Shown here piece by piece: positions 1 through 64,000 of a stretch of 64,000 nt of DNA. The notes beneath the pieces are model-generated. The model was not told the origin of the DNA. It did not search any database and saw only the letters and a program-made list of their open reading frames with translations. How positions within the stretch are numbered: position 1 is the first letter of the stretch; each line of letters starts with the position of its first letter. Source of the stretch: Prochlorococcus marinus bv. HNLC2 (GTDB lineage Bacteria > Cyanobacteriota > Cyanobacteriia > PCC-6307 > Cyanobiaceae); NCBI GenBank assembly GCA_000218745.1, contig GL947595.1, forward strand, positions 556,556 through 620,555. The letters are read 5' to 3'. The position numbers and the translations under genes are program-made.

Positions 1-169
1 TTTGTCCAAAATAACTTGGATCAGTCATAACTTCTTGATAACCTGTCATTCCAGTGTTGAATACAATCTCTCCAATAACAAGACCTTTTGATCCAAAAGA
101 ATAACCTTCAAAAATGAAACCATTTTCAAGAACAAGTTTTGCATCTCTTTTTAAATCTTGATGATTCAT
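1..169 (-). CDS. carA: Carbamoyl-phosphate synthase small subunit, N-terminal part
   Basis: The minus-strand frame starts with an ATG at 169 and runs off the window edge, so only about 56 residues are visible. They read [17 protein letters not shown], then a segment with [17 protein letters not shown]. That is the conserved start of CarA, the glutaminase subunit that feeds ammonia to CarB for arginine and pyrimidine synthesis. It lies 11 bp downstream of trpD on the same strand and is probably cotranscribed with it. The glutaminase domain itself is outside the window. Confidence 0.93.
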
Positions 170-180
170 ATAACTTTTAT

Positions 181-1213
181 TTAATCATTCAAATAATTTT
201 TTAAATCTTGCAATTTTTCCCAAGGAATACCTTGATTCATTTTTTCTAAAGCTATACCAATCCCTTTCTCAATATTTTCTTCTTTCCCTCGCAGCCCAAA
301 GAACTAATGCAGTATTAAGGGCAACCACATTAACTTGGGATTCATAAGCTTTACCCTTCAAAACTAATTCTAATATTTCTTCATTACTTGTATCGTCTGT
401 GACAGTAAGATTATTATTTTCAAAATTTTTGTAACCAAAATCAGAAATATTAATAGAAGATCTTGTTATTTGTCCATTATCCACAAATATCAATTTATTA
501 TCTCCCTCTAAAGAAGCTTCATCTAAAGATCCATAACCATGTATTACTATAGCTCTCTTCATTCCCATTTTATCTAATGCAACAGCCATAGGATAAAGAA
601 GATCCTCTGAGGCGACTCCAAGAACCTGAGCATTAGGCCTTAGAGGATTAACTAATGGTCCTAATTGATTAAAAATAGTTCTAATACCAAGATTTTTACG
701 AAGAGGCGCTAAATTTATAAGTGATTTATGCCAAGCAGGTGCAAAAAGAAAGGTAATCCCAATTTCTTCAACAGCTAAAATTACTTTTTCTAATGATGCA
801 TTTAAATTTAAACCTAAATTTGAAAGTACATCTGCAGAACCAACCTTCCCACTGGCACTTCTATTTCCATGTTTTGCAATATTAACCCCACAACAGGAAG
901 AAACGAATGCTACTGCTGTAGAAATATTGAATGTATTTGCACCATCACCACCAGTTCCACAAGTATCTAACATGTATAACTCTGGTCTTTGAATTGGAAG
1001 CTTACAAAAGTCCAAGAGCTCTTTTGCCATAGATGCAAGTTCAATACCTGTAGCTCCTTTAGCTCTAAATCCTGCTAGAAGGGCACCAGTTTGTACGGGT
1101 TGAATTTCATTAGTTAACCATAAATTCATTAATCTACGAGCTGACAATTCATTAAGATCATTCCCATCGACTAATTTATCAAGTATTGAAGTAATTTCTT
1201 GTTGAGAGGACAT
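181..1213 (-). CDS. trpD: Anthranilate phosphoribosyltransferase, frameshifted near its C-terminus
   Basis: TrpD transfers phosphoribose from PRPP to anthranilate in tryptophan synthesis. The family motifs are clear: [17 protein letters not shown] (PRPP/Mg site), [17 protein letters not shown], and a GPLVNPLRP segment. I place the start at the ATG at 1213 (MSSQQEIT), 20 bp after the DUF3288 stop; an ATG at 1261 would overlap that gene. The main frame stops at 269-271 after an odd ending (ARERRKY). One base fewer around 286-292 restores [18 protein letters not shown] and runs to a stop at 181, giving about 344 residues, the normal family length. It is therefore either a sequence error or a real C-terminal truncation. 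Confidence 0.9.
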
Positions 1214-1232
1214 TTGATTGAATACTTTAAAA

Positions 1233-1529
1233 TTAATTAGATGTATCGAAACCAGAACCAACTAAATCGTCTGATCTATTATTTGGACTAAAATCATTTG
1301 ACCATATTATCCTAGTCTTAGAAAATAATGATTCTTCTGAAATTTTCCAAAAAGTAAGGATTTTTTCTAAGTCAGCTTTTAAATCTTTTTCACCAATAAA
1401 ATTTTGATATCTTTTTATTAACCTTGCTAAATTTATTAAATCAAAATCATCAGGATTATTCTTAATTATTAGAGAATCGACTATCTCTTTGTCTGAATCA
1501 TGAAGCGGATGAATTTGTTCATCTTCCAT
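1233..1529 (-). CDS. DUF3288 family protein
   Basis: A 98-residue acidic soluble protein. It has the pattern of the cyanobacterial DUF3288 family: HP near residue 7, then a DxxIVDSLI segment, [17 protein letters not shown] and [20 protein letters not shown]. No function is established for this family. It is first in a minus-strand run with trpD (19 bp gap) and carA, so it is probably cotranscribed with amino-acid and nucleotide genes; that alone does not define its role. Confidence 0.85.
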
Positions 1530-1609
1530 AGCAAAAAAATCTTATCTTTATAAAATTAGCTCACAAATTTAAAAATGAAACATTATCTTAATCATATTGG
1601 AAAAATTAA

Positions 1610-3358
1610 ATGAAAAATTTAAAAATTAAAATAATAAAAAAATATCTTAGACCATATAAAAGGGAATTATTTATCGGATCTATTGCTCTCCTATTAGTAA
1701 ATATTTTAAGTGTAATAATTCCCTTAGAAGTAAAAAGCATAATAGACCAACTTCAGGAGAATTTCTCAACTAAATTTATTATTTCTAAATCCCTTTGGTT
1801 AATCTTATTAGCAACAATAATGGGGTTAATACGTCTATTTTCAAGACAAATAGTATTTGGTATAGGAAGGAAAGTTGAAGTAAATTTGAGACAAAAACTT
1901 TTTGACCATTTACTTATTCAAGATCCTGATTGGATACAAAAAAAAGGTAGTGGAGATATTATTAGTAGAGCAACAAGTGACGTAGAAAATGTTAGAAGGT
2001 TACTGGGATTTACCGTTTTAAGCTTATGCAATATTGTTCTTGCATATTCTTTAACAATTCCTTCAATGTTTTTAATAAATAAAACACTAACTGTAACATC
2101 ATTAATGATTTTTCCTTTAATACTTGGAATCGTAGGATTATTCGGTGGAAGAATGGTAAACCAAAGAAAATTACAACAAGAAGCTTTATCAAAATTAAGC
2201 GATTTAATTCAAGAGGATTTATCTGGTATAAGTGCAATCAAAATATATGCTCAAGAAAACTCAGAGAAGAAACAATTTAGCAAATTTAATAAAATATATC
2301 GTGATGCAGCTATAAAATTGGCGCGCACAGCGAGTACATTGTTTCCTCTTCTTCAAGGAATTTCATCTATATCACTTTTACTTTTACTAGCCTTAGGAAC
2401 GACACAACTAGAAAATGGATTTATAACAATTGGAGGATTAGTAGCACTTATTTTATATGTGGAAAGGTTAGTTTTCCCAACAGCACTTTTAGGGTTCACT
2501 ATAAATACATTCCAACTTGGTCAAGTAAGCTTAGATAGAATTGAAGAGATTTTTAATAGTCAACCTTCAATATTTAATTCTCCAGATTCTAAACCTTTAA
2601 ATGAGCCAGTAAGAGGAAAAATAAAAGCAAAAAACTTGATCGTTAAATATAACGATTCCAACTCAAAAGCCCTTGATGGTATATCCTTTACTATTAATCC
2701 AGGAGAACTAGTAGCTATAGTTGGTCCTGTAGGTTGTGGTAAAACTACATTAGCGAAATGCTTGGGCAGGACAATAGAGATTTCAAATGATCAGCTTTTC
2801 TTAGATAATAATGATATAAAAAAAGTTAACTTAGAGGACCTAAGAAAAAATATTGCAATTGTTCCTCAAGAAGCTTTTTTATTCACTTCAACAATTTCTG
2901 ATAATATTAAATTTGGCAACCCTGAAGCAAAGAATAACATAATAAAAAGTTCTGCAAAAAGAGCAGGTCTAATTGAAGATATTTATAATTTCCCAAAAGG
3001 ATTTCAAACAATTGTGGGAGAGAGAGGGATAACACTAAGTGGTGGCCAGAGACAGAGAACCGCTCTTGGAAGAGCTTTATTAATTGATTCTCCAGTAATT
3101 GTTTTAGATGATGCATTAGCAAGCGTAGATAACAAAACTGCTTCAATAATTATCAATGAGATAAGAAAAAATAATGATAAAACTATTCTTATGATTAGTC
3201 ATCAATTATCTGTTGCAGCAACATGCGATAGAGTTATTGTTATGGATGAAGGGAAAATTGTTCAGGAGGGTTTACATAAAGATCTTATCGAATCAAACGG
3301 ACTTTATAAAAAACTTTGGGAGAGAGAATTAGCTGTTAAGAATATAGAAAATAATTAA
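1610..3358 (+). CDS. ABC transporter, fused permease and ATPase (MsbA/MdlB type exporter)
   Basis: At 582 residues it has the usual half-transporter length. Residues about 1-310 are a six-helix exporter membrane domain; about 330-575 are the nucleotide-binding domain. Walker A is GPVGCGKTT near residue 372, the ABC signature is LSGGQRQR near 477, and Walker B is VIVLDDALASVD near 497, followed by an H-loop ISHQ. It should work as a homodimer in the inner membrane. The substrate (lipid, drug or peptide) cannot be told from sequence. It diverges from the DUF3288-trpD-carA operon across about 80 bp. Confidence 0.92.
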   Translation: MKNLKIKIIKKYLRPYKRELFIGSIALLLVNILSVIIPLEVKSIIDQLQENFSTKFIISKSLWLILLATIMGLIRLFSRQIVFGIGRKVEVNLRQKLFDHLLIQDPDWIQKKGSGDIISRATSDVENVRRLLGFTVLSLCNIVLAYSLTIPSMFLINKTLTVTSLMIFPLILGIVGLFGGRMVNQRKLQQEALSKLSDLIQEDLSGISAIKIYAQENSEKKQFSKFNKIYRDAAIKLARTASTLFPLLQGISSISLLLLLALGTTQLENGFITIGGLVALILYVERLVFPTALLGFTINTFQLGQVSLDRIEEIFNSQPSIFNSPDSKPLNEPVRGKIKAKNLIVKYNDSNSKALDGISFTINPGELVAIVGPVGCGKTTLAKCLGRTIEISNDQLFLDNNDIKKVNLEDLRKNIAIVPQEAFLFTSTISDNIKFGNPEAKNNIIKSSAKRAGLIEDIYNFPKGFQTIVGERGITLSGGQRQRTALGRALLIDSPVIVLDDALASVDNKTASIIINEIRKNNDKTILMISHQLSVAATCDRVIVMDEGKIVQEGLHKDLIESNGLYKKLWERELAVKNIENN

Positions 3359-3426
3359 ATCATTATTCATAAATTTTTTCATTAGATTAATTTTATTCCT
3401 ATAATTTAAAGTAATTAATTTATGTA

Positions 3427-4139
3427 ATGCTTCAAAACTTTAAAAATTTCTGGGAAATAACAAACAAAATAATGATTATTTTGAACACAGAATATTAAAT
3501 ACAGACATTTATAAAGAACCTAAAGAAGGAGAAGACTCTTTAATTTTTGGTTGCGGATGTTTTTGGGGTGCTGAAAAATGCTTTTGGAAACTACCTGGTG
3601 TTATTACTACATCTGTGGGATATGCTGGAGGATCTACTAAAAACCCGAAATATAATGATGTCTGCTCTGGTTTCACAGGCCATACTGAAGTAGTTAAAGT
3701 TGTTTGGGATAAATCTTTAATTGATATTAGTGATTTACTAAAAATGTTTTGGGAGTGCCATGACCCAACCCAAAAAAATAGGCAGGGTAATGATTCAGGC
3801 ACTCAATATAGATCAGCCATTTATTTTTTTAGCAAAGAAAACGAACAAATAATAATAAGAAGTAAGGATTTCTATCAAAAAACTCTTTCAGAAAATAAAT
3901 TAGGCAGTATTGAAACCGAGATTAAACAAATAGATACTTACTATTATGCAGAGATTTATCATCAACAATATCTTGCTTTAGAGGGAAGCAGGCAATATTG
4001 CTCTGCCTCTCCAACAAATATCAAATTAGGGGATTTTAAAGGATCAAACTATAAACTAGATCCAAAAATTTGGGAAAATTTTGATTGGACAATTGAAAAG
4101 TGTGTATTAAGGTCTGATAATAAACAAATTAAGATTTAA
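3427..4139 (+). CDS. msrA: Peptide methionine-S-sulfoxide reductase A, N-terminal frameshift
   Basis: MsrA repairs methionine-S-sulfoxide in oxidised proteins. The catalytic motif GCFWGAEKCFWK is encoded at about 3553-3588, followed by SVGYAGG, NPKYNDVCSG, HTEVVKV, FWECHDPTQKNRQGND, and a C-terminal ADP-like block with YYAE, YHQQY and SRQYCSASP. The in-frame reading is open only from 3444 and contains no ATG before the active site, so the first alternative start codon (3615, GTG) would remove the catalytic Cys. An ATG at 3427 (MLQNFKNFW) joins this frame if one base is missing around 3451-3457. I therefore annotate the gene from 3427 with a probable one-base deletion. Confidence 0.88.
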
Positions 4140-4279
4140 TAATCAACTTGAAATACATAATAATTTTATATAAAAAGTAAAGAAATAAAAGGATTTTTTA
4201 CTTTAATTGAACAAATATTCTAAAAAAAAATTATATTAACTCAATAATTGAATACTCTAGATATATGATTAAAAGAGTG

Positions 4280-4353
4280 CGGGGCGTAGCGCAGTTTGGT
4301 AGCGCACCACTTTGGGGTAGTGGGGGTCGTGGGTTCAAATCCCGCCGTTCCGA
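4280..4353 (+). tRNA. tRNA-Pro (anticodon GGG)
   Basis: A full cloverleaf can be drawn. The acceptor stem pairs CGGGGCG with CGTTCCG. The D-arm is GCGC...GCGC, the anticodon stem is CCACT/AGTGG around the loop TTGGGGT (anticodon GGG), and the T-arm contains GGTTCAAATC. The discriminator base is A and no CCA is encoded. Closely resembles the bacterial proline GGG isoacceptor. Confidence 0.95.
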
Positions 4354-4509
4354 TTATTTATTTTCTTCAGAACCGATTAAGGACTTATATAGCTTAAAGG
4401 AACTAATACCAACCGCTAGGAAAGTAAATGAAGAGAAGAATATCATTACAGCAAGTGTTGAATTAGGAACTTCAACTTCACCTAATTGAATAGTGGTCAG
4501 AATATCCAT
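4354..4509 (-). CDS. Small single-span membrane protein, unknown
   Basis: A 51-residue reading frame from the ATG at 4509 to a stop at 4354, which directly abuts the 3' end of tRNA-Pro on the other strand. It starts MDILTTIQLGEVEVPNSTLA and then has one hydrophobic helix (about residues 20-40) and a charged tail ending SEENK. Composition and layout look like a real picocyanobacterial micro-protein. Not recognised. Confidence 0.6.
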   Translation of the reverse strand: MDILTTIQLGEVEVPNSTLAVMIFFSSFTFLAVGISSFKLYKSLIGSEENK

Positions 4510-4704
4510 TATTTAAAGCAAATTTTTAATTTTTATCATATCAAATTTATTATTCTATTAATTATTCATTTGTAAAAAAGAAATTTAAAAAATTATTTTA
4601 AACTGATAAATATTTTTTCTTTTTAAAAAGAGTTAATAAAAGTTTTAAATATATGTAAGTAATTAAAGATAATTTTACTTTATAAGGTTTATCATAAAAA
4701 TAAA

Positions 4705-4986
4705 ATGATTAGTAAACCTTTCCTTAAATTTTTATTAATAGCAACTGTAGTTTTTCCCTTTCAATCTATAAAAGCAGATTATTTGCTTGTAATTGGAACA
4801 TACAGGCAAGGACCTGGAAACAGGCCAGAAGTTAGCGGGATAACGAGCCCCTCTCTTTATTCACTACCAATGAAAGATATAGAGACTTGTAAAATAGCTG
4901 GAGAGAAAATAACTAACGAGATTTATAAACCAGTTTGGCAATTTGACAGCAAATGGACTTGTATTAATACTGGTGAAAAGAACTGA
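4705..4986 (+). CDS. Small secreted protein, unknown
   Basis: 93 residues. Residues 1-24 form a signal peptide (MISKPF, a hydrophobic core, then SIKA|D). The mature part is about 69 residues with two cysteines (CKIAGEK and KWTCINTGEK) that could form a disulfide, and it is rich in aromatic residues. No family recognised. It converges with the small minus-strand gene at 4989. Confidence 0.65.
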   Translation: MISKPFLKFLLIATVVFPFQSIKADYLLVIGTYRQGPGNRPEVSGITSPSLYSLPMKDIETCKIAGEKITNEIYKPVWQFDSKWTCINTGEKN

Positions 4987-4988
4987 TT

Positions 4989-5123
4989 CTATCTTTTTAC
5001 ATCATGGGCGCAACCATCACCTTTATAGTTTTCGCTTTCATAAAAATCACTTTTTGTACCAAAATATGCTGTTAGCAAAACGAAAGGAAAACTAAATAAA
5101 AATAAAACAGTAGTTAACTCCAT
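4989..5123 (-). CDS. Small membrane protein, unknown
   Basis: 44 residues from the ATG at 5123: MELTTVLFLFSFPFVLLTAY, then a short polar tail with GDGCAHD and a stop at 4989. It has one N-terminal hydrophobic helix. Its stop is 3 bp from the stop of the convergent secreted-protein gene. Not recognised. Confidence 0.55.
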   Translation of the reverse strand: MELTTVLFLFSFPFVLLTAYFGTKSDFYESENYKGDGCAHDVKR

Positions 5124-5192
5124 ATAAAATTTTCTTTAGGTATTAATTAATTTAATAATAGTTCAAATTTAATATAAATAATTTTTTGAAAT

Positions 5193-5318
5193 TTAATAAT
5201 CGGTTGGACCTTTAATTCCTAGATAAAAGAATGCTCCAAGACCTACTAAAAGCAAAACACCTGCAAGAGCGGCAGATGGAACAAAACCACCAAAAGCAAA
5301 GGATCCTAACAAATTCAT
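5193..5318 (-). CDS. Micro-membrane protein with SFAFGGF motif
   Basis: 41 residues from the ATG at 5318 (a second ATG at 5321 is also possible). It contains SFAFGGFVPSAA, then a glycine-rich hydrophobic helix and a GIKGPTDY end. The opening SFA(F/L)GGFxPxAA recurs in the separate gene at 28417-28560, so the two are probably paralogues. Size and single-span form resemble low-molecular-mass photosystem or cytochrome b6f subunits, but it matches none I know. Confidence 0.65.
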   Translation of the reverse strand: MNLLGSFAFGGFVPSAALAGVLLLVGLGAFFYLGIKGPTDY

Positions 5319-5571
5319 CATAATTAAGTTAACTTTATAAATAATATCAATATTAATAAGTGTATTTTGCAAAAAATATTGAGTCGAAGACAATTCTCTT
5401 TTAGATAAAAACATGAAATAACTCAAAGATTATATTTATTTGCTTAAAAAATATTTAATTAAAGATATAAAAGTTATTCCTATCAAAAGCTTTAATTGAA
5501 AATTTAAATATTATTTTATGTTGGAATATTTTTTGTAATTTATAAAAAAAATAATAAATAAATTATCTAAA

Positions 5572-6522
5572 TTAATAATTATTAATTGAAACTTTTATAA
5601 GCTTTCTATTCTTATTAATTATAACTAAGGTATTTGAATTTATTAGATCAAAGCTTTTATGAGGTATGCAGCAACATAACATTCTTAAAAAATCAATTAA
5701 TTTTTGATCCCTCAAAGAGGAACCTTTTATTTTAAACATTTCCTCTTCTTGCTCACATTTCCAATCTTTCATATATTCAAAATACTCTGGTTTAATATGC
5801 CAAATTTTATCTAATAAATCCCAAATCTTTAGGTAAGATAATAAATTAGTTTGTATTTTTCTTCTAAAGTTGATCTCATTTTTAGATAAGCAAGAATCTA
5901 AATGATTTTTATTATGATTACTTTCAGAGTAAGGCTTTATTCCTAAGAACCATCCTTCTAAAATAACTAAATCTGGGGTTTCTGTTCTCCACCTAGATCT
6001 ATCACCTAGTCCAGATCTAAGTGATTTGTCGTAAATTGGAACATTCAAGATTCCAGTTTTTTTCCAATCTAATAACTTTTTTTCCATTAAATTTAATGAA
6101 TGTGTACCAGGGAATCCCCTAGAAACATTCCAAGGATTATTTAAAACAGCGTTTTTCATCTCACTGGCAGGTAAGTAAAAATCATCTAGAGATATAACAC
6201 TTATCTTAAAATTTAATTGCAAAGCAAGTTCTTCAACCAATAAACCCAAGGTAGTTTTGCCTGTCCCTGGCAAGGCAGATAAACCTATTATTTTTCTTTC
6301 TGAGTTGTTTTGATTAAGTTTATAAGCATCAGATAAAAGTGGCAATATCAATCCCCATACCCAATCATCTTTAAATTTAGAAGAGGATAATTGAGAAATT
6401 TTAAAAAATAAATCATCTTTTTGACTCCAAAAATTAAACCAATTCTCAAGAGAATCCCAACCAAGGTTAATAATTAAATCTTCAAATATATCTAGAGGAA
6501 AATTTAGTTCTAAATTTTTCAT
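5572..6522 (-). CDS. glyK: D-glycerate 3-kinase (GLYK type P-loop kinase)
   Basis: 316 residues. Walker A ALPGTGKTT lies near residues 83-91, followed by ISLDDFYLPASEM, PWNVSRGFPGTHS, IYDKSLRSGLGDRS and VILEGWFLG, a pattern of plant/cyanobacterial glycerate 3-kinases. It phosphorylates D-glycerate to 3-phosphoglycerate and normally closes photorespiration. Its start overlaps the end of the phosphatase gene by four bases (6519-6522, ATGA), so translation is coupled. In this operon it can also capture glycerate released from glucosylglycerate (inference). Confidence 0.88.
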   Translation of the reverse strand: MKNLELNFPLDIFEDLIINLGWDSLENWFNFWSQKDDLFFKISQLSSSKFKDDWVWGLILPLLSDAYKLNQNNSERKIIGLSALPGTGKTTLGLLVEELALQLNFKISVISLDDFYLPASEMKNAVLNNPWNVSRGFPGTHSLNLMEKKLLDWKKTGILNVPIYDKSLRSGLGDRSRWRTETPDLVILEGWFLGIKPYSESNHNKNHLDSCLSKNEINFRRKIQTNLLSYLKIWDLLDKIWHIKPEYFEYMKDWKCEQEEEMFKIKGSSLRDQKLIDFLRMLCCCIPHKSFDLINSNTLVIINKNRKLIKVSINNY

Positions 6523-7334
6523 GAGAAAAATCGATAATCATGAGGGATTAGATTTCTTAATATATTTTTTACCTCTTTTTGCCACCCAACTCCATGAGGT
6601 TCCTCAGAGATAACATAATTTAAATCATTTAAATCTTCTAAAAGTTTTTTATTTGGTCCATTAATACTAGAAATTACTATTCTATAATCAGCTTCTTGCA
6701 GAAGAGGAAGATCATTAGGAGAATCTCCTAATCCAATTATTTTTACATTACTATTTTTAGAAAATTCTTTAAGTTTCTTTATGGCTTTACCTTTGCTTGA
6801 ATTTTTTGAAAGAAGATGGCTCATTCTATTGCCACGAAAAATAACAACTTCATATTTTTTACAAAATTGTTTTAAGTCTTCTTCAAGATGATCTGGTGGA
6901 TTAAGAAAAGGCATGCTCCAATGTCTATCTCTCATAAGATTTAATGAATCACCTGATAAACCAGTGAGAGAATTTGCTTCACTATCAGAAAGATCATTTA
7001 AAGGTATAAGTTGAAAATCTATATCATATGAAAGTTTTTTTAAAATATTTTCTAATTTTTGATAACTTTCCCCTAAAATTATCTCCCAACTTCCTTCAGT
7101 ATCAGAATTAGAATAAATTGCTGCTCCATTCTCAACAATATATGGATCATTTAATCCCAAATCCTTTTGTATAACTTTTACTTCAGAGGCCGTTTTACTA
7201 GTACAAAGTATTACTGGTATTTTTAATTCTTTAAGTCTTATAATTGTTTCTTTTGCAGGAGTTAGATCATAGGAATGATCCATTAACGTTCCATCTACAT
7301 CAGTGACTATCCAAATTCTAGAATTTTTAATCAT
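6519..7334 (-). CDS. gpgP: Glucosyl-3-phosphoglycerate phosphatase (HAD-IIB, MPGP-like)
   Basis: 271 residues from the ATG at 7334, which overlaps the phosphorylase stop at 7331 by four bases; a further upstream ATG at 7355 is less likely. HAD motif I is WIVTDVDGT (Asp near 12 and 14), motif II is VILCTSKTASEV, and the late motif is IGLGDSPNDLPLL. The cap with ENGAAIY fits the mannosyl/glucosyl-3-phosphoglycerate phosphatase family. It should remove phosphate from glucosyl-3-phosphoglycerate made by GpgS, giving glucosylglycerate. Sugar specificity is inferred from the neighbouring gpgS. Confidence 0.85.
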   Translation of the reverse strand: MIKNSRIWIVTDVDGTLMDHSYDLTPAKETIIRLKELKIPVILCTSKTASEVKVIQKDLGLNDPYIVENGAAIYSNSDTEGSWEIILGESYQKLENILKKLSYDIDFQLIPLNDLSDSEANSLTGLSGDSLNLMRDRHWSMPFLNPPDHLEEDLKQFCKKYEVVIFRGNRMSHLLSKNSSKGKAIKKLKEFSKNSNVKIIGLGDSPNDLPLLQEADYRIVISSINGPNKKLLEDLNDLNYVISEEPHGVGWQKEVKNILRNLIPHDYRFFS

Positions 7335-9094
7335 TTTGAATCTAGTCCTATCCACAAAACTTCAAAAGGATTCAAAACAAAATTCAAGTTTTTATAAATT
7401 CTTCCACTTAAATAATCTTTAAAGGATAAGTAGTTTTCTTTATTTTTATTAAATTCATGAGTATTAATTGAGTAATCTAATTTGTTCTCTGTGAAATTAT
7501 GTATTGCTATTAAAGTATTTGAACCCTCCCCTCGCTGAATCGCAATAATATCACTACGATCATTAGATAAGCATTTCATTGAAGAGGACGGATGAAACGA
7601 TGTAAGTTTTGATCTTGTTTTCATCGCATGTGATAAATATTTCAAATTTTTACTTGCGTAAGAATCACTGTTATTTAAAACTAATACTAGTTTATCAAGT
7701 TCGAACTTTTCACGATTAAGATCTCTCCTTTGGCCTGTTTTTGAAAAGCTCTTAACATCATTATCAGAGGCGAGTAAAGCAGGTAAATAAAATGCTGGAA
7801 TTCCTTTAAGAGCCATAACTATTAACTGAGATAAGATAAATCTTTCATACTGAAAACGCTTATTATCACGACTTGAGTCCTCCATTGCACTCCACCAACT
7901 GATATTTAATTCGTAAGGTTTATCTTCTCCATTAGATAATTTTCTATGACTTACTAAACCTCCTCTTTTTTCACAATCAACTAATAATGACTTAATACGA
8001 TCTTCATTCATTAATCCCTCGAGAGGTCTTAATCCTATTCCATCATGAGAAGCAGTGAAATTAAAAAGAGTTGTAGAAATTGGTAATTTTGGCCATTTAT
8101 TTATCCAAGAATTTAATATATCTGCTCTTGAAGTAATAACAGCCTCTAAAACCAAAGGCGGTAATGGAAAATTATATGCCATATGAGCTTCATCTGCAGG
8201 TTCAATATATGATAGGTTTTCTTTTTGAGGAACATTAGTCTCAGTAATTAGTACTCCATCACGGAGTAAACTATAAAGTTGAATTCTTAGAGTTTTAACA
8301 AGTAAATGTGCTTTGGGCAAATGCAAACAAGTCGTACCAGATTCTTTCCAAATAAAGCCTACTGCATCAAGCCTAAACCACTTAATTCCATTATTTACAT
8401 AAGTAACGACAAGATTTAGGAATTCAACAATCATTTTTGGATTTTGCCAATTCAAATCAATTTGATCAGGTCCAAAAGTAGTCCATACCTGTCTTGGGCC
8501 TTTAGAAGTATTAATATTAGAAAATAGTGATGAACTTCTAGGCCTAATAACGCTATCCCAATTCAAACTTTGAGAAGGAGCAAAAACATTAGACAAACCT
8601 GGTTCCTGATTTTTTATAAATTGCTGAACCCAAGGATGAGAAGAAGAAACATGATTAAGGACTAAATCTGCCATAAGAATATGACTTTTTGAAAGAAGTT
8701 TTATATCATTCCAATCACCAAATCTTTCATCTAAAAGCTTATGACTTGAAACAGCGAAACCACCATCACTAGTAGATTTCAAAAAAGGTAATACATGAAG
8801 AACACTTGATAGGTCTTTAAAATATAGTTTTAAGAGTTCTCGCAAAGTACATAATGTAGGTTCTCCAGGCTTCTGGATGGAATCTGCATAAGTAATTAAT
8901 ACAGAGTGAGTTTGGTCCCATGTAATTAAATTATTTATTTCTTCATATCCAGACTTCTTTTGGAATTCATCTAATATCTGCAACAATTGATTAAAAACTA
9001 AATTAATTTCTTCGCTATTATGATCTTGGTAGATTGACTCAAGCAATTCTTTTAGTTTAGATCTATTTAATCTTTTCTCTGAATCAATTTTCAT
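7331..9094 (-). CDS. GH13 sucrose phosphorylase-like enzyme, probable glucosylglycerate phosphorylase
   Basis: 587 residues of the GH13_18 phosphorylase type. Visible motifs are MADLVLNHVSSSHPW, the nucleophile block FRLDAVGFIWKESGT, the acid/base region LITETNVPQ and FTASHDGIGLRPLEG. This family moves glucose between phosphate and an acceptor; members linked to gpgS genes act on glucosylglycerate (established for some bacteria). It is first in an operon with gpgP and glyK (4-bp overlaps) and divergent from gpgS across 53 bp. Phosphorolysis would yield glucose-1-phosphate plus glycerate. Sucrose as substrate remains possible. Confidence 0.8.
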   Translation of the reverse strand: MKIDSEKRLNRSKLKELLESIYQDHNSEEINLVFNQLLQILDEFQKKSGYEEINNLITWDQTHSVLITYADSIQKPGEPTLCTLRELLKLYFKDLSSVLHVLPFLKSTSDGGFAVSSHKLLDERFGDWNDIKLLSKSHILMADLVLNHVSSSHPWVQQFIKNQEPGLSNVFAPSQSLNWDSVIRPRSSSLFSNINTSKGPRQVWTTFGPDQIDLNWQNPKMIVEFLNLVVTYVNNGIKWFRLDAVGFIWKESGTTCLHLPKAHLLVKTLRIQLYSLLRDGVLITETNVPQKENLSYIEPADEAHMAYNFPLPPLVLEAVITSRADILNSWINKWPKLPISTTLFNFTASHDGIGLRPLEGLMNEDRIKSLLVDCEKRGGLVSHRKLSNGEDKPYELNISWWSAMEDSSRDNKRFQYERFILSQLIVMALKGIPAFYLPALLASDNDVKSFSKTGQRRDLNREKFELDKLVLVLNNSDSYASKNLKYLSHAMKTRSKLTSFHPSSSMKCLSNDRSDIIAIQRGEGSNTLIAIHNFTENKLDYSINTHEFNKNKENYLSFKDYLSGRIYKNLNFVLNPFEVLWIGLDSK

Positions 9095-9147
9095 TACTTT
9101 GAATAAACATCGAAGTTATTAACACTATTCTGCACATCAAATAGCAA

Positions 9148-10344
9148 ATGGACTTTCAACAAGGGTTAATCACAACAATTCATGAATACGGTATAAGTAA
9201 AGATTTGCTTAAGGAATTAAATAAAAAGTTAAAGAATCGACCAACCGCAATCTTAATTCCATGCTTATATGAAGAGTTTGAAAGACCAGCACTTAAGGAT
9301 ATTAAAGAAGTTCTTAAAGATTTAAATGGTTTAAATGAATTAGTCATAGCACTTTCAGCAAAATCTAAAGAACAAGCTAAAGCCGCCAAAGCCTTTTTTG
9401 ATTCAATGCCATTTCCTGTTCATATACAATGGACCAATTCGCCATCAGTAATTGAACTTCTTAAATCGCAGGAAAAAAATGGCTTAGAATTATTAGGAAC
9501 TCCAGGAAAAGGTTGGGCTGTTTGGCAAGGAATAGGAGTAGCCACAAGAAGATCTGAGGTGGTCGCTTTATTTGATGCAGACATTAGAACTTTCAGTAAT
9601 TTATATCCATCAAAAATGATACTTCCACTATTAGATGATTCTTTTGGAATATCTTATGTAAAAGCCTTTTACAGCAGATTATCTCTTGAAACAAATGAGT
9701 TGCAAGGAAGAGCAACAAGACTATTTGTAGGCCCTCTTTTGGATAGTTTAGAACAATTAGTTGGTAATGGACCTTTTTTGCAATATCTCCAGTCATTTAG
9801 ATATCCATTAGCTGGTGAATTTGCATTCACTAAAGATCTTGCAATGAATTTAAGAATACCTTGTGATTGGGGTTTAGAAATAGGATTATTATCAGAAGTT
9901 TATAGAAATGTAAGAACTTCAAAAATTGCTCAAGTTGATTTAGGCTTATTTGACCATAAACATAAAACTATCGGAAAAACTAAAAAAGAAGGATTACAAC
10001 GTATGTGTACTGAAATATTATCTAGTGTTTTAAGGGGGCTAATGGAACATCAGGCTCAAACCTTGACAAGTACTCAACTATCCACACTTGAGGTCCTTTA
10101 CAAAAGGGTAGGAGAGGATAGAGTTAAGCAGTTTGGATTAGATTCTGCGGTTAACAAAATTCCTTACGACAGACATGAAGAAGAGCTTTCTGTACATAAA
10201 TTTGCAAATTTACTAAAGCCAGCAACTCAAAATTTTCTTGAAAATCCTGCTAGCCAACAATTACCTAGTTGGTCAAGAGTTTTATCTTGTGAAAATAAAC
10301 TTCAAGAAAATTTAACTAAAGCGGGTTCTAAAGATATTAATTAG
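9148..10344 (+). CDS. gpgS: Glucosyl-3-phosphoglycerate synthase (GT81)
   Basis: 398 residues, GT-A fold retaining glucosyltransferase. The motif GTPGKGWAVWQG near 117-128 is followed by the metal-binding VALFDADIRTF (DAD at 143-145), and later by PLAGEFAF and CDWGLEIGLL. It joins NDP-glucose and 3-phosphoglycerate; the phosphatase encoded next door then gives glucosylglycerate, a known osmolyte of Prochlorococcus. Divergent from the gpgP operon, so the roughly 50 bp between them must carry both promoters. Confidence 0.9.
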   Translation: MDFQQGLITTIHEYGISKDLLKELNKKLKNRPTAILIPCLYEEFERPALKDIKEVLKDLNGLNELVIALSAKSKEQAKAAKAFFDSMPFPVHIQWTNSPSVIELLKSQEKNGLELLGTPGKGWAVWQGIGVATRRSEVVALFDADIRTFSNLYPSKMILPLLDDSFGISYVKAFYSRLSLETNELQGRATRLFVGPLLDSLEQLVGNGPFLQYLQSFRYPLAGEFAFTKDLAMNLRIPCDWGLEIGLLSEVYRNVRTSKIAQVDLGLFDHKHKTIGKTKKEGLQRMCTEILSSVLRGLMEHQAQTLTSTQLSTLEVLYKRVGEDRVKQFGLDSAVNKIPYDRHEEELSVHKFANLLKPATQNFLENPASQQLPSWSRVLSCENKLQENLTKAGSKDIN

Positions 10345-10359
10345 AACTAAAAATAAGGT

Positions 10360-10617
10360 TTAATAAGAAACTTTATTAAAGAACTCATCATTTTCGCATT
10401 TTATTAAATCAATGCTATTTGGATGATCATGAATATATTTATTAAATTTAATTGCCAGTGTTCTAGCTTCATATGCATCACTTGCATAAAAACAATTTTC
10501 TATCCTAATATTTTCAAAATTACGGTAATAAACTGTATAAGGTTTAAGCAAGGAATCTAAATTATTGTTTTCTTTTAAGAAAGTCACTATAAAAATATAT
10601 CTAATACAAACATGCAA
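10360..10617 (-). CDS. Hypothetical small protein
   Basis: Up to 85 residues from an ATG at 10617; a GTG at 10587 would give a 75-residue form that begins at TFLKENNN and drops the odd hydrophobic lead. The body reads PYTVYYRNFENIRIENCFYA, then DAYEARTLAIKFNKYI, a helix-rich pattern. A 47-residue protein at 61596 shares the layout of a short strand region followed by AD-x-x-(D/E)A-x-R, hinting at a common fold. Not otherwise recognised. Confidence 0.55.
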   Translation of the reverse strand: MHVCIRYIFIVTFLKENNNLDSLLKPYTVYYRNFENIRIENCFYASDAYEARTLAIKFNKYIHDHPNSIDLIKCENDEFFNKVSY

Positions 10618-10676
10618 AAAATTTTATTTTAAGGAATAATATTTGAGGTTTTCAATATATTTCCTTGAATGATTTG

Positions 10677-10817
10677 CTAAGTTCTTTTATTCATATTTTT
10701 CTTGATATTTTTTGATTTAAATCTTTTATTGTTTGAACCTTCTATTAAAAAAACAAATTTTGAGAGTATTCCACCAAAAACAGGATACCAAAATTTATTA
10801 TAAAAGAATTTAAACAC
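10677..10817 (-). CDS. Possible micro-protein, GTG start
   Basis: 46 codons from a GTG at 10817: residues FKFFYNKFWYPVFGGILSKF, then a basic tail with NNKRFKSKNIKKN. It lies 11 bp downstream of the 57-residue gene at 10829-11002 on the same strand. The aromatic/basic composition looks coding, but the non-ATG start and short length make this tentative. Confidence 0.35.
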   Translation of the reverse strand: MFKFFYNKFWYPVFGGILSKFVFLIEGSNNKRFKSKNIKKNMNKRT

Positions 10818-10828
10818 TTAATTATTAA

Positions 10829-11002
10829 TTATGCTGCTAATAAATCCTTTGAATCTAAATCTATATTCTTAAAATTTTCAAGCTCTAATGAGCTAAAAAT
10901 ATATTGCATTAATAAGATATCAAGCTCACCTTTTAATAAATTTTCATCAGCAGAAATAATGTCATCAACAAACATATCAAAAGAATCTAGTTCTCTATTC
11001 AT
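10829..11002 (-). CDS. Small acidic protein, unknown
   Basis: 57 residues from the ATG at 11002, starting MNRELDSFDMFVDDIISADE and ending DLDSKDLLAA. It is acidic and helical with no membrane segment. Not recognised. The A-rich stretch upstream (11003-11190) probably carries its promoter. Confidence 0.5.
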   Translation of the reverse strand: MNRELDSFDMFVDDIISADENLLKGELDILLMQYIFSSLELENFKNIDLDSKDLLAA

Positions 11003-11192
11003 TTCTTAAAAAAAATCTCTTCATAAAATAACCCAAAAGTAATAAAAGTCAACTAAATTTCATCAAAAAATAAGTTAAAAAAAAAAAGTTGTAAAAACAA
11101 ATACAATTTCGGAAAAGATATATTAATTTCAAAAAATATATTGAATAAAATCTAAAAAGTGTAAAAGTAAATGTAATTTGAATTAATTCAAA

Positions 11193-11327
11193 ATGAAGAC
11201 TATTTTTAAAAATAAGGAAATTGATACAAAAAATTCTAATTTTCCAAATAACCTTTTAGTAAAAAACACATTGTATTTATCAAGTGATAAATGGTTTAAA
11301 GGTAGTAGGAGTAGAGGTCTTAGGTAA
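11193..11327 (+). CDS. Small basic protein, unknown
   Basis: 44 residues: MKTIFKNKEIDTKNSNFPNN, then LYLSSDKWFKGSRSRGLR at the C-terminus. A longer frame on the opposite strand over the same DNA is a leucine/isoleucine-rich low-complexity reading and looks like its shadow. Not recognised. Confidence 0.45.
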   Translation: MKTIFKNKEIDTKNSNFPNNLLVKNTLYLSSDKWFKGSRSRGLR

Positions 11328-11514
11328 TAAATTAATAACTTCGATATATCTTTAATAATAAAATTAAAATATAAATTAATTTTTAAATCATATCCCATAA
11401 ATTATTTGATTTATAATAAATAAATAACTATTTAATTTCATAAAATAAAATTAATCTTATTTTATAAATAAAATTCACTTATAAAACTAAAATATAATTA
11501 AAAGCTAATAATTT

Positions 11515-11667
11515 ATGAACGATTTATTACAAAAAGATCTTGGTTCAACCCTTTTATCAGTTGCTGTATTATTGGGTTGGATAGGATTGGTTTTTACGTC
11601 ATTAAGAATAATTTTGTTATCCATAAAGAAAATACTTGAGAAGGTTTCTAATTTATCAAGTAAATAA
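11515..11667 (+). CDS. Small single-span membrane protein, unknown
   Basis: 50 residues: a polar start MNDLLQKDLGSTLLSVAVLL, one hydrophobic helix with GWIGLVFTS, and a basic amphipathic tail (RIILLSIKKILEKVSNLSSK). It lies 68 bp upstream of the PetP-like gene on the same strand. Not recognised. Confidence 0.55.
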   Translation: MNDLLQKDLGSTLLSVAVLLGWIGLVFTSLRIILLSIKKILEKVSNLSSK

Positions 11668-11735
11668 ATCTAATTTAATATGTGAATTAAGAGTAAACTT
11701 TTACGAATATTAGATTAATATGATAACTTATATAA

Positions 11736-12125
11736 ATGGAATTTTTAGATCTCGTAAAAATAGGTTCGCAGGTAAAAGTTAATGTTGATTTATCAAAAGA
11801 TCGGTTAAGCACAAAAACTATTGATGCTATTAATCAAAATTCTACTTGCCTGGTAGAAGATTTCAGATTAACAGATGGTAAAGGTGTTGGAGTTGTAGTT
11901 AAATTATCAAATGGAGAGAAAGAATGGTTTTTTGAAAATGAAATTCAACTTTTAGATGAAGATGGAAAAATAATTAATAGAACAGAAAAAGTTGAAAAAG
12001 ATAACTCTTTTTTAACAGATTTAATTGAAAATCTAAAATATAAACCAAAACAAAAGCCTAAAGATCTCATAAATCCATTAAATTTTGCTTCTTGGTTGAT
12101 TTTTTCTTTTAAAGATATTTTTTAA
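11736..12125 (+). CDS. PetP-like DUF2862 protein
   Basis: 129 residues. The first 80 match the DUF2862/PetP family: IGSQVKVNV, then VEDFRLTDGKGVGVVVKLSN and EWFFENEIQLLDEDG, an SH3-like barrel. PetP is a peripheral cytoplasmic subunit of the cytochrome b6f complex in some cyanobacteria and red algae. Here it has an extra tail of about 45 residues ending in a hydrophobic/aromatic stretch (NFASWLIFSFKDIF), absent from short PetP proteins. Whether this form binds b6f is not shown. Confidence 0.75.
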   Translation: MEFLDLVKIGSQVKVNVDLSKDRLSTKTIDAINQNSTCLVEDFRLTDGKGVGVVVKLSNGEKEWFFENEIQLLDEDGKIINRTEKVEKDNSFLTDLIENLKYKPKQKPKDLINPLNFASWLIFSFKDIF

Positions 12126-12179
12126 AATATTTTTAAATTTCCTGATCTCATAATGAGAATATAAGTTTTTAAATTACAA

Positions 12180-13169
12180 ATGCACTCAAATAAAATAATT
12201 GAATTAAAAAATATTTCAAAGTCCTTTTTTATAGCTTCAAAAGAGCCTGGACTTAATGGGACATTAAAACATTTTTTCAATAGGAAATACAATGAAAAAA
12301 AAGTAGTTAAAAATATAAATATTGAAATTAAGAAAGGAGAAATTGTTGGTTTTCTTGGAGCTAATGGAGCAGGAAAAACAACAATCTTAAAAATTCTATG
12401 TGGACTACTTTATCCAACTAATGGTTTTATATCAATTGCTGGATATCGACCATATGAGAGAAAAGCAGAATTTCTAAACAAGATTTCATTAATAATGGGT
12501 CAAAAACAACAATTAATTTGGGATTTACCTCCTATTGATTCCTTTTATTTAAATGCTGCTATTTATGGTATTGAAAAGTCCGAGGCAAAAAAGAGAATAA
12601 AATTTTTATCAGAAATGTTAGAAATAAATAAAGAACTATATTTACCAGTTAGAAAATTATCATTAGGTCAAAGAATGAAAGCAGAACTTTTGGCCGCATT
12701 AATTCATAATCCAAATATTTTATTTTTGGATGAGCCGACATTGGGATTAGATATTAATGCGCAAGCTAATCTTAGAAAATTTCTTCAACTATATAATAAA
12801 GAAACTGGTTCTACTATTCTTCTAACAAGTCACTACATGAAAGATATAACTTATTTATGTAGGAGAGTTATTTGCATACATGAAGGAATAGTAACCTATG
12901 ATGGTAAACTTGAAAAATTATTAACAAAACTATCTCCTAGAAAGGAGTTATCAATAATTTGCAAATCAAAAAAAGATATTGAGAGCCTTAAAAATTTGGG
13001 TTTAGATATTAAAAATGTAGAAAGTAATGAAATAACACTTTTAATTAAAAAAGAAGATATAAAAAAAACACTTAAAAATATTCTTAATAAATATGAGTTA
13101 GAGGACCTACAAATTAGTGAACCTCCAGTTGATGAAATAATTGGAAAATTATTGACTAATAATAATTAA
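12180..13169 (+). CDS. ABC-2 type exporter, ATP-binding subunit
   Basis: 329 residues. Walker A is GANGAGKTTILK near residues 60-68, the signature block is LSLGQRMKAELLAALIHNP, and Walker B is ILFLDEPTLGLD; the about 80-residue C-terminal extension is typical of this subfamily (COG4586-like). The stop codon directly abuts the ATG of the first permease at 13170, so the three genes form one transporter operon. The substrate is unknown. Confidence 0.9.
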   Translation: MHSNKIIELKNISKSFFIASKEPGLNGTLKHFFNRKYNEKKVVKNINIEIKKGEIVGFLGANGAGKTTILKILCGLLYPTNGFISIAGYRPYERKAEFLNKISLIMGQKQQLIWDLPPIDSFYLNAAIYGIEKSEAKKRIKFLSEMLEINKELYLPVRKLSLGQRMKAELLAALIHNPNILFLDEPTLGLDINAQANLRKFLQLYNKETGSTILLTSHYMKDITYLCRRVICIHEGIVTYDGKLEKLLTKLSPRKELSIICKSKKDIESLKNLGLDIKNVESNEITLLIKKEDIKKTLKNILNKYELEDLQISEPPVDEIIGKLLTNNN

Positions 13170-13961
13170 ATGTTCAATTTAACTCCAAACAAGATTGGAA
13201 CTTTATTAAAAACTCAATATTCGAACATGATGGAATACAGAGTTGAAATTGCTTTATGGGCAATATCTGGAGTTATTCCTTTTTTCATGCTAAATATTTG
13301 GACAAATAATGGTTTAAATGAATCTTTAAATATAAGTAATATAATGCTGTCTAGATATTTTCTTAGTGCATTCTTTGTTAGACAATTTTCTGTAGTTTGG
13401 GTTGTTTTTACATTTGAAGAAGATGCTCTTTTAGGAAGAATCTCACCTTATTTAATTCAGCCAATACATCCCTTTTTTAGATATTTTGCGCAACATATTG
13501 CGGAACAAATTACTAGATTTCCATTCGCATTAATAATTGCAATTTTCTTTTTTATTTTTAATCCAGAAAGTTTATGGTTTCCTTCAATTGGAACAATCTT
13601 TATATCATTAATTTCTACTTTCTTTTCTTTCTTAATTCAATTTTTGATTCAATCCATAATTGCTTGTTTTTGCTTTTGGACAGAAAAAGCTAGTTCTTTT
13701 GAAAAATTAATATTTATTCCAACTTTATTTTTATCAGGTTTATTAGCACCTGTAGAATCTTTCCCTGAATTTGTTAAATCTTGGGTTTATTTTACTCCTT
13801 TTCCATATTTAATAGATTTCCCAGCAAGAATTTTATCCGAGAACAATGTGAACATATTTTCAGGATTATGCGTTCAAATAATATGGATTATCTTATTCTT
13901 CATTATCTTCATAAAAGTATGGAGTCAAGGCTCTAAAAAATTTACCGCAATGGGATTATGA
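13170..13961 (+). CDS. ABC-2 type exporter permease (COG4587-like)
   Basis: 263 residues with about six hydrophobic helices. The motif VWVVFTFEEDALLGRISPYL and a later LFLSGLLAPVESFPEFVK are typical of this permease family, which pairs with a second permease (COG3694-like) and one ATPase. It overlaps the next gene by four bases (13958-13961, ATGA), implying equal production of both membrane subunits. Confidence 0.85.
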   Translation: MFNLTPNKIGTLLKTQYSNMMEYRVEIALWAISGVIPFFMLNIWTNNGLNESLNISNIMLSRYFLSAFFVRQFSVVWVVFTFEEDALLGRISPYLIQPIHPFFRYFAQHIAEQITRFPFALIIAIFFFIFNPESLWFPSIGTIFISLISTFFSFLIQFLIQSIIACFCFWTEKASSFEKLIFIPTLFLSGLLAPVESFPEFVKSWVYFTPFPYLIDFPARILSENNVNIFSGLCVQIIWIILFFIIFIKVWSQGSKKFTAMGL

Positions 13962-14752
13962 ATATAAAAAAATATTTTAAGGTTTATAAATTATTTAATT
14001 ACACCTCTTTATCAATTGAATTAGAGTATCAAGTAAATATTTTTATAGATTTATTAACGGCGATTTTTGGACTTTCTGGGAGCATTTTTCTACTATCAAT
14101 ATTTTTTAGCAATGCAAAGGATATAGGAGGTTGGAGTTTTGAGCAAGCGTTAATAATTCAAGCTATTTATACAATTTTAAATGGCATTACAAATACTTGG
14201 TTTAGCCCAAATTTAACTGAGATTGTAAAATATATTAGAGAAGGAACTTTAGATTTTGTTTTAATTAAACCTATAGATAGCCAATTCTGGGTATCTTTCA
14301 AAAGAATCTCTCCTACTGGATTTATAGAGATATTATTAGGTATTATTGTTTTAATTTATTGTTTTTACATAAACGACATAACACTAAAAATAGATTCTTT
14401 ATTTTTACTATTGCTTACTCTTGGTTGCTCTATAAGTATCCTGTATAGCCTTTGGTTCTTAATTTCAACTACAACAATATGGTTTGTAAAGACATGGAAT
14501 GCGACAGAGGTACTTCGTTCATTTCTCTACGTAGGTAGATTCCCTTTAAATTCATTCTCTTTCCCTTTAAGAGTATTTTTTAGTACTGTAATACCTATTA
14601 CATTCATTACAGCTATTCCTTCAGAAGTAATATTAGGAATATCTACTTTTTGGAAGATAATTTTAGAAATTTTAGTATCATCAATTTTTATTATCGCATC
14701 AAGAAGATTTTGGATATATGCTTTGAAATTTTATAGTTCAGCATCTAGTTAA
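13958..14752 (+). CDS. ABC-2 type exporter permease (COG3694-like)
   Basis: 264 residues, about six membrane helices. YIREGTLDFVLIKPIDSQFW matches the conserved cytoplasmic loop of this permease family, and the late segment FISTVIPITF-like (TVIPITFITAIPSE) is also typical. It is the last gene of the exporter operon and converges with a small minus-strand gene 6 bp away. Confidence 0.85.
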   Translation: MNIKKYFKVYKLFNYTSLSIELEYQVNIFIDLLTAIFGLSGSIFLLSIFFSNAKDIGGWSFEQALIIQAIYTILNGITNTWFSPNLTEIVKYIREGTLDFVLIKPIDSQFWVSFKRISPTGFIEILLGIIVLIYCFYINDITLKIDSLFLLLLTLGCSISILYSLWFLISTTTIWFVKTWNATEVLRSFLYVGRFPLNSFSFPLRVFFSTVIPITFITAIPSEVILGISTFWKIILEILVSSIFIIASRRFWIYALKFYSSASS

Positions 14753-14758
14753 AGAATT

Positions 14759-15025
14759 CTATCTAGAAATTAATTTACAAAAATCCCATATCTTTTGCTT
14801 ATTCTTTTGGTTAATAATTCTTTCTAATTTTTTAAAATTATATGATGATTTTTCAACAAGAATTAACTTACATAAGTAATTTGTCTCATAATATCTTGAT
14901 ATTTTTTGAAGACTAAGCACGAGATTAAAAAATAAAACTCCAAAAAACAATAAAAAGGTTACTAAAAAAATTTCTGAAAAATATTCAGAGAATCTTCGTT
15001 GATCTGTCTTAACCTCAAATCGCAT
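14759..15025 (-). CDS. Small membrane protein, unknown
   Basis: 88 residues from the ATG at 15025 (MRFEVKTDQRRFSEYF), which overlaps the stop of the upstream gene in a TAATG junction; this overlap decides the start over an ATG 24 bp earlier. One hydrophobic helix (FLVTFLLFFGVLFFNLVL) is followed by a basic, Tyr- and Lys-rich tail. Not recognised. Confidence 0.6.
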   Translation of the reverse strand: MRFEVKTDQRRFSEYFSEIFLVTFLLFFGVLFFNLVLSLQKISRYYETNYLCKLILVEKSSYNFKKLERIINQKNKQKIWDFCKLISR

Positions 15026-15252
15026 TATTCCATAATATATTTTGGACATTTAACTGCAGCAACAGCTATTGCAGCTACTTTAAAATTATCTGATTTTTCA
15101 ATTACCTTTTTCACCTCCAAAGATCCAAATTTATAACTAGCATCACTATATGCCAATAAAAGGGATTTGTAATTGTCATTTCCTTTGTCTCTATAGTCAC
15201 AAAAATTATTTCCGACTAAATTCAATAAAGTTAAAAGACTCAATTCAACCAT
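15025..15252 (-). CDS. Small protein, unknown
   Basis: 75 residues: MVELSLLTLLNLVGNNFCDY, a middle part with LLLAYSDASYKFGSLEVKK, and an Ala-rich end AAIAVAAVKCPKYIME. Two cysteines. It is coupled by a one-base stop/start overlap to the gene at 14759. It could be exported, but no clean signal peptide is visible. Not recognised. Confidence 0.6.
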   Translation of the reverse strand: MVELSLLTLLNLVGNNFCDYRDKGNDNYKSLLLAYSDASYKFGSLEVKKVIEKSDNFKVAAIAVAAVKCPKYIME

Positions 15253-15382
15253 ATACTCTAAATCGCTAAGTCCTACATGAATAATACATTGAAACTAGTC
15301 ATATTCAAGAAAATTTATTTATTAAGAAGAAAAAATTTATTCATAAATCAAAAATATCTTGATTTTAAGATGATAAAGTAAT

Positions 15383-15520
15383 TTGATTTGCGTTGGCACT
15401 ACCTGTAGTGTTATTTACCAGGTTAAAATCCACTACGGGTGGGGGCTTGCATTATTGATCAAATTGGTTTAAAAATAAGGTTCCCCATCACCTGGCTTCA
15501 CAATTGTGAGGCCTTTTTTT
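15383..15520 (+). ncRNA. Candidate structured small RNA
   Basis: This gene-free stretch is locally GC-rich and folds well by eye. There is a 5' hairpin CACTA-CCTG-TAGTG, a long hairpin closed by CCAGGT (about 15418) with ACCTGG (about 15490) and containing GGTGGGG opposite CCCCATC, then a strong intrinsic terminator. That is the shape of a stand-alone sRNA of about 130 nt. It lacks the SRP RNA, tmRNA and glutamine-riboswitch signatures I know. The 5' end is estimated. Confidence 0.5.
15494..15520 (+). terminator. Intrinsic terminator
   Basis: GGCTTCAC-AATT-GTGAGGCC forms an 8-bp stem with one G.T pair and a 4-nt loop, followed at once by seven T. It ends the candidate RNA at 15383 and is one of the strongest terminators in the window. 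Confidence 0.85.
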
Positions 15521-15738
15521 ATTTCTTAAAATCCTACAATAATTTATTTATTTGAAGTTAAATTCATATTTAATTTAAAATAAAAAATGATGTTTAATCA
15601 GAAAAAATATTCAAAATAAAAAATATTGTCCTTTAAATATCAAAAAAACATAAGTTTTGATGAAAAAATAATATTATAAAGTTATGCAAACAAAATTCAT
15701 ACGTTCTCTTTTTATTTAAGAAAGCTCAACTTTCAAGA

Positions 15739-15886
15739 ATGTTTGTGAATAAAAAGATTGAGGATTTAACAAAATTAATACTGATCTTGGCTTAGATGGT
15801 ATATTTCAAGAAAAACACTTTAATCCTATATAAATACTGTAGAAGAATTGTTCACTAATTCTCCAAAATGGTTGAGAAGAAGTTAA
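15739..15886 (+). pseudogene. Decayed small gene in three frames
   Basis: Three consecutive peptide-like pieces lie in three different frames: MFVNKKIEDLTKLI from the ATG at 15739, NTDLGLDGIFQEKHFNPI from 15777, and NTVEELFTNSPKWLRRS from 15833 to a stop at 15886. Read together they look like one protein of about 50 residues broken by two indels. The parent family is unknown to me. A chance reading cannot be excluded. Confidence 0.35.
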
Positions 15887-15976
15887 TAAAAAATTTAAAT
15901 ATAAAATAATATCTCATAAAAAGATTCTAATAATATGCATATTGCTATAAATATTAAATTTCTCGTAATAGAAGAC

Positions 15977-16768
15977 TTAAATTGCTTCCCTGATAAATTT
16001 AAGACATAAGCTAAGACCAACCAAAAAACACAAAAAAGTGAAAAATCTTTTTATTATTTTATTGCCTTTCAAATTTGATAAGTGAGCACCTAATAAGCCC
16101 CCTAAAAATGATCCTAATAATAAAACAATCAAAATCTTTAATGGAAATACACCAATTTGACTCAATGCTATTGCTCCTGAAGCATTCCAAAAAATACCTA
16201 CACAAAAAAAAGTAATACTTATAGCTTTTAAAAAATCTAACCCAAAGGTTTTTATTAAAAGAATTGTCACTAGCAAACCTGTTCCAGAAGATATGGAACC
16301 ATTTAATATGCCTATTATAAAAACGAAAACTATAAATTTTATCCAAATAATAAAATCAATATTTTTGTTTATTATTGTTAAACCTAAATCTGGCTTAGTG
16401 AAAGAATAAGAACCTAAAAAAATTGATAAAAGACCAATAATTAGATATAAATATTCATTAGAAATAATCATAACTAATGAAGAACCAATTAAGACTCCTG
16501 GTATACCAATAATTAAAAGTATTAAAATTATTAATAAATCAGAATTATAAGAACGAAAATTCCTCAATGAACCACCAATTCCAAGTGCTACAGTAGCAAA
16601 CTTATGAAGAGCTAAAGCTTGGTAATAAGGGATCCCAAAAAGTAATAAAGCTGGAAGTTGGATTAATCCTGCGCCTCCTCCAGAAATTGCTGAGAATACA
16701 TTAGAAAAAATAGAGACTAAAAATAAAAATAGTAATTTATAAAAAGGATAGTCTTGATCGGTTAGCAA
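15977..16768 (-). CDS. TauE/SafE family membrane permease
   Basis: 263 residues with about eight hydrophobic helices. The N-terminal repeat has SAISGGGAGLIQLPALLLFG and the second repeat SGTGLLVTILLIKTFG, the duplicated glycine-rich motif of TauE/SafE (DUF81) carriers. Members export or import sulfite, sulfoacetate or related organic acids; the substrate here is unknown. It is divergent from the HNH gene at 16903 across 134 bp. Confidence 0.85.
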   Translation of the reverse strand: MLTDQDYPFYKLLFLFLVSIFSNVFSAISGGGAGLIQLPALLLFGIPYYQALALHKFATVALGIGGSLRNFRSYNSDLLIILILLIIGIPGVLIGSSLVMIISNEYLYLIIGLLSIFLGSYSFTKPDLGLTIINKNIDFIIWIKFIVFVFIIGILNGSISSGTGLLVTILLIKTFGLDFLKAISITFFCVGIFWNASGAIALSQIGVFPLKILIVLLLGSFLGGLLGAHLSNLKGNKIIKRFFTFLCFLVGLSLCLKFIREAI

Positions 16769-16902
16769 AATTAAAAAAGATAAAATGAAAATTATTTACA
16801 AAATAGAAAAACTTAAATTTTAAAATAATTAGTTCATAAGTGATTTCTTTTGAATCAAAAATAAATACTTAATGTTAAAGTTAAGTATATCAATTTAAAT
16901 AT

Positions 16903-17244
16903 ATGCATAATCAAGATGCTATATATCTCGAACAATTATGTCCAAAGATAAATAATAAGAACTGGAGAGATTCATTACACAGAATTACTAAAAATAAATG
17001 CATTTATTGTGGCGAAAAATCAGAATCTATTGATCATTTATATCCACAATCGAGGGGGGGGGCCACCAATACAAAAAACTGCGTACCATGTTGTTTATCG
17101 TGTAATGGAAAAAAATCTGATGATGATGTCTTAGATTGGTATAGGAGACAAAAATTTTATGACCCTAGGAGAGCTATGGCAATTAGAGCATGGTCTAATA
17201 ATGATTTAAAACTTGCGTCTCAACTTCTTGGATATATACATTAG
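16903..17244 (+). CDS. HNH endonuclease-like protein
   Basis: 113 residues. Zinc ligands CIYC (33-36) and CLSC (64-67) bracket the catalytic block SIDHLYPQSRGGATN with D44-H45, a standard HNH fold. A short C-terminal part (WYRRQKFYDPRRAMAIRAW) follows. Such stand-alone HNH proteins occur across picocyanobacteria and their role is not settled. The codons for RGGA create a run of nine G at 17054-17062, very unusual in this AT-rich DNA. Confidence 0.85.
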   Translation: MHNQDAIYLEQLCPKINNKNWRDSLHRITKNKCIYCGEKSESIDHLYPQSRGGATNTKNCVPCCLSCNGKKSDDDVLDWYRRQKFYDPRRAMAIRAWSNNDLKLASQLLGYIH

Positions 17245-17274
17245 GTTTATTAGTAACTATTAAATAGATTTTAT

Positions 17275-17475
17275 TTAAAAAGAATATGTAACTAAATCTA
17301 AACTATCTTTAATAAATATTTCATTAATAGAACTATTAATGTAATCATCCTTCCACATAATGGGAGAATCAATTACTTTTCGCTCTGGTGATTTTGCAGT
17401 AAAAATCAATCCAAAGACAAAAATTATTGTTATGAAAATGATCAAAATAACATTTTTATCTGAAATTCCATTCAT
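17275..17475 (-). CDS. Small membrane-anchored protein, unknown
   Basis: 66 residues. MNGISDK is followed by one helix (NVILIIFITIIFVFGLIFTA) and a soluble tail with SPERKVIDSPIMWKDDY. It lies 8 bp downstream of the secreted-protein gene at 17484 on the same strand, so the two may be cotranscribed. Not recognised. Confidence 0.55.
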   Translation of the reverse strand: MNGISDKNVILIIFITIIFVFGLIFTAKSPERKVIDSPIMWKDDYINSSINEIFIKDSLDLVTYSF

Positions 17476-17483
17476 TACTAAAT

Positions 17484-17891
17484 TTACCCAGAGAGATTTT
17501 TATTTGGAGTAGTCTTTTCATTTATTTCAAGAAAATATTTCTTAAAATAATTAATCCCTTCCTTACCAATTAATCCAAAAGACCAGCCACATTTATTTAT
17601 AACTTGAATTGATATCTGATTCGCTAAATCTTCAACCAATATTAATTTCTTTTGTGGATTAAGAGAAAAAGACACTATATTTTCTGTTTCTATTATAGCC
17701 GACCTCATAGCTTCATCCTTTGAGAAACCACTCTCAATGGCTTTACAATATTTGCGAGAGAAGTTATTAGAAATTCTTTTTTGCAGGCCTATTACACTTG
17801 GATTAGTAGCTTTAAGTGCATTCACCTTAAGAGGGAAAACAAATGTCACTATACAGTATATAAAAGCAAATAATAGGTTTATAAATTTCAC
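17484..17891 (-). CDS. Secreted protein of a local Cys-containing family, member 1
   Basis: 135 residues with a signal peptide (MKFINLLFAFIYCIVTFVFP, cleavage near VNA). The mature part has RKYCKAIESGFSKDEAM near residue 47 and a second Cys in VINKCGW, then an EINE tail. The same pattern of (F/Y)C-(D/E/K)A-x9-EEA followed about 50 residues on by a C appears at 37833 and 54347, so these are paralogues. Two conserved cysteines suggest a disulfide outside the cytoplasm. Function unknown. Confidence 0.7.
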   Translation of the reverse strand: MKFINLLFAFIYCIVTFVFPLKVNALKATNPSVIGLQKRISNNFSRKYCKAIESGFSKDEAMRSAIIETENIVSFSLNPQKKLILVEDLANQISIQVINKCGWSFGLIGKEGINYFKKYFLEINEKTTPNKNLSG

Positions 17892-18058
17892 AAAAAATAT
17901 TTTTGTTGAATTAATAATAGTTGAATTAATATTAATTTAAAATTAATTAATTTAAATCAGTTGAGAAATACTTAGTCATATAAATAAATTTCATTTTATT
18001 AAAACTAAACATAATTGAATTACTATAGTCATATCATATTATAAATGAAACTAATATT

Positions 18059-18274
18059 ATGAATACTTTTATCACATTACTTTTTTTTCCAGACTGGTCT
18101 AGTTCTTACCCATCTGATTTCCTAATTCTTCATTTTTTTATAGGAGCCATATTTTTTCCCTTCATAATGATATTAAGGAGAGCTAGAAGATTTGATAAAA
18201 ATAATCCTCAAGCTGGTTTAAACGGGTATAAAGAATTTAATAAATCAAGATTTTTTGGTTATGAAGAAATCTAA
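18059..18274 (+). CDS. Small single-span membrane protein, unknown
   Basis: 71 residues. The N-terminus MNTFITLLFFPDWSSSYPSD precedes a hydrophobic helix (FLILHFFIGAIFFPFIMIL) and a basic tail with RRARRFDKNNPQAG. The next gene follows 40 bp later on the same strand. Not recognised. Confidence 0.55.
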   Translation: MNTFITLLFFPDWSSSYPSDFLILHFFIGAIFFPFIMILRRARRFDKNNPQAGLNGYKEFNKSRFFGYEEI

Positions 18275-18314
18275 TAATATTTACATATAAATAAATTTAA
18301 ACTTTGGTATAGCA

Positions 18315-18527
18315 ATGAAAGAATCAATAGACGTAAATATATTTAGTCCTACTGCCCCACTTGGAATTTTTATTATCTTATGCGGTTTAATATTTAGTGG
18401 AATTATTTTTTATATTATATATACCGTGAGTACAGATAAAGAATCTATTGAAGATAAAAAAATGAGAAGTAAAAAAATTTCCTTACAAAAAGAAAAAATA
18501 AGCAGACTTTTTCCTAAGAAAAAATAA
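18315..18527 (+). CDS. Small single-span membrane protein, unknown
   Basis: 70 residues: a short lumenal or periplasmic-looking start with FSPTAPLG, one helix (IFIILCGLIFSGIIFYIIY), then a highly charged Lys-rich coil ending RLFPKKK. Probably cotranscribed with the gene at 18059. Not recognised. Confidence 0.55.
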   Translation: MKESIDVNIFSPTAPLGIFIILCGLIFSGIIFYIIYTVSTDKESIEDKKMRSKKISLQKEKISRLFPKKK

Positions 18528-18627
18528 CTTTTATAAATTTCTTATTAAAAAGATATTTATTTGAAGATGATATTATCCAATCAAGTGGATCGTAAAACAT
18601 CATCTCTAATTCTGAATATTTAAACAT
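18514..18627 (-). CDS. Possible micro-protein
   Basis: 37 codons from the ATG at 18627: MFKYSELEMMFYDPLDWIIS, then a basic end. It overlaps the tail of the plus-strand gene at 18315 by 14 bases. The acidic/aromatic start looks coding, but length and overlap make it tentative. Confidence 0.3.
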   Translation of the reverse strand: MFKYSELEMMFYDPLDWIISSSNKYLFNKKFIKVIFS

Positions 18628-18768
18628 AATATATTAATCATATCAGGATCCTTTTTACAATGCGAGTTAAAAATATATAAATAAAAATAAAATTTTAATT
18701 TTAATTTATAAACGAACATTTGAATTAATCAGTTTTATTGGTAAAACAAAATAGTATATGTTTACATT

Positions 18769-19275
18769 TTGTCTGGTACAAATTTATTTTTAATACTTGC
18801 CAGTGGAGAAATAAATGGCATTGGGTATTGGTTGATTGATACGACATTTAATGATACGCCTACAAATGATGATAAAAATTTAATTGAGTGCCACAGAAAA
18901 GAACTCATTGGAGAAGAATCAGCTGAAATGATATTGTTTGCTATATTTTTAAACTTGAACAATATCAATGATGATTTAAAGAGAGAAGGTTTCGTAATAG
19001 ATAATCCGCCTAAAGGTATATCTTTCAGCTTCCCCTTGAATATTCTTGAAAATATATTCGACTTCTGGTTAGAACTTTATAAAGATAAGAATTCATGGGA
19101 AACTTGCTTAGGTCTTTTAAAAATAAAAAAAAGGAATTTACTTACAAGCCTTATATCAAGCGATGTCTTAAAGGGAAGTGCTAAGGAATGGGCTCCAAGA
19201 ATTGAGGAACTGCACAAATATAGGCCAGAATCAAATAGAAAAAAGAAAAAAATTAATGAGCCTATGTGGAAGTAG
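18769..19275 (+). CDS. Conserved-looking soluble protein, unknown
   Basis: 168 residues if the TTG at 18769 is used (SGTNLFLILASGEINGIGYW). An ATG at 18758 (MFTF) lies in another frame and would join with one extra base, so either a TTG start or an N-terminal indel is present. The protein is a mixed alpha/beta sequence with KEWAPRIEELHKYRPESNRK near the end. No membrane segment and no recognised family. Confidence 0.6.
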   Translation: MSGTNLFLILASGEINGIGYWLIDTTFNDTPTNDDKNLIECHRKELIGEESAEMILFAIFLNLNNINDDLKREGFVIDNPPKGISFSFPLNILENIFDFWLELYKDKNSWETCLGLLKIKKRNLLTSLISSDVLKGSAKEWAPRIEELHKYRPESNRKKKKINEPMWK

Positions 19276-19362
19276 TTATATTTATATTAATTTTTTATAG
19301 ATTTAAATAAGAAATAGTCAAAGTTATTAATTAAAATTTAAATTTATAATTATTAATTTCTA

Positions 19363-19557
19363 ATGATAGAAAAATATTCTTTCAGCGAAGAACAAATGAA
19401 TGGGATCGTAGAGGATACCTATAAAAATTTAATTTTAGAATGCAATAAACTAATTAATAAGACAAATTGTCCAAATGAACAAGTTCTTGCTTTATTAAGT
19501 TTAGTAGCATCAAATTATTCAAGAAATTTATCAGAGAAAAAAACAACTAATAATTAA
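19363..19557 (+). CDS. Small helical protein, unknown
   Basis: 64 residues, all helical in appearance (MIEKYSFSEEQMNGIVEDTY, then NEQVLALLSLVASNYSRNLS). Two cysteines. It sits between the unknown gene at 18769 and rpsU on the same strand. Not recognised. Confidence 0.5.
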   Translation: MIEKYSFSEEQMNGIVEDTYKNLILECNKLINKTNCPNEQVLALLSLVASNYSRNLSEKKTTNN

Positions 19558-19691
19558 TATTATTAAAAACAAAAAATTGATTAATAAATTCAAATGAAAC
19601 AAGAAAAGTTGATTATTCAGAAGAACTTAAAAGATTTAAATAATCATTTTGCTGCCTGAGATGCTATAATTGAGTTTTTAATGTAGTAGTT

Positions 19692-19868
19692 TTGACTCAA
19701 GTAACAGTAGGAGAAAATGAGGGAATTGAATCAGCCCTTAGAAGATTTAAAAGACAGGTTTCAAAAGCTGGTATTTTTGCTGATTTAAAACGACTTAGGC
19801 ATCATGAAACACCAATAGAGAAATACAAAAGAAAATTGCAACAAAGAAGAAAAGCTAGAAGAAGATAA
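19692..19868 (+). CDS. rpsU: 30S ribosomal protein S21
   Basis: 58 residues from a TTG start: [20 protein letters not shown], then [20 protein letters not shown] and a basic end RRKARRR. This is the standard S21 of the small ribosomal subunit. No in-frame ATG exists upstream, so the TTG at 19692 is the start; a weak start may limit its output. Confidence 0.95.
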
Positions 19869-20010
19869 TTAGATCTAAAACTATTCTTATCTGCATATTA
19901 AAAATTTAATGTCATGTTGATTAATAAAAAATAAACACTTTTCTCCTCTTAAAATTTTTAATTAAAGATTCCTGTACTTTTTAGAAAAACATTAATTAAA
20001 TGTTTTTAAG

Positions 20011-20355
20011 TTACTTTTGTTTTCTTAGCTTTTTGACAAGATTGATTCCAACACCAGGAACAGCCAAAAGATCTTCATCTTTTGCAGAAATAATATCTTT
20101 AGTAGATTTAAATCCTGCTTCATAAAAGGCCTTGGCACTTTTAGCTCCTATTCCAGGTAAACTAGTAAAGCTATCAAGAATAAGCTTTACTTCTTGTTTT
20201 TTCCCTTTTGAAGATTTAGAAGACTTAGATGATTTTGATGCTTTTGTAGATTTGGTTGATTTTGAAGATTTAGTGACCTTTTTAGACTTTGTTGTCTGAG
20301 GTACTGATTTTTTTCCGAGGATTGATTTTAATTTGTTAAAGATTTTTGAAAACAT
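20011..20355 (-). CDS. Helix-hairpin-helix protein with Lys/Ser-rich linker
   Basis: 114 residues in three parts. A basic N-terminus (MFSKIFNKLKSILGKK) is followed by a low-complexity linker of KSSKSTKSTKASKSSKSSKS type (about residues 22-52), and a C-terminal tandem helix-hairpin-helix (SLPGIGAKSAKAFYEAGFKS, later LAVPGVGINLVKKL). HhH pairs bind DNA without sequence preference. The linker resembles histone H1-like tails, so a nucleoid or DNA-repair accessory role is plausible but inferred. Confidence 0.75.
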   Translation of the reverse strand: MFSKIFNKLKSILGKKSVPQTTKSKKVTKSSKSTKSTKASKSSKSSKSSKGKKQEVKLILDSFTSLPGIGAKSAKAFYEAGFKSTKDIISAKDEDLLAVPGVGINLVKKLRKQK

Positions 20356-20858
20356 TTCATCAATAAGTAATTAATAAAATCCATAATTCCTTTTTTAAAA
20401 ATTATTTTAAAAAATTGAAAATTATTAGATGACTAATAATTATTTCAGTGGAAAATTAGATAATTATTTATTTACAATTATATAAAGACACATTTTTAAT
20501 TATGATGCAAGTTTTTGAATATTAAAAACTATATAATAAATTATCATTTCAAAGATATTTTTTATTTTCTATATTATTTTTTAAGAATAAGAATTGATTT
20601 AAATTAATATTTTCAAAATAATTATTGAAAATTCATCAGAAAATTATTACTACAGTTTAATTTGAGAAGCTTTAAAAATTAATTCAATTAATAAAATTAA
20701 ACGTATTTTTTTTTAGATATGATTTTATAAGAGAAATAATAAATTAAATAAGCAAAAAGATATTTCTTTAAAACTCGAAATTTAATAAATCTCTTATAAA
20801 AAAAATATTTATGATCAAAAATTTAATATTCTTGAGATAGATTAACTATAATAATCAA
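20356..20858. other. Gene-free AT-rich stretch
   Basis: About 500 bases between two divergent genes. I see no reading frame of coding character, no clear hairpin terminator and no repeat. It must carry the promoters of the HhH gene (minus) and the kinase-like gene (plus). Confidence 0.6.
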
Positions 20859-21452
20859 ATGAATTTAATATTTATAACAGGTCCATCAGGAAGCGGCAAA
20901 ACAACTATTAGTAAATATATATCTCAGTATTTAACTAATTCTTATATTCTAAGTACAGATAATTATTACAAAACAGGCTTAATTAGCAAAATATCTTCCA
21001 AGATTATTAAATCTTATTTTGATAAAATCATAAGTCATGAACAAGGTCTTATAAAAAGGGATATTGATAATATTATAAAAAACAATTTAATTAATCATTA
21101 CTATAAATATGATTTTATAAAAAAAGTTACCAAAAAACATTTAAAAAATTTTTCTAACATTCAAAACCTTATAGTTGAAGGAATTTTTTCTCTGGAACTT
21201 ACAGATTTCTTTTCAGAAAATCAATATTTGTTAATAAGATTAAAAGAGAAGAAATGCATATGCAGAAAAAGGATATTACAAAGAGATAGTATTGAGAGAG
21301 GAAAAAATAAAATTTTAAATTTAAATGAATTTAATAATGGATGGAACATTTATAAAAATAAAGAGAAAAAATACAGATCTAAGATAATTAGAGGAATTAC
21401 TTTAAGAAAAGATTTTGATTTAGATTTTTTATTGAAAAAGCTATCTAAATAA
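20859..21452 (+). CDS. Uridine kinase-like P-loop protein
   Basis: 197 residues. Walker A GPSGSGKTTISK lies at residues 8-19, LSTDNYYKT follows at the position of the uridine kinase DDFY block, then NLIVEGIFSLE (Walker B-like) and a lid RKRILQRDSIERG. These match the uridine/phosphoribulokinase superfamily. The true substrate could be a nucleoside or another small alcohol. It overlaps the convergent flavoprotein gene by eight bases and is rich in Lys, Ile and Asn. Confidence 0.75.
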   Translation: MNLIFITGPSGSGKTTISKYISQYLTNSYILSTDNYYKTGLISKISSKIIKSYFDKIISHEQGLIKRDIDNIIKNNLINHYYKYDFIKKVTKKHLKNFSNIQNLIVEGIFSLELTDFFSENQYLLIRLKEKKCICRKRILQRDSIERGKNKILNLNEFNNGWNIYKNKEKKYRSKIIRGITLRKDFDLDFLLKKLSK

Positions 21453-22590
21453 TTTTAATAACCTGATCAGACAAGTTAAGAGCACTTAATATTGCTCCTT
21501 CAACCCTCCCAAAGCCTTGCGTATTAAACCAATCTCCACAGAAAGCAATATTGTATTCCTTGCAAATTTGAAGTCTCAAAGGGACTCTTAAGCCGCCTGG
21601 CTGTGAAGCTCGCCAACGCATAATAGATATATCCTCATAATTATCTAAAGTATTGATTAATGGATTCTCTTCAAATAATTTATTAAATCTATAAAGTAAA
21701 TCTTTTTCAAAATTATTTTTCTTAAGTTCATTTATTAAGTTATTTTCTTTAATTGAATGTAAAACAATTCCATATCTTTTATTTTTCTGTTTTTGAAACA
21801 CTATTCTCTCGAATCCATATTTTTCTTGCGCATTTTTATCTAGATAATAGATTACATTATCTTTTTTTATAATTTCCTTTAATTGATATTCTTTTCTTGT
21901 ATAAATTAAAAAATTTATTCTTTCAATATAATTTTGATATTTTAAAATATGAATAATCTCATCAATCTTTATATTATTTTTAGTAGCTTTTGCTAAGGGT
22001 ATTTCATCAACATTTAATATTTTCTTTGATCTTTTATGTAATAAGAGATTAGAGGAAATTACTAGAAACTTTGAATAAAATAAACTTCCTTCCTTTGATT
22101 TTAAAACCCAATTATTATTTTGAAAAGCAAGATTAATTATTAATTCCTGGAAATAAAGATCTACTTGTTTACTTTTATTATTTAAATTTAAAATCTGATT
22201 AGCTAAATCACCCATAAAAGATGTAGACGAATAAATATTTCCAGTACAAAATTCATTTGTAAGATTATTAGAAAAATTTAAATTTTTATCTAACTCAATT
22301 AATAATGAATTATCTTTTTTTATTATATTTTTTTCTAATAATTCACTTAAAAAATTATTTAATTTTAGATCATTAGAATTATTTATAATATTAAAATTAG
22401 GAGATCCATGATTAAGAATCCATCCACTATTTTTCTTACTAATTCTGGAGCTACATCTTCCTCCCAGGTTTCTTCCAGTTTCAATGATTGCTATTTTGCC
22501 TTTAAATCCTTTTGCTAAAAGATTTGAAACAAATGTACAAGAAGATATTCCTCCTCCAATAACAATTAATTCATAAATAATCGTATTCAT
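21445..22590 (-). CDS. FAD-dependent oxidoreductase, renalase-like
   Basis: 381 residues. The N-terminal dinucleotide-binding motif is VIGGGISSCTFV, followed by IIETGRNLGGRCSSR, the GG-R signature of renalase/amine-oxidase flavoproteins. The C-terminal FAD block reads AFCGDWFNTQGFGRVEGAIL. The substrate is unknown; cyanobacterial relatives are simply annotated as NAD(P)/FAD-dependent oxidoreductases. Its ATG overlaps the stop of the MTHFR-like gene by four bases, so they are translated together. Confidence 0.8.
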   Translation of the reverse strand: MNTIIYELIVIGGGISSCTFVSNLLAKGFKGKIAIIETGRNLGGRCSSRISKKNSGWILNHGSPNFNIINNSNDLKLNNFLSELLEKNIIKKDNSLLIELDKNLNFSNNLTNEFCTGNIYSSTSFMGDLANQILNLNNKSKQVDLYFQELIINLAFQNNNWVLKSKEGSLFYSKFLVISSNLLLHKRSKKILNVDEIPLAKATKNNIKIDEIIHILKYQNYIERINFLIYTRKEYQLKEIIKKDNVIYYLDKNAQEKYGFERIVFQKQKNKRYGIVLHSIKENNLINELKKNNFEKDLLYRFNKLFEENPLINTLDNYEDISIMRWRASQPGGLRVPLRLQICKEYNIAFCGDWFNTQGFGRVEGAILSALNLSDQVIKII

Positions 22591-23405
22591 ATAAAAATAT
22601 CCTGAAATAAATTTTTCACTTCATTAAATTGCTTTATTGTGCTGCATTCAGTTTCTACTAAGGGAATGATGTCATTTTTATAATAAAATTTATAAATTTC
22701 CTTTGTAATTGATTTTGAGTACTCTAAAGAATTTAAAAAATCCTGAGTTAAATAAACACCTTTCCATGGCCTAAATTTAAAACGCGCTAGAAATTGTTTT
22801 GATGGAACTAAAATACTTCCATAAATTTTAATTTCATTATTAAAATTATTTGATTGATCTGTAATATTTTTCTTTATAAATTTAATTTCTTTTTTAAGAG
22901 CTTGAAGATTAGAACCGAATTGTAACCATATAGAATTTACTAATCCAGAATTAACTTTTTTAATTAGATTATTTCTTTCTAAAGAAATATCATTATCTTT
23001 TATAAAATATGGATTATACGCAACTCCAAATTTGATATCTTCTTCTTTAAGTTTATCCAAAATATTAGTTACTTCAAAATTCTTTTTTTTTCTTGAACCT
23101 GAGACTAATAGTATTTCTTTATTATCATATTTCCTAGATAATTTAATAAATTTTAAAAGATCATTTAAAGAGTTATTTTGATCTTTGGAAAATTGATGAA
23201 ATAAACTGTAGTGATAGATAACTTCAGCCTCTTTATAGTTTGTTCCAATATATTTAATTGCTTCTAATAGGAAATCCTTTTTTATTAATCCTTTACAAGG
23301 AATATTTATTTTATAAATATTTCTATTAAGTAAAAAATCAATTTTGTTCTTTAATTGCTTTAGATCTTTGAAAGATATTTCTACTCTTAGTTCTTTTTTC
23401 ATCAT
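22587..23405 (-). CDS. Methylenetetrahydrofolate reductase-like TIM-barrel protein
   Basis: 272 residues (a second ATG follows directly). Layout follows MTHFR: a strand-rich start, HYSLFHQFS, NKEILLVSGSR where MTHFR has the NILALRGD block, then KFGVAYNPYF, LIKKVNSGLVNSIWLQFG and IYGSILVPSKQFLARFKF. The usual EFFPPK start and several catalytic residues are not obvious, so it may act on another flavin- or folate-linked substrate. It is coupled to a flavoprotein gene, which fits redox chemistry. Confidence 0.6.
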   Translation of the reverse strand: MMKKELRVEISFKDLKQLKNKIDFLLNRNIYKINIPCKGLIKKDFLLEAIKYIGTNYKEAEVIYHYSLFHQFSKDQNNSLNDLLKFIKLSRKYDNKEILLVSGSRKKKNFEVTNILDKLKEEDIKFGVAYNPYFIKDNDISLERNNLIKKVNSGLVNSIWLQFGSNLQALKKEIKFIKKNITDQSNNFNNEIKIYGSILVPSKQFLARFKFRPWKGVYLTQDFLNSLEYSKSITKEIYKFYYKNDIIPLVETECSTIKQFNEVKNLFQDIFI

Positions 23406-23446
23406 GAAATTTGAGTAATTAAATTAAAAATATTAGTAAATTAAAA

Positions 23447-23680
23447 CTAGCGAAAACAAGCATCACTTACGATTCTTAATTTTGAGAAATAATCCATTGA
23501 ATCAGACTTTAATAAAAATTTCGGAGTAATAGATAAGGCTGCTTTTAAAGATAATTTATTTTGTTTGGAGTCATTTATTATTTTTATAAAGCATTTCCAA
23601 TTCTCAGGTGAAGTAATACCAGGCCATGAAATCCAGCTTCCTAAGAAAATTCCAAATAAAAAAAAGAAAAATCCTTTCAT
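23447..23680 (-). CDS. Small secreted protein, unknown
   Basis: 77 residues from the ATG at 23680 (MKGFFFFLFGIFLGSWISWP), which gives a compact signal peptide; a further ATG at 23701 adds seven residues. The mature part has two Cys (WKCFIKI and SDACFR), a possible disulfide. It lies just downstream of nothing coupled and 41 bp from the MTHFR-like gene start on the same strand. Not recognised. Confidence 0.55.
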   Translation of the reverse strand: MKGFFFFLFGIFLGSWISWPGITSPENWKCFIKIINDSKQNKLSLKAALSITPKFLLKSDSMDYFSKLRIVSDACFR

Positions 23681-23824
23681 ATTCCTTAAATAATAAACCA
23701 TTAATAATTATATTATCTATCTAAATTATTTTTCCTTTATTTCAAGTAAATTTATACGGCTAAAAATTTAAAAATAAAATTTTATGTACATTAAAGGGTA
23801 GAATGATAAATCAATACTAATAAT

Positions 23825-24229
23825 ATGGCTAGTCAAGATTATTTGATCGCAATAGCGCTAATAGAGCAGAATAATGAAAGAGCAATGCCTCTCGGAGGTA
23901 AAGAAGTAAAATTAGATATTGATGTAGAGGAAAACTTCAAAAAACTTAGTGAGGATGTAACATTAAATCTACTACTAAGACTTTTCCAGAGAAGTGATGA
24001 TGGTCCAATGAAAAGGATTTCTGGAGAAAAAGGACTTTTGCTAGTTCATATGCATCCCAAAAGAATGCAAAAAGAACTTCCTTTCATTAAAGCTGAGTGG
24101 ATTAGAGATGGAGATACAAATCAATTTATACAATATTTAAGCAATTTATCAAAACAAATTTGGACTGCTTCATTTGTTAAATATCATGGGGTTGAATTCA
24201 CATCAATAGCTAAAAATGATGAAATGTAA
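23825..24229 (+). CDS. Soluble protein, unknown
   Basis: 134 residues: MASQDYLIAIALIEQNNERA, a middle with LNLLLRLFQRSDDGPMKRIS, and GLLLVHMHPKRMQKELPFIK. Alternating strands and helices with no membrane part. The base composition is less extreme than the neighbours, suggesting a well-conserved gene. No family recognised. It converges with the transporter gene at 24251. Confidence 0.6.
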   Translation: MASQDYLIAIALIEQNNERAMPLGGKEVKLDIDVEENFKKLSEDVTLNLLLRLFQRSDDGPMKRISGEKGLLLVHMHPKRMQKELPFIKAEWIRDGDTNQFIQYLSNLSKQIWTASFVKYHGVEFTSIAKNDEM

Positions 24230-24250
24230 ACTATAAAATAATATTTGATC

Positions 24251-25603
24251 TTAAGATAACCATCCTTTTAATAAATCATAAACACTTATTATTAATCCCC
24301 AAGCAACAATAATTGGAGTTACATATTTAAGCATAAATTTTAAATATGCTTTAGTAAGCGAAGAGGAACCAGAATTTTTTAATTCAATATCTAAAGTCTT
24401 TGGGATCACCCAACCAACCAAGAAGGAAACAAGGAAACCTCCTAAGATCAATAAAACGTTAGCAATCGCATCAATATTTCCAAGAATATTAGTACTTAAT
24501 GCAGAAGGAATACCAATAATGAAGGTGAATCCTACTGTAAGGATAGACGCAAGATTTCTTTTTATCTTGAATTTATCAATCAGAGTTGCTACGGGGATCT
24601 CTAATAAAGAAATCAAAGATGTTATTGCAGCGATATAAGCTAAACCAAAAAATAAAATAGCAACCAATCTACCAATAGAACCATATTGACCTAGTCCAGA
24701 AGGGATCGTAATAAATAAAGTAGCTATAGTACTTTTACTGATAGTCTCTCCTAATCCAAAAGAAAAGATTATGGGGAAAGTAATCAAACCCGCCATTAAT
24801 CCAACAATAGTATCAAGTGAAGCTATTTGGATTGCTTGCTTTGGAAGATCACTTTTTTTATTTAAATAAGATGCATAGGTTATCATTATCCCAATACCTA
24901 AACTTAATGAAAAGAAAGCCTGACTAAAGGCATTTCTAATAGTTGTTGGATTTGCTAATTGATTTATATCAAAATTTAATAAAAAGTTTCTATAACCAAC
25001 ACCAGAATTAGTTAAAAAAGCAGCCCAAATAGCCAGAGAAATAAGAATAATAAATAGTATTGGTATACATATCTTATTTAGTTTTTCAATTCCTTTTTTT
25101 ATACCTCCAGAAATTATATAAGCTCCAAGGCCTAGACTAAATATCTGACCAATTAGATCTCTTTTACCAGAATGAATAGAGTCAAATAATGAACTAGATT
25201 CCTCAGGATTTAAAGGTAATCCAACAAATAAAGATTGAATAAATATATCTGCAGTCCATCCCATTATTACCGCATAATATGAAGCGATAGCTAAAGGGGC
25301 TATCAAGAATAGCCAACCAAGAGGAGCCCATCTAGGACCTGCAGCTTTTATTGGTGCCAAGAAAGCGCTGGTAGATGTATTTCTACCGAGAGCAAATTCA
25401 GCAACAAAAATTGGAAGGCAAACTACTAAAACGACTAAGATATAAAGTAGAACAAAGGCCGCTCCACCTCCCTGAGAAGAACGATAAGCAAATCCCCATA
25501 AATTACCTAAACCTACAGCACTTCCAACTGCAGCCAAAACAAATCCAAGTTTTGAGCCCCACTGTTCTCTTTTAATAGATTTTTCTGTCAAAATAAAAAC
25601 CAA
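24251..25603 (-). CDS. Na+-dependent symporter of the NSS (SNF) family
   Basis: 450 residues with about 11-12 membrane helices. The NSS signature is present near the start: KLGFVLAAVGSAVGLGNLWG then AYRSSQGGGAAFVLLY, which forms the Na+ and substrate site of LeuT-type carriers. No ATG lies at the start; a TTG at 25603 or at 25591 (giving TEKSIKREQWGS) must be used. It probably imports an amino acid or related solute with sodium, useful in seawater. Confidence 0.88.
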   Translation of the reverse strand: MVFILTEKSIKREQWGSKLGFVLAAVGSAVGLGNLWGFAYRSSQGGGAAFVLLYILVVLVVCLPIFVAEFALGRNTSTSAFLAPIKAAGPRWAPLGWLFLIAPLAIASYYAVIMGWTADIFIQSLFVGLPLNPEESSSLFDSIHSGKRDLIGQIFSLGLGAYIISGGIKKGIEKLNKICIPILFIILISLAIWAAFLTNSGVGYRNFLLNFDINQLANPTTIRNAFSQAFFSLSLGIGIMITYASYLNKKSDLPKQAIQIASLDTIVGLMAGLITFPIIFSFGLGETISKSTIATLFITIPSGLGQYGSIGRLVAILFFGLAYIAAITSLISLLEIPVATLIDKFKIKRNLASILTVGFTFIIGIPSALSTNILGNIDAIANVLLILGGFLVSFLVGWVIPKTLDIELKNSGSSSLTKAYLKFMLKYVTPIIVAWGLIISVYDLLKGWLS

Positions 25604-25656
25604 TTCCTAATTTGATTTATAACTTAGTAAATATTAAAAAGCTAATTTTTAAAGAA

Positions 25657-26337
25657 TCAAAATAATTTTTTTAATATTTTATTATTTTCAAAGAAAAGCT
25701 CATAACTATTTTTGTTTGTGCCAAAATTAACAGTTTTAAAATCATTTTCTCCACAAACATGAAGCGCACTATATCCTTCAATACATATACATGATTTAAT
25801 TTTTGCTTCGATTAGTAATTTATTAACGTAGGGTTCTCTTTCTTCTTCTTCATCAAAATGTGGACAAGCAATTCCTTTCAAAAATCCAAGGCAATTAATT
25901 ATCTCTAAACTTTCAGAATATGAATCAGTTATCCCCTTCTCAAACCAACAGATAGCCCCTGCGCTAACTCCACTCATAATAATCCCAGAATTGTAAGCTT
26001 TTTGCAAAACAATATCAAAATTCCAGTCTCGCCAAACTGCTAACATACTTTTAGTATTTCCTCCTCCAACATAAATTATGTCTTGACTTAAAATTTTTTC
26101 CTCTAAATCGCATGTTCTTGAAAAGAAATCTAGATGTGTTGTTAAGCAATTTAATTTACCAAAAGCCCTATAGAAATTTAATTTATATTGGTTATTATCG
26201 CCTGAAGCGGTTGGGATAAAACATATTTTAGGTCTTTCCTTATTAGTCAAAGAAACTATATATCTCTCAATAATTAAATCACCAAGTGACCTTCCAAATC
26301 CTCCTCCACCGATAGCTACTATGTTTTTATTTGACAT
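25657..26337 (-). CDS. Peptidase E-like serine hydrolase (S51 family)
   Basis: 226 residues. The nucleophile elbow MSGVSAGAICW places the catalytic Ser near residue 125, and IIYVGGGNTKSML near 88-99 is the matching family motif. Members include Asp-specific dipeptidases and cyanophycinase. Prochlorococcus lacks obvious cyanophycin genes here, so a dipeptidase role is more likely. Start-to-start spacing with the GNAT gene at 26355 is only 17 bp, a shared divergent promoter region. Confidence 0.82.
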   Translation of the reverse strand: MSNKNIVAIGGGGFGRSLGDLIIERYIVSLTNKERPKICFIPTASGDNNQYKLNFYRAFGKLNCLTTHLDFFSRTCDLEEKILSQDIIYVGGGNTKSMLAVWRDWNFDIVLQKAYNSGIIMSGVSAGAICWFEKGITDSYSESLEIINCLGFLKGIACPHFDEEEEREPYVNKLLIEAKIKSCICIEGYSALHVCGENDFKTVNFGTNKNSYELFFENNKILKKLF

Positions 26338-26354
26338 AATTAATTAATAACTTA

Positions 26355-26789
26355 ATGAATTTAAGACAAATCACAATAAAAGATCAAATAAATCTAAAAA
26401 GGATTTACTTTGATTCTATTCAATCAATTGATGAAAAAATATATAATAAAGAACAAAAATTAGCATGGTCTAGCCAAGCATGGATAAATCTAGAGTTTCA
26501 TAAATCAATTACGAAAGGGAAAGGGTTTATAGTGGAAGACCTAAATAAAAAAATTGGTTTTGCGATAAGATATCCCAAAAATAAACTATCTCTTTTATAT
26601 GTAAGAGGCAATTTCAGAAGAGAAGGAATTGGAAATATGCTTATTAACGCTATAGAGAAAGAAGCTCTTAACGAAGGAATTTCATCCATACATACAGAAG
26701 CTAGTCTATTAAGTTATAAATTATTCTTAAAAAATAATTGGAAAGAAATACGTAAAGAAAAAATAATTATCCAAAATATACATATTTAA
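26355..26789 (+). CDS. GNAT family N-acetyltransferase
   Basis: 144 residues. The acetyl-CoA site is LYVRGNFRREGIGNMLINAI (motif A, R-x-x-G-I-G), followed by ASLLSYKLFLKNNWKE, the usual motif B. The acceptor is unknown. Divergent from the peptidase E-like gene. Confidence 0.82.
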   Translation: MNLRQITIKDQINLKRIYFDSIQSIDEKIYNKEQKLAWSSQAWINLEFHKSITKGKGFIVEDLNKKIGFAIRYPKNKLSLLYVRGNFRREGIGNMLINAIEKEALNEGISSIHTEASLLSYKLFLKNNWKEIRKEKIIIQNIHI

Positions 26790-26835
26790 TAGATATAAAA
26801 TGTTCAAAGATTTATAAAATTTATAAAAAATAATT

Positions 26836-26943
26836 ATGGGAATTAAAAATAGAAATCTAAAAATAATTGTAAGATTAATATTTTGGATAACTTACTTTTT
26901 CTCAGGATATATCTTATATTTCAACCTGGAAATTTGCCTATGA
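26836..26943 (+). CDS. Micro-ORF 1 of a coupled chain
   Basis: 35 codons: MGIKNRNLKIIVRLIFWITY, then FFSGYILYFNLEICL. Hydrophobic single-span type. Its stop overlaps the start of the next micro-ORF in an ATGA junction (26940-26943). Could be one piece of a broken gene instead. Confidence 0.35.
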   Translation: MGIKNRNLKIIVRLIFWITYFFSGYILYFNLEICL

Positions 26944-27044
26944 TTTTTATAAATTTCTCAAAAATAATTTATCCAATCACTATTTTCTGGCTACAAATAA
27001 GAATTAACAATCAAGAAAATTGGGTTCCAATTACTCAACCATGA
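26940..27044 (+). CDS. Micro-ORF 2 of a coupled chain
   Basis: 34 codons: MIFINFSKIIYPITIFWLQI, then NNQENWVPITQP. The stop overlaps the start of the third micro-ORF in a second ATGA junction (27041-27044). Confidence 0.35.
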   Translation: MIFINFSKIIYPITIFWLQIRINNQENWVPITQP

Positions 27045-27142
27045 CAACTTCTCAACTTTGGTTTAATATTCTTCCGGTTTTATCTTCAATATTAGCTTTT
27101 ATATTCACTTTATTAAACCTATTAATGTTTTTGATTAAATAA
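27041..27142 (+). CDS. Micro-ORF 3 of a coupled chain
   Basis: 33 codons: MTTSQLWFNILPVLSSILAF, then a continuing hydrophobic helix and a Lys end. It has the look of a complete single-span subunit, such as small photosystem or b6f proteins, but is not one I can name. Confidence 0.45.
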   Translation: MTTSQLWFNILPVLSSILAFIFTLLNLLMFLIK

Positions 27143-27265
27143 TCTAACTAAGATTAATTGTTTTAATGCTTATTTAACTCTCAATAAGGAATAGATGTAT
27201 ATATGTAAAGATTCTTGCTTTATTTATTTATATGTATAAATTTAAATTAAAGATAGTCATTTCTC

Positions 27266-27418
27266 ATGAATAATCTTGGCATAAATGAAAAATTAAATTT
27301 TGAAGAGGAAAATAAAGAATTGCTAGATCATGAATTTTTCTCATTAAAATTTACAGATAGTTTATATAAAAAAGATATTGGAAAATTTGTTGAATTTCTT
27401 TCCTCATATTTTATTTAA
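27266..27418 (+). CDS. Small acidic protein, unknown
   Basis: 50 residues: MNNLGINEKLNFEEENKELL, then FFSLKFTDSLYKKDIGKFVE. Soluble and acidic at the N-terminus. Not recognised. Confidence 0.45.
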   Translation: MNNLGINEKLNFEEENKELLDHEFFSLKFTDSLYKKDIGKFVEFLSSYFI

Positions 27419-27509
27419 TAAATTTACTCTTTAAATCTTCAAATACAAACTTTATCTGTAAAATTAAAAAATTGCACTAATAATTTAAGTAATACGTAAA
27501 TTAATTAAA

Positions 27510-27827
27510 ATGCAATTATTTTTAGCAGATTGTCAATTCACAGACATCGATAATCAAATAAATGCTTATAAAGCTTTCATTGAGGCTTGGGAAAATGGTG
27601 AAATGTCTAAATCAGATAAAACTGATAATTTTGAAATGCTTTTTAGGGTACATGCCCCTGGGGAAGGAAGAGTTGTTTGCTTATGTAAAGCTTTAAGCGA
27701 TAAAGAGATATTTGCTCACTTTGCCCCTTGGAGAGCAAAATTTGGCATTCATATGGAATTTACTCCTGTTATAAGTTGTCAAAATGTAGTTGATTATCAT
27801 AAAAATCTTTTTCAAACACTTAGCTGA
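27510..27827 (+). CDS. DUF3303-like small protein
   Basis: 105 residues: MQLFLADCQFTD, YKAFIEAWENGEM, NFEMLFRVHAPGEGRVVCLC and IFAHFAPWRAKFGIHMEFTP. This is the dimeric ferredoxin-like pattern of DUF3303 proteins, which have a W-x-P type tail and no known activity. No membrane part. It stands alone between small genes. Confidence 0.65.
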   Translation: MQLFLADCQFTDIDNQINAYKAFIEAWENGEMSKSDKTDNFEMLFRVHAPGEGRVVCLCKALSDKEIFAHFAPWRAKFGIHMEFTPVISCQNVVDYHKNLFQTLS

Positions 27828-28038
27828 ATAAAGGAATGGAGATAAATAAATCATTTTTATAAAGAAAAGAGCAATTATTTTTCTAGTAAAAGCTACTCTA
27901 TGCAATATAGGTGCTGCTGATAAAATGAAGTGTTTAAATATTTACTTTTCTGGTAGTATGACCATTTTTGAGATATCAAAAGGTATTTTTTTTATAAACT
28001 GATACTTTAAAATCTAATCAATATTATCTAGCTTAGTT

Positions 28039-28320
28039 TTATATACTAATAGTCTCTAATTTATCATCAACTTCTTGTTCATTACTATCATTTATTTTAT
28101 TTTTAAGTTTATATGCATAAAATATCGAAGCAACCGCAACGCTTGAAGAAATGGCAATACCAGATATTAAGATCAAGGCAACAATCCCACCTATAATGCC
28201 GCCTTTAAGTCTAAGTAAATTTGATTTTACAAGTAGAATAAATAGTAACGTAATAGTTGCTTTCAAAGAAGACACTTTTAAAAAGTAAATAGGTGTAAAT
28301 GGATTAAATAACATAATCAA
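28039..28320 (-). CDS. Small membrane protein, unknown
   Basis: 93 residues with two hydrophobic segments: ATITLLFILLVKSNLL, and a longer glycine-rich one GGIIGGIVALILISGIAISS, then an acidic tail (NDSNEQEVDDKLE). Not recognised. It is separated from the next minus-strand gene upstream by an intrinsic terminator. Confidence 0.55.
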   Translation of the reverse strand: MIMLFNPFTPIYFLKVSSLKATITLLFILLVKSNLLRLKGGIIGGIVALILISGIAISSSVAVASIFYAYKLKNKINDSNEQEVDDKLETISI

Positions 28321-28361
28321 TTAAATATATATATATAATAAAAATAATTTTTTAAAACTGT

Positions 28362-28391
28362 TAAAAAAAAAGACCTCTTTAATTGAGGTCT
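28362..28391 (-). terminator. Intrinsic terminator
   Basis: On the minus strand AGACCTC-AATTAA-GAGGTCT type pairing (7 bp, loop 7) is followed by a run of nine T. It lies 26 bp past the stop of the micro-membrane gene at 28417 and should end its transcript. A perfect hairpin like this is uncommon here and suggests a highly expressed gene. Confidence 0.85.
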
Positions 28392-28416
28392 TCCTTGTTT
28401 TTTTAATACTATAAAT

Positions 28417-28560
28417 TTATTTTTTTGCCTCTGGATCAAAATTTTGTAAGTTTGGTCCTGCTATAACCCCTACCAAGCCAAATAATACTAAAGATCCAAT
28501 ACCAAAACCTGCAGCCCATGGATTAAAGCCGCCTAATGCGAAAGATGCAAAGAAGTCCAT
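28417..28560 (-). CDS. Micro-membrane protein with SFALGGF motif
   Basis: 47 residues from the ATG at 28560: MDFFASFALGGFNPWAAGFG, a glycine-rich hydrophobic helix, and a soluble end with GPNLQNFDPEAKK. The first part matches the 41-residue protein at 5193. It is followed by a strong terminator, so it is an independent and probably abundant transcript. A thylakoid complex subunit is plausible but unproven. Confidence 0.7.
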   Translation of the reverse strand: MDFFASFALGGFNPWAAGFGIGSLVLFGLVGVIAGPNLQNFDPEAKK

Positions 28561-28723
28561 AAAATTAAGAAACATGTTATCTCGCAGTAAGCATACAGAA
28601 TTTATGAGGTAATATAACCATATTGAGACATTTCTTCGTAATTCAAAAAAATATAAATTTAAATTTTTAATTATTATTCAATTTTATAATTTATTACTTT
28701 AAAATTAGATATTTAATAAAATA

Positions 28724-29107
28724 ATGAATAATTCAAATTTTACTTTTATTTATGACGGAGAATGTCCATTTTGCAATCATTTTGCAGAACTTTTAGAGTT
28801 AAAAAGCAAAGTAAATAATATTTCCATACTTGATGCTCGCAAAAACCCAAAATTAGTAAAAGACCTATTAAGTAAGGGATTTGATATTGACCAGGGAGCA
28901 GTTCTTTTACATGAAGACAAAATCTTTCATGGCCATGAAGCTATTAATACAATTTGTAACCAGATTAGTAATCCATCAAGCAACTTATTAAAAATACTCA
29001 CCATGACATTCAAATCACCTAAGAGAGCTAAGTTTATCTTTCCTTTGTTAGTCACAGCAAGGAGATTTGCCTTAATATCAAAAGGTGTATCTACCTCGTT
29101 AAGTTAA
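28724..29107 (+). CDS. DUF393 thiol-disulfide oxidoreductase-like protein
   Basis: 127 residues. The motif IYDGECPFCNHF gives a CPFC redox centre (C14, C17), followed by LDARKNPKLVKDL and GAVLLHEDKIFHGHEAI, the standard DUF393 layout with a thioredoxin-like fold. It could reduce disulfides of a small partner. No signal peptide, so it acts in the cytoplasm. Confidence 0.85.
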   Translation: MNNSNFTFIYDGECPFCNHFAELLELKSKVNNISILDARKNPKLVKDLLSKGFDIDQGAVLLHEDKIFHGHEAINTICNQISNPSSNLLKILTMTFKSPKRAKFIFPLLVTARRFALISKGVSTSLS

Positions 29108-29215
29108 AAATTTGCTATTTATATAAAAAGAATTATTAATATATACATAAACTTTTTAACCTTTTAAGAAATATAAGTATTTTCTAGCTAGAACTGGTAA
29201 ATAATAAAAAATAAA

Positions 29216-29407
29216 ATGATAGAAAACTTTAATCCATTTATTTGTCTTGGTGGAGACAATGAGAAAATCAATCATATAGCTGAGGCTGCTATTGAAATGA
29301 ATTTAACTTGCAATGATTTAAAAAAGGATCTTAACTTATCTGATGGAGATGTAGTTGATATGCTTCAGCTAGTTATGGATCAATTTAAGAATACAAATAA
29401 TTTATAA
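29216..29407 (+). CDS. Small acidic helical protein, unknown
   Basis: 63 residues: FNPFICLGGDNEKINHIAEA, then LTCNDLKKDLNLSDGDVVDM. Two Cys. The next gene starts 15 bp downstream on the same strand, so they are likely cotranscribed. The helix-turn-helix-like LKKDLNLSDGDVVDML may be a small regulator or adaptor (inference). Confidence 0.5.
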   Translation: MIENFNPFICLGGDNEKINHIAEAAIEMNLTCNDLKKDLNLSDGDVVDMLQLVMDQFKNTNNL

Positions 29408-29422
29408 ACATTTTAGAAAAAA

Positions 29423-29725
29423 GTGAAAAACATATCAATAGAATTATCAGAATTTAATTACGTTGATGATTTGTGGCCAGAATTAATTAATAAATTTGGT
29501 TTTGAAAAGTCAAAAAATATAATTTCCCAAGCCATGGATTTTCAAAAGATGAATGGCAAAAAAGATATTACAATACCCATAATATTTTCTGGTACTGGTG
29601 GATTAGCACTAATATCTATAGATCTTATAAAAAAAAGGACCTCTATAAATAATGTAAAGGGGAATCAAATATTTATTTTAAATCCAAAGAAAAAGTTATT
29701 TCAAATATTAAATCAATCAAAATAA
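29423..29725 (+). CDS. Small soluble protein, unknown
   Basis: 100 residues from a GTG start (KNISIELSEFNYVDDLWPEL). A middle part with FEKSKNIISQAMDFQKMNGK and a hydrophobic PIIFSGTGGLALISID follows. No recognised family. Second in a short pair with the gene at 29216. Confidence 0.5.
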   Translation: MKNISIELSEFNYVDDLWPELINKFGFEKSKNIISQAMDFQKMNGKKDITIPIIFSGTGGLALISIDLIKKRTSINNVKGNQIFILNPKKKLFQILNQSK

Positions 29726-29791
29726 TTAAAAAAAATAATTCTCGTAAAGTAAATATAATTTTTATCATTAAAAAATACTTTCTTAAAAAAA

Positions 29792-30505
29792 ATGTCATTT
29801 AAAGCAACTTATCTTGGTTCTAATGGATGGATAATAGAATTTTCAAAAAGCAAAATAGTTATAGATCCATGGTTGAGGGGTGACCTTGTATTCCCCCCAG
29901 GTGAATGGTTCTTTAAAGGTTCTTTGGAAAATGATATTCCTACACCACAAGATATTGATTTAATTTTGATAACTCAAGGATTACCAGATCATTGCCATAT
30001 TCCCTCTCTAAAGCTTTTTTCAAAAGATATTGAAATTATATGTCCAAAAAGTGCCTTTAAAATAATTAAAGAACTTGACTTTAGCTCGATAAGAATTATT
30101 GAACCTTCTGAAAAATTATTTTTCAAGGATATTCAAATTGAAGCAACTTCCGGAGCTCCCGTTCCGCAAATAGAGAATGGGTACATCGTTGAGAATGAAG
30201 AAGGGGGTTTTTATATTGAACCTCATGGATACTTTGACAAAAATATAAAATCAAGAAAATTAGATGCTGTAATTACTCCAACAAAGAATTTAGGATTGCC
30301 AATAGTTGGTCCTTTTGTAAGAGGTGCTGAGGTTCTACCTGATCTAATAGATAGATTTAATCCAAATTACATTCTTTCAAGTACTATTGGCGGAGATGCA
30401 AAATTTAGCGGATTTCTGAATAACTTTATTTCAGTTCAAGAATTTAAAAATAAAATAAATTGTGAATTAATTGATTTAAAAACATTGCAATCTATAAATA
30501 TATAA
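29792..30505 (+). CDS. Metallo-beta-lactamase-fold protein with altered metal site
   Basis: 237 residues. It follows the UlaG/MBL-fold layout: YLGSNGWIIEF, IVIDPWLRGDLV, and the metal loop at residues 60-69, which reads ITQGLPDHCH. The usual HxHxDH has Q62 and L64 in place of the first two His, while D66 and H67 remain. Later blocks LDAVITPTKN and PFVRGAEVLPDL also fit the family. Hydrolase activity is therefore uncertain. Its stop touches the convergent DUF1499 gene. Confidence 0.8.
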   Translation: MSFKATYLGSNGWIIEFSKSKIVIDPWLRGDLVFPPGEWFFKGSLENDIPTPQDIDLILITQGLPDHCHIPSLKLFSKDIEIICPKSAFKIIKELDFSSIRIIEPSEKLFFKDIQIEATSGAPVPQIENGYIVENEEGGFYIEPHGYFDKNIKSRKLDAVITPTKNLGLPIVGPFVRGAEVLPDLIDRFNPNYILSSTIGGDAKFSGFLNNFISVQEFKNKINCELIDLKTLQSINI

Positions 30506-30949
30506 TTAGTTATAAATATCAATAAGTCGGAAATGCAAAGTGTTTATTCGCCTTTTATTAACACCCAAATCATAAAAACCAGTTCTAGATTTAGATTTAA
30601 CTTTTAGGATATTGCCTTTTTCAGATTTTTTAATTTCAATATCATCAATAAATTTCATAACTCGACTTGTTGCTAATGCATGTAAATAATCTTCCTTAAT
30701 ATTGATTATTTTGATTCTAGGAGTGTTTTTTAGTATATCAATTAACTCTTTAAAACTCTCATCAGCGTTAGTAACTTTCCAACTTTCAAAAACGCAGTTA
30801 TTTGGATTTGAACAAGCACCTAAAATATTGTTATCAATCAAAGAGTCAATTGCAAAAGTATAATTATTATTAATGAAAATTGAAAAAAATAAAATAACAG
30901 AGAAAATAAAAAAGTTTAAAAGAAATTCCTTAAAAATTGTATTTTGCAT
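30506..30949 (-). CDS. DUF1499 family secreted or membrane-anchored protein
   Basis: 147 residues. An N-terminal hydrophobic segment (LLNFFIFSVILFFSIFI) acts as signal or anchor, then the DUF1499 pattern: CSNPNNCVFESWK with two Cys, FKELIDILKNTPRIKI, YLHALATSRVMKFIDDIEI and SKSRTGFYDLGVNKRRI. Function of the family is unknown. Convergent with the MBL-fold gene, stop to stop. Confidence 0.8.
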   Translation of the reverse strand: MQNTIFKEFLLNFFIFSVILFFSIFINNNYTFAIDSLIDNNILGACSNPNNCVFESWKVTNADESFKELIDILKNTPRIKIINIKEDYLHALATSRVMKFIDDIEIKKSEKGNILKVKSKSRTGFYDLGVNKRRINTLHFRLIDIYN

Positions 30950-31090
30950 TATTTAACATAATATTAAATCAAAATATAGCCTATTCAAAACAGAAACTGA
31001 AATCTTTACTAATAAAATTATTTATAGATTAAAATAGAAATAGAGTGGGAATTTAAAATTCATAACTTAATAACAACAATAGCTTTATTA

Positions 31091-31408
31091 TTGACTTTAA
31101 ATACTAATTTTATCTGTGATCAAGAATATCTTAATTTAAATATTAGAAATAATATAAATGGTGATTTTTCATTAGTAAAAGATATTAAAGAATTAAGACC
31201 TGGAGCTTTCATAAATATAAATTGGCAAGATAAAAGTTTAATGCTGCCATATTATCCTCGAGCAAAATTTATATCTTTTGCTGATAAAAAATGGGATTGG
31301 AGATATTCAATAAATGAAGATGGCAAAGTAAATGATATTAATCCTGTTCTCTATGAATTATTGCCTCTTGGAAAGTATATTGAACATAAATGCCAAATAA
31401 CTAATTAA
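31091..31408 (+). CDS. Secreted protein, unknown, with unclear start
   Basis: 105 residues from a TTG at 31091. The same frame is open further upstream and would add KIHNLITTIALLL, completing a signal peptide, but no start codon is in frame there. GTG GGAATTT at about 31045 would fit if it had one G fewer (GTG GAA TTT). So the start is either TTG or has been lost to a one-base change. The mature part contains INWQDKSLMLPYYPRAKFIS and EHKCQITN. Not recognised. Confidence 0.5.
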   Translation: MTLNTNFICDQEYLNLNIRNNINGDFSLVKDIKELRPGAFININWQDKSLMLPYYPRAKFISFADKKWDWRYSINEDGKVNDINPVLYELLPLGKYIEHKCQITN

Positions 31409-31411
31409 TAA

Positions 31412-34015
31412 ATGGTTATGAAAGATCAACAAAAAGAATCTCTTCGTTACATTCATTTATCTGACTATAAAAAATTTGATTATTCTATTCCTGAAATTTA
31501 TATAAATTTCAACATAACAAATGAACACGTCAAAGTCATTACTGAATATAAATTCATTAAAGAAAATCCGAACTCTAATTCTTTAAAACTAAAAGGAGAT
31601 CAAATTAGAATTATTTCAATATTCATAGATAATGAAGAATTAAATAAAACTAGATATGAATTTAAAAATCATGAACTTACTATCTCTTCAATTAACAAAA
31701 GAATTTTTAATTTAAAAATTATTAGTTCAATTAAGCCAAAAGATAATACTTCATTGCTAGGGATGTATGAGAGTAATGGAATAATTACAACTCAATGTGA
31801 AGCTGAGGGTTTTAGAAGAATTTGTTTTCATCCAGATAGACCAGATATTTTAAGCAAATATAAAATAAGAATTGAAGCTGATAACAAAAAATATCCTATT
31901 TTACTTTCTAATGGAAATTTAATTAAAAAAAATCTAACTAATAATAGATTGGAAGTAATTTGGGAAGATCCATTTCCAAAACCTTCTTATCTATTCGCTC
32001 TAGTTGCAGGAAAATTAGTTTGTATTAAAGACATCTACAATACAAAATCAAATAAAAAAATTGATATACATTTATACGTTGAAAACGGAGACGAAGAATT
32101 TGTTCATCATGCTATTCAGTCTCTAAAAAAAGCCATGAGATGGGATGAAGATAAATATAATTTAGAATATGATCTTAACTTATTTAACATTGTCGCGATT
32201 AGACATTTCAATATGGGTGCAATGGAAAATAAGAGTCTTAATATCTTTAATTCTAAATTGGTTCTAGCTAACTCAGAAACCAGTACTGACGAAGAACTTG
32301 AAAGGATTGAAAGTGTTGTTGCCCATGAATATTTCCATAATTGGACTGGTAATCGAATCACTTGTAGAGATTGGTTCCAATTGTCTTTGAAAGAGGGACT
32401 TACAGTTTTTAGAGATCAACAATTTACCTCTGATATGCATAATTATGCCATCAAAAGGATTGAGGACATAAAGTTTTTAAGAAATACACAATTCAGAGAG
32501 GACTCAGGTCCTACATCTCATCCTGTAAAGCCAGAAAAGTATCTTGAAATAGATAATTTTTACACAACAACAATTTATGAAAAGGGAGCAGAGATAATAA
32601 GAATGGTACAAACTATAATAAATGAAGAGAAATTTAAAAAAGGCTTTTCTTCATTCATAAGTAAGTATGATGGAGAAGCAGCCACAATAGATGATTTTAT
32701 TGAAACAATTTTTGAAAAGCATAAATATATAAAAACTGAAAAATTCAAAATTTGGTATAAACAAAATGGTACTCCATTATTAACTTTTAAAAGGTATTGG
32801 GACAAAAATAAAAAAACACTTAAAATATTTATATCCCAAAATAATAATAAAGATAATCCAATTAATAAACTCCCTTTAATAATTCCAATTAATTTTGCAG
32901 TATTTACAGATCACCATAATTTTATGGAAATTAAATTTATATTAGATAAAAAAAATGATCAAATAACTTTAAACAATATCAATACAGAATTAGACAAACC
33001 TATTACTTCCTTTATGAGAGAATTATCAGCTCCTGTAAAATGGGAAACAGATTTAATTTTAGAAGAAGAATTATTTATTTTAGAAAATGAAAAGGATTAT
33101 TTTTCAATATATAACTCAGCTTCAAGAATTTATGAATTTATTATTTCAGAAAGATTAAAAGGTAATCCTTCCTTAGACTTTGAAGATAAATTAATAAATG
33201 TTTTTAAGTCTTTATTAATATCTAATAACTTTAATTTATCTTTATTAGCAGAAATTTTAAATATTCCATCTTTTTCTGAAATCGAATCCTATTCAAACTT
33301 TATTGATCCTCAAAATATATACAAAGTTTTAGATGAAATAAATAATAAGTTTTCAATAAAATTAAAAGATGAACTTATTCATAAATTTAATTCAATTGAA
33401 ACTATTTTTTATAAGAAATGGCCAAAAGGTAAAGATGAAAGAAAATTAATAAAAGTAATTTGGAAACTTCTTTTATTTTGTGATGATTCAATTATTACAA
33501 AAAGAATTTTAGATTTTGTTGATAATAAAAATATGACTTTATCTAAAGCTGCTTTAAGTGTTTTTCAAGAATTTAATTCATATGAAAGTGAACAGGCATC
33601 AAAAATATTTTTTGATAAATGGGCAAATAATAGTATTGTTTTAGATAGTTGGTTTTATTTTGCTGCATCTTTAAATTCAAATAAGCCTATTGAAAGAATT
33701 GAGAGCTTATTTAATCATGAATTATTTGATAAGAAATCTCCTAATACTCTAAGATCTATTCTTACTGGTTATGTTACTAATAATAAGTCATTTCATGCTA
33801 AAGATGGAAGTGGATATAATTACGTAGCAAAAAAAATCATTAAATATGATAATCTTAATCCCATAATAATATCTCGTTTTCTAAAGATTTTTAGTAGATG
33901 GAATTTATATAAGGAACCTTATAGATCCAAAATGTTTAAAGCCATTAATATGATAGATGGAAGTAATTTATCCAATAATTCTAGAGAAGTTATAAATTTA
34001 ATTTTAGATAAATAA
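31412..34015 (+). CDS. pepN: Aminopeptidase N (M1 family)
   Basis: 867 residues, the usual PepN length. The exopeptidase motif NMGAMENKS lies near 267-275 and the zinc motif VVAHEYFHNWTGNR near 302-315 (H305, E306, H309), with the third ligand Glu in LKEGLTVF about 19 residues on. It removes N-terminal residues from peptides in the cytoplasm. The true start may be the first or third codon (both ATG). Confidence 0.95.
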   Translation: MVMKDQQKESLRYIHLSDYKKFDYSIPEIYINFNITNEHVKVITEYKFIKENPNSNSLKLKGDQIRIISIFIDNEELNKTRYEFKNHELTISSINKRIFNLKIISSIKPKDNTSLLGMYESNGIITTQCEAEGFRRICFHPDRPDILSKYKIRIEADNKKYPILLSNGNLIKKNLTNNRLEVIWEDPFPKPSYLFALVAGKLVCIKDIYNTKSNKKIDIHLYVENGDEEFVHHAIQSLKKAMRWDEDKYNLEYDLNLFNIVAIRHFNMGAMENKSLNIFNSKLVLANSETSTDEELERIESVVAHEYFHNWTGNRITCRDWFQLSLKEGLTVFRDQQFTSDMHNYAIKRIEDIKFLRNTQFREDSGPTSHPVKPEKYLEIDNFYTTTIYEKGAEIIRMVQTIINEEKFKKGFSSFISKYDGEAATIDDFIETIFEKHKYIKTEKFKIWYKQNGTPLLTFKRYWDKNKKTLKIFISQNNNKDNPINKLPLIIPINFAVFTDHHNFMEIKFILDKKNDQITLNNINTELDKPITSFMRELSAPVKWETDLILEEELFILENEKDYFSIYNSASRIYEFIISERLKGNPSLDFEDKLINVFKSLLISNNFNLSLLAEILNIPSFSEIESYSNFIDPQNIYKVLDEINNKFSIKLKDELIHKFNSIETIFYKKWPKGKDERKLIKVIWKLLLFCDDSIITKRILDFVDNKNMTLSKAALSVFQEFNSYESEQASKIFFDKWANNSIVLDSWFYFAASLNSNKPIERIESLFNHELFDKKSPNTLRSILTGYVTNNKSFHAKDGSGYNYVAKKIIKYDNLNPIIISRFLKIFSRWNLYKEPYRSKMFKAINMIDGSNLSNNSREVINLILDK

Positions 34016-34151
34016 ATTGTGAACTTAAACTACTTAAATTAATCGTTCAAAATAAATTACTTGAAATATAAATAAGATTATTATCAAAAAACTTTAATAC
34101 TTTCTTTAAAAACTTTACTTTAAATATAATGAATATAAATAATATAAAACT

Positions 34152-34310
34152 ATGTTTGCAATAGCCTTAGGAATGACAAAATTAGAAACCATTACGGTAG
34201 CCATATCAAGCTTCATATTCATAGGAGCATTTACTTGGGTATCAATTAAAGGTGATCTAAGAAAACTAGCCGCTGAATTAATAGAAGAAAATGATAAGAG
34301 AGATAATTAA
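34152..34310 (+). CDS. Small single-span membrane protein, unknown
   Basis: 52 residues: MFAIALGMTKLETITVAISS, a hydrophobic helix with FIFIGAFTW, and a charged end GDLRKLAAELIEENDKRDN. Not recognised. Confidence 0.55.
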   Translation: MFAIALGMTKLETITVAISSFIFIGAFTWVSIKGDLRKLAAELIEENDKRDN

Positions 34311-34327
34311 TTAAATCCTAAAATAAG

Positions 34328-34528
34328 TCAACTTTTATATCCACTAGAGTAGTCAATTATGCGCCTAATCTCATTAAGTGATGAGCCATAAATACGATGT
34401 CCTAACAAATCAACTCCAACCCACTTTTTATTTTTATTAGTTCTATTGAAATCGGAATATTTTATATTAGTGATATTTTTATCACTCCAAGATAAAGTTA
34501 TATCCCATCCTTTATAGTTTTCTATCAT
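34328..34528 (-). CDS. Small soluble protein, unknown
   Basis: 66 residues: MIENYKGWDITLSWSDKNIT, then KKWVGVDLLGHRIYGSSLNE and RRIIDYSSGYKS. Strand-rich, Trp-rich, compact. Not recognised but looks like a conserved fold. Confidence 0.55.
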   Translation of the reverse strand: MIENYKGWDITLSWSDKNITNIKYSDFNRTNKNKKWVGVDLLGHRIYGSSLNEIRRIIDYSSGYKS

Positions 34529-34607
34529 ATTTTTTTATTTAGTATTATTTATAAGCTTAACTACAACTCTTCAGAACAAAAACAAAGGAAATAAGTAGTT
34601 TTGATAT

Positions 34608-35792
34608 TTATGTGTTATTCGAAGAAATAATACTTATCTTGCTTGCTGACTCATCTGCTCTTGATCTTGCTTCCAAAATATTTTGTCCAGTTGCCAATAC
34701 TACTCCCATTCTTCTATTCTTTCTTGCAATCTTTTTGCCAAAAATCAATACTTTAGTAGAGTTAATTTCTAATGCTTCTGCAAGTCCAGATATTGCATAA
34801 CTTTCATAATATTGATTTGATAATATAACTCTCGAAGCTCCAATATTAATTAATTTAATTTCAGGAATAGGTAAATTTAGCAAGGCTCTTAAATGTAGTT
34901 CAAATTCATTTATATTTTGTGTCAATAAAGTAACCAAACCAGTATCATGAGGCCTTGGAGATAATTCAGAGAAAATAAGTTCATTCCCTCTTACAAAAAA
35001 CTCTACCCCATATAGACCAGCTCCATTTAGATTATTAAGAATTTTAGAAGAAATGTCCTTTGCCTCTTTAAGAAGTGAGCTACTTAATTCAAGAGGTTGC
35101 CAACTACATTGGTAGTCTCCAGAATATTGTTCATGACCAATCGGAGGACAAAAAATGTTTTTTCCTGAATTATTTCTAACAGATAAGAGGGTGAATTCAA
35201 AATCAAACTCTATAAACTCTTCTAAGATGACACCATTTACATCTCCTCTTGAACATTTCAAGGCTTGATTCCATGCTTCTAATAAATCATCTTCCTTGGC
35301 TACTACATTTTGACCTTTGCCGGATGAACTCATTAGTGGTTTTAGAATTAAAGGAAAGCCAATTTTTGAGGCCTCAGTTTTTAAATATTCATAATCAAAA
35401 ACATATTTATATTTTGCAGTCTTAATTTTTAATTCTGAAGATGCTAAGTCTCTTATCTTATCTCTATTCATTGTCATTTCAACTGTTCTTGCATTTGGAA
35501 CAATTTTTATCCCCTCCTCTTCAATATCCTTAAGTGCTTCTATAGATAAAGCTTCAATTTCTGGGACAACAAAATCAGGTTTTAATTTTAGAATCAGATT
35601 TTTCAAAGAATCTTTATCACTCATATTTAAGACAAAAGACTCATCAGCTACTTGCATTGCAGGTGCATCTGCATACTTATCAACTGCAATCGTTTTACAT
35701 CCTAATCTCTGAGATTCTATTAAAATTTCCTTTCCTAGCTCTCCACTGCCTAACAACAATAAACACTTATTAAAAAAAATTGATCTAGTCAT
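34608..35792 (-). CDS. purT: Phosphoribosylglycinamide formyltransferase 2 (formate-dependent)
   Basis: 394 residues of ATP-grasp type. The N-terminal block KCLLLLGSGELGKEILIESQ binds nucleotide, followed by TAKYKYVF, FPLILKPLMSSSGKGQNV, the GVILEEFIEFDFEFTLL strand and FFVRGNELIFSELSPRPHDT. It makes formyl-GAR from GAR, formate and ATP in purine synthesis. It stands alone, 11 bp after the small membrane gene at 35804. Confidence 0.92.
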   Translation of the reverse strand: MTRSIFFNKCLLLLGSGELGKEILIESQRLGCKTIAVDKYADAPAMQVADESFVLNMSDKDSLKNLILKLKPDFVVPEIEALSIEALKDIEEEGIKIVPNARTVEMTMNRDKIRDLASSELKIKTAKYKYVFDYEYLKTEASKIGFPLILKPLMSSSGKGQNVVAKEDDLLEAWNQALKCSRGDVNGVILEEFIEFDFEFTLLSVRNNSGKNIFCPPIGHEQYSGDYQCSWQPLELSSSLLKEAKDISSKILNNLNGAGLYGVEFFVRGNELIFSELSPRPHDTGLVTLLTQNINEFELHLRALLNLPIPEIKLINIGASRVILSNQYYESYAISGLAEALEINSTKVLIFGKKIARKNRRMGVVLATGQNILEARSRADESASKISIISSNNT

Positions 35793-35803
35793 TATAAAAA
35801 AAT

Positions 35804-36097
35804 CTAATTTTTACTAATTTTCTCTTTAGTATCCTGTGTAATTTGATTATTTTTTTTATTTTCTTTCTTATTTAAACCAAAAGTAAAAGATTTATTAAAA
35901 AACTCAGGAACTTTCATTCCTTTAGTAATGCTGGTTGATATTGCGCCAATAAAAAAGAATCCTATAAAAAGCCAAATAATTCTCTCTATGAAAATTAATG
36001 GGGAGATAGCTTGTCCTGTTTTAACTATTTCTGTTAGAGGGTCTAAAGGATCCAATTTTTCATAAAGTAATAATTTAATTATATAGCCATTTAACAA
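35804..36097 (-). CDS. Small membrane protein, unknown
   Basis: 97 residues with one strong helix (ERIIWLFIGFFFIGAISTSI) and a soluble C-terminal tail rich in Lys, Asn and Gln. The N-terminal LDPLDPLTEIVKTGQAISPL is Pro-rich. Same strand and upstream of purT by 11 bp. Not recognised. Confidence 0.55.
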   Translation of the reverse strand: MLNGYIIKLLLYEKLDPLDPLTEIVKTGQAISPLIFIERIIWLFIGFFFIGAISTSITKGMKVPEFFNKSFTFGLNKKENKKNNQITQDTKEKISKN

Positions 36098-36223
36098 AAG
36101 TCTTCAAAGTATTAAAGCACTTTCATTATAAAAAATTTAAAAATTCATCATAAAGATTATATTTGATATTTAAACACGAAAAGTTTCCAACAATGCTATC
36201 TTCAAATAGTTATTTTATAAATT

Positions 36224-36703
36224 ATGACTATTGATGTAAGCAATACTGAAATTGTAACCTCAGAAGGTAAGAGTCTGAAATTAGGCGATTTCTCAGGACA
36301 AGTTTTGTTAATTGTAAACGTTGCAAGCTATTGCGGATTTACTATCCAATATGAAGATCTTCAAACTCTTCATGAAAAATATTCAGAAAAGGGTTTAAAA
36401 ATCCTTGCTTTCCCTTGTAATAACTTTGGTAATCAAGAACCTGATTCTCTAGATCAAATTCAAAGCTTTTGTTCATCAAAATTTAATGTCAAATTTGAAA
36501 TATTTGATAAAGTTAATGCCAAGGGCGATACAACTGAACCATATACTACTCTCAATAAAACAGAACCTTCTGGAGATGTTGAATGGAATTTTGAAAAATT
36601 TTTAATAGGTAAAGATAGTAAAGTTATTGCAAGATTTAAGTCAGGAGTAAAGCCATTAGATGAAAATCTTGTTGCTGCTATAGAGGTAGCTTTAGATTAC
36701 TAA
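36224..36703 (+). CDS. Glutathione peroxidase (Cys type)
   Basis: 159 residues. The active site is NVASYCGFT with Cys near residue 37 in place of selenocysteine, then LAFPCNNFGNQEP and VEWNFEKFLI, supplying the Gln and Trp of the triad. It reduces peroxides, probably with thioredoxin or NADPH-linked donors as in cyanobacterial Gpx proteins. Cytoplasmic. Confidence 0.92.
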   Translation: MTIDVSNTEIVTSEGKSLKLGDFSGQVLLIVNVASYCGFTIQYEDLQTLHEKYSEKGLKILAFPCNNFGNQEPDSLDQIQSFCSSKFNVKFEIFDKVNAKGDTTEPYTTLNKTEPSGDVEWNFEKFLIGKDSKVIARFKSGVKPLDENLVAAIEVALDY

Positions 36704-36708
36704 TTTAG

Positions 36709-36882
36709 CTAAGAAGTTTCTTTGTCATATAAACCAAATTCTCTAAGTTTTTCGTAAAATTTATGATCGCTGAGAGTAAGTATATAATTCTTCATGCTGA
36801 TATATTCATCAATGCTTTCTAATTTAGAATTATTGCAGAAGTGAAGCCTAGTTAGGAAATTAGCTAAAGACTCTTTATTCAT
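36709..36882 (-). CDS. Small soluble protein, unknown
   Basis: 57 residues from the ATG at 36882: MNKESLANFLTRLHFCNNSK, then LESIDEYISMKNYILTLSDH and KFYEKLREFGLYDKETS. The middle resembles Nif11-like or other short helical leader-type proteins, but I cannot assign it. It converges with gpx, 5 bp from its stop. Confidence 0.55.
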   Translation of the reverse strand: MNKESLANFLTRLHFCNNSKLESIDEYISMKNYILTLSDHKFYEKLREFGLYDKETS

Positions 36883-37013
36883 TTTTAATAAATAATTTAA
36901 AATTTAATTGATTTTGAGAAATATTCAACCAAAATTCACTAAAGTCACATAAATAATATATAAATTAATCATTTGAATAGATGTACTTTCATTAAACTTC
37001 ACTGAAATATATC

Positions 37014-37788
37014 TTATTTATTTAATATTATCAGGATCTTTATCTTTCTTTGTTTGCGTTTTTTTTGTTTGGTTTTCTTTTTTGGAGTTTTTTCTTTAGT
37101 TTTAACAGATCTCTTCCTATTAACCTTTTTCTCCCCTTCTAGATTTATAGGTATTGCTTTCATTGTTTTTGTTGACTTATCGTTATTCTTAGAGCTTTCT
37201 ACCTCTTTCTCTTCTAAAACTGGAGCTTCTTCCTCTTTCTCTTCTAAAACTGGAGCTTCTTCCTCTTTCTCTTCTAAAACTGGAGCTTCTCCTCTTTCTC
37301 TTCTAAAACTGGAGCTTCTTCCTCTTTCTCTTCTAAAACTGGAGCTTCTGCCTCTTTCTCTTCTAAAACTGGAGCTTCTGCCTCTTTCTCTTCTAAAACT
37401 GGAGCTTCTTCCTCTTTCTCTTCTAAAACTGGAGCTTCTGCCTCTTTCTCTTCTAAAACTGGAGCTTCTACCTCTTTCTCTTCTAAAACTGGAGCTTCTG
37501 CCTCTTTCTCTTCTAAAACTGGAGCTTCTGCCTCTTTCTCTTCTAAAACTGGAGCTTCTCCTCTTTCTCTTCTAAAACTGGAGCTTCTTCCTCTTTCTCT
37601 TCTAAAACTGGAGCTTCTACCTCTTTCTCTTCTTTTATAACTTTATAATTCTTTTCATCATTAAGTAGAAACTTTATAAAACCAGGAAAAGAATTTAAAA
37701 GCTTTTCAATTCTTTTTGGGCCTAATATGAAAAGGAAGATTATTAAAAGTATAAAGATTTCAGGAGAGTTTAATCCAAAAATTGTCAT
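37014..37788 (-). CDS. TatA/TatB-like protein with long acidic repeat, frameshifted
   Basis: From the ATG at 37788 the start MTIFGLNSPEIFILLIIFLF with ILGPKRIEKLLNSFPGF is the TatA/B pattern: one helix, then G-P and an amphipathic helix. The C-terminal region is a tandem repeat of EEAPVLEEKE type, followed by a basic tail (PKKKTKQKKRK). Two of the 30-bp copies (37291-37319 and 37560-37588) are 29 bp, so the frame shifts and the present protein ends at 37543. Adding one base to each restores a protein of about 255 residues. A further base in the A8 run near 37060 would change the last residues to DKDPDNIK. Either repeat slippage or sequence error. Confidence 0.75.
37201..37632. repeat. 30-bp tandem repeat, about 14 copies, in coding frame
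   Basis: Fourteen near-identical copies (37201-37618) plus a partial copy, with only the last codon of the unit varying (Glu, Ala or Val). Twelve are 30 bp and two (37291-37319, 37560-37588) are 29 bp. On the minus strand each 30-bp unit encodes ten residues such as EEAPVLEEKE. The same DNA read on the plus strand gives an open LPLSLLKLEL frame, which is a shadow. Confidence 0.95.
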
Positions 37789-37832
37789 AATATAATTTTT
37801 TAACACATATTAGTATAAGTTTAATAATTAAA

Positions 37833-38228
37833 CTAATTATTTTCAAAAGCAGGAAGATATAACTCTCTGTTAGAAGCTATAATACCCTCCTCTTTAAAGA
37901 AAATTTCTAATTCCTCAAGTTCATCTATATCAACAAAATCACCGCAATTTTCATTGATGGTTTTAGAAGTAAAAGACCATAAATCATCAAGATATTGTTT
38001 ATCGTCTGGAAAGGCAACAAATTTTAAATAAGTATTATTAAGAGCATATTCACTAGCAGTTTCAGAATTTACACCACCTGTCTTAGCTTCACAAAAAACT
38101 TTGGCAAACCTTTTTCCTACGGAAGTTTGCGCACTAGTTAAATCGATATTACTTTCTAACGCAAAAGTTTTAATTGGTGCTGTTAGTAGTAAAAAAGACA
38201 ATAAAAATGAAAATAGTCTAAAAAGCAA
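37833..38228 (-). CDS. Secreted protein of a local Cys-containing family, member 2
   Basis: 131 residues. A signal peptide (MLFRLFSFLLSFLLLTAPIK, cleavage near TFA) precedes a mature part with GKRFAKVFCEAKTGGVNSET and a second Cys in TINENCGDFVD, then an acidic EELEELEIFFKEE end. It shares this plan with the proteins at 17484 and 54347. A disulfide in an extracytoplasmic helical protein is likely; the role is unknown. Confidence 0.7.
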   Translation of the reverse strand: MLFRLFSFLLSFLLLTAPIKTFALESNIDLTSAQTSVGKRFAKVFCEAKTGGVNSETASEYALNNTYLKFVAFPDDKQYLDDLWSFTSKTINENCGDFVDIDELEELEIFFKEEGIIASNRELYLPAFENN

Positions 38229-38449
38229 ATTAAATAAAATTTATATACTTAAACTAGCAAAAAGTAATACTCAATTTGGTATATTTTTAAAAATAAAATT
38301 ATTTTCACATAAATAAATAACCTTATTATTGTTTGATAAAAAATAAGATATAACCATATAATTAAAAAATTACTATAGATTCAACAAATTTTTATTGATT
38401 TCTAAATGTATTTAGAAATCTTTTCAATTATTTTTATAATTTTATTTTA

Positions 38450-39466
38450 ATGAACTCGCCATTAAAGTTAAAGGGAAAAGGAATATCTCGCATTATTAAT
38501 AGCAGGGTTATTCAATCACCATTGGCTGGTGTCACTGATCATATATTCAGAAGATATGTTCGAAGATGGGCTCCAAACTCATTATTATTTACTGAGATGG
38601 TAAACGCTTCAAGTTTAAATTTAGGTTACGGATTACAAAAAGTTAATCAACTCAAAAATGAAGATGGACCGGTTGGCATCCAATTATTTGATAATAATTT
38701 ATATTCTATAAGGGAAGCAGCCCTGGAATCTGAGGATTCTGGAGCATATATTATCGATATCAATATGGGTTGTCCAGTAAAAAAGATTGCCAAGAAAGGA
38801 GGAGGAAGCGCTCTTATAAACAATCCAAAATTAGCTGTAAACATAGTAAAAATAATATCTAAAGCGGTAAGAATACCAGTAAGCGTAAAAACAAGAATTG
38901 GATGGTCAAATGAAGATAAAAATATTGAAGATTTCCTTTTGAGACTTCAAGATGCAGGAGCTAATATGATAACCATACATGGTCGCTCAAGAGAGCAAGG
39001 ATTTTCTGGTTCAGCCAATTGGGAAATTATTGGAGAATTAAAAGAAAAATTGGATATTCCGATAATAGCTAATGGTGATATATGTAATGGTAGAGATGCG
39101 ATCGAATGTCTCAAAATAACCAAAGCAGATGGCGTAATGATTGGGCGTGGGGTTCTAGGTGCGCCATGGATAATAGGTGAAATCGATTCAGTGTTAAATG
39201 GGTGTAAAAATTTCAATATTCCAAACGTTGAAGACAAATTAAATTTACTAATTGAACATATTGACGATTTGGTTGAAGAGAAAGGTAATCATGGTCTATT
39301 AATTGCTAGAAAGCATATTAGTTGGACATGTAAAGACTTTTGTGGAGCTAAAGAATTGAGGAATAGATTAGTAAGAGCTAATACATCCAAAGAGGTAAAA
39401 GAACTTTTACTAAATAAAATAGATTTTTTAAAAAATAATAATTATTCGCAAAATCAACTAAGATAA
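38450..39466 (+). CDS. dus: tRNA-dihydrouridine synthase
   Basis: 338 residues, an FMN-dependent TIM barrel. PLAGVTDHIFRR, GPVGIQLFD, IDINMGCPVKKIAKKGGGSA (catalytic Cys), then VSVKTRIGW, TIHGRSREQ, IIANGDI and VMIGRGVLGAPW are all in order. It reduces uridines in the D-loop of tRNAs. Which Dus class cannot be settled by eye. The small DUF2470 gene follows 19 bp downstream. Confidence 0.93.
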   Translation: MNSPLKLKGKGISRIINSRVIQSPLAGVTDHIFRRYVRRWAPNSLLFTEMVNASSLNLGYGLQKVNQLKNEDGPVGIQLFDNNLYSIREAALESEDSGAYIIDINMGCPVKKIAKKGGGSALINNPKLAVNIVKIISKAVRIPVSVKTRIGWSNEDKNIEDFLLRLQDAGANMITIHGRSREQGFSGSANWEIIGELKEKLDIPIIANGDICNGRDAIECLKITKADGVMIGRGVLGAPWIIGEIDSVLNGCKNFNIPNVEDKLNLLIEHIDDLVEEKGNHGLLIARKHISWTCKDFCGAKELRNRLVRANTSKEVKELLLNKIDFLKNNNYSQNQLR

Positions 39467-39485
39467 CTATGAGTTTTTTTTTTTA

Positions 39486-39740
39486 ATGAAATCAGTTAGT
39501 AAAAAAACAAGTGATAGAGTTTGCAATCATATGAATAATGATCATTTAGAGTCTGTTCATAACTATTTAAGACACTTTTGCAACGTAAATAACTTTAAGC
39601 ACGCGAGGATGGAGGAAATAACAAGTAAATCTTTAAAAATTAAATATGATGATAAGGTTGCTATTATTGATTTTGAAAAAGAAATTTCAGAAGAAGATAT
39701 TCATGATACTTTGGTAAAAATGGCCAAACAAATAAAATAA
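39486..39740 (+). CDS. DUF2470 domain protein
   Basis: 84 residues: RVCNHMNNDHLESVHNYLRH, then HARMEEITSKSLKIKYDDK and IHDTLVKMAKQIK, the single DUF2470 domain. Related domains occur in heme-binding or heme-oxygenase-like proteins and in chloroplast proteins; the HMN-x-DH motif could bind heme or metal. Same strand as dus. Role unknown. Confidence 0.85.
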   Translation: MKSVSKKTSDRVCNHMNNDHLESVHNYLRHFCNVNNFKHARMEEITSKSLKIKYDDKVAIIDFEKEISEEDIHDTLVKMAKQIK

Positions 39741-39765
39741 GTTTTTATTCAAAATTCAATTTCTA

Positions 39766-39936
39766 TTAAGAAAATTTATTATTTTCATAATAATCAGTTA
39801 TTTTTTTACAATCTTCAAAAGAAAGCATACTTAATCTAGAAGTTGCATTTAAATTTAAAATTGTGCAAATTGATATTACATCAGAACATTCTGCCCCTAA
39901 AGCCTCTGCTAATTCTAAGACTCTTAAACCCTTCAC
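39766..39936 (-). CDS. Mini-protein with IF-2 N-terminal-like domain
   Basis: 56 residues from a GTG at 39936: KGLRVLELAEALGAECSDVI, then NATSRLSMLSFEDCKKITDY. This is the short three-helix domain found in the N-terminal region of translation initiation factor IF-2, here as a complete protein. Two extra Cys. It could bind nucleic acid or a partner. Role unknown. Confidence 0.6.
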   Translation of the reverse strand: MKGLRVLELAEALGAECSDVISICTILNLNATSRLSMLSFEDCKKITDYYENNKFS

Positions 39937-39973
39937 TTTATTTTATAAGAACCAATTTATGTTGAATATATTA

Positions 39974-40210
39974 TCAATGCGCCGCATTCTTTCCTAAACC
40001 TGCCACAAATGGGAAGGTTTGTTCATCTCCAAAGATATCATCTTTATTTAAGTTAGATTTCGAAGAATCATCATTAACCTTATTATCCTTTGTACCGTCT
40101 ATTTGCATATTTTCATTACTAATTACATTTTCTTCTAAGGTATTAGCAATTTGTGAATTGGTGAATAATGAGATTATTAATACTAAGAATATTGAAATAA
40201 ATTTTTTCAT
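39974..40210 (-). CDS. Small secreted protein, unknown
   Basis: 78 residues. Signal peptide MKKFISIFLVLIISLFTNSQ (cleavage near IAN), an acidic Ser/Asn/Asp spacer, and a distinct C-terminal block FGDEQTFPFVAGLGKNAAH. The compact, non-random tail after a disordered spacer suggests a binding peptide. Not recognised. Confidence 0.6.
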   Translation of the reverse strand: MKKFISIFLVLIISLFTNSQIANTLEENVISNENMQIDGTKDNKVNDDSSKSNLNKDDIFGDEQTFPFVAGLGKNAAH

Positions 40211-40290
40211 AATTCAAGCCTCAAATTAGTATAAATTCTATTTCTTTATAGGTTTTCAGTAAAGTTTTTAGTATTTAAGACTTACTTTAG

Positions 40291-40656
40291 TTATATCTCT
40301 GGAAAACCACTATGAAGTCCATAAGTAATAATTGTAAAACTAGCAAATGCTACACCTAGAGTAACAATAGTATATAACCTATCTAATTTCAGGTTATTTA
40401 ACCTTCCAAAGTCAGCAACAACTAATGATTTCATAGAGTATTTCTTTCTATCAGGTAAGCTATCGTTATTTAAATTAATAACGGACCCTAGAATTGGTTG
40501 TGTTTCTAATTCTTCATTAGATTTATCCAACGCATTTCCTGCATCCTCTTTAAATATTCGTGGGAACATGTAAACGTGCCATAAAGTTATTACTGCTACC
40601 CAAAAAACAACACTAACTCCAGCGATACCAAAAATAAAAAATTTAAAAAAATCCAT
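40291..40656 (-). CDS. Two-span membrane protein, unknown
   Basis: 121 residues. One helix at the N-terminus (FFKFFIFGIAGVSVVFWVAV) with a WHVYMFPRIFK exit, a soluble loop of about 55 residues, and a second helix (YTIVTLGVAFASFTIITYGL). The less extreme base composition suggests conservation. Not recognised. Confidence 0.6.
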   Translation of the reverse strand: MDFFKFFIFGIAGVSVVFWVAVITLWHVYMFPRIFKEDAGNALDKSNEELETQPILGSVINLNNDSLPDRKKYSMKSLVVADFGRLNNLKLDRLYTIVTLGVAFASFTIITYGLHSGFPEI

Positions 40657-40959
40657 CTATCTACAAGTTATTTTTAATAATTATAAAGCTTTAGATTGTC
40701 TAACTGCATTTATCTTAATACTATCGTTGCACACAAGTTAAAAGATTACTAATGTATTAATTTAATCAAAATAAATATACTTTATTTCTAACATTTAAAT
40801 TAGGATCTTATTTGAGGTAAATAAAGCGTTTTAAATATTATTTACTTAATGCTTCTAGTCTGATAAAAATATTTATGCAAAATAAAAAATAGTAATTATC
40901 AAATAAAAATTTCAAAAGAATTTTATAACATTAATACCTCTTAGTTTAAAAATAAATAT
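40657..40959. other. Gene-free AT-rich stretch
   Basis: About 300 bases between two minus-strand genes. I see no reading frame with coding character, no repeat and no clear terminator. It should contain the promoter of the gene at 40291. Confidence 0.6.
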
Positions 40960-41121
40960 TTATTTAGTTAATTTATTTTTATTCATAAATCTAACTAAAA
41001 AGCATATAAATAATATTATTAGAATAGGGTAAGTGAATTCAATTAGAAACGTATAAATAAAATAGGCAGCCAATGGAAAGAGACATGCTCTTTTGAAATT
41101 TATTTTTTGCTGTGTTGTCAT
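40960..41121 (-). CDS. Small membrane protein, unknown
   Basis: 53 residues from the ATG at 41121: MTTQQKINFKRACLFPLAAY, then two close hydrophobic stretches (FIYTFLIEFTYPILIILFIC) and a basic end MNKNKLTK. Not recognised. Confidence 0.5.
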   Translation of the reverse strand: MTTQQKINFKRACLFPLAAYFIYTFLIEFTYPILIILFICFLVRFMNKNKLTK

Positions 41122-41291
41122 TTTTTTCCAATTCAAATACTCTCGCCACTGAAATATTTTTTTATTCTTCTATTTTTATTATTTTTTTTAAACATTTCTC
41201 AATAATTAAAATATATTTTATTTTACATAATAGGAGATTTTAGATGATTTACTATTGATAATAAAATCTTTCTATAAATAAAAGGTTATTT

Positions 41292-41720
41292 ATGTCTAGA
41301 AGAAATCACTGGATAATAAGAAAGGAAGTTATGCCTCAACATACAGATCATGCAGGGGTATTGTGGCATGGATATTATTTAAATTGGTTGGAAGAGGCCA
41401 GAATAGATGCATTATCCAAAGTAGGAATAAAATACATAGATTTAATTAAAGATGGATACGAAATGCCCGTTGTAAGTATAGAGATTAAATATAAATCACC
41501 CATATTACATGGAGAAGAAATATTAATTGAAAGCGAATTTGTAATTAACGAAAGTCCGAGAATTAAAATAAATTCTAATTTCATCGGGATAAACAATATT
41601 ATTACGACTTCATCAAGTATAGATTTAGTTTTAATAAATAAAGAAAATTTTTCTATTGTTAGAAAAAAGCCGAAATTTTTCTTGGAAGCTTTAAACAAAT
41701 TAAAAAATGGTCCAAAATAG
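41292..41720 (+). CDS. Hotdog-fold acyl-CoA thioesterase
   Basis: 142 residues. MPQHTDHAGVLWHGYYLNWL carries the catalytic Asp and the conserved His-Gly-x-Tyr of YbgC/DHNA-CoA hydrolase type 4HBT enzymes, followed by EARIDAL and VVSIEIKYKSPI. In cyanobacteria this family includes the DHNA-CoA hydrolase of phylloquinone synthesis; that assignment is plausible but not provable here. Confidence 0.85.
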   Translation: MSRRNHWIIRKEVMPQHTDHAGVLWHGYYLNWLEEARIDALSKVGIKYIDLIKDGYEMPVVSIEIKYKSPILHGEEILIESEFVINESPRIKINSNFIGINNIITTSSSIDLVLINKENFSIVRKKPKFFLEALNKLKNGPK

Positions 41721-41736
41721 ATAACAGTGATTACAA

Positions 41737-41961
41737 ATGTTTAATTTGAATATATTCCTATATTTTTACTATTTATCTATAGTTGATTCTTATCAATATC
41801 ATATGGAATCAAACTATCAAGAAAAATCAATGTTGACAAATTTATTTACCGAAAATAAATTTTTAGGATGGTTAGGTCTATTTATAATTTTCTTTGCTGT
41901 CTTTGCAATTTTTGTCTTTCAGTTTCTTGAATGGGAAAGTAAAGACAATAATAAAAAGTGA
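41737..41961 (+). CDS. Small membrane protein, unknown
   Basis: Up to 74 residues from the ATG at 41737; an internal ATG at 41803 (MESNYQEKSMLTNLF) gives 52. One strong helix (FLGWLGLFIIFFAVFAIFVF) lies near the C-terminus, then a short charged tail EWESKDNNKK. The shorter form is more typical for the genome. Not recognised. Confidence 0.5.
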   Translation: MFNLNIFLYFYYLSIVDSYQYHMESNYQEKSMLTNLFTENKFLGWLGLFIIFFAVFAIFVFQFLEWESKDNNKK

Positions 41962-42003
41962 AATCTTTACATGCCTATAATTAAGAAAAAACTAGCTTAA
42001 CTA

Positions 42004-42255
42004 ATGGCCATTTATCTAAAGATTACTAATTCGACTGAAGTTGTTAAGAAAAAAACATCGAAATGGCTAAGCGACATAACACCAGAAAGAATAGATAGAA
42101 AACTAGTCGAGGATGAGGTAATTAAAGGGATAATAGATCAATTAACTTTGGAAGGTATTAAGGGTGAAATATCAGCCATAAGTGGATTTGAGGTGAAAGA
42201 TTCAACTTTAATTACAAAAAATAATTTTCTTGTTAGAAAAACTAAATCTTTTTAA
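42004..42255 (+). CDS. Small soluble protein, unknown
   Basis: 83 residues: MAIYLKITNSTEVVKKKTSK, then DITPERIDRKLVEDEVIKGI and a C-terminal FEVKDSTLITKNNFLVRK. Basic at both ends, alpha-beta. It is followed after 38 bp by the nuclease-like gene on the same strand. Not recognised. Confidence 0.55.
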   Translation: MAIYLKITNSTEVVKKKTSKWLSDITPERIDRKLVEDEVIKGIIDQLTLEGIKGEISAISGFEVKDSTLITKNNFLVRKTKSF

Positions 42256-42293
42256 TTAAACCTATTTGGATAATTTTTGAAACATAAAAATTT

Positions 42294-43154
42294 ATGGATC
42301 TATTTATTATTTTTCTTTTATTGATTATTTTGACAACTATTTTTATTAGTTATAACAAAATTAGTAAAAAGAAAAAATTGCAATTATGTTTAGAATCTAA
42401 TTTCTTTATCGAAGAAATAAAAAAAACAATTGAAAGGAATAAATTTAATCTTCTTGAAGAGAGAAAAAGATTGAAATCTATCGATGCTTATGGGAATGAG
42501 AATCTTAAAAGATGGTTTGGTAAGCCCCCAATAAATAAAAAAGAAATAAAATTTGATCTTTCTCAGAATGGATATGGATTTAAAGAGGGTATCCCTTACT
42601 TTTGGTTTAGAGAAATACTAAAAAGTTTTGAAAGCATAGACATTTTTTTTTCCAAATGGGAGCATTACATAAGAATTAATCCAATTATTAGGGATGAGAT
42701 CTTAGGTAAAGATAGAAAATTGCAATTTGAGGACTGGTATTTATTCATTGCCAGCATGGTCGAAAAATCATGTATTAATTTGATAGATGAATATAAATAT
42801 GAAAATAATCTTAATAATCAAAAAGGTATTGCATTTGAAAATCAGTGTATGAAAATTCTAATTTCAAAAGGCTGGCGAGTTGAAGAAACACCTAAATCCG
42901 GAGATCAAGGTATTGATTTAATTGCTTCGATTGAAAAATATAGACTTTGCATACAATGCAAAGACCATAAAAAGCCAATTGGGAACAAGGCAGTTCAAGA
43001 AGTTTCTGCTGGCAAAAAATATTGGAATGGGACTCACGCAATATTAGTCTCGCAGTCTGGATATACTAAATCCGCATACAAATTAGCTGCAGCGAATAAT
43101 GTTTTACTAATTAGTACTCTTGAATTAAATAATATTGTTTCCTTAATAACTTAG
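42294..43154 (+). CDS. Membrane-anchored Mrr-type restriction endonuclease-like protein
   Basis: 286 residues. Residues 2-22 are a membrane anchor (FIIFLLLIILTTIFISY). The C-terminal 100 residues form a PD-(D/E)xK nuclease of the Mrr_cat class: GIAFENQCMKILISKGW, GDQGIDLIASI and LCIQCKDHKKPIG carry the acidic and Q-x-K catalytic residues. Mrr proteins cut methylated or foreign DNA, but anchored forms occur as general nucleases. It overlaps the MAPEG gene by four bases at its 3' end. Confidence 0.85.
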   Translation: MDLFIIFLLLIILTTIFISYNKISKKKKLQLCLESNFFIEEIKKTIERNKFNLLEERKRLKSIDAYGNENLKRWFGKPPINKKEIKFDLSQNGYGFKEGIPYFWFREILKSFESIDIFFSKWEHYIRINPIIRDEILGKDRKLQFEDWYLFIASMVEKSCINLIDEYKYENNLNNQKGIAFENQCMKILISKGWRVEETPKSGDQGIDLIASIEKYRLCIQCKDHKKPIGNKAVQEVSAGKKYWNGTHAILVSQSGYTKSAYKLAAANNVLLISTLELNNIVSLIT

Positions 43155-43555
43155 AGAATTTGAAAAAGTGCTTCCTTGTAAAGAATAATTGTAGTAAGCA
43201 ATCCACTAGCCCAAAACAGACCCCTTGCCAGTGGCACATCAAATACATAAGCAAAAATATAAAACAACCTTAAAACGGGATGCGACAAAGCTGACAACAT
43301 AGATATATTTGAATCTGGTACGGTTATCAAACAAAACAAACAAGCAGGAGCATGTAATGAAATGCTTTCCCAACAATTCTGATGGCACCAAACTGCTCTT
43401 TTCCCAAATTCAGGTAATTTATCAAAAAATGCTCTTGGTGCTGACATGTTTTCTATAGAGTAGCCAGCCTTGATTCGTCCCAATGTCAAAGGAATTATGG
43501 AAACTAAAACCACAGCCGATGAAAGACAAAGACTCCAAGCAAAATGTAATTGCAT
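43151..43555 (-). CDS. MAPEG family membrane protein
   Basis: 134 residues with four predicted helices. A first-loop segment RAVWCHQNCWESISLHAPAC resembles the RA-x-x-A-x-x-N-x-x-E motif of the family, and RLFYIFAYVFDVPLARGLFW matches the C-terminal conserved block. MAPEG proteins are glutathione-linked transferases or peroxidases in membranes. The substrate is unknown. Convergent with the nuclease gene. Confidence 0.75.
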   Translation of the reverse strand: MQLHFAWSLCLSSAVVLVSIIPLTLGRIKAGYSIENMSAPRAFFDKLPEFGKRAVWCHQNCWESISLHAPACLFCLITVPDSNISMLSALSHPVLRLFYIFAYVFDVPLARGLFWASGLLTTIILYKEALFQIL

Positions 43556-43755
43556 TTTATTTAAATTATTTAGCTTAAGAATATATTTCTATTATCGTGT
43601 TTAATGCAAAATTCATAAAAATAATCTTACTTAGAAAATTATTTTATAAGTAATTTCAACAGTTAAGTTTTTTGATTATATTTTTGCCTAATAAAGGGAT
43701 TTAAATTTTAATTTTTAAAAGAGTTTATAATTTTTAGTTATCTTGAATATACTCT

Positions 43756-44052
43756 TTAATAGCTTTTAAATTGCATTGCTAATATAGCACCTAAGAAAAA
43801 CACTGTCGGGATTCCAAGAGCATTAACAGCTAAAGTTCTTACCGTAAAAACAGGATAACCTTCCTCAGGTCTACCAGATTCAGGAACCAAAGCAGAATCT
43901 TCCCAAACTTGATAATTTTTAAATGGAGCAACATCTTTTTTTGGTAACCCTAGAGGAGTAAGACGGAAAACATCCCACTTACCAAGCCAATAAACAGTTG
44001 ATATCCACGCAATTACTAGTGGAGCAATAACAAGAACTACCCTAAAATCCAT
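43756..44052 (-). CDS. Cytochrome b559 beta (PsbF)-like protein without the heme His
   Basis: 98 residues. The N-terminal part has one helix ([18 protein letters not shown]) and [12 protein letters not shown]. The C-terminal 34 residues, [17 protein letters not shown] then [13 protein letters not shown], closely match PsbF, the beta subunit of photosystem II cytochrome b559, but the heme ligand His (LAVH) is Asn here (LAVN, residue about 77). It therefore cannot bind b559 heme in the usual way. It is probably a photosystem-associated thylakoid protein; its own N-terminal half is not part of PsbF. Confidence 0.75.
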
Positions 44053-44419
44053 TCAATAAAACAAATATGTAGGTTTATTCTCATATATTCCTCTTTTTAT
44101 TTCGGTTATTGTAAATTAATATTTATCTTTTTTAACATTTGAACATATTGATAAAACATTTTTTACAAGCAAAAAAAGGAAATTATTTAATTTGATTATT
44201 CAAATTATTCAAGGAATCTATGATATTGAATAAATTTTTTTAAAATATAACTGCTTAAAGAAAAAACAAAAATGTAAGGCAAAAATTTTTTAAATAAAAA
44301 GTCAATAAAGTATCTTGAATGCATTCACCTAAAAAAGCATTACCAATAAAACGATAAAAAGTGTTGAGCAAATATACTTACACTTGATATGCTATATTCT
44401 TCAAAGCTGAAGTAAACCT
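44053..44419. other. Gene-free AT-rich stretch
   Basis: About 370 bases between divergent genes. No reading frame of coding character, no repeat. Near 44390 the sequence GATATGCTATA could be a -10 element for the gene at 44420; this is a guess from position. Confidence 0.5.
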
Positions 44420-44704
44420 ATGAAAAAGAGTTATTGGCTTAAGAAAATATCAATCCCAAATGCTGACCTATTCCTAGAGTATATAAGGACTGTCATCCCA
44501 TGGTTAAAGTCAGTTGGAGGTGTAGTTATTAAGAAAGATATTAGACAAGACAGTAATTCTATAAATTGGGATGGTGGACAACTAGGGATGATTATTGAAT
44601 TTGATTCAAAACTATCTGCAAAAAAAGCTTTTTACTCAGAAGTCTTCCAAAATTATTTAAAATCAAGGAATCTAATTGATCTTGTCACTATAAGTACATT
44701 TTGA
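44420..44704 (+). CDS. DUF1330-like protein
   Basis: 94 residues. It follows the ferredoxin-like DUF1330 plan: SYWLKKISIPNADLFLEYIR, GGVVIKKDIRQ, GMIIEFDSKLSAKKAFYSEV, and a C-terminal LIDLVTIS. The family has no firm function. It is followed 3 bp later by a small lipoprotein-like gene on the same strand. Confidence 0.7.
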   Translation: MKKSYWLKKISIPNADLFLEYIRTVIPWLKSVGGVVIKKDIRQDSNSINWDGGQLGMIIEFDSKLSAKKAFYSEVFQNYLKSRNLIDLVTISTF

Positions 44705-44707
44705 ACT

Positions 44708-44839
44708 ATGGAAAAAATATATTTAGCAAATTTTCATTTACCACTACTAATGGCCATAACTTTAATAAGTATCGGCTGTACATTTAATTCAGATATAAAA
44801 TTACCTAAACTTAATTTTGATAAATTTTTTAAAAATTAA
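44708..44839 (+). CDS. Small lipoprotein-like protein
   Basis: 43 residues. MEKIYLANFHLPLLMAITLI leads into SIGCTFNSD, a plausible lipobox, then a short Lys-rich end. It starts 3 bp after the DUF1330-like gene and converges with the Psb34-like gene 5 bp away. Not otherwise recognised. Confidence 0.5.
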   Translation: MEKIYLANFHLPLLMAITLISIGCTFNSDIKLPKLNFDKFFKN

Positions 44840-44844
44840 CCCAT

Positions 44845-45015
44845 TTAATAAAATTTAAAAAAATATATTAAAGATCCAAAAAAAATAAGCAATAAAATTA
44901 TAAATACAATATTAGATTTTTTTGACTCTCCTTGAGAAACAAATTTAATTTCTGGCTCAATAGCAAAACCATTTTGTCTTCCCCCGCTTTCAGTTGTAAA
45001 TCCCCTTTTGTCCAT
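44845..45015 (-). CDS. Psb34-like small photosystem II protein
   Basis: 56 residues from the ATG at 45015. FTTESGGRQNGFAIEPEI near the N-terminus matches the conserved soluble stretch of Psb34 (Ssl1498-like), which binds photosystem II assembly intermediates; one helix (NIVFIILLLIFFGSLIYFF) follows. The assignment rests on the G-G-R-x-N-x-F-A-x-E-P pattern and overall size. Confidence 0.7.
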   Translation of the reverse strand: MDKRGFTTESGGRQNGFAIEPEIKFVSQGESKKSNIVFIILLLIFFGSLIYFFKFY

Positions 45016-45272
45016 ACTGTAAGTAAATTTTGAGTATTATTGCATGAATAAAAGTTAGATTTTATTTACTTAACATTTATTAAATTTAAAATATTTTTAG
45101 ATATCTTTTAAAGAAAAATAAATTCCTTCATCTATACAAAAAGGAAGAGTATTAATAGAGAGGAATCAAAAGGATATAACTTTAAGAATTTTTCTTTTTA
45201 TTTATATAAAATAATTTTTAAAGATTTTCTTAAAGATAAAAATATTATGTTTAATAAGAATAGACTTGATAT

Positions 45273-45455
45273 CTATTTATAGAAATTAACCAAGTCGATT
45301 ATTAAAATTGCTAGAAGAACAAAGCCTACAATAAATGGCATATAAGGATATTGATTAAGAACCTTGTTAAGTTTATTTTCTTTAATTCTTGGATCTTTGT
45401 TAATTTTAACTCTTGGAGGAATTCCTAATTCTTCCCTTCTTTTAGCTTCTCCCAT
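45273..45455 (-). CDS. DUF2839 membrane protein
   Basis: 60 residues. MGEAKRREELGIPPR is the family start and a single C-terminal helix (MPFIVGFVLLAILIIDLV) follows. Cyanobacterial and algal family of unknown role. Confidence 0.8.
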   Translation of the reverse strand: MGEAKRREELGIPPRVKINKDPRIKENKLNKVLNQYPYMPFIVGFVLLAILIIDLVNFYK

Positions 45456-45638
45456 ATTTGATATCCCGTAAAACTTTTTAGAAATAACTATAAATAAATT
45501 TTAGTTTAAATTTAATTCAATATCTAAATAAATTAATAAAAAAAATAAATTAATGGAATTTTAATATCCAAAATTATTTAAAACTCTTTATTTAGAAAAT
45601 GAATAATATAATTTATATATATTTTGAGGTTAACTTAA

Positions 45639-45821
45639 ATGTCAATAAGTGATTTAGAAAAATTTTTAATTAAGATTGATCAACTTAACCTTATAGTTGA
45701 ATTAATTGAAAAAGACATTTCTAAAAAAGAAGCACTAATAAGTTGCAGCACGCATGAAGAAGTTATTGAGTTGACAAACTCATGGGGATTCCAAATAAGT
45801 TCAAGATGGGGTGAAAGTTAA
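45639..45821 (+). CDS. Nif11-like leader domain protein
   Basis: 60 residues: MSISDLEKFLIKIDQLNLIV, then STHEEVIELTNSWGFQISS. This is the Nif11 leader-type domain known from leader peptides of lanthipeptides and related RiPPs in Prochlorococcus, but here there is no Gly-Gly cleavage site and no Cys/Ser/Thr-rich core afterwards. It is most likely one of the many stand-alone Nif11 proteins. Confidence 0.75.
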   Translation: MSISDLEKFLIKIDQLNLIVELIEKDISKKEALISCSTHEEVIELTNSWGFQISSRWGES

Positions 45822-45897
45822 ATAAAAATTTTAATACAATATCTTGTTCAAAATACCCCTAAAATTTATAAATAAATAACTATATTTAATTAAAAAA

Positions 45898-46632
45898 ATG
45901 AAGTTAGAGAAGAAAGAAATCAAAGAAAAGATTTATAAAATTTCAGCTAAAACCGATCGAGGCCAAAGATTAAATAAATTAATTGCACCTATTTATCAAG
46001 AAAACTTAAAAGAAATTAGATCTCTTACAAAAGAATTAATTGCTTTTAATAGTGAAATAAACGAAGAAAAATTAAATGGAGATTGGGAATTAATTTTTTC
46101 TGATGTTGAACTTTTTAGAAGCTCACCATTTTTTCTCGCTATAGAAAAAGCCTTAGACAATCAAAAAAGAAGTGACCTTTTTTTTAAACTGCATCAATTG
46201 CAAGTATGTTCATTTGGATTATCAACAATTGGGAAGGTTTCTCAAAAAATTAATTTTACTAAACGAGAATTTATATCCACATTTGACACTACAATTTTTG
46301 GATTAACCACTATTCCAATTTTCGGGTGGTTTAAATTATTACCTACTTTTGGAGGAAGAGTAATCACTCTAGCTAATGAAATTAGTTTAAACAAAAATGT
46401 ATTAAAGATGACTTTGCAAAAAACAAAAGTTTCAGAGGTTGAGGGATTAAAAAGAATTCCAATTTTCAGTAATTTATTGATGGAAAAATGGTATCCTGTA
46501 AAAAATATATGGGAAAAATTACCGTGGAATAGTAATGAACCTTCATTAGAAGTATTCATAAAATATCTTGATGAAGACATGAGAATAATAGAAGATATAT
46601 ATGGTTCAATATTCGTTTATGTAAGAGTATAA
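45898..46632 (+). CDS. PAP/fibrillin family lipid-associated protein
   Basis: 244 residues of lipocalin-like type. LNGDWELIFSDVELFRSSPF is the conserved fibrillin start, followed by strands with FTKREFISTFDTTIFGLTTI and a C-terminal block LDEDMRIIEDIYGSIFVYVR. Fibrillins bind lipids and quinones on thylakoids and plastoglobules. No signal peptide. This is a typical single-copy cyanobacterial form. Confidence 0.85.
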   Translation: MKLEKKEIKEKIYKISAKTDRGQRLNKLIAPIYQENLKEIRSLTKELIAFNSEINEEKLNGDWELIFSDVELFRSSPFFLAIEKALDNQKRSDLFFKLHQLQVCSFGLSTIGKVSQKINFTKREFISTFDTTIFGLTTIPIFGWFKLLPTFGGRVITLANEISLNKNVLKMTLQKTKVSEVEGLKRIPIFSNLLMEKWYPVKNIWEKLPWNSNEPSLEVFIKYLDEDMRIIEDIYGSIFVYVRV

Positions 46633-46725
46633 AATTTTTTAATTAAAAATCTATTAAGCATAAATAATAAATTTCACGCAAAATCACAAATCACGTTAGA
46701 TTTTAATAACAAAGATTTAGAAAAA

Positions 46726-47040
46726 ATGTTAAAAGAAAAAGAAAAAAATGCTATCACAAGAGGATTATTTTTAATTCTAGGCTGGGGAATAGGATTAGAT
46801 AGATTCTATGAAGGGAACAAAAAAGGTGGAATACTATCAATTATTGGCTGGAATATTACTTTTTTAAGTTTCTTATATTTAAAATGCTCTGGTTATGAAT
46901 ATGTAGATGGTATGAAAAATTATGATAATTATTCAACAAATCCATTTATAATTGCCCCATTAATTGCAGGTGGTTATGGAATTTTTCTAGTCATAAGAAA
47001 GGCATTTAGAATTGCAAAACAATTTGAAAAAGCAGAGTAA
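46726..47040 (+). CDS. TM2 domain protein
   Basis: 104 residues. FLILGWGIGLDRFYEGNKKG is the TM2 domain turn (GxDRFY), flanked by hydrophobic helices, then a third helix (PFIIAPLIAGGYGIFLVI) near the C-terminus. TM2 proteins are widespread inner-membrane proteins of unknown function. Confidence 0.82.
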   Translation: MLKEKEKNAITRGLFLILGWGIGLDRFYEGNKKGGILSIIGWNITFLSFLYLKCSGYEYVDGMKNYDNYSTNPFIIAPLIAGGYGIFLVIRKAFRIAKQFEKAE

Positions 47041-47053
47041 TATAAATTTACTA

Positions 47054-47212
47054 TTACAGAAGGCCAGTCCCTTTTAAATAAAATTTAAAAAGCAAAATAA
47101 CTGAAAGATTTATTATTATTAAAGCTACAATTCCATTTCTATTTTTTACGTCTAACTTCTTAACAATCTTAGTTAAGTAAACAACTGGATTTTCGGGTTC
47201 TTTTTCTTTCAA
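47054..47212 (-). CDS. Small membrane protein, unknown, TTG start
   Basis: 52 codons from a TTG at 47212: KEKEPENPVVYLTKIVKKLD, then VKNRNGIVALIIINLSVILL and a short basic end. A single helix. No ATG is available in frame. The charged start and clear helix suggest a real gene. Confidence 0.5.
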   Translation of the reverse strand: MKEKEPENPVVYLTKIVKKLDVKNRNGIVALIIINLSVILLFKFYLKGTGLL

Positions 47213-47347
47213 AATTTTATTTATAAGCAGGTTGAAAATAACATATATTTTTCAATATTATTCCTTTATTAAGCAAAGTGGAAGAAAATCTTAAAATCCT
47301 AAAGAATCCTCCATTATCATATTTAAATATTGTTCTAAAGTAATTTT

Positions 47348-47503
47348 ATGAATATTATGAATAACGACAATCAGTGGTTACTAATGACATATTACTGTCC
47401 TACCCATGGATCAGAAGACAGATGTGAGCCGCTACAAATAAGCCAAAATGAATTAAAAAAAGTAAAAAGTGAATATAATGATCAATTAACTAAGAATTCC
47501 TGA
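47348..47503 (+). CDS. Small soluble protein, unknown
   Basis: 51 residues: MNIMNNDNQWLLMTYYCPTH, then GSEDRCEPLQISQNELKK. Two Cys in a CPTH/RCEP setting could bind metal. Overlaps the convergent gene at 47486 by 18 bases. Not recognised. Confidence 0.5.
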   Translation: MNIMNNDNQWLLMTYYCPTHGSEDRCEPLQISQNELKKVKSEYNDQLTKNS

Positions 47504-47815
47504 ATTCCTTAAGAAATTTTTACCTATATTGCCGACTACAAAAAACAAAGATAAATTAATTAGAAGAATTATTAAAAGAGCGAGCAATTTATAATTTGGA
47601 TTCGTAGTAATACCATCAAATCCATTCTCAATTACTCGCCTAAATAAGGTATCCTTTTTATCAGATAAACTATTAGATTTGTTATTAGTTTGAGATTCAA
47701 CCGAATTATCTAAAACCCGTGATTTTTCTTCTTCAGAGATTTTAGCATTGAGATTATTACTAGATAATTCATCATCTGGTTGTTTTTTTTCAGGGTTAAG
47801 ATCAGATTCTTCCAA
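47486..47815 (-). CDS. Membrane protein with acidic disordered N-terminus, unknown
   Basis: 109 residues. A Ser/Asn/Glu/Lys-rich disordered stretch fills residues 1-60 and one helix (YKLLALLIILLINLSLFFVV) lies near the C-terminus, then GKNFLRNSGILS. This is a tail-anchored topology. Not recognised. Confidence 0.55.
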   Translation of the reverse strand: MEESDLNPEKKQPDDELSSNNLNAKISEEEKSRVLDNSVESQTNNKSNSLSDKKDTLFRRVIENGFDGITTNPNYKLLALLIILLINLSLFFVVGNIGKNFLRNSGILS

Positions 47816-47847
47816 AATTTTAAAGTTTTTTACTATTTACATTAGAA

Positions 47848-47935
47848 CATAAAAAAACCCACTCGATTATGAGAGGGATAGATAAGGTTAAGGTTCTTAA
47901 TTTTATAATAGTAAAAAAGTTTTTTATTTGTAGGT
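47848..47935 (-). ncRNA. Possible small RNA ending in a hairpin and T-run
   Basis: On the minus strand, CTATAATAAAAC near 47945-47933 looks like a -10 box, and CCCTCTC-ATAATC-GAGTGGG followed by seven T (47855-47849) is a terminator-like hairpin with one mismatch. No reading frame lies between, and the previous minus-strand gene is 360 bases upstream. The RNA would be about 85 nt. Weak evidence. Confidence 0.25.
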
Positions 47936-47969
47936 TTTATTATAGAATTTATAAATACTGACGAGAAAG

Positions 47970-48173
47970 ATGTTAGATAAAGAAACTTTAAATTTATGTA
48001 AAAGAGATCCTCAATTAAGAGACTTAAAAATAAAAAATATTGAACATGCAATAGATCAAGCAGAGCAAATGATTCGAGAATCAAAAATGAGTCAAGAAGA
48101 ATTAATTTTTTTGAAAAAAAAGATTTCTAACTCATTACAAGAACTAGAAATTCTTTATTTAATGAAAAATTAA
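47970..48173 (+). CDS. Small coiled-coil protein, unknown
   Basis: 67 residues, wholly helical and charged: MLDKETLNLCKRDPQLRDLK, then EHAIDQAEQMIRESKMSQEE and a final helix. Not recognised. Confidence 0.55.
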   Translation: MLDKETLNLCKRDPQLRDLKIKNIEHAIDQAEQMIRESKMSQEELIFLKKKISNSLQELEILYLMKN

Positions 48174-48243
48174 TAAGCATATACTTTAGCTATTTTATAT
48201 TTATAAAACTAAGTTTTTTAATAAAAAAAGATTAAATGATTAA

Positions 48244-48480
48244 CTAATCAATACCGAACTCTTTCATACAATATTTAATTAAATCTAAAGATTCATTAAT
48301 TCTTCTCTGATTTTTATTTTCTAAATCGAAACATCCTTTTAATTTTTTAGCATAGTCATGAATAACTTTATTTTTGTAACTTTCAGTTCTAAGAATATTT
48401 ACTCTCCCTAAGACTATATATAATCCTATTGAGGAAAAAATTATGGCTATAAAAATAAAAAACTTCTTCAAATTTTTCAC
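48244..48480 (-). CDS. Small exported or membrane-anchored protein, unknown
   Basis: 78 residues. MKNLKKFFIFIAIIFSSIGL forms a signal or anchor, then LGRVNILRTESYKNKVIHDY and two Cys (LKGCFDLEN and IKYCMKEFG). Not recognised; the two spaced Cys recall the larger secreted family at 17484, but no further match. Confidence 0.55.
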   Translation of the reverse strand: MKNLKKFFIFIAIIFSSIGLYIVLGRVNILRTESYKNKVIHDYAKKLKGCFDLENKNQRRINESLDLIKYCMKEFGID

Positions 48481-48650
48481 TAAATTAGTAATTCTGATAA
48501 CAAAATAGCTAACTATAAATAATTAGAGAAGATATTTTATTTCAAACTTATATGTAATTTGAAATACATTTTTAAATTAAAGATAATTATAAAAATGTAG
48601 ATTATCTAAGAGAATTTTAACTTCAGAAATGCTTAAATACTAATATTAAT

Positions 48651-48767
48651 TTAGTAAATGCCAGGGATAAGTTGACCTGTAGTGACATAGGTTCCAAGTA
48701 AAAGGATAAATGCCATCATGGCGGGTCTTCCCAAAGCCCTGTCGAAAATGTCTTTATTAGAGTTCAT
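48651..48767 (-). CDS. High-light-inducible (Hli)-like protein, minimal
   Basis: 38 residues: MNSNKDIFDRALGRPAMMAF, then the helix end LLLGTYVTTGQLIPGIY. The GRPAM turn and downstream helix match Hli/one-helix LHC-like proteins that bind chlorophyll and protect photosystems. The canonical E-x-x-N-G-R has D and L at the Glu and Asn positions, so pigment binding could be altered. Confidence 0.7.
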   Translation of the reverse strand: MNSNKDIFDRALGRPAMMAFILLLGTYVTTGQLIPGIY

Positions 48768-48961
48768 TTTAAATAATAATTTATACTTTAAATAATACAA
48801 AATGTAAACAAAAACTGTGATAAAAAATATCTAACTCCCCAATTTAAGTGTATGTGTATCGTTTATGTACCAAAAAAGGCGAATTTTATCCCTTTGAGTA
48901 TTTTTTCTCTTCAAAAGTAAAAGAATTTATATTAAATAATTAATACCATTGATGTTGATTT

Positions 48962-49099
48962 ATGAAGCAAAGAAAGGTATCTAAAAATACTACATTGATT
49001 TCGAATGGAAATTTTGAAGATACTTCTTTTCGACCGTTAAACCAACATCTGGTGAATGTAAATAAAGGTTATCACAATAACCTTTTTAAATTTTGTTAA
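48962..49099 (+). CDS. Possible micro-protein overlapping a terminator
   Basis: 45 codons: MKQRKVSKNTTLISNGNFED, then TSFRPLNQHLVNVNKGYHNN. The 3' end runs through the terminator hairpin at 49064-49087, which makes a true protein less likely; the segment may be part of a leader RNA. Confidence 0.25.
   Translation: MKQRKVSKNTTLISNGNFEDTSFRPLNQHLVNVNKGYHNNLFKFC
49064..49087 (+). terminator. Intrinsic terminator
   Basis: AAAGGTTAT-CACA-ATAACCTTT makes a perfect 9-bp stem with a 4-nt loop, followed by a T-run. It lies 21 bp before the start of the secreted-protein gene at 49108, so it ends an upstream plus-strand transcript or attenuates that gene. Confidence 0.8.
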
Positions 49100-49107
49100 T
49101 CAATTAT

Positions 49108-49353
49108 ATGAAAAGTATATTTCTCTTCTTATTTGCTGCAATTATGTGGGTCCAAGTGCCTCAATGGGAAAATGATTGGTCTAAGTGCGCTGTGGACGTA
49201 CCAGATTCATCTTGCCACTGGTATGTAGCTTCTCCAGATAATACATTTGGAGATGGCTTTAACTGGGAAAAAGCGCCATGGTTTGATGTTAATGGACTGA
49301 ATGATATTGCGAAAGTTGATAGTAAAACAGTTGTTGAAAAGCTTCAAAATTAA
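49108..49353 (+). CDS. Small secreted aromatic-rich protein, unknown
   Basis: 81 residues from the ATG at 49108; an ATG at 49093 would add five residues. Signal peptide MKSIFLFLFAAIMWVQVPQW (cleavage near position 17-18), then WSKCAVDVPDSSCHWYVASP with a likely disulfide and DGFNWEKAPWFDVNGLND. The less biased composition suggests a conserved function. It may be attenuated by the hairpin at 49064. Not recognised. Confidence 0.65.
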   Translation: MKSIFLFLFAAIMWVQVPQWENDWSKCAVDVPDSSCHWYVASPDNTFGDGFNWEKAPWFDVNGLNDIAKVDSKTVVEKLQN

Positions 49354-49865
49354 GAATAATTTTATTTCACACGTAACTACAGAATTTTAGTTAAGTATTA
49401 ATTTTTCAGCATACAAAAAACGATATGATAATAAATTATTGAATTTATTTAAAGAGAAACAGATCAAATTCTTTTTTCTCTTTAACTATATTTAAAATTG
49501 CCTTACTTCAGTTTAAGGTTCTGCAGAAGAGTTAGTTAAGATGAATAATTTTATGATACTTCTAAATATTCTATTATTCTGAAAATCACTATCTAGATAT
49601 CAAGATCTCTTTCAATAATAAATATTTATTGTTTATGAAAACTCTAATATTTATAAATAGCAAAACATTTAGAAAGTACGATTAAAAGTATCTCTCAATA
49701 TTTATTTAAAACTATATTTTTAAAGAATGAATCTTTAATAGTTTTCCTTCTAAAATGAATTCTGTAAAAAACTTTGAAATTCAAATACGCAAATTTTATA
49801 GGATCAGAAATTAAAGCTTGCTCATTTTCGGAATTAAAGACAATATAAAATAATTAGAAAAATAA
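49354..49865. other. Gene-free AT-rich stretch
   Basis: About 510 bases upstream of the Nramp gene. No reading frame of coding character. An inverted repeat TAAAGAGAAA...TTTCTCTTTA near 49450-49484 could act as a weak bidirectional terminator. A metal-responsive operator could lie just before 49866, but I see no clear palindrome there. Confidence 0.5.
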
Positions 49866-51179
49866 ATGATGCGATTATTGAAAAAAGGTATTTACAGAAG
49901 TCTTGGACCTGGAATAATATTAGCTGGCGCTGCTATTGGTGGTTCTCATTTGATGTCATCAACTACTGCTGGAGCTAAATTTGGCTTCTCTTTAATAGGC
50001 TTAATATTAGTAACAAATTTATTAAAATATCCTTTTCTATTAGTTGGTACAAGATTTACAGCCTCAACAGGAAAATCACTATTAGAGGGCTTTAAAGAAA
50101 AAAATTCTTTATATCTTCCTATTTTTTTAATAGTAAGTTTAATTACTGGAACATTTACTATTTCGGCAGTAAGTTATGTTTCTGGTGCCTTATTAACTAA
50201 TCTACCATTACTGGCAGGTTTCCCAGCCATGGATTTATCAATTGCTGTTTTGGTATTGTGCGGCCTAATATTATTACTTGGAAAGTACAAAGCCTTAGAT
50301 TTAAGTTCAAAATTTTTAGTATCATTACTTACTTTTTTAACCCTTTTTGCCGTAATTTCACTCTTATTTAAAGGTACATATAGCCAGCAATTAAATTCTA
50401 GTTGGGTTAAACCTGAAATTAGTCCCTGGAAATTATCAAACTTATCGTTTCTTATACCTCTAATGGGATGGATGCCTTGCCCTATAGAGCTTTGCGTCTG
50501 GCCCTCTTTATGGATGTTTTCAAAGAATAAAACTTCCAATTATAGGCCTACCATTAAAGAAGCTGAATTTGATTTTAATCTTGGCTACTTAATTACAGTC
50601 ATAACTGCAATATTCTTCGTAACTTTAGGAGCTATAACCATGTATGGAACAGGGGAAGGGATGCTAAAAGGAGGAGGAGTATCTTTTGCACAAAATCTTA
50701 TAAGTCTTTATACAGAATCTATAGGAGAATGGTCTTGGTGGATAATTGTACCTGCATCTTTTGCAGCTATGTTTAGTACCACATTAACTTGCCTTGACGC
50801 GTACCCCAGAAGCATCTCTTCAATTCAGGGTTTAATAACAGGAATTGATAGAGGAAGAATGGAAACTAATAAAGAACAAAATAGATTTACAATTTGGATG
50901 GTAATTCATATTTTTGCCGCTTTAATATCCCTTCTAGTAGCAAAATCAGGAGGAATAGGAGTCAAGGATTTTGTTTTTGGAGCAATGACAGGAAGCTTTT
51001 TAAGTGCGCCTATATTTGCGTGGATGGCTATCGACACTATGAACAGTGACATGGTTGATAAAACATTCAAATATGGTAATTTATTGAATTCCTTATCATT
51101 ACTTGGACTTACTTTTTTGACAATTTTTAGCTTATTATTTATTTTGAATTCTTATTTTGGACTAGGAATTCCAGGATAA
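49866..51179 (+). CDS. Nramp-family divalent metal transporter
   Basis: 437 residues with 11 helices. LGPGIILAGAAIGGSHLMSS is the first-helix motif (usually DPGN in Mn/Fe carriers, here AAIGGSH), and WWIIVPASFAAMFSTTLTCL with DAYPRS is the sixth-helix region. The altered first-helix motif suggests a metal or related solute other than Mn, so MntH is not assumed. Start may be codon 1 or 2 (both ATG). Confidence 0.82.
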   Translation: MMRLLKKGIYRSLGPGIILAGAAIGGSHLMSSTTAGAKFGFSLIGLILVTNLLKYPFLLVGTRFTASTGKSLLEGFKEKNSLYLPIFLIVSLITGTFTISAVSYVSGALLTNLPLLAGFPAMDLSIAVLVLCGLILLLGKYKALDLSSKFLVSLLTFLTLFAVISLLFKGTYSQQLNSSWVKPEISPWKLSNLSFLIPLMGWMPCPIELCVWPSLWMFSKNKTSNYRPTIKEAEFDFNLGYLITVITAIFFVTLGAITMYGTGEGMLKGGGVSFAQNLISLYTESIGEWSWWIIVPASFAAMFSTTLTCLDAYPRSISSIQGLITGIDRGRMETNKEQNRFTIWMVIHIFAALISLLVAKSGGIGVKDFVFGAMTGSFLSAPIFAWMAIDTMNSDMVDKTFKYGNLLNSLSLLGLTFLTIFSLLFILNSYFGLGIPG

Positions 51180-51307
51180 AAAACTTAAGATATATTATTT
51201 TAGATAATTAAGAACTTAAATATGAAAATATAATTTTTCTATACTAAAAGCGCCAAAAAAGTACATTATGGGAAGTAAACTTATAATTACAAAACAAATT
51301 TAATTAG

Positions 51308-51523
51308 ATGTATAAGAGAAATTTTATGCTTTTAATAAAATTATTATTACAAATTGGTATATTAATATTATTTATTGGAAGTTTTATAAAATTATTCTTG
51401 ACTTTGCCATCTAATATATTTTTAAAAATAATTTTTTCTATATTATATTTATGGTTTACGATTGGAATAAATATTAATCTTATAATGCCTTTAATAAAAG
51501 CTATAGATAGAAAAGCTCATTAA
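51308..51523 (+). CDS. Two-span membrane protein, unknown
   Basis: 71 residues: MYKRNFMLLIKLLLQIGILI, a first helix, a short Pro/Ser turn, a second helix (IIFSILYLWFTIGININLIM), then KAIDRKAH. Not recognised. Confidence 0.5.
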   Translation: MYKRNFMLLIKLLLQIGILILFIGSFIKLFLTLPSNIFLKIIFSILYLWFTIGININLIMPLIKAIDRKAH

Positions 51524-51644
51524 AATTAATTTAAAATATATAGTTTATAAAAAAATTTGATTTAAGATATTTATTATCTTTTATAACAAAATATCGATAA
51601 TTTCAAAATAAATAATATAAATATTAGTTATTCATATTTAATAG

Positions 51645-51779
51645 ATGAAATATCCTATTGGCTTATTAATTTTAATTGTAGGAATTTACGCCATTACAGA
51701 TTTAGCGATTAAGACAAGATATACAAGAAAAAGATTAAAACCTTCAAAAAATAAGAAGAGCATTAATAAGATTAATTGA
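51645..51779 (+). CDS. Small membrane protein with basic tail, unknown
   Basis: 44 residues: one N-terminal helix (MKYPIGLLILIVGIYAITDL) and then a strongly basic tail (TRYTRKRLKPSKNKKS). Topology implies a cytoplasmic tail that could bind nucleic acid or membrane lipid. Not recognised. Confidence 0.5.
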   Translation: MKYPIGLLILIVGIYAITDLAIKTRYTRKRLKPSKNKKSINKIN

Positions 51780-51919
51780 TGATTTAACATTAAGTATTCT
51801 ATTATCAATAAACTCTAAATTACATTCAATAAGGTTTTAATTTTTTGACAACATTTTGTATAAAGTTTGCTTGATTAAATTAGATCAAATATTTTATTGT
51901 TAGATTTTAATATCTAAAT

Positions 51920-52156
51920 ATGTTCACTCCAAATAATACTGAAGAAAAAGAAATAGAAACAAATAAAAATCAAAATTTAATTGATCCTTTAACAATATGG
52001 TTAATCAGAATATCTTCAATACTTATTATTATATTTTTTACTGGAATCATAATAGGACTGCCATTAATAATTGCCCTGACAAAATCTCAATTACAAAATA
52101 TTATCCTAAACTCAAAAGATTCATTAAAAGCATTTATTGAAATTTATTTAAATTAG
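51920..52156 (+). CDS. Single-span membrane protein, unknown
   Basis: 78 residues: an acidic Asn-rich start MFTPNNTEEKEIETNKNQNL, one helix (LIIIFFTGIIIGLPLIIALT) and a polar end. Not recognised. Confidence 0.5.
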   Translation: MFTPNNTEEKEIETNKNQNLIDPLTIWLIRISSILIIIFFTGIIIGLPLIIALTKSQLQNIILNSKDSLKAFIEIYLN

Positions 52157-52233
52157 AAAAAATACATTTATAAATTATAAAATAAAAACTATTTATTTAC
52201 TTCAGAAAAAATTCTTTACTAATAAAAGATACT

Positions 52234-52776
52234 CTACTTGGGAATATCAATTTTATCTGAGAAACCCATAAAATTCAAAACCGCTGGAATAAGTAGCAAA
52301 ACAGTTATTAGCCTGACAGCATGCAAAGCTGCGACTGCTGCACCAACTCCATATTCTGCACCAACCAAACTCATCCCAATAGTACCTCCAGGAGCAGAAC
52401 CTAAAATTGCAATAATCGGATCGACTCCAAGAATTTTACTAATGATTAAAGCTACAATAATTCCTGTTATCAAAAGACTAATTGTAATAATTAATGCTGG
52501 TTTCCAAAGGATTTTTAACTCTCCTAAAGTTTCTTGATTAATTCCCGTTCCAATAACAGTTCCAATTCCAATACCAAGACATGTTTTAGTACCTAAAGGC
52601 CAATTAGCTATTTCTATCTGACCACTAATACTTAATATTCCAGCACCGACTATAGCACCTAACAAAGGGGCTGCTGGTATACCTGTTAAAAGCATTAGAG
52701 ATCCAAGTGCAGCCCCTGCCAAGACATATAGTATAAGAGTAAGAAAAGATGGCATTTTTTTTATATCTTTATTCAA
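52234..52776 (-). CDS. AbrB-type membrane protein, half length
   Basis: 180 residues with about five helices. GIPAAPLLGAIVGAGILSIS, IGIGTVIGTGINQETLGELK and ILGSAPGGTIGMSLVGAEYG match the AbrB/ammonia-monooxygenase-like duplicated membrane domain; typical proteins carry two copies (about 350 residues) and this has one. It may work as a dimer. The role in regulation or transport is unproven. Confidence 0.8.
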   Translation of the reverse strand: MNKDIKKMPSFLTLILYVLAGAALGSLMLLTGIPAAPLLGAIVGAGILSISGQIEIANWPLGTKTCLGIGIGTVIGTGINQETLGELKILWKPALIITISLLITGIIVALIISKILGVDPIIAILGSAPGGTIGMSLVGAEYGVGAAVAALHAVRLITVLLLIPAVLNFMGFSDKIDIPK

Positions 52777-52898
52777 TTTTTACGTTTTAAAAGGGTATTT
52801 ACAAGTGTGTTACTAGTATTTATTTATTGAAATAAACAAAAATCATTATTCATTTGGTGTGTTATCTTCAAAAATATAATTACTAGAATGAAAATAAG

Positions 52899-53114
52899 AT
52901 GAATTCAAAACAAATAAACTGGATGAATGTTTTATTAACATTTTTTATAATTTCTATGCTAGTCATTTTTACTACTATTTCTATAAGTCTCAGACCCTTA
53001 GCTAATTGGGCTAATTATCAAAATGATTGTATTTACAAAGAGAGTATAGACACAACAATTCCTTGGGCTGTAAGAAAATGCAATGGAAGATCTAAGGTTT
53101 ATGAAGTCAAATAA
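52899..53114 (+). CDS. Membrane-anchored small protein, unknown
   Basis: 71 residues: MNSKQINWMNVLLTFFIISM, one helix (LVIFTTISISL), then a soluble part with NYQNDCIYKESIDTTIPWAV and RKCNGRSKVYEVK. Two Cys outside the membrane could pair. Not recognised. Confidence 0.55.
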   Translation: MNSKQINWMNVLLTFFIISMLVIFTTISISLRPLANWANYQNDCIYKESIDTTIPWAVRKCNGRSKVYEVK

Positions 53115-53161
53115 ACCTTTTAAGTAACTTACTTTAAAGAAATTTATAAAATCTTTAAGGA

Positions 53162-53320
53162 TTATTTTTTATTAAAAATGTTAAGAAATTTTTGAATTAA
53201 GGATTCCTCTTTCTTCTCAATTTCAGCTTTCTTTTTTTCTTCACTTTTCTTATACCAACTTCCATATTGAGATTTTTTATAGTCTTGACTACTTTTTTCT
53301 AAGTTGTTCTCATTTGACAT
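53162..53320 (-). CDS. Small charged coiled-coil protein, unknown
   Basis: 52 residues from the ATG at 53320: MSNENNLEKSSQDYKKSQYG, then WYKKSEEKKKAEIEKKEES and a final LIQKFLNIFNKK. Glu/Lys-rich helix. Not recognised. Confidence 0.5.
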   Translation of the reverse strand: MSNENNLEKSSQDYKKSQYGSWYKKSEEKKKAEIEKKEESLIQKFLNIFNKK

Positions 53321-53399
53321 GGGGTAGATCCTTTATTCTTAATATATAATAAGCTTATTTTATTAAAGTTTTTTTAAGATCTTTAAAGATATTAAATAT

Positions 53400-53528
53400 A
53401 TGAATCTTTTTCCAATTGAAATATTTATTATTTTATTTTGCATATATGCAATTGTAGCTCCTCCTTTAATAAAATTATTTATAGATAGAAGAGAAAATAA
53501 GAAAATCACTTCTACAAAAGACAAATAA
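53400..53528 (+). CDS. Small membrane protein, unknown
   Basis: 42 residues: one helix (MNLFPIEIFIILFCIYAIVA), a PPLIKLFIDRR turn and a Lys-rich end. Not recognised. Confidence 0.5.
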   Translation: MNLFPIEIFIILFCIYAIVAPPLIKLFIDRRENKKITSTKDK

Positions 53529-53589
53529 TAATTTTAATATCCCTAATCTTTGTGGATTATTTGATGAATTAATAAAAAAATGATTTGTA

Positions 53590-54288
53590 TTATGATCTGA
53601 ATAGTTTTATTAAATCCAAATCAATTTCCTTAATTTTTAAAAGCTCATTATCTTTAGCTTCTAAAACTTCCTCAGGAGAAAGGTAACCAGCACTCCATAA
53701 TAAATTTGATATTTTTGAGTCGACACCATTTAAAGAGCATAATTTTTGTTTGAAAAAATCATCTGGGAAATTATTTTTAATAACTAAATTCTGATATGTT
53801 TTATTATTGAAATCAGATTTAAATCTAAGAATATTATTAATTTTAAAGAGTTTAACCTTAATTTCACTTGAGGATTCAACAATATCTCTAAAGTCAATTA
53901 AAAAATTTTTTAAATCATCCTCTAATTTTGACTTACGAGGTACTCTCCCTATTTCTGACTGCCTTGCATACATCATATTTTCAGAAATATTAGCAAGGGC
54001 CTCAAATTCTTCCTCATGTCCGTGCCTTCTAATCCAGCAACCATATCTTCCTGAGGGTTCCCCATTCGCTCCAAGTTGATTAGGTTCTCCGAATAATTCT
54101 GGTTTTTTAGTAGTATCTAATATTAATCCATCTTTCTCTAAACATATTTTTGGGGTTGTCAAGAATAAATTGCAAGTATATTCCCAACCTGTAGTAATAG
54201 CATCTGCCCAATCATTTATATGTTCTTCACTTCTAGAAAAATCTTTAATATTAAAATGTTTCTTAAAAAAATCATTAAAGATTCCCAT
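53590..54288 (-). CDS. Soluble protein with C-terminal helix-hairpin-helix, unknown
   Basis: 232 residues. The N-terminal part contains NDWADAITTGWEYTCNLFLT and the block GRYGCWIRRHGHEEEFEALA; the C-terminal 45 residues (SLNGVDSKISNLLWSAGYLS, then EEVLEAKDNELLKI) resemble the HhH domain of the protein at 20011. The middle is unknown. DNA or RNA binding by the HhH is possible (inference). Confidence 0.6.
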   Translation of the reverse strand: MGIFNDFFKKHFNIKDFSRSEEHINDWADAITTGWEYTCNLFLTTPKICLEKDGLILDTTKKPELFGEPNQLGANGEPSGRYGCWIRRHGHEEEFEALANISENMMYARQSEIGRVPRKSKLEDDLKNFLIDFRDIVESSSEIKVKLFKINNILRFKSDFNNKTYQNLVIKNNFPDDFFKQKLCSLNGVDSKISNLLWSAGYLSPEEVLEAKDNELLKIKEIDLDLIKLFRS

Positions 54289-54346
54289 ATTAATAAACTT
54301 AAAACTCTGTATAACTTCCTCATATAATATCTTAAAAGTTAAAAAG

Positions 54347-54733
54347 ATGAAAAATATTAATTTACAGCCTAATAATTATTATTTTCTAAAAATACTTTTT
54401 TATCTTATGATTTCAATCTTTATATTCCTGTATAATTCAAAAATTATTTATTCAAACGATTTTAATAAGAATATAAATAATCTCAAAACTCCTGAAGAGG
54501 AACTAGCAACTAAATATTGTGATGCAATTAATAAAAATATTTTTAATGGATTAAATAAAGAAGAATCATTGAAATATGAGTATTATTTTTCTTCTTTAAA
54601 AAAACCCTCAAGAAAAGATCATAAACTTTTTTTAAAAGATTTTAAGTTAAAAGTAATGAAAAATTGTTCCTATAAATTAACTGAAGTAGATATTAAAGAA
54701 TTTACGAATTTTATAAAGAAATTTCTGCACTAA
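54347..54733 (+). CDS. Secreted protein of a local Cys-containing family, member 3
   Basis: 128 residues from the ATG at 54347; longer upstream readings cross the start region of the convergent or divergent gene at 53590 and are not needed. A signal segment (FLKILFYLMISIFIFLYNSK) is followed by EELATKYCDAINKNIFNGLN with KEESLKYEYYF, and a second Cys in VMKNCSYKLTEVDI. Same plan as the proteins at 17484 and 37833. Function unknown. Confidence 0.7.
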   Translation: MKNINLQPNNYYFLKILFYLMISIFIFLYNSKIIYSNDFNKNINNLKTPEEELATKYCDAINKNIFNGLNKEESLKYEYYFSSLKKPSRKDHKLFLKDFKLKVMKNCSYKLTEVDIKEFTNFIKKFLH

Positions 54734-54829
54734 TAAATATATGCAAGAATGAAATAAGTATCAAAATTTAAATATAAAAATCTTTATCAAATAATTCAAT
54801 AAATATATGGATTATTTATTTGTAAAAAT

Positions 54830-55033
54830 TTAATGGGAATGTTCTCCATTCTTTCCATGTCCGTGAGCTATACCCAATTCATGCATTCTTGCATGCTCTT
54901 TAATAGTATCTCTTAAATCCTTAGATTTAGGACCGACAGTAGTATAAATTCCATATCCCATTGCTCCAAAAAGAAGGAGACCTATGCTTCCCAAAACTAA
55001 TAATAAAGTTGGATCACTAGAAGTACTAACCAT
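54830..55033 (-). CDS. PsbN-like small membrane protein with His-rich tail
   Basis: 67 residues. A helix (TLLLVLGSIGLLLFGAMGYG) followed by IYTTVGPKSKDLRDTIKEHA matches the PsbN pattern of helix plus Y-T-x-x-G-P-x-S-K-x-L-R-D...EH, a photosystem II assembly protein. Unlike PsbN it continues into RMHELGIAHGHGKNGEHSH, which could bind metal. It may be a paralogue rather than PsbN itself. Confidence 0.65.
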   Translation of the reverse strand: MVSTSSDPTLLLVLGSIGLLLFGAMGYGIYTTVGPKSKDLRDTIKEHARMHELGIAHGHGKNGEHSH

Positions 55034-55276
55034 TTTTAAAAATTTTCTTAAATTACTTTAAGCGCTAAAAAGAAAAGAGATAGTATAAGTGTATAATTTT
55101 ATACATAAGAGATAGTTATAGTTTACAGAAATAATTGGACTCTGGCCGCTTGTATTGATTTTATGAAATAGTAGCCTATTTTACAATTTCAAAAATAAAA
55201 TATTTCGTTCATCAGTATTTATCCGCATTGTCAATTAAAAATAAATCAGTAGATTTAACATAAACTACTAAATTTT

Positions 55277-55600
55277 ATGGAAGAAAAAATCAAAGAAGCA
55301 AAGTCAACAGTATCTTTAATAGGTTTAGGATGCAAATTAATTTCAATACTTGGCTTCCTACTAACAATTATTTATTCAACTATCTTGTTTAATGAGAAAG
55401 ATAATAAAAATATTTATTTTTGGGGAATAGCTACAACAGCATTTTGCTCAAGTGCCTCATTAGGTGCATTAGGAAGTATTGCTGACAACTCCAAAAAAAA
55501 CAGAGCTTTAACAGCACTATTAGTAGAGTCAACTAATAGTGCATCGCAAATTCCCATAACACAAGAATTTGAATACTCAGATTTAAATGAAGATAATTAA
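55277..55600 (+). CDS. Two-span membrane protein, unknown
   Basis: 107 residues: MEEKIKEAKSTVSLIGLGCK, a helix (LISILGFLLTIIYSTILF), then WGIATTAFCSSASLGALGSI as a second helix and an acidic tail. Not recognised. Confidence 0.55.
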   Translation: MEEKIKEAKSTVSLIGLGCKLISILGFLLTIIYSTILFNEKDNKNIYFWGIATTAFCSSASLGALGSIADNSKKNRALTALLVESTNSASQIPITQEFEYSDLNEDN

Positions 55601-55821
55601 TAAAATACATTTTAAAAATATTTATACTATTTTTATAGATATATGATTCTTCTGATAAAAGAATCAAATAAAAAAAGTTGTTATTAGACAGTTTAATAAA
55701 TTTAATTAAAATTAATTATTCAAAATCATGTTAAGTAGAAACTAATAATTTCTAAAAATAAATAAAGCAGTTGAAATTAAACCAACTGTTAGCTATTTAT
55801 GTAATATACAACTACAAATTT

Positions 55822-56181
55822 ATGAATCTAAAAAGTTTTTACTCTTTAAATTTCCTTGGGAGACTTTTTTTAAGCGCAATCTTTGTAAATGCAATCCCAG
55901 GTAAAATAACAAATTTTTCTGCTCAGACTAATTTTATAGTTAGCAAAGGATTCCCTGAACCAATTGCAGCTATTTTACTTTCACTAGCAATAATAATTTT
56001 AATTTCAGGCTCTCTACTCCTAATTTTTACAAATAAAATCAAACTTGGTTCATCCTTACTATTGATTTTCTTGATTCCAACTACGATTATTTTTCATTTT
56101 GCACCTTTTGATATTTTCCCTGTAGTAAGAAATTTATCTTTAATAGGGGGTCTTCTATTAGCTTTAGATAAAAGTAATTAA
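55822..56181 (+). CDS. DoxX family membrane protein
   Basis: 119 residues from the ATG at 55822 (MNLKSFYSLNFLGRLFLSAI); an in-frame ATG 51 bp upstream would add an odd lead. Four helices with FLGRLFLSAIFVNAIPGKIT, KGFPEPIAAILLSLAIII and IIFHFAPFDIF, the DoxX/SURF4-like plan. Role in redox or membrane stability is unknown. Confidence 0.78.
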   Translation: MNLKSFYSLNFLGRLFLSAIFVNAIPGKITNFSAQTNFIVSKGFPEPIAAILLSLAIIILISGSLLLIFTNKIKLGSSLLLIFLIPTTIIFHFAPFDIFPVVRNLSLIGGLLLALDKSN

Positions 56182-56245
56182 TAATATATTAATTTGGAAA
56201 GTTATCTTAATTTGAATTAAATTTAAAATAAAAACACATTAAAAC

Positions 56246-56416
56246 ATGAGCAAATTTGAATTTGATGATACAAATAGTACAGGTATCTGGTGGTCAACAA
56301 ATGTAGCTATAAGGGATGAATGTATTGGTTTAAAAAAAGATACCAATTGTGAAGATTCAGAAATAGTTGAACTCCTTAGAAGTATTGCTAAAAATATTGA
56401 GGATTTTGGACTATAG
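56246..56416 (+). CDS. Small acidic protein, unknown
   Basis: 56 residues: MSKFEFDDTNSTGIWWSTNV, then ECIGLKKDTNCEDSEIVELL. Two Cys, two adjacent Trp. Not recognised. Confidence 0.5.
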   Translation: MSKFEFDDTNSTGIWWSTNVAIRDECIGLKKDTNCEDSEIVELLRSIAKNIEDFGL

Positions 56417-56562
56417 TTTCATATTAAATAATCTTACAAAAAATATATTTGCAAATATTATGCAATTTTTATATATTTAATTTCTGCTTTAAAATTAGAA
56501 ACTTTTTTTAATAAAAAATAAACTCTTTTCTACTATTTGCATACTTAACTAAATACATCCAT

Positions 56563-58268
56563 TTAAGATGAACAACTATAGTGGGAAATACCACCTTTAT
56601 TAAAGAATTTAAGAGGTCTTATAAGATCATATTTATTCTGGAGATCAATTGAAAGATCCTCATAAGGATTATCAAAAACTACTTGTAATTCTTTAATTAA
56701 ACTAAAATCACCTCTTTCTGCTGCTTTATATGCAAATGATATCAACCATTCACGCCAAGTATATCTTGGGTTAACTTTTTTCATATCCAAGGAAATCTTA
56801 TTAATATCATTAACTTGTTTTAAAGATTTGTACCAAGCTTTTAACCAGTTATTCCAAAGAGAATCAATTTCAATAGAACAATCCTGATAAAAGCTTTTTT
56901 TAAGACTACTTATTTCTTTTGGGATATCGGAAAGTAATCTAAAAAATTTTGTATAGTCTACTTTGGTAATAATCATAAGTTGAAAAAGATTATTTAATAA
57001 AGACTCATCATATTCCTTCAAACCAAGTTTCCTCGTCCACATTATTTTTATTTTTTCTTGCATAGAGATTTTAAAATCCTGTTGAATAATATCTAATCTC
57101 TCCAATAAATCCACTTCATTTTCTAAAGCTAGTTTTAAAGATTTTATAAACATATTAAAGTTAATTTCAGCTGCTGCTGGTTGATTAAGAAATGAAAAGT
57201 GATTGCCGCCACCAGTCCATGGTTGAAAATTAGGATCAAATAATTCGCAAAAACCAAAAGGTCCATAATCTAAGGTATATCCGCCAAGAGCACAATTATC
57301 ACTATTAAAATTACCCTGACAATATCCAACCCTAATCCAATTAACTACCAATGAAATCAATCTCTCACGATATAAAAAAGCAAGATTTATGATTTGTTCT
57401 TTAAAAGGTAAATTAATATCTATATCACTTTTATAATTCACAATTATTAATCGCTTAATAATCATTTTAAGTTCATTGAGAGCTTTATTATGAGAATTAT
57501 TTTTTACTCTTCTAGCAAATAGTTCAATTTGGCCGATTCTTAAAAAGGAAGGCGCAACTCTTGTTGATATAGCAGCTTGATTTTCTACTAAGACTTCTGG
57601 TTCTATCTCTTTGGAGTTCTCTTTGTACCATGGTCTAATTATTTTATCTGTTTTCGATAAATATAAAGTCAAAGATCTTGTGGTTGGGATTCCTCAAAGA
57701 ATGCATTAATTCTTGAGCTAAGAATTCTCTTATACTAGAACGTAAAACTGCTCTTCCATCACCTCCTCTACAGTAAGGAGTTGGACCTGATCCCTTCAAT
57801 TGCATTTCAAACCTTTTACCTTTAAAAAGTCCTTCGAAAACAGAAATTGCTCTTCCATCACCGTATCCATTACCTGTCTTAAATGGACATTGCTGATTAT
57901 ATTCTCTCCCATATATTGACAATGCGTATCCAGTAGCCCAACCAAAATTTCGCATTGGCTTTTTTAAAGGTAGATAAATCTCCAGAAAATAACTTTTTAA
58001 AATCTTTATCTTCAAGGAGTAAACTACTTAAACCTAATTCAGTAAAAAGTTTTTTACTATGAGCAACATATTCTGGAGATGATAAAGGAGTTGGTTTAAC
58101 GGGGACATAATGACCAGAAAAAACTTGTCTTGGAATAAAATCATTTCCATCTTGCGTTGCTTCAGGATCTTCTTTTAGATTATCCATAAAAGAATAATCA
58201 ACATTATTTACAAACTTTTCAAATGTTTTTATTATTAAATTGTCTTGGAGAGAATTTTTATCTTTCAT
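56563..58268 (-). pseudogene. selO: SelO/YdiU pseudokinase (protein AMPylator), two frameshifts
   Basis: Three overlapping minus-strand frames together give one SelO protein. The first (from 58268) has [20 protein letters not shown]; the second has [37 protein letters not shown] and [20 protein letters not shown]; the third has the active-site block NSDNCALGGYTLDYGPFGF. SelO attaches AMP to proteins under oxidative stress. The frame changes once at a T6 run (57960-57965), where one base fewer restores the reading, and again at a likely extra base at 57694. As written the gene cannot make a full protein. Confidence 0.85.
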
Positions 58269-58449
58269 TTTGATTTAATAATGTTTATTAAATTAATTAA
58301 GAATTAACTATTATTTTAAATTATTTTGCACTTATTGATATCAAATCTTTTATTTCCATATACTTTATAGATAAAAATTATAAAAGATTTATTAAAAACA
58401 AAATCTATTACTATATTTAAAAATTTTATTTAATTTTATTATCAAATCA

Positions 58450-59450
58450 TCAAAAAGATTTTGTCATATCATGCAAAGTTTTTTCTAAAGGAATAGGTAC
58501 CCAATTAAAAATTGATATAGTTTTTGAAATATCTACTGAAAAAGAACCTTTCTTAATCATCATAGAAGTTATCCTCATATCTTTATTAAATAATGCTAAA
58601 AATTTTATTAGAAAACTTGGTATTAATTTTGTGGGGCATTTTTTAAAACCAATTTTCTTTAAAGTTTTTGAAATTTCAAGAAAAGATATACTTTTTTCAG
58701 AAGTTACAATTAATCTTAAATTATCACTTTCCATTTTAAGTAAGGCTTCTACATGAATCTTTGCAACATCACGAACATCCACAACTGTAAAATAAATATC
58801 TGGTAAAACTGGATATTGACCTTTAATTAAATTTAAGATCATATTTTGTGAAACACCATCTAAATTTCTATTAATGACTGGCCCAAAAACCATTCCAGGA
58901 TTAATTGTTGTAAAAGAAAAAGAAGGATTAGATAAATTATTAAAATAATTCCAAGCTGCTTTTTCAGCCATTGTTTTACTTTTTATATAAGATCCAACAT
59001 ATTCTGAGATATTAGTCCAATCTGATGATTCACAATATTTTTTTTTATTTCCGTATAACATTGCTCCAATTGAAGATGTTAATATTACCTTTTTAATATT
59101 TGAATTCTTTGCGAAATTGAGGGCCCTTAGTGTTCCCTCGACCGCTGGATTTATAATTTCACTTTCGTTTTTAGGTTCTTTTATTTTGCAAGGCGAAGCT
59201 ATATGCATAAGATAGTCACAATCTTTTACAGCTTCATTCCAACCTCTATCACTTAGCAAATTTAATTCACAAAATTCAAGATTTTCTTTATTAATAAATT
59301 ATCAAAAAAATTTTTAGAAATATCTACTTTTTTTAAATCTCTAACTGATCCTTTTACTTTAAATCCTTTTTCTAATAAAACTTTTATACAGTGAGAAGCG
59401 ATATAGCCAGATGCTCCCGTTACTAAAACCTTTTTTAAATGAGTTTGCAT
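58450..59450 (-). pseudogene. NAD-dependent epimerase/dihydroflavonol reductase-like gene, one frameshift
   Basis: The first frame (from 59450) has the Rossmann motif VLVTGASGYIASHCI and stops at 59262; the second has LMHIASPCKIKEPKNE and the catalytic YIKSKTMAEKAAWNYF. Aligning with the intact paralogue at 62900 shows one protein of about 330 residues broken near 59296-59298, where adding one T to a T-run would restore frame (FINKENLEFCELN). Extended SDR fold; natural substrate unknown. Confidence 0.82.
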
Positions 59451-59507
59451 TTTATATGAATTATAAAAATAATCTTAAATGAATTTAAATAGATGAGGTA
59501 TTAAAAC

Positions 59508-59690
59508 TTATTCAATACTAAAATTTAAAATTGTTTCAATTTTTATTTTTTCTTTCTCAGAAATTTTATTCTCCTCAAATTTCCATTCAATCCAAGTTAT
59601 ACATTCTTCAATTGAAGGACTTTCTCCATATGTATTTTTCCAATCATTAATCCATCTAGTGAGAGCTAGAGCCTTTTCACTATCAAACAT
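59508..59690 (-). CDS. Small acidic protein, unknown
   Basis: 60 residues: MFDSEKALALTRWINDWKNT, then ECITWIEWKFEENKISEKEK. Amphipathic helices with three Trp. Not recognised; possibly a small regulatory or adaptor protein. Confidence 0.55.
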   Translation of the reverse strand: MFDSEKALALTRWINDWKNTYGESPSIEECITWIEWKFEENKISEKEKIKIETILNFSIE

Positions 59691-59736
59691 GATAAAAATA
59701 AATATTTAAAGTATATTTTAGAATAACTAAAGAAAG

Positions 59737-60021
59737 TTACCTAATTCCTAGGTACCTTTCGCAGTAATAATTAGCAGTTTCTCTGTTATCAAAATCTTTT
59801 AATTTAGTAAGTTTTAATTTTTCCATAGCTTCTTCACCTGTAATCTGATAACTAGAATTTAATCTCCCACAAATATCTCTTACTTTAAAATCATTAGAGG
59901 ATGGAGTTCTAACATAAAAGGCAAAAATAGCTAAAAAGAGCCCAAGAGTAACAAATCTTCTATGATTTCTCCACCACTCATAGGAATTCAAATTAAAAGT
60001 TTTCTTTAAATTAATAGACAT
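59737..60021 (-). CDS. Membrane-anchored small protein, unknown
   Basis: 94 residues. SYEWWRNHRRFVTLGLFLAI is a short cytoplasmic part and the start of one helix, then FAFYVRTPSSNDF and an extracytoplasmic part with two Cys (RDICGRLN and NYYCERYLG), a probable disulfide. Not recognised. Confidence 0.55.
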   Translation of the reverse strand: MSINLKKTFNLNSYEWWRNHRRFVTLGLFLAIFAFYVRTPSSNDFKVRDICGRLNSSYQITGEEAMEKLKLTKLKDFDNRETANYYCERYLGIR

Positions 60022-60264
60022 AATAAAAATAGATATATTTAAAATAAAGCATTTTTTATAAATATATCAATAGCAAAATAAATATTTACTGTTATTAAAT
60101 TCAACTTATACTTTTACATTATTTAGAACATAAATAAATTTATCAATAATTTCAAATAATAATTAGTTTATTTTGCGATTGTCTAACAAATATTATTTAA
60201 ATAAAATAAAATAAAGTAATATCAAATAAAAGTTTTTAGCACAATAAAAATATAAGATTTCATA

Positions 60265-61209
60265 ATGAGCAAAGAAACTTTATTCCCACCAATTGAGCCA
60301 AGGGAGAGCGGATTATTAACTGTTTCTGATATACATAAAATATATTGGGAAAGATCAGGTAATCCTGCTGGAGAAAAAATATTAATTATTCATGGAGGCC
60401 CTGGTGGCGGAAGTCAGCCTAGATACAGAAGATATTTTGATCCTAAAAGATTTGATATAATACAATTTGATCAGAGAGGTTGTGGCAAATCAATTCCTTT
60501 TTCTGAATTGAGAGAAAATACAACAATTAATCTTGTTGAGGATATTGAAAAATTAAGGGAGTATTTTGGTATCAATTATTGGAGTTTATTTGGAGGCTCA
60601 TGGGGATCTACATTAGCTCTTATTTACTCAATCAAACATCCATCCAGAGTTAAAAGTCTTATATTAAGGGGTATCTTTTTATGTAGATCATTCGAGCTTA
60701 AATGGTTCTATCAATATGGAGCTAGTGAAATATTTCCAGATGAATATGAAAACTATATATCAATAATTCCAAAAGATGAAAGGGGTGACTTAATACAATC
60801 ATTCTATAAATACCTAACCTCTAAAAATGAAAATCATAGGAAACAGGCTGCTCATGCTTGGACAAAATGGGAGTTATCAACAAGTCATCTAATTAAAAAA
60901 GAGATTTCAATTGAAAGTAATTCAAAAAATTCATTTTCTGATGCATTTGCAAGAATTGAGTGTCATTACTTTATTAATAAAATATTTTTGGAAGATGACT
61001 TTATCCTAAAAAATATTGAAACCATTAATGAAATTCCAACAAAAATTGTACAAGGTAGATATGACATTGTTTGTCCTTTAAGAAGTGCATGGGATCTTAA
61101 TAAGAAACTAAAAAATTCTGAACTTCATATTATTAATAATGCAGGTCATTCAATGAGTGAAGAAGGTATAACGCAAAAATTATTGGAAATAATAAATAAT
61201 CATAATTAA
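60265..61209 (+). CDS. pip: Proline iminopeptidase
   Basis: 314 residues, alpha/beta hydrolase of the S33 family. The oxyanion turn IHGGPGGGSQPRYRRYFDP, DQRGCGKS, the nucleophile LFGGSWGSTLAL (Ser near 112), Asp in QGRYDIVCP and His in NAGHSMSEE are all present. It removes N-terminal proline from peptides, completing the peptide breakdown done by PepN. Confidence 0.95.
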   Translation: MSKETLFPPIEPRESGLLTVSDIHKIYWERSGNPAGEKILIIHGGPGGGSQPRYRRYFDPKRFDIIQFDQRGCGKSIPFSELRENTTINLVEDIEKLREYFGINYWSLFGGSWGSTLALIYSIKHPSRVKSLILRGIFLCRSFELKWFYQYGASEIFPDEYENYISIIPKDERGDLIQSFYKYLTSKNENHRKQAAHAWTKWELSTSHLIKKEISIESNSKNSFSDAFARIECHYFINKIFLEDDFILKNIETINEIPTKIVQGRYDIVCPLRSAWDLNKKLKNSELHIINNAGHSMSEEGITQKLLEIINNHN

Positions 61210-61595
61210 TAACATCATTTATTAATCATTTAAAATAGATAAATACTTATTTACGTAAAAGTAAATCAAGTTTAAATAAATTAGAATTAGAAAAAATGAA
61301 TTACAGAGAAGATCTATAAATAAAGCTTCATAAAGTAAATCTAGCAATAGCAGAAATTAATGATTGTGAATATATGATATAGATAAACAAAGAAAATTAA
61401 AATTATAAATTTTAATAAAAAGAAAATAAAAAAATTATTCTAAAAGGTATAAAATTTAATTTAAATTATTAACCTTATAGTTAATATAAATATTTCATAA
61501 ATAGTCTTTAATATTATAAATTTTTTGTATTTAAAGATTGCTTTTATAAATTTTTCATTTAAATTAAAAATAATTTAATAATAAAAATTTTTCAG
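61210..61595. other. Mostly gene-free stretch with a broken micro-ORF
   Basis: About 385 AT-rich bases. The only coding-like item is 61296-61382, which reads MNYREDL, an in-frame TAA, then IKLHKVNLAIAEINDCEYM. It could be a micro-protein gene with a nonsense mutation. No terminator or repeat seen. Confidence 0.4.
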
Positions 61596-61739
61596 ATGAG
61601 ATTTATAGTATCTATGAAAATAAAAGAAAATAAATATGAAGAAATTTTCATCGCTGATAATAAAATAGATGCAAAGAGAATTGCAAAAAGAAGTAATCCT
61701 AATTCGGAAATTCTTAGTGCATTATGGACATATAAATAA
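61596..61739 (+). CDS. Small basic protein, unknown
   Basis: 47 residues: MRFIVSMKIKENKYEEIFIA, then DNKIDAKRIAKRSNPNSEIL. The strand-turn-strand-helix layout with AD-x-x-(D/E)A-x-R resembles the start of the protein at 10360. Not otherwise recognised. Confidence 0.5.
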   Translation: MRFIVSMKIKENKYEEIFIADNKIDAKRIAKRSNPNSEILSALWTYK

Positions 61740-61877
61740 AATTAAAAGTTTTACATCGAAAAATAATTTCTTTCTTTTAAAAGATTATTTTGATTAATAA
61801 AAAGAACATATAAAACTATAAAATAAACTAGATTTATTTTTAAAAAACGTTAAAAATTAAATATGTAGATTTTTATT

Positions 61878-61988
61878 ATGGATAAATTTAAAGAAATTAT
61901 TCTCATTTTTAGTTTTATATTATCTCTTTTACTCTTTGGATATAGCTTAAAGAAAATCTTTTTAAAAGTTGAAAAAAATCATAATTAA
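61878..61988 (+). CDS. Micro-membrane protein, unknown
   Basis: 36 residues: one helix (EIILIFSFILSLLLFGYSL) then a basic KKIFLKVEKNHN end. Size and form resemble small thylakoid subunits, but it matches none I can name. Confidence 0.4.
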   Translation: MDKFKEIILIFSFILSLLLFGYSLKKIFLKVEKNHN

Positions 61989-62179
61989 GTAAATTACTTT
62001 ATAAAATTGATCAATATTCCTAAGATGATTAAATCTATTTACAATTAATATAAGATATATTTATCTTCTTAAAATTATTAAGAAAATAATTTTTTAACTT
62101 GAAAATTTATTCTTTTTTTTAATAAATGTTGGTAATCTAATTTATTATTTTAGAATATTGAATATTGAGATTCTTTTTT

Positions 62180-62797
62180 ATGAAATCATTTAAAATTAAA
62201 TTCTTATTATTATTGTCTCTATTTATATCTCAATATAATTTTTTTCAAACTTCAGTAGCTCAATCGAAATTAAGCTCCTTGAAGCATAATACAGAAGATA
62301 TACTTTTATCTGGATGGAAGCCTAGAAATGTTTTTAGTAAAAAAGGTATTAAACCAGATCTAAAAACAATAGAAGCTCTTAATAAGTTTAAAAAAATATC
62401 TGCATTAAAACCTTATTTTAAGAAAGCAAAAGGTTATGCCGTTTTTCCAAATATTGGCAAAGCAGGTATTGGAATAGGAGGGGCTAGAGGAAAAGGCGAA
62501 GTTTTCGAAAAAGATGAAGTTATTGGCTCTACTTCAATTACTCAATTATCTATTGGTCTACAATTAGGAGGTCAGGCTTTTAGTCAAATTATCTTTTTTA
62601 AAGATAAAAAAGACCTAGAAAGATTTACACAAGGTAATTTTGAATTCGGAGCTTCAGCTAGTGCAGCCCTAATTACTGAAGGTGCAAACGCTTCTGCTGA
62701 TTATAGCGACGGGGTAGCAGTTCTTACCTTCTCTAAAGGAGGCTTAATGTATGAAGCCAGTATTGGAGGTCAAAAATTTAGTTTTCAAAAATATTAA
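62180..62797 (+). CDS. SYLF-domain lipid-binding protein, secreted
   Basis: 205 residues from the ATG at 62180 (MKSFKIKFLLLLSLFISQYN, a signal peptide cleaved near VAQ). The SYLF/YSC84 domain follows: KKAKGYAVFPNIGKAGIGIG, GGARGKGEVFEKDEV, QLSIGLQLGGQAFSQIIFFK and the C-terminal GGLMYEASIGGQKFSF. These bind phosphoinositides or other lipids at membranes. Probably in the outer membrane or periplasm here. Confidence 0.85.
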   Translation: MKSFKIKFLLLLSLFISQYNFFQTSVAQSKLSSLKHNTEDILLSGWKPRNVFSKKGIKPDLKTIEALNKFKKISALKPYFKKAKGYAVFPNIGKAGIGIGGARGKGEVFEKDEVIGSTSITQLSIGLQLGGQAFSQIIFFKDKKDLERFTQGNFEFGASASAALITEGANASADYSDGVAVLTFSKGGLMYEASIGGQKFSFQKY

Positions 62798-62899
62798 AAT
62801 TTGACTAAACAATTAATTATTAGTCTTCAGAATTTATCTATTTAATAATAATAATTTGGATTTAATTATCTACAACTTAATAAGAGTTTCGATTTTAAA

Positions 62900-63919
62900 T
62901 TATTCTTTATTTAATATTTTTTGAATTGACTTAGTCATATCATATATAGTTTCTTCAAGAGGTATTGGCTGCCAATTAAATATAGAAATAGTATCTGAAA
63001 GGTCAACCTTATAAAATCCTCTTTTAATCATAGAAGAAGTTATTCTCATTTCTTTATTAAATGCTGCAAGAGAATTTATAACTTGATTGGGAATAATATT
63101 TTGAGGTGACTTTTCAAATCCAAGATTTCTAAGTATTCGTGAAATATCTAAAAAAGGAATTCCATTTTCAGAAGTAGCTAATATTCTTTTATTATTACTA
63201 TTTTGGTTTTTGAGAGAGTCTACATGCAATTTTGCTATATCCCTCACATCTACAATAGTAAAATATATATCAGGTAAAGCTGGAAATTTTCCGCTTATCA
63301 TATTTGCTATTAAGTTGACAGATGCCCCTCTAATTTCATTACTTATTAATGGACCAAAAACCATTCCTGGATGTATTGTTGTCAGAGGGAATGAAACATT
63401 ATTATCTTTTATAAATTCCCATGCAGCTCTCTCAGCTATAGTTTTGCTCCTTACATAAGCACCAACGTTCTTTGAAGTATCTGTCCAATTATTTTTATTG
63501 CAAATTTCAGCTTTATGACCATATGCTACCGAAGCCATTGAAGATGTTAGGATAAATTTTTTGATTTTATTTCTTTTAGCAGCATTTAAGGCTCTCAAAG
63601 TACCTTCTAGAGCTGGTTCAATTAGATCTTTTTCATTTTTTGGCTCTTCAATAACAAATGGAGACGCTATATGCATAATATATTCACAATCAGAAACAGC
63701 ATTATCCCATCCTTCATCATTCAAGAGATTCAATTTACAAAATTCAAGATTTGATTTTTCATTTTCAGAAACAAAATACTCTCTTATTATTGGTTCTTTA
63801 GACATATCTCTTAATGAGCCTTTTACCTTATATCCTTTTTTAAGTAGCTCAGATATACAATGCAGTGCAATGAAACCGGATGCTCCAGTTACTAAAACTT
63901 TCTCTTGTTTGATTTCCAT
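62900..63919 (-). CDS. NAD-dependent epimerase/dihydroflavonol reductase-like protein, intact paralogue
   Basis: 339 residues of the extended SDR family: KVLVTGASGFIALHCISELL binds NAD(P), YIMHIASPFVIEEPKNE and the catalytic YVRSKTIAERAAWEF (Tyr-x-x-x-Lys) follow, with HPGMVFGPL and VDVRDIAKLHVDSL near the substrate site. It is a close paralogue of the broken gene 3.4 kb away on the same strand. Substrate unknown. Confidence 0.85.
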   Translation of the reverse strand: MEIKQEKVLVTGASGFIALHCISELLKKGYKVKGSLRDMSKEPIIREYFVSENEKSNLEFCKLNLLNDEGWDNAVSDCEYIMHIASPFVIEEPKNEKDLIEPALEGTLRALNAAKRNKIKKFILTSSMASVAYGHKAEICNKNNWTDTSKNVGAYVRSKTIAERAAWEFIKDNNVSFPLTTIHPGMVFGPLISNEIRGASVNLIANMISGKFPALPDIYFTIVDVRDIAKLHVDSLKNQNSNNKRILATSENGIPFLDISRILRNLGFEKSPQNIIPNQVINSLAAFNKEMRITSSMIKRGFYKVDLSDTISIFNWQPIPLEETIYDMTKSIQKILNKE

Positions 63920-64000
63920 TAATAGATGCTATCAGCAGAATATTAAAATCGAGTTTAGATTTGTTTAAACTATATTATTCTAAATTTATGCAATTATTAA

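Follow-up and report, generated by a model that had tools for sequence, protein, structure and literature searches.

A PsbY-PsbF fusion lacking the heme-ligating histidine is the candidate cytochrome b559 beta subunit of Prochlorococcus lineages without psbF

Two NCBIfam families, NF002720 and NF002717, carry the name "cytochrome b559 subunit beta, long form". A reader of that name expects a cytochrome subunit; neither it nor the description mentions a lost histidine, a PsbY-type helix or a missing psbF. Canonical PsbF (TIGR01333, PF00283) and the long form share a helix, its FTVR entry and a P-VFFLG-I-AMQF core, but the long form runs to 98 residues against about 40-50, has Asn in place of His and Thr in place of Trp, carries an extra N-terminal helix, is encoded outside psbEFLJ and scores slightly below the TIGR01333 cut-off. 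With PsbY (PF06298, NF009711) it shares a similar helix in which V8 and P11 line up and, for many members, an M-D-x-R start; unlike PsbY, it is fused to PsbF, carries W22-L23 and W26 where PsbY has an NIG/NIQ segment, and falls below the PsbY cut-offs. PsbY influences the redox state of cytochrome b559. A possible precedent for the joining of PsbF and PsbY, compared by HMMER matches alone, is the 99-aa chain F of PDB 7ymi/7ymm, which we take to be Acaryochloris photosystem II (PSII): named photosystem II protein Y, it is PsbF-like at residues 10-44 and PsbY-like at 63-98 (E 0.027), the opposite order to that of the long form.

Loss of the heme has been described in the laboratory. According to an excerpt of PMC9214863, Thermosynechococcus PsbE-His mutants (H23A, H23M) assemble PSII with only apo-cytochrome b559, yet grow photoautotrophically; most Synechocystis His-ligand mutants in the same excerpt contain little PSII and do not grow photoautotrophically. 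H23A and H23M are laboratory mutants of the other subunit, whereas the change in the long form is natural and common to whole lineages. Among the titles and abstract beginnings listed by searches of open-licence literature, we saw no report of the loss of psbF or of a heme ligand in Prochlorococcus, or of a PsbY fusion. The gene already has a family name; the missing His, the PsbY fusion and the replacement of psbF were not mentioned in those titles and abstract beginnings.

We analyzed a long-form ORF in a 64,000-nt stretch of the Prochlorococcus marinus bv. HNLC2 genome (the window; contig GL947595.1, positions 556,556 to 620,555). Its features are listed in Table 1.

Table 1. Features of the long-form ORF (window coordinates) and loci encoding a PsbE with Gln at the heme site
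Feature	Position or locus	Strand	Basis
Long-form cytochrome b559 beta ORF, 98 aa	43756..44052	(-)	ATG to stop; NF002720 196.6 bits
N-terminal PsbY-type transmembrane helix, residues 3-25	43978..44046	(-)	AlphaFold; hhalign to PsbY; shuffles
Loop, residues 26-70	43843..43977	(-)	Low pLDDT, one 4-residue helix only
C-terminal PsbF-type transmembrane helix, residues 71-95	43768..43842	(-)	Family and PDB matches; AlphaFold
Asn77 codon AAT, at the heme-ligating His site of PsbF	43822..43824	(-)	Asn in 76/76 readable loci
Thr73 codon; most canonical PsbF read have Trp here, after FTVR	43834..43836	(-)	Thr in 76/76 loci
PsbE-Gln loci (outside the window)	L203, L204, L207-L211, L214, L217, L218, L220, L221, L223

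Judged by its sequence, the ORF is a PsbF homologue that already belongs to the named long-form family, matching NF002720 over its full length (residues 1-98) with 196.6 bits against a cut-off of 127. Its last 34 residues match PsbF strongly across the transmembrane helix: TIGR01333 gives E 1.4e-16 (59.7 bits, slightly below the cut-off of 61.15), PF00283 gives 36.2 bits (gathering score 30), and PsbF chains in the PDB are matched from E 1e-10 over residues 60-95. These scores rule out a chance match and bear out a preliminary description of this DNA, which had proposed a PsbF-derived subunit that has lost its heme ligand. Two attributes of PsbF are missing. The heme-ligating His is replaced by Asn77, and the gene lies at 600314-600607 of the genome contig instead of between psbE and psbL. 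At the heme site, FTVRTLAVN in the window protein aligns with FTVRWLAVH in PsbF, so that Trp is also replaced, by Thr73; the whole protein contains neither His nor Cys. The protein is laid out as a PsbY-type helix, a loop and a PsbF-type helix. AlphaFold predicts the two hydrophobic helices with a mean pLDDT of only 63.3 (about 82 for the block of residues 1-20), from an input alignment, A1, whose loci were retrieved with a DNA pattern containing Thr and Asn. Residues 24-72 hold 7 K/R and 7 D/E, and the known topology of PsbY and PsbF would place the loop on the cytoplasmic side.

Several neighbors of the long form were also noted. The next gene downstream on the same strand encodes a MAPEG-family protein (window 43151-43555, -), and a similar ORF also follows the long form in HNLC-type loci L071-L076. 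An Mrr-type restriction endonuclease domain (PF04471, 77.3 bits) is encoded at 42294-43154 (+), in what is a small genome. A 56-aa protein at 44845-45015 (-) has a hydrophobic C-terminus and the N-terminus ESGGRQNGFAIEPE, which we take to be reminiscent of HLI/Psb34-type proteins; Pfam at E 0.01 returned zero matches for it. We also considered a phage origin of the long form and rejected it: phage records gave no match, and none of 7 stretches of viral contigs that fit a pattern encoded a relative.

The preliminary description had called the N-terminal helix unrelated, a view that profile comparison overturns. As a single sequence, the window protein matches PF06298 with 13.3 bits at residues 1-15, below the cut-off of 24. 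With hhalign, the profile of the long-form helix aligns to PsbY from residue 1 of both with 95.5% probability (E 1.5e-8), and standalone proteins of relatives bridge the two, their profile reaching 97.2% to PsbY and 99.3% to the long-form helix; the profiles are hand-picked and small (8, 9 and 6 sequences). None of 100 order-shuffled controls reached the observed PsbY score. In an excerpt of PMC4823308, PSII structure 4il6 is drawn with PsbY adjoining PsbE and PsbF. Since the first helix is of PsbY type and PsbY adjoins PsbF in PSII, the window protein is, on these profile matches, a PsbY-PsbF fusion.

We then asked how constant the altered heme site is. Family models brought in 77 loci (L006-L065 and L071-L087, a few genomes appearing twice), which are the best matches, up to 30 for each search, and not every genome with a long form. 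We aligned the long form to these loci with residues 73 and 77 masked in the query; one of them, L085, is a weak chance match and unreadable. All 76 readable loci, comprising 44 distinct sequences, carry Thr73 and Asn77. Another 44 loci also have Asn, but the DNA pattern used to fetch them itself held Thr and Asn, so their invariance and that of alignment A1 are no evidence. Seven HNLC-type genomes encode the Asn with two different codons, AAT in five and AAC in two. An error confined to one contig, which the preliminary description had left open, is ruled out by the 76 loci together with this codon variation. Of 94 codons compared between the long forms of the window genome and HNLC1, 41 differ, and every difference is synonymous; the comparison is without the last codons, the window protein ending in KSY, which HNLC1 lacks. 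The long form is under purifying selection. The Arg of FTVR is retained in long forms, and the Trp is present in the PsbF of genomes whose PsbE has its His.

A normal psbEFLJ operon beside the long form, whose presence the preliminary description had raised as a question, is absent from the window genome. There, psbE (274105-274350) is followed by a 104-nt gap, psbL and psbJ, with no psbF between them, and neither TIGR01333 nor PF00283 finds a canonical psbF elsewhere in the single 1.48-Mb contig; as a positive control, the same model detects one in 5 of the 15 genomes searched together (G001, G006, G042, G275 and G303). We extended the reading by querying 30 genomes for psbE, which gave 21 psbE-psbL loci, 15 without and 6 with psbF. 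The psbF-less genomes are six of HNLC type (the window genome, HNLC1 and four related drafts; gap 104-115 nt), eight of genus g56 (29 nt) and one of g4 (34 nt), the sister genus of g56. Genus g56 is the low-light LLI group: AG-402-M23 and AG-402-L09, both of genus g56, are called LLI in an excerpt of PMC6370341. Cultured strains given the LLI label are NATL2A and MIT0917 in PMC6370341 and MIT1214 in PMC7852507. Left out of the count are six genomes in which psbE was not found (G258, G324, G357, G442, G465 and G300) and three incomplete ones with a long form and no psbF in which psbE was not found either (G073, G078 and G223). A further 30 genera queried gave 29 psbE loci, all 29 with psbF.

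The loss of psbF is accompanied by an apparent lack of psbY. No psbY was found with PF06298 in any of the 24 genomes with a long form and no other PsbF match (6 in one search, which gave sub-threshold matches or none, and 18 in another), a set in which the operon was read directly in 15 and the remainder, some incomplete, were assigned by family searches. By comparison, of 51 genomes that have psbF and a His-bearing PsbE, 48 contain a psbY above the PF06298 cut-off (20 of 20 in the first search, 28 of 31 in the second), psbF being called in some of these from family matches instead of operon reading. The three misses are G272 (71% complete), G297 (53%) and G290 (99%), and the last means that psbY may be lost without loss of psbF. 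The genomes are related, so the counts for both genes are not independent events. We built a tree from Ycf48, PsbL and PsbJ, with 61 rows and two duplicate loci removed. The window genome and HNLC1 form a group on it (100/97), and two psbF losses are needed, with a 5-95% bootstrap range of 2-2 and well-supported branches that force two.

The partner subunit also changes in these lineages. We read 70 PsbE genes (69 recounted by script, L197 read separately). The 42 that retain the His and come from psbF-containing genomes are uniform at three nearby positions (His-1 Ile, His+3 Thr, His+10 Ala). HNLC-type PsbE instead has Val at His-1 and Ser at His+10 (6/6), and PsbE of g56 and g4 has Ala at His+3 (9/9). 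The PsbE His itself, with its adjoining Arg and Trp, is retained in all 15 psbF-less genomes read. A separate group shows the reverse arrangement: in 13 genomes from nine genera (Table 1), the PsbE heme His is Gln and the neighboring Arg is Lys (12) or Asp (1), while PsbF keeps its His and has Phe for Trp. Two of these were chance encounters and the others came from 11 of 20 regions chosen from psbF matches, not at random, so that 11/20 is no estimate of frequency. In G316 (a single contig, 100% complete) and in G285, PsbE gave one match only. Nine of the 13 genomes encode a standalone protein matching the first helix of the long form, and with PF06298 eight give a match at E 0.001 or better, three of these exceeding the cut-off, while five give none. 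The PsbE-Gln trait requires one or two changes on the tree.

In high-light genomes, the long form has a different setting. NF002720 exceeds its cut-off in 124 of 266 genomes of the genus, many of which also have psbF and psbY, and many psbF-containing genomes have no long-form match. At high-light loci (L006-L035 and similar), the long form is followed by a ~60-aa ORF and then a ~32-aa ORF, both encoding small membrane proteins. The first is a paralogue of the PsbY-type helix of the long form (MDIR...ENIFLTKN); for the second (MIPIEQYLFF...), one example tested against NCBIfam and Pfam gave nothing. Several low-light and Synechococcus loci have just one ORF of 31-42 aa after the long form, and neither companion was seen in the HNLC-type and g56 loci read. 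A "third match" in high-light genomes, considered as another psbF, proved at three loci tested to be a small downstream ORF resembling the first helix of the long form. In G006 (C2:55600-55885; L084, L087), a genome that is 100% complete and keeps canonical psbF, the long-form ORF is broken across two frames, which is consistent with dispensability where psbF remains. PMT9312_RS06075, a candidate long form by its name "PsbF-like" alone, has a transcript that goes down with those of other PSII genes under HDPE leachate in an excerpt of PMC6517427. Because many a high-light genome has all three genes, psbF, psbY and the long form, replacement of PsbF by the long form need not be general; in these genomes the protein may serve conditionally, as an alternative subunit.

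Starting from the observed psbF deletion, the failure to find psbY, the PsbY-type helix, the two psbF losses and purifying selection, we infer that the fusion is probably a working beta subunit of cytochrome b559 in PSII that replaces psbF and psbY, and that this b559 is most likely heme-free, which would save iron. With psbF deleted and not found elsewhere, the long form is the sole candidate for the normal PsbF job in the window genome. Its first helix would sit at the position of PsbY and its second at that of PsbF beside PsbE, joined by the cytoplasmic loop, and the structural contacts of both proteins would be preserved. Because Asn stands in for the His of the beta subunit and the long form has no His or Cys, it cannot take part in the usual two-His heme with PsbE. 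The cytochrome would then be heme-free, or at best weakly ligated by one His, while keeping its structural role in assembly. With the heme-holding His gone, the water-splitting machinery may run without that iron, and each photosystem would need one heme iron less. A plausible driver is this economy of iron, both HNLC and LLI being low-iron lineages; an excerpt of PMC7852507 reports two putative ferredoxins missing from LL1 genomes, as from HNLC ecotypes. Counting the two psbF deletions (one in HNLC clades, one in LLI with its sister genus) and one or more changes of the PsbE His to Gln, the evidence leans modestly toward at least three natural losses of the b559 heme in Prochlorococcus and close relatives.

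The PsbE His is kept in the psbF-less genomes, which leaves room for a five-coordinate heme or a heme held between two PsbE. The long form would in that case be the PsbF of PSII with a heme retained by the PsbE His, either alone or with Asn or a water molecule as second ligand, or else by a pair of PsbE subunits. Retention of the neighboring Arg and Trp of PsbE in all 15 genomes, and of the FTVR Arg in long forms, speaks for this arrangement, which we nevertheless consider unlikely: to our knowledge Asn is not a usual heme ligand, the Trp beside the lost His is gone as well, the psbF-less lineages show a change in PsbE itself, at His-1 or at His+3, and a separate group has dropped the PsbE His instead.

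Less probable again is that the long form mimics PsbF as a factor for assembly, repair or stress without being a stoichiometric subunit of PSII. The new job in assembly or repair suggested by the preliminary description could hold in the many high-light genomes that keep psbF and psbY, where the long form adjoins two further small membrane ORFs, and both the split gene of G006 and the many psbF-containing genomes without a long-form match fit such a role. It does not suit the window genome, in which psbF is deleted and not found elsewhere; canonical psbF is likewise missing from the 14 others whose psbE-psbL was read, and we know of no PSII that assembles without any PsbF. The remaining explanation, that psbF was lost through an assembly error and the long form is a minor paralogue, draws on the nature of the window genome, probably assembled from environmental DNA and with an estimated completeness of 95.87%. 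It is very improbable and nearly refuted by the contiguity of psbE and psbL over a short gap in 15 genomes, including separately assembled drafts and six LLI genomes in one contig (99-100% complete), and by a gap that differs by lineage (104-115, 29 and 34 nt). A PsbY-PsbF fusion working in PSII as the beta subunit of a probably heme-free b559 thus accounts best for the window genome.

The role of cytochrome b559 in PSII is an old puzzle: the protein is almost universal and almost essential, but lies off the main path of the electrons. Natural lineages that have lost a ligand, together with culturable LLI strains, would make it possible to test whether PSII repair, photoprotection or assembly depends on the heme or just on the pair of helices. 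The database name of the gene hides the lost His, the PsbY fusion and the replacement of psbF, in a protein found in some of the commonest photosynthetic bacteria of the ocean. If our reading is correct, the heme of b559 is dispensable in large wild populations and has been traded for iron. Phototrophs of iron-poor waters would then have taken a concrete step to save iron, and estimates of cellular iron quotas there assume a fixed number of iron atoms for each photosystem.
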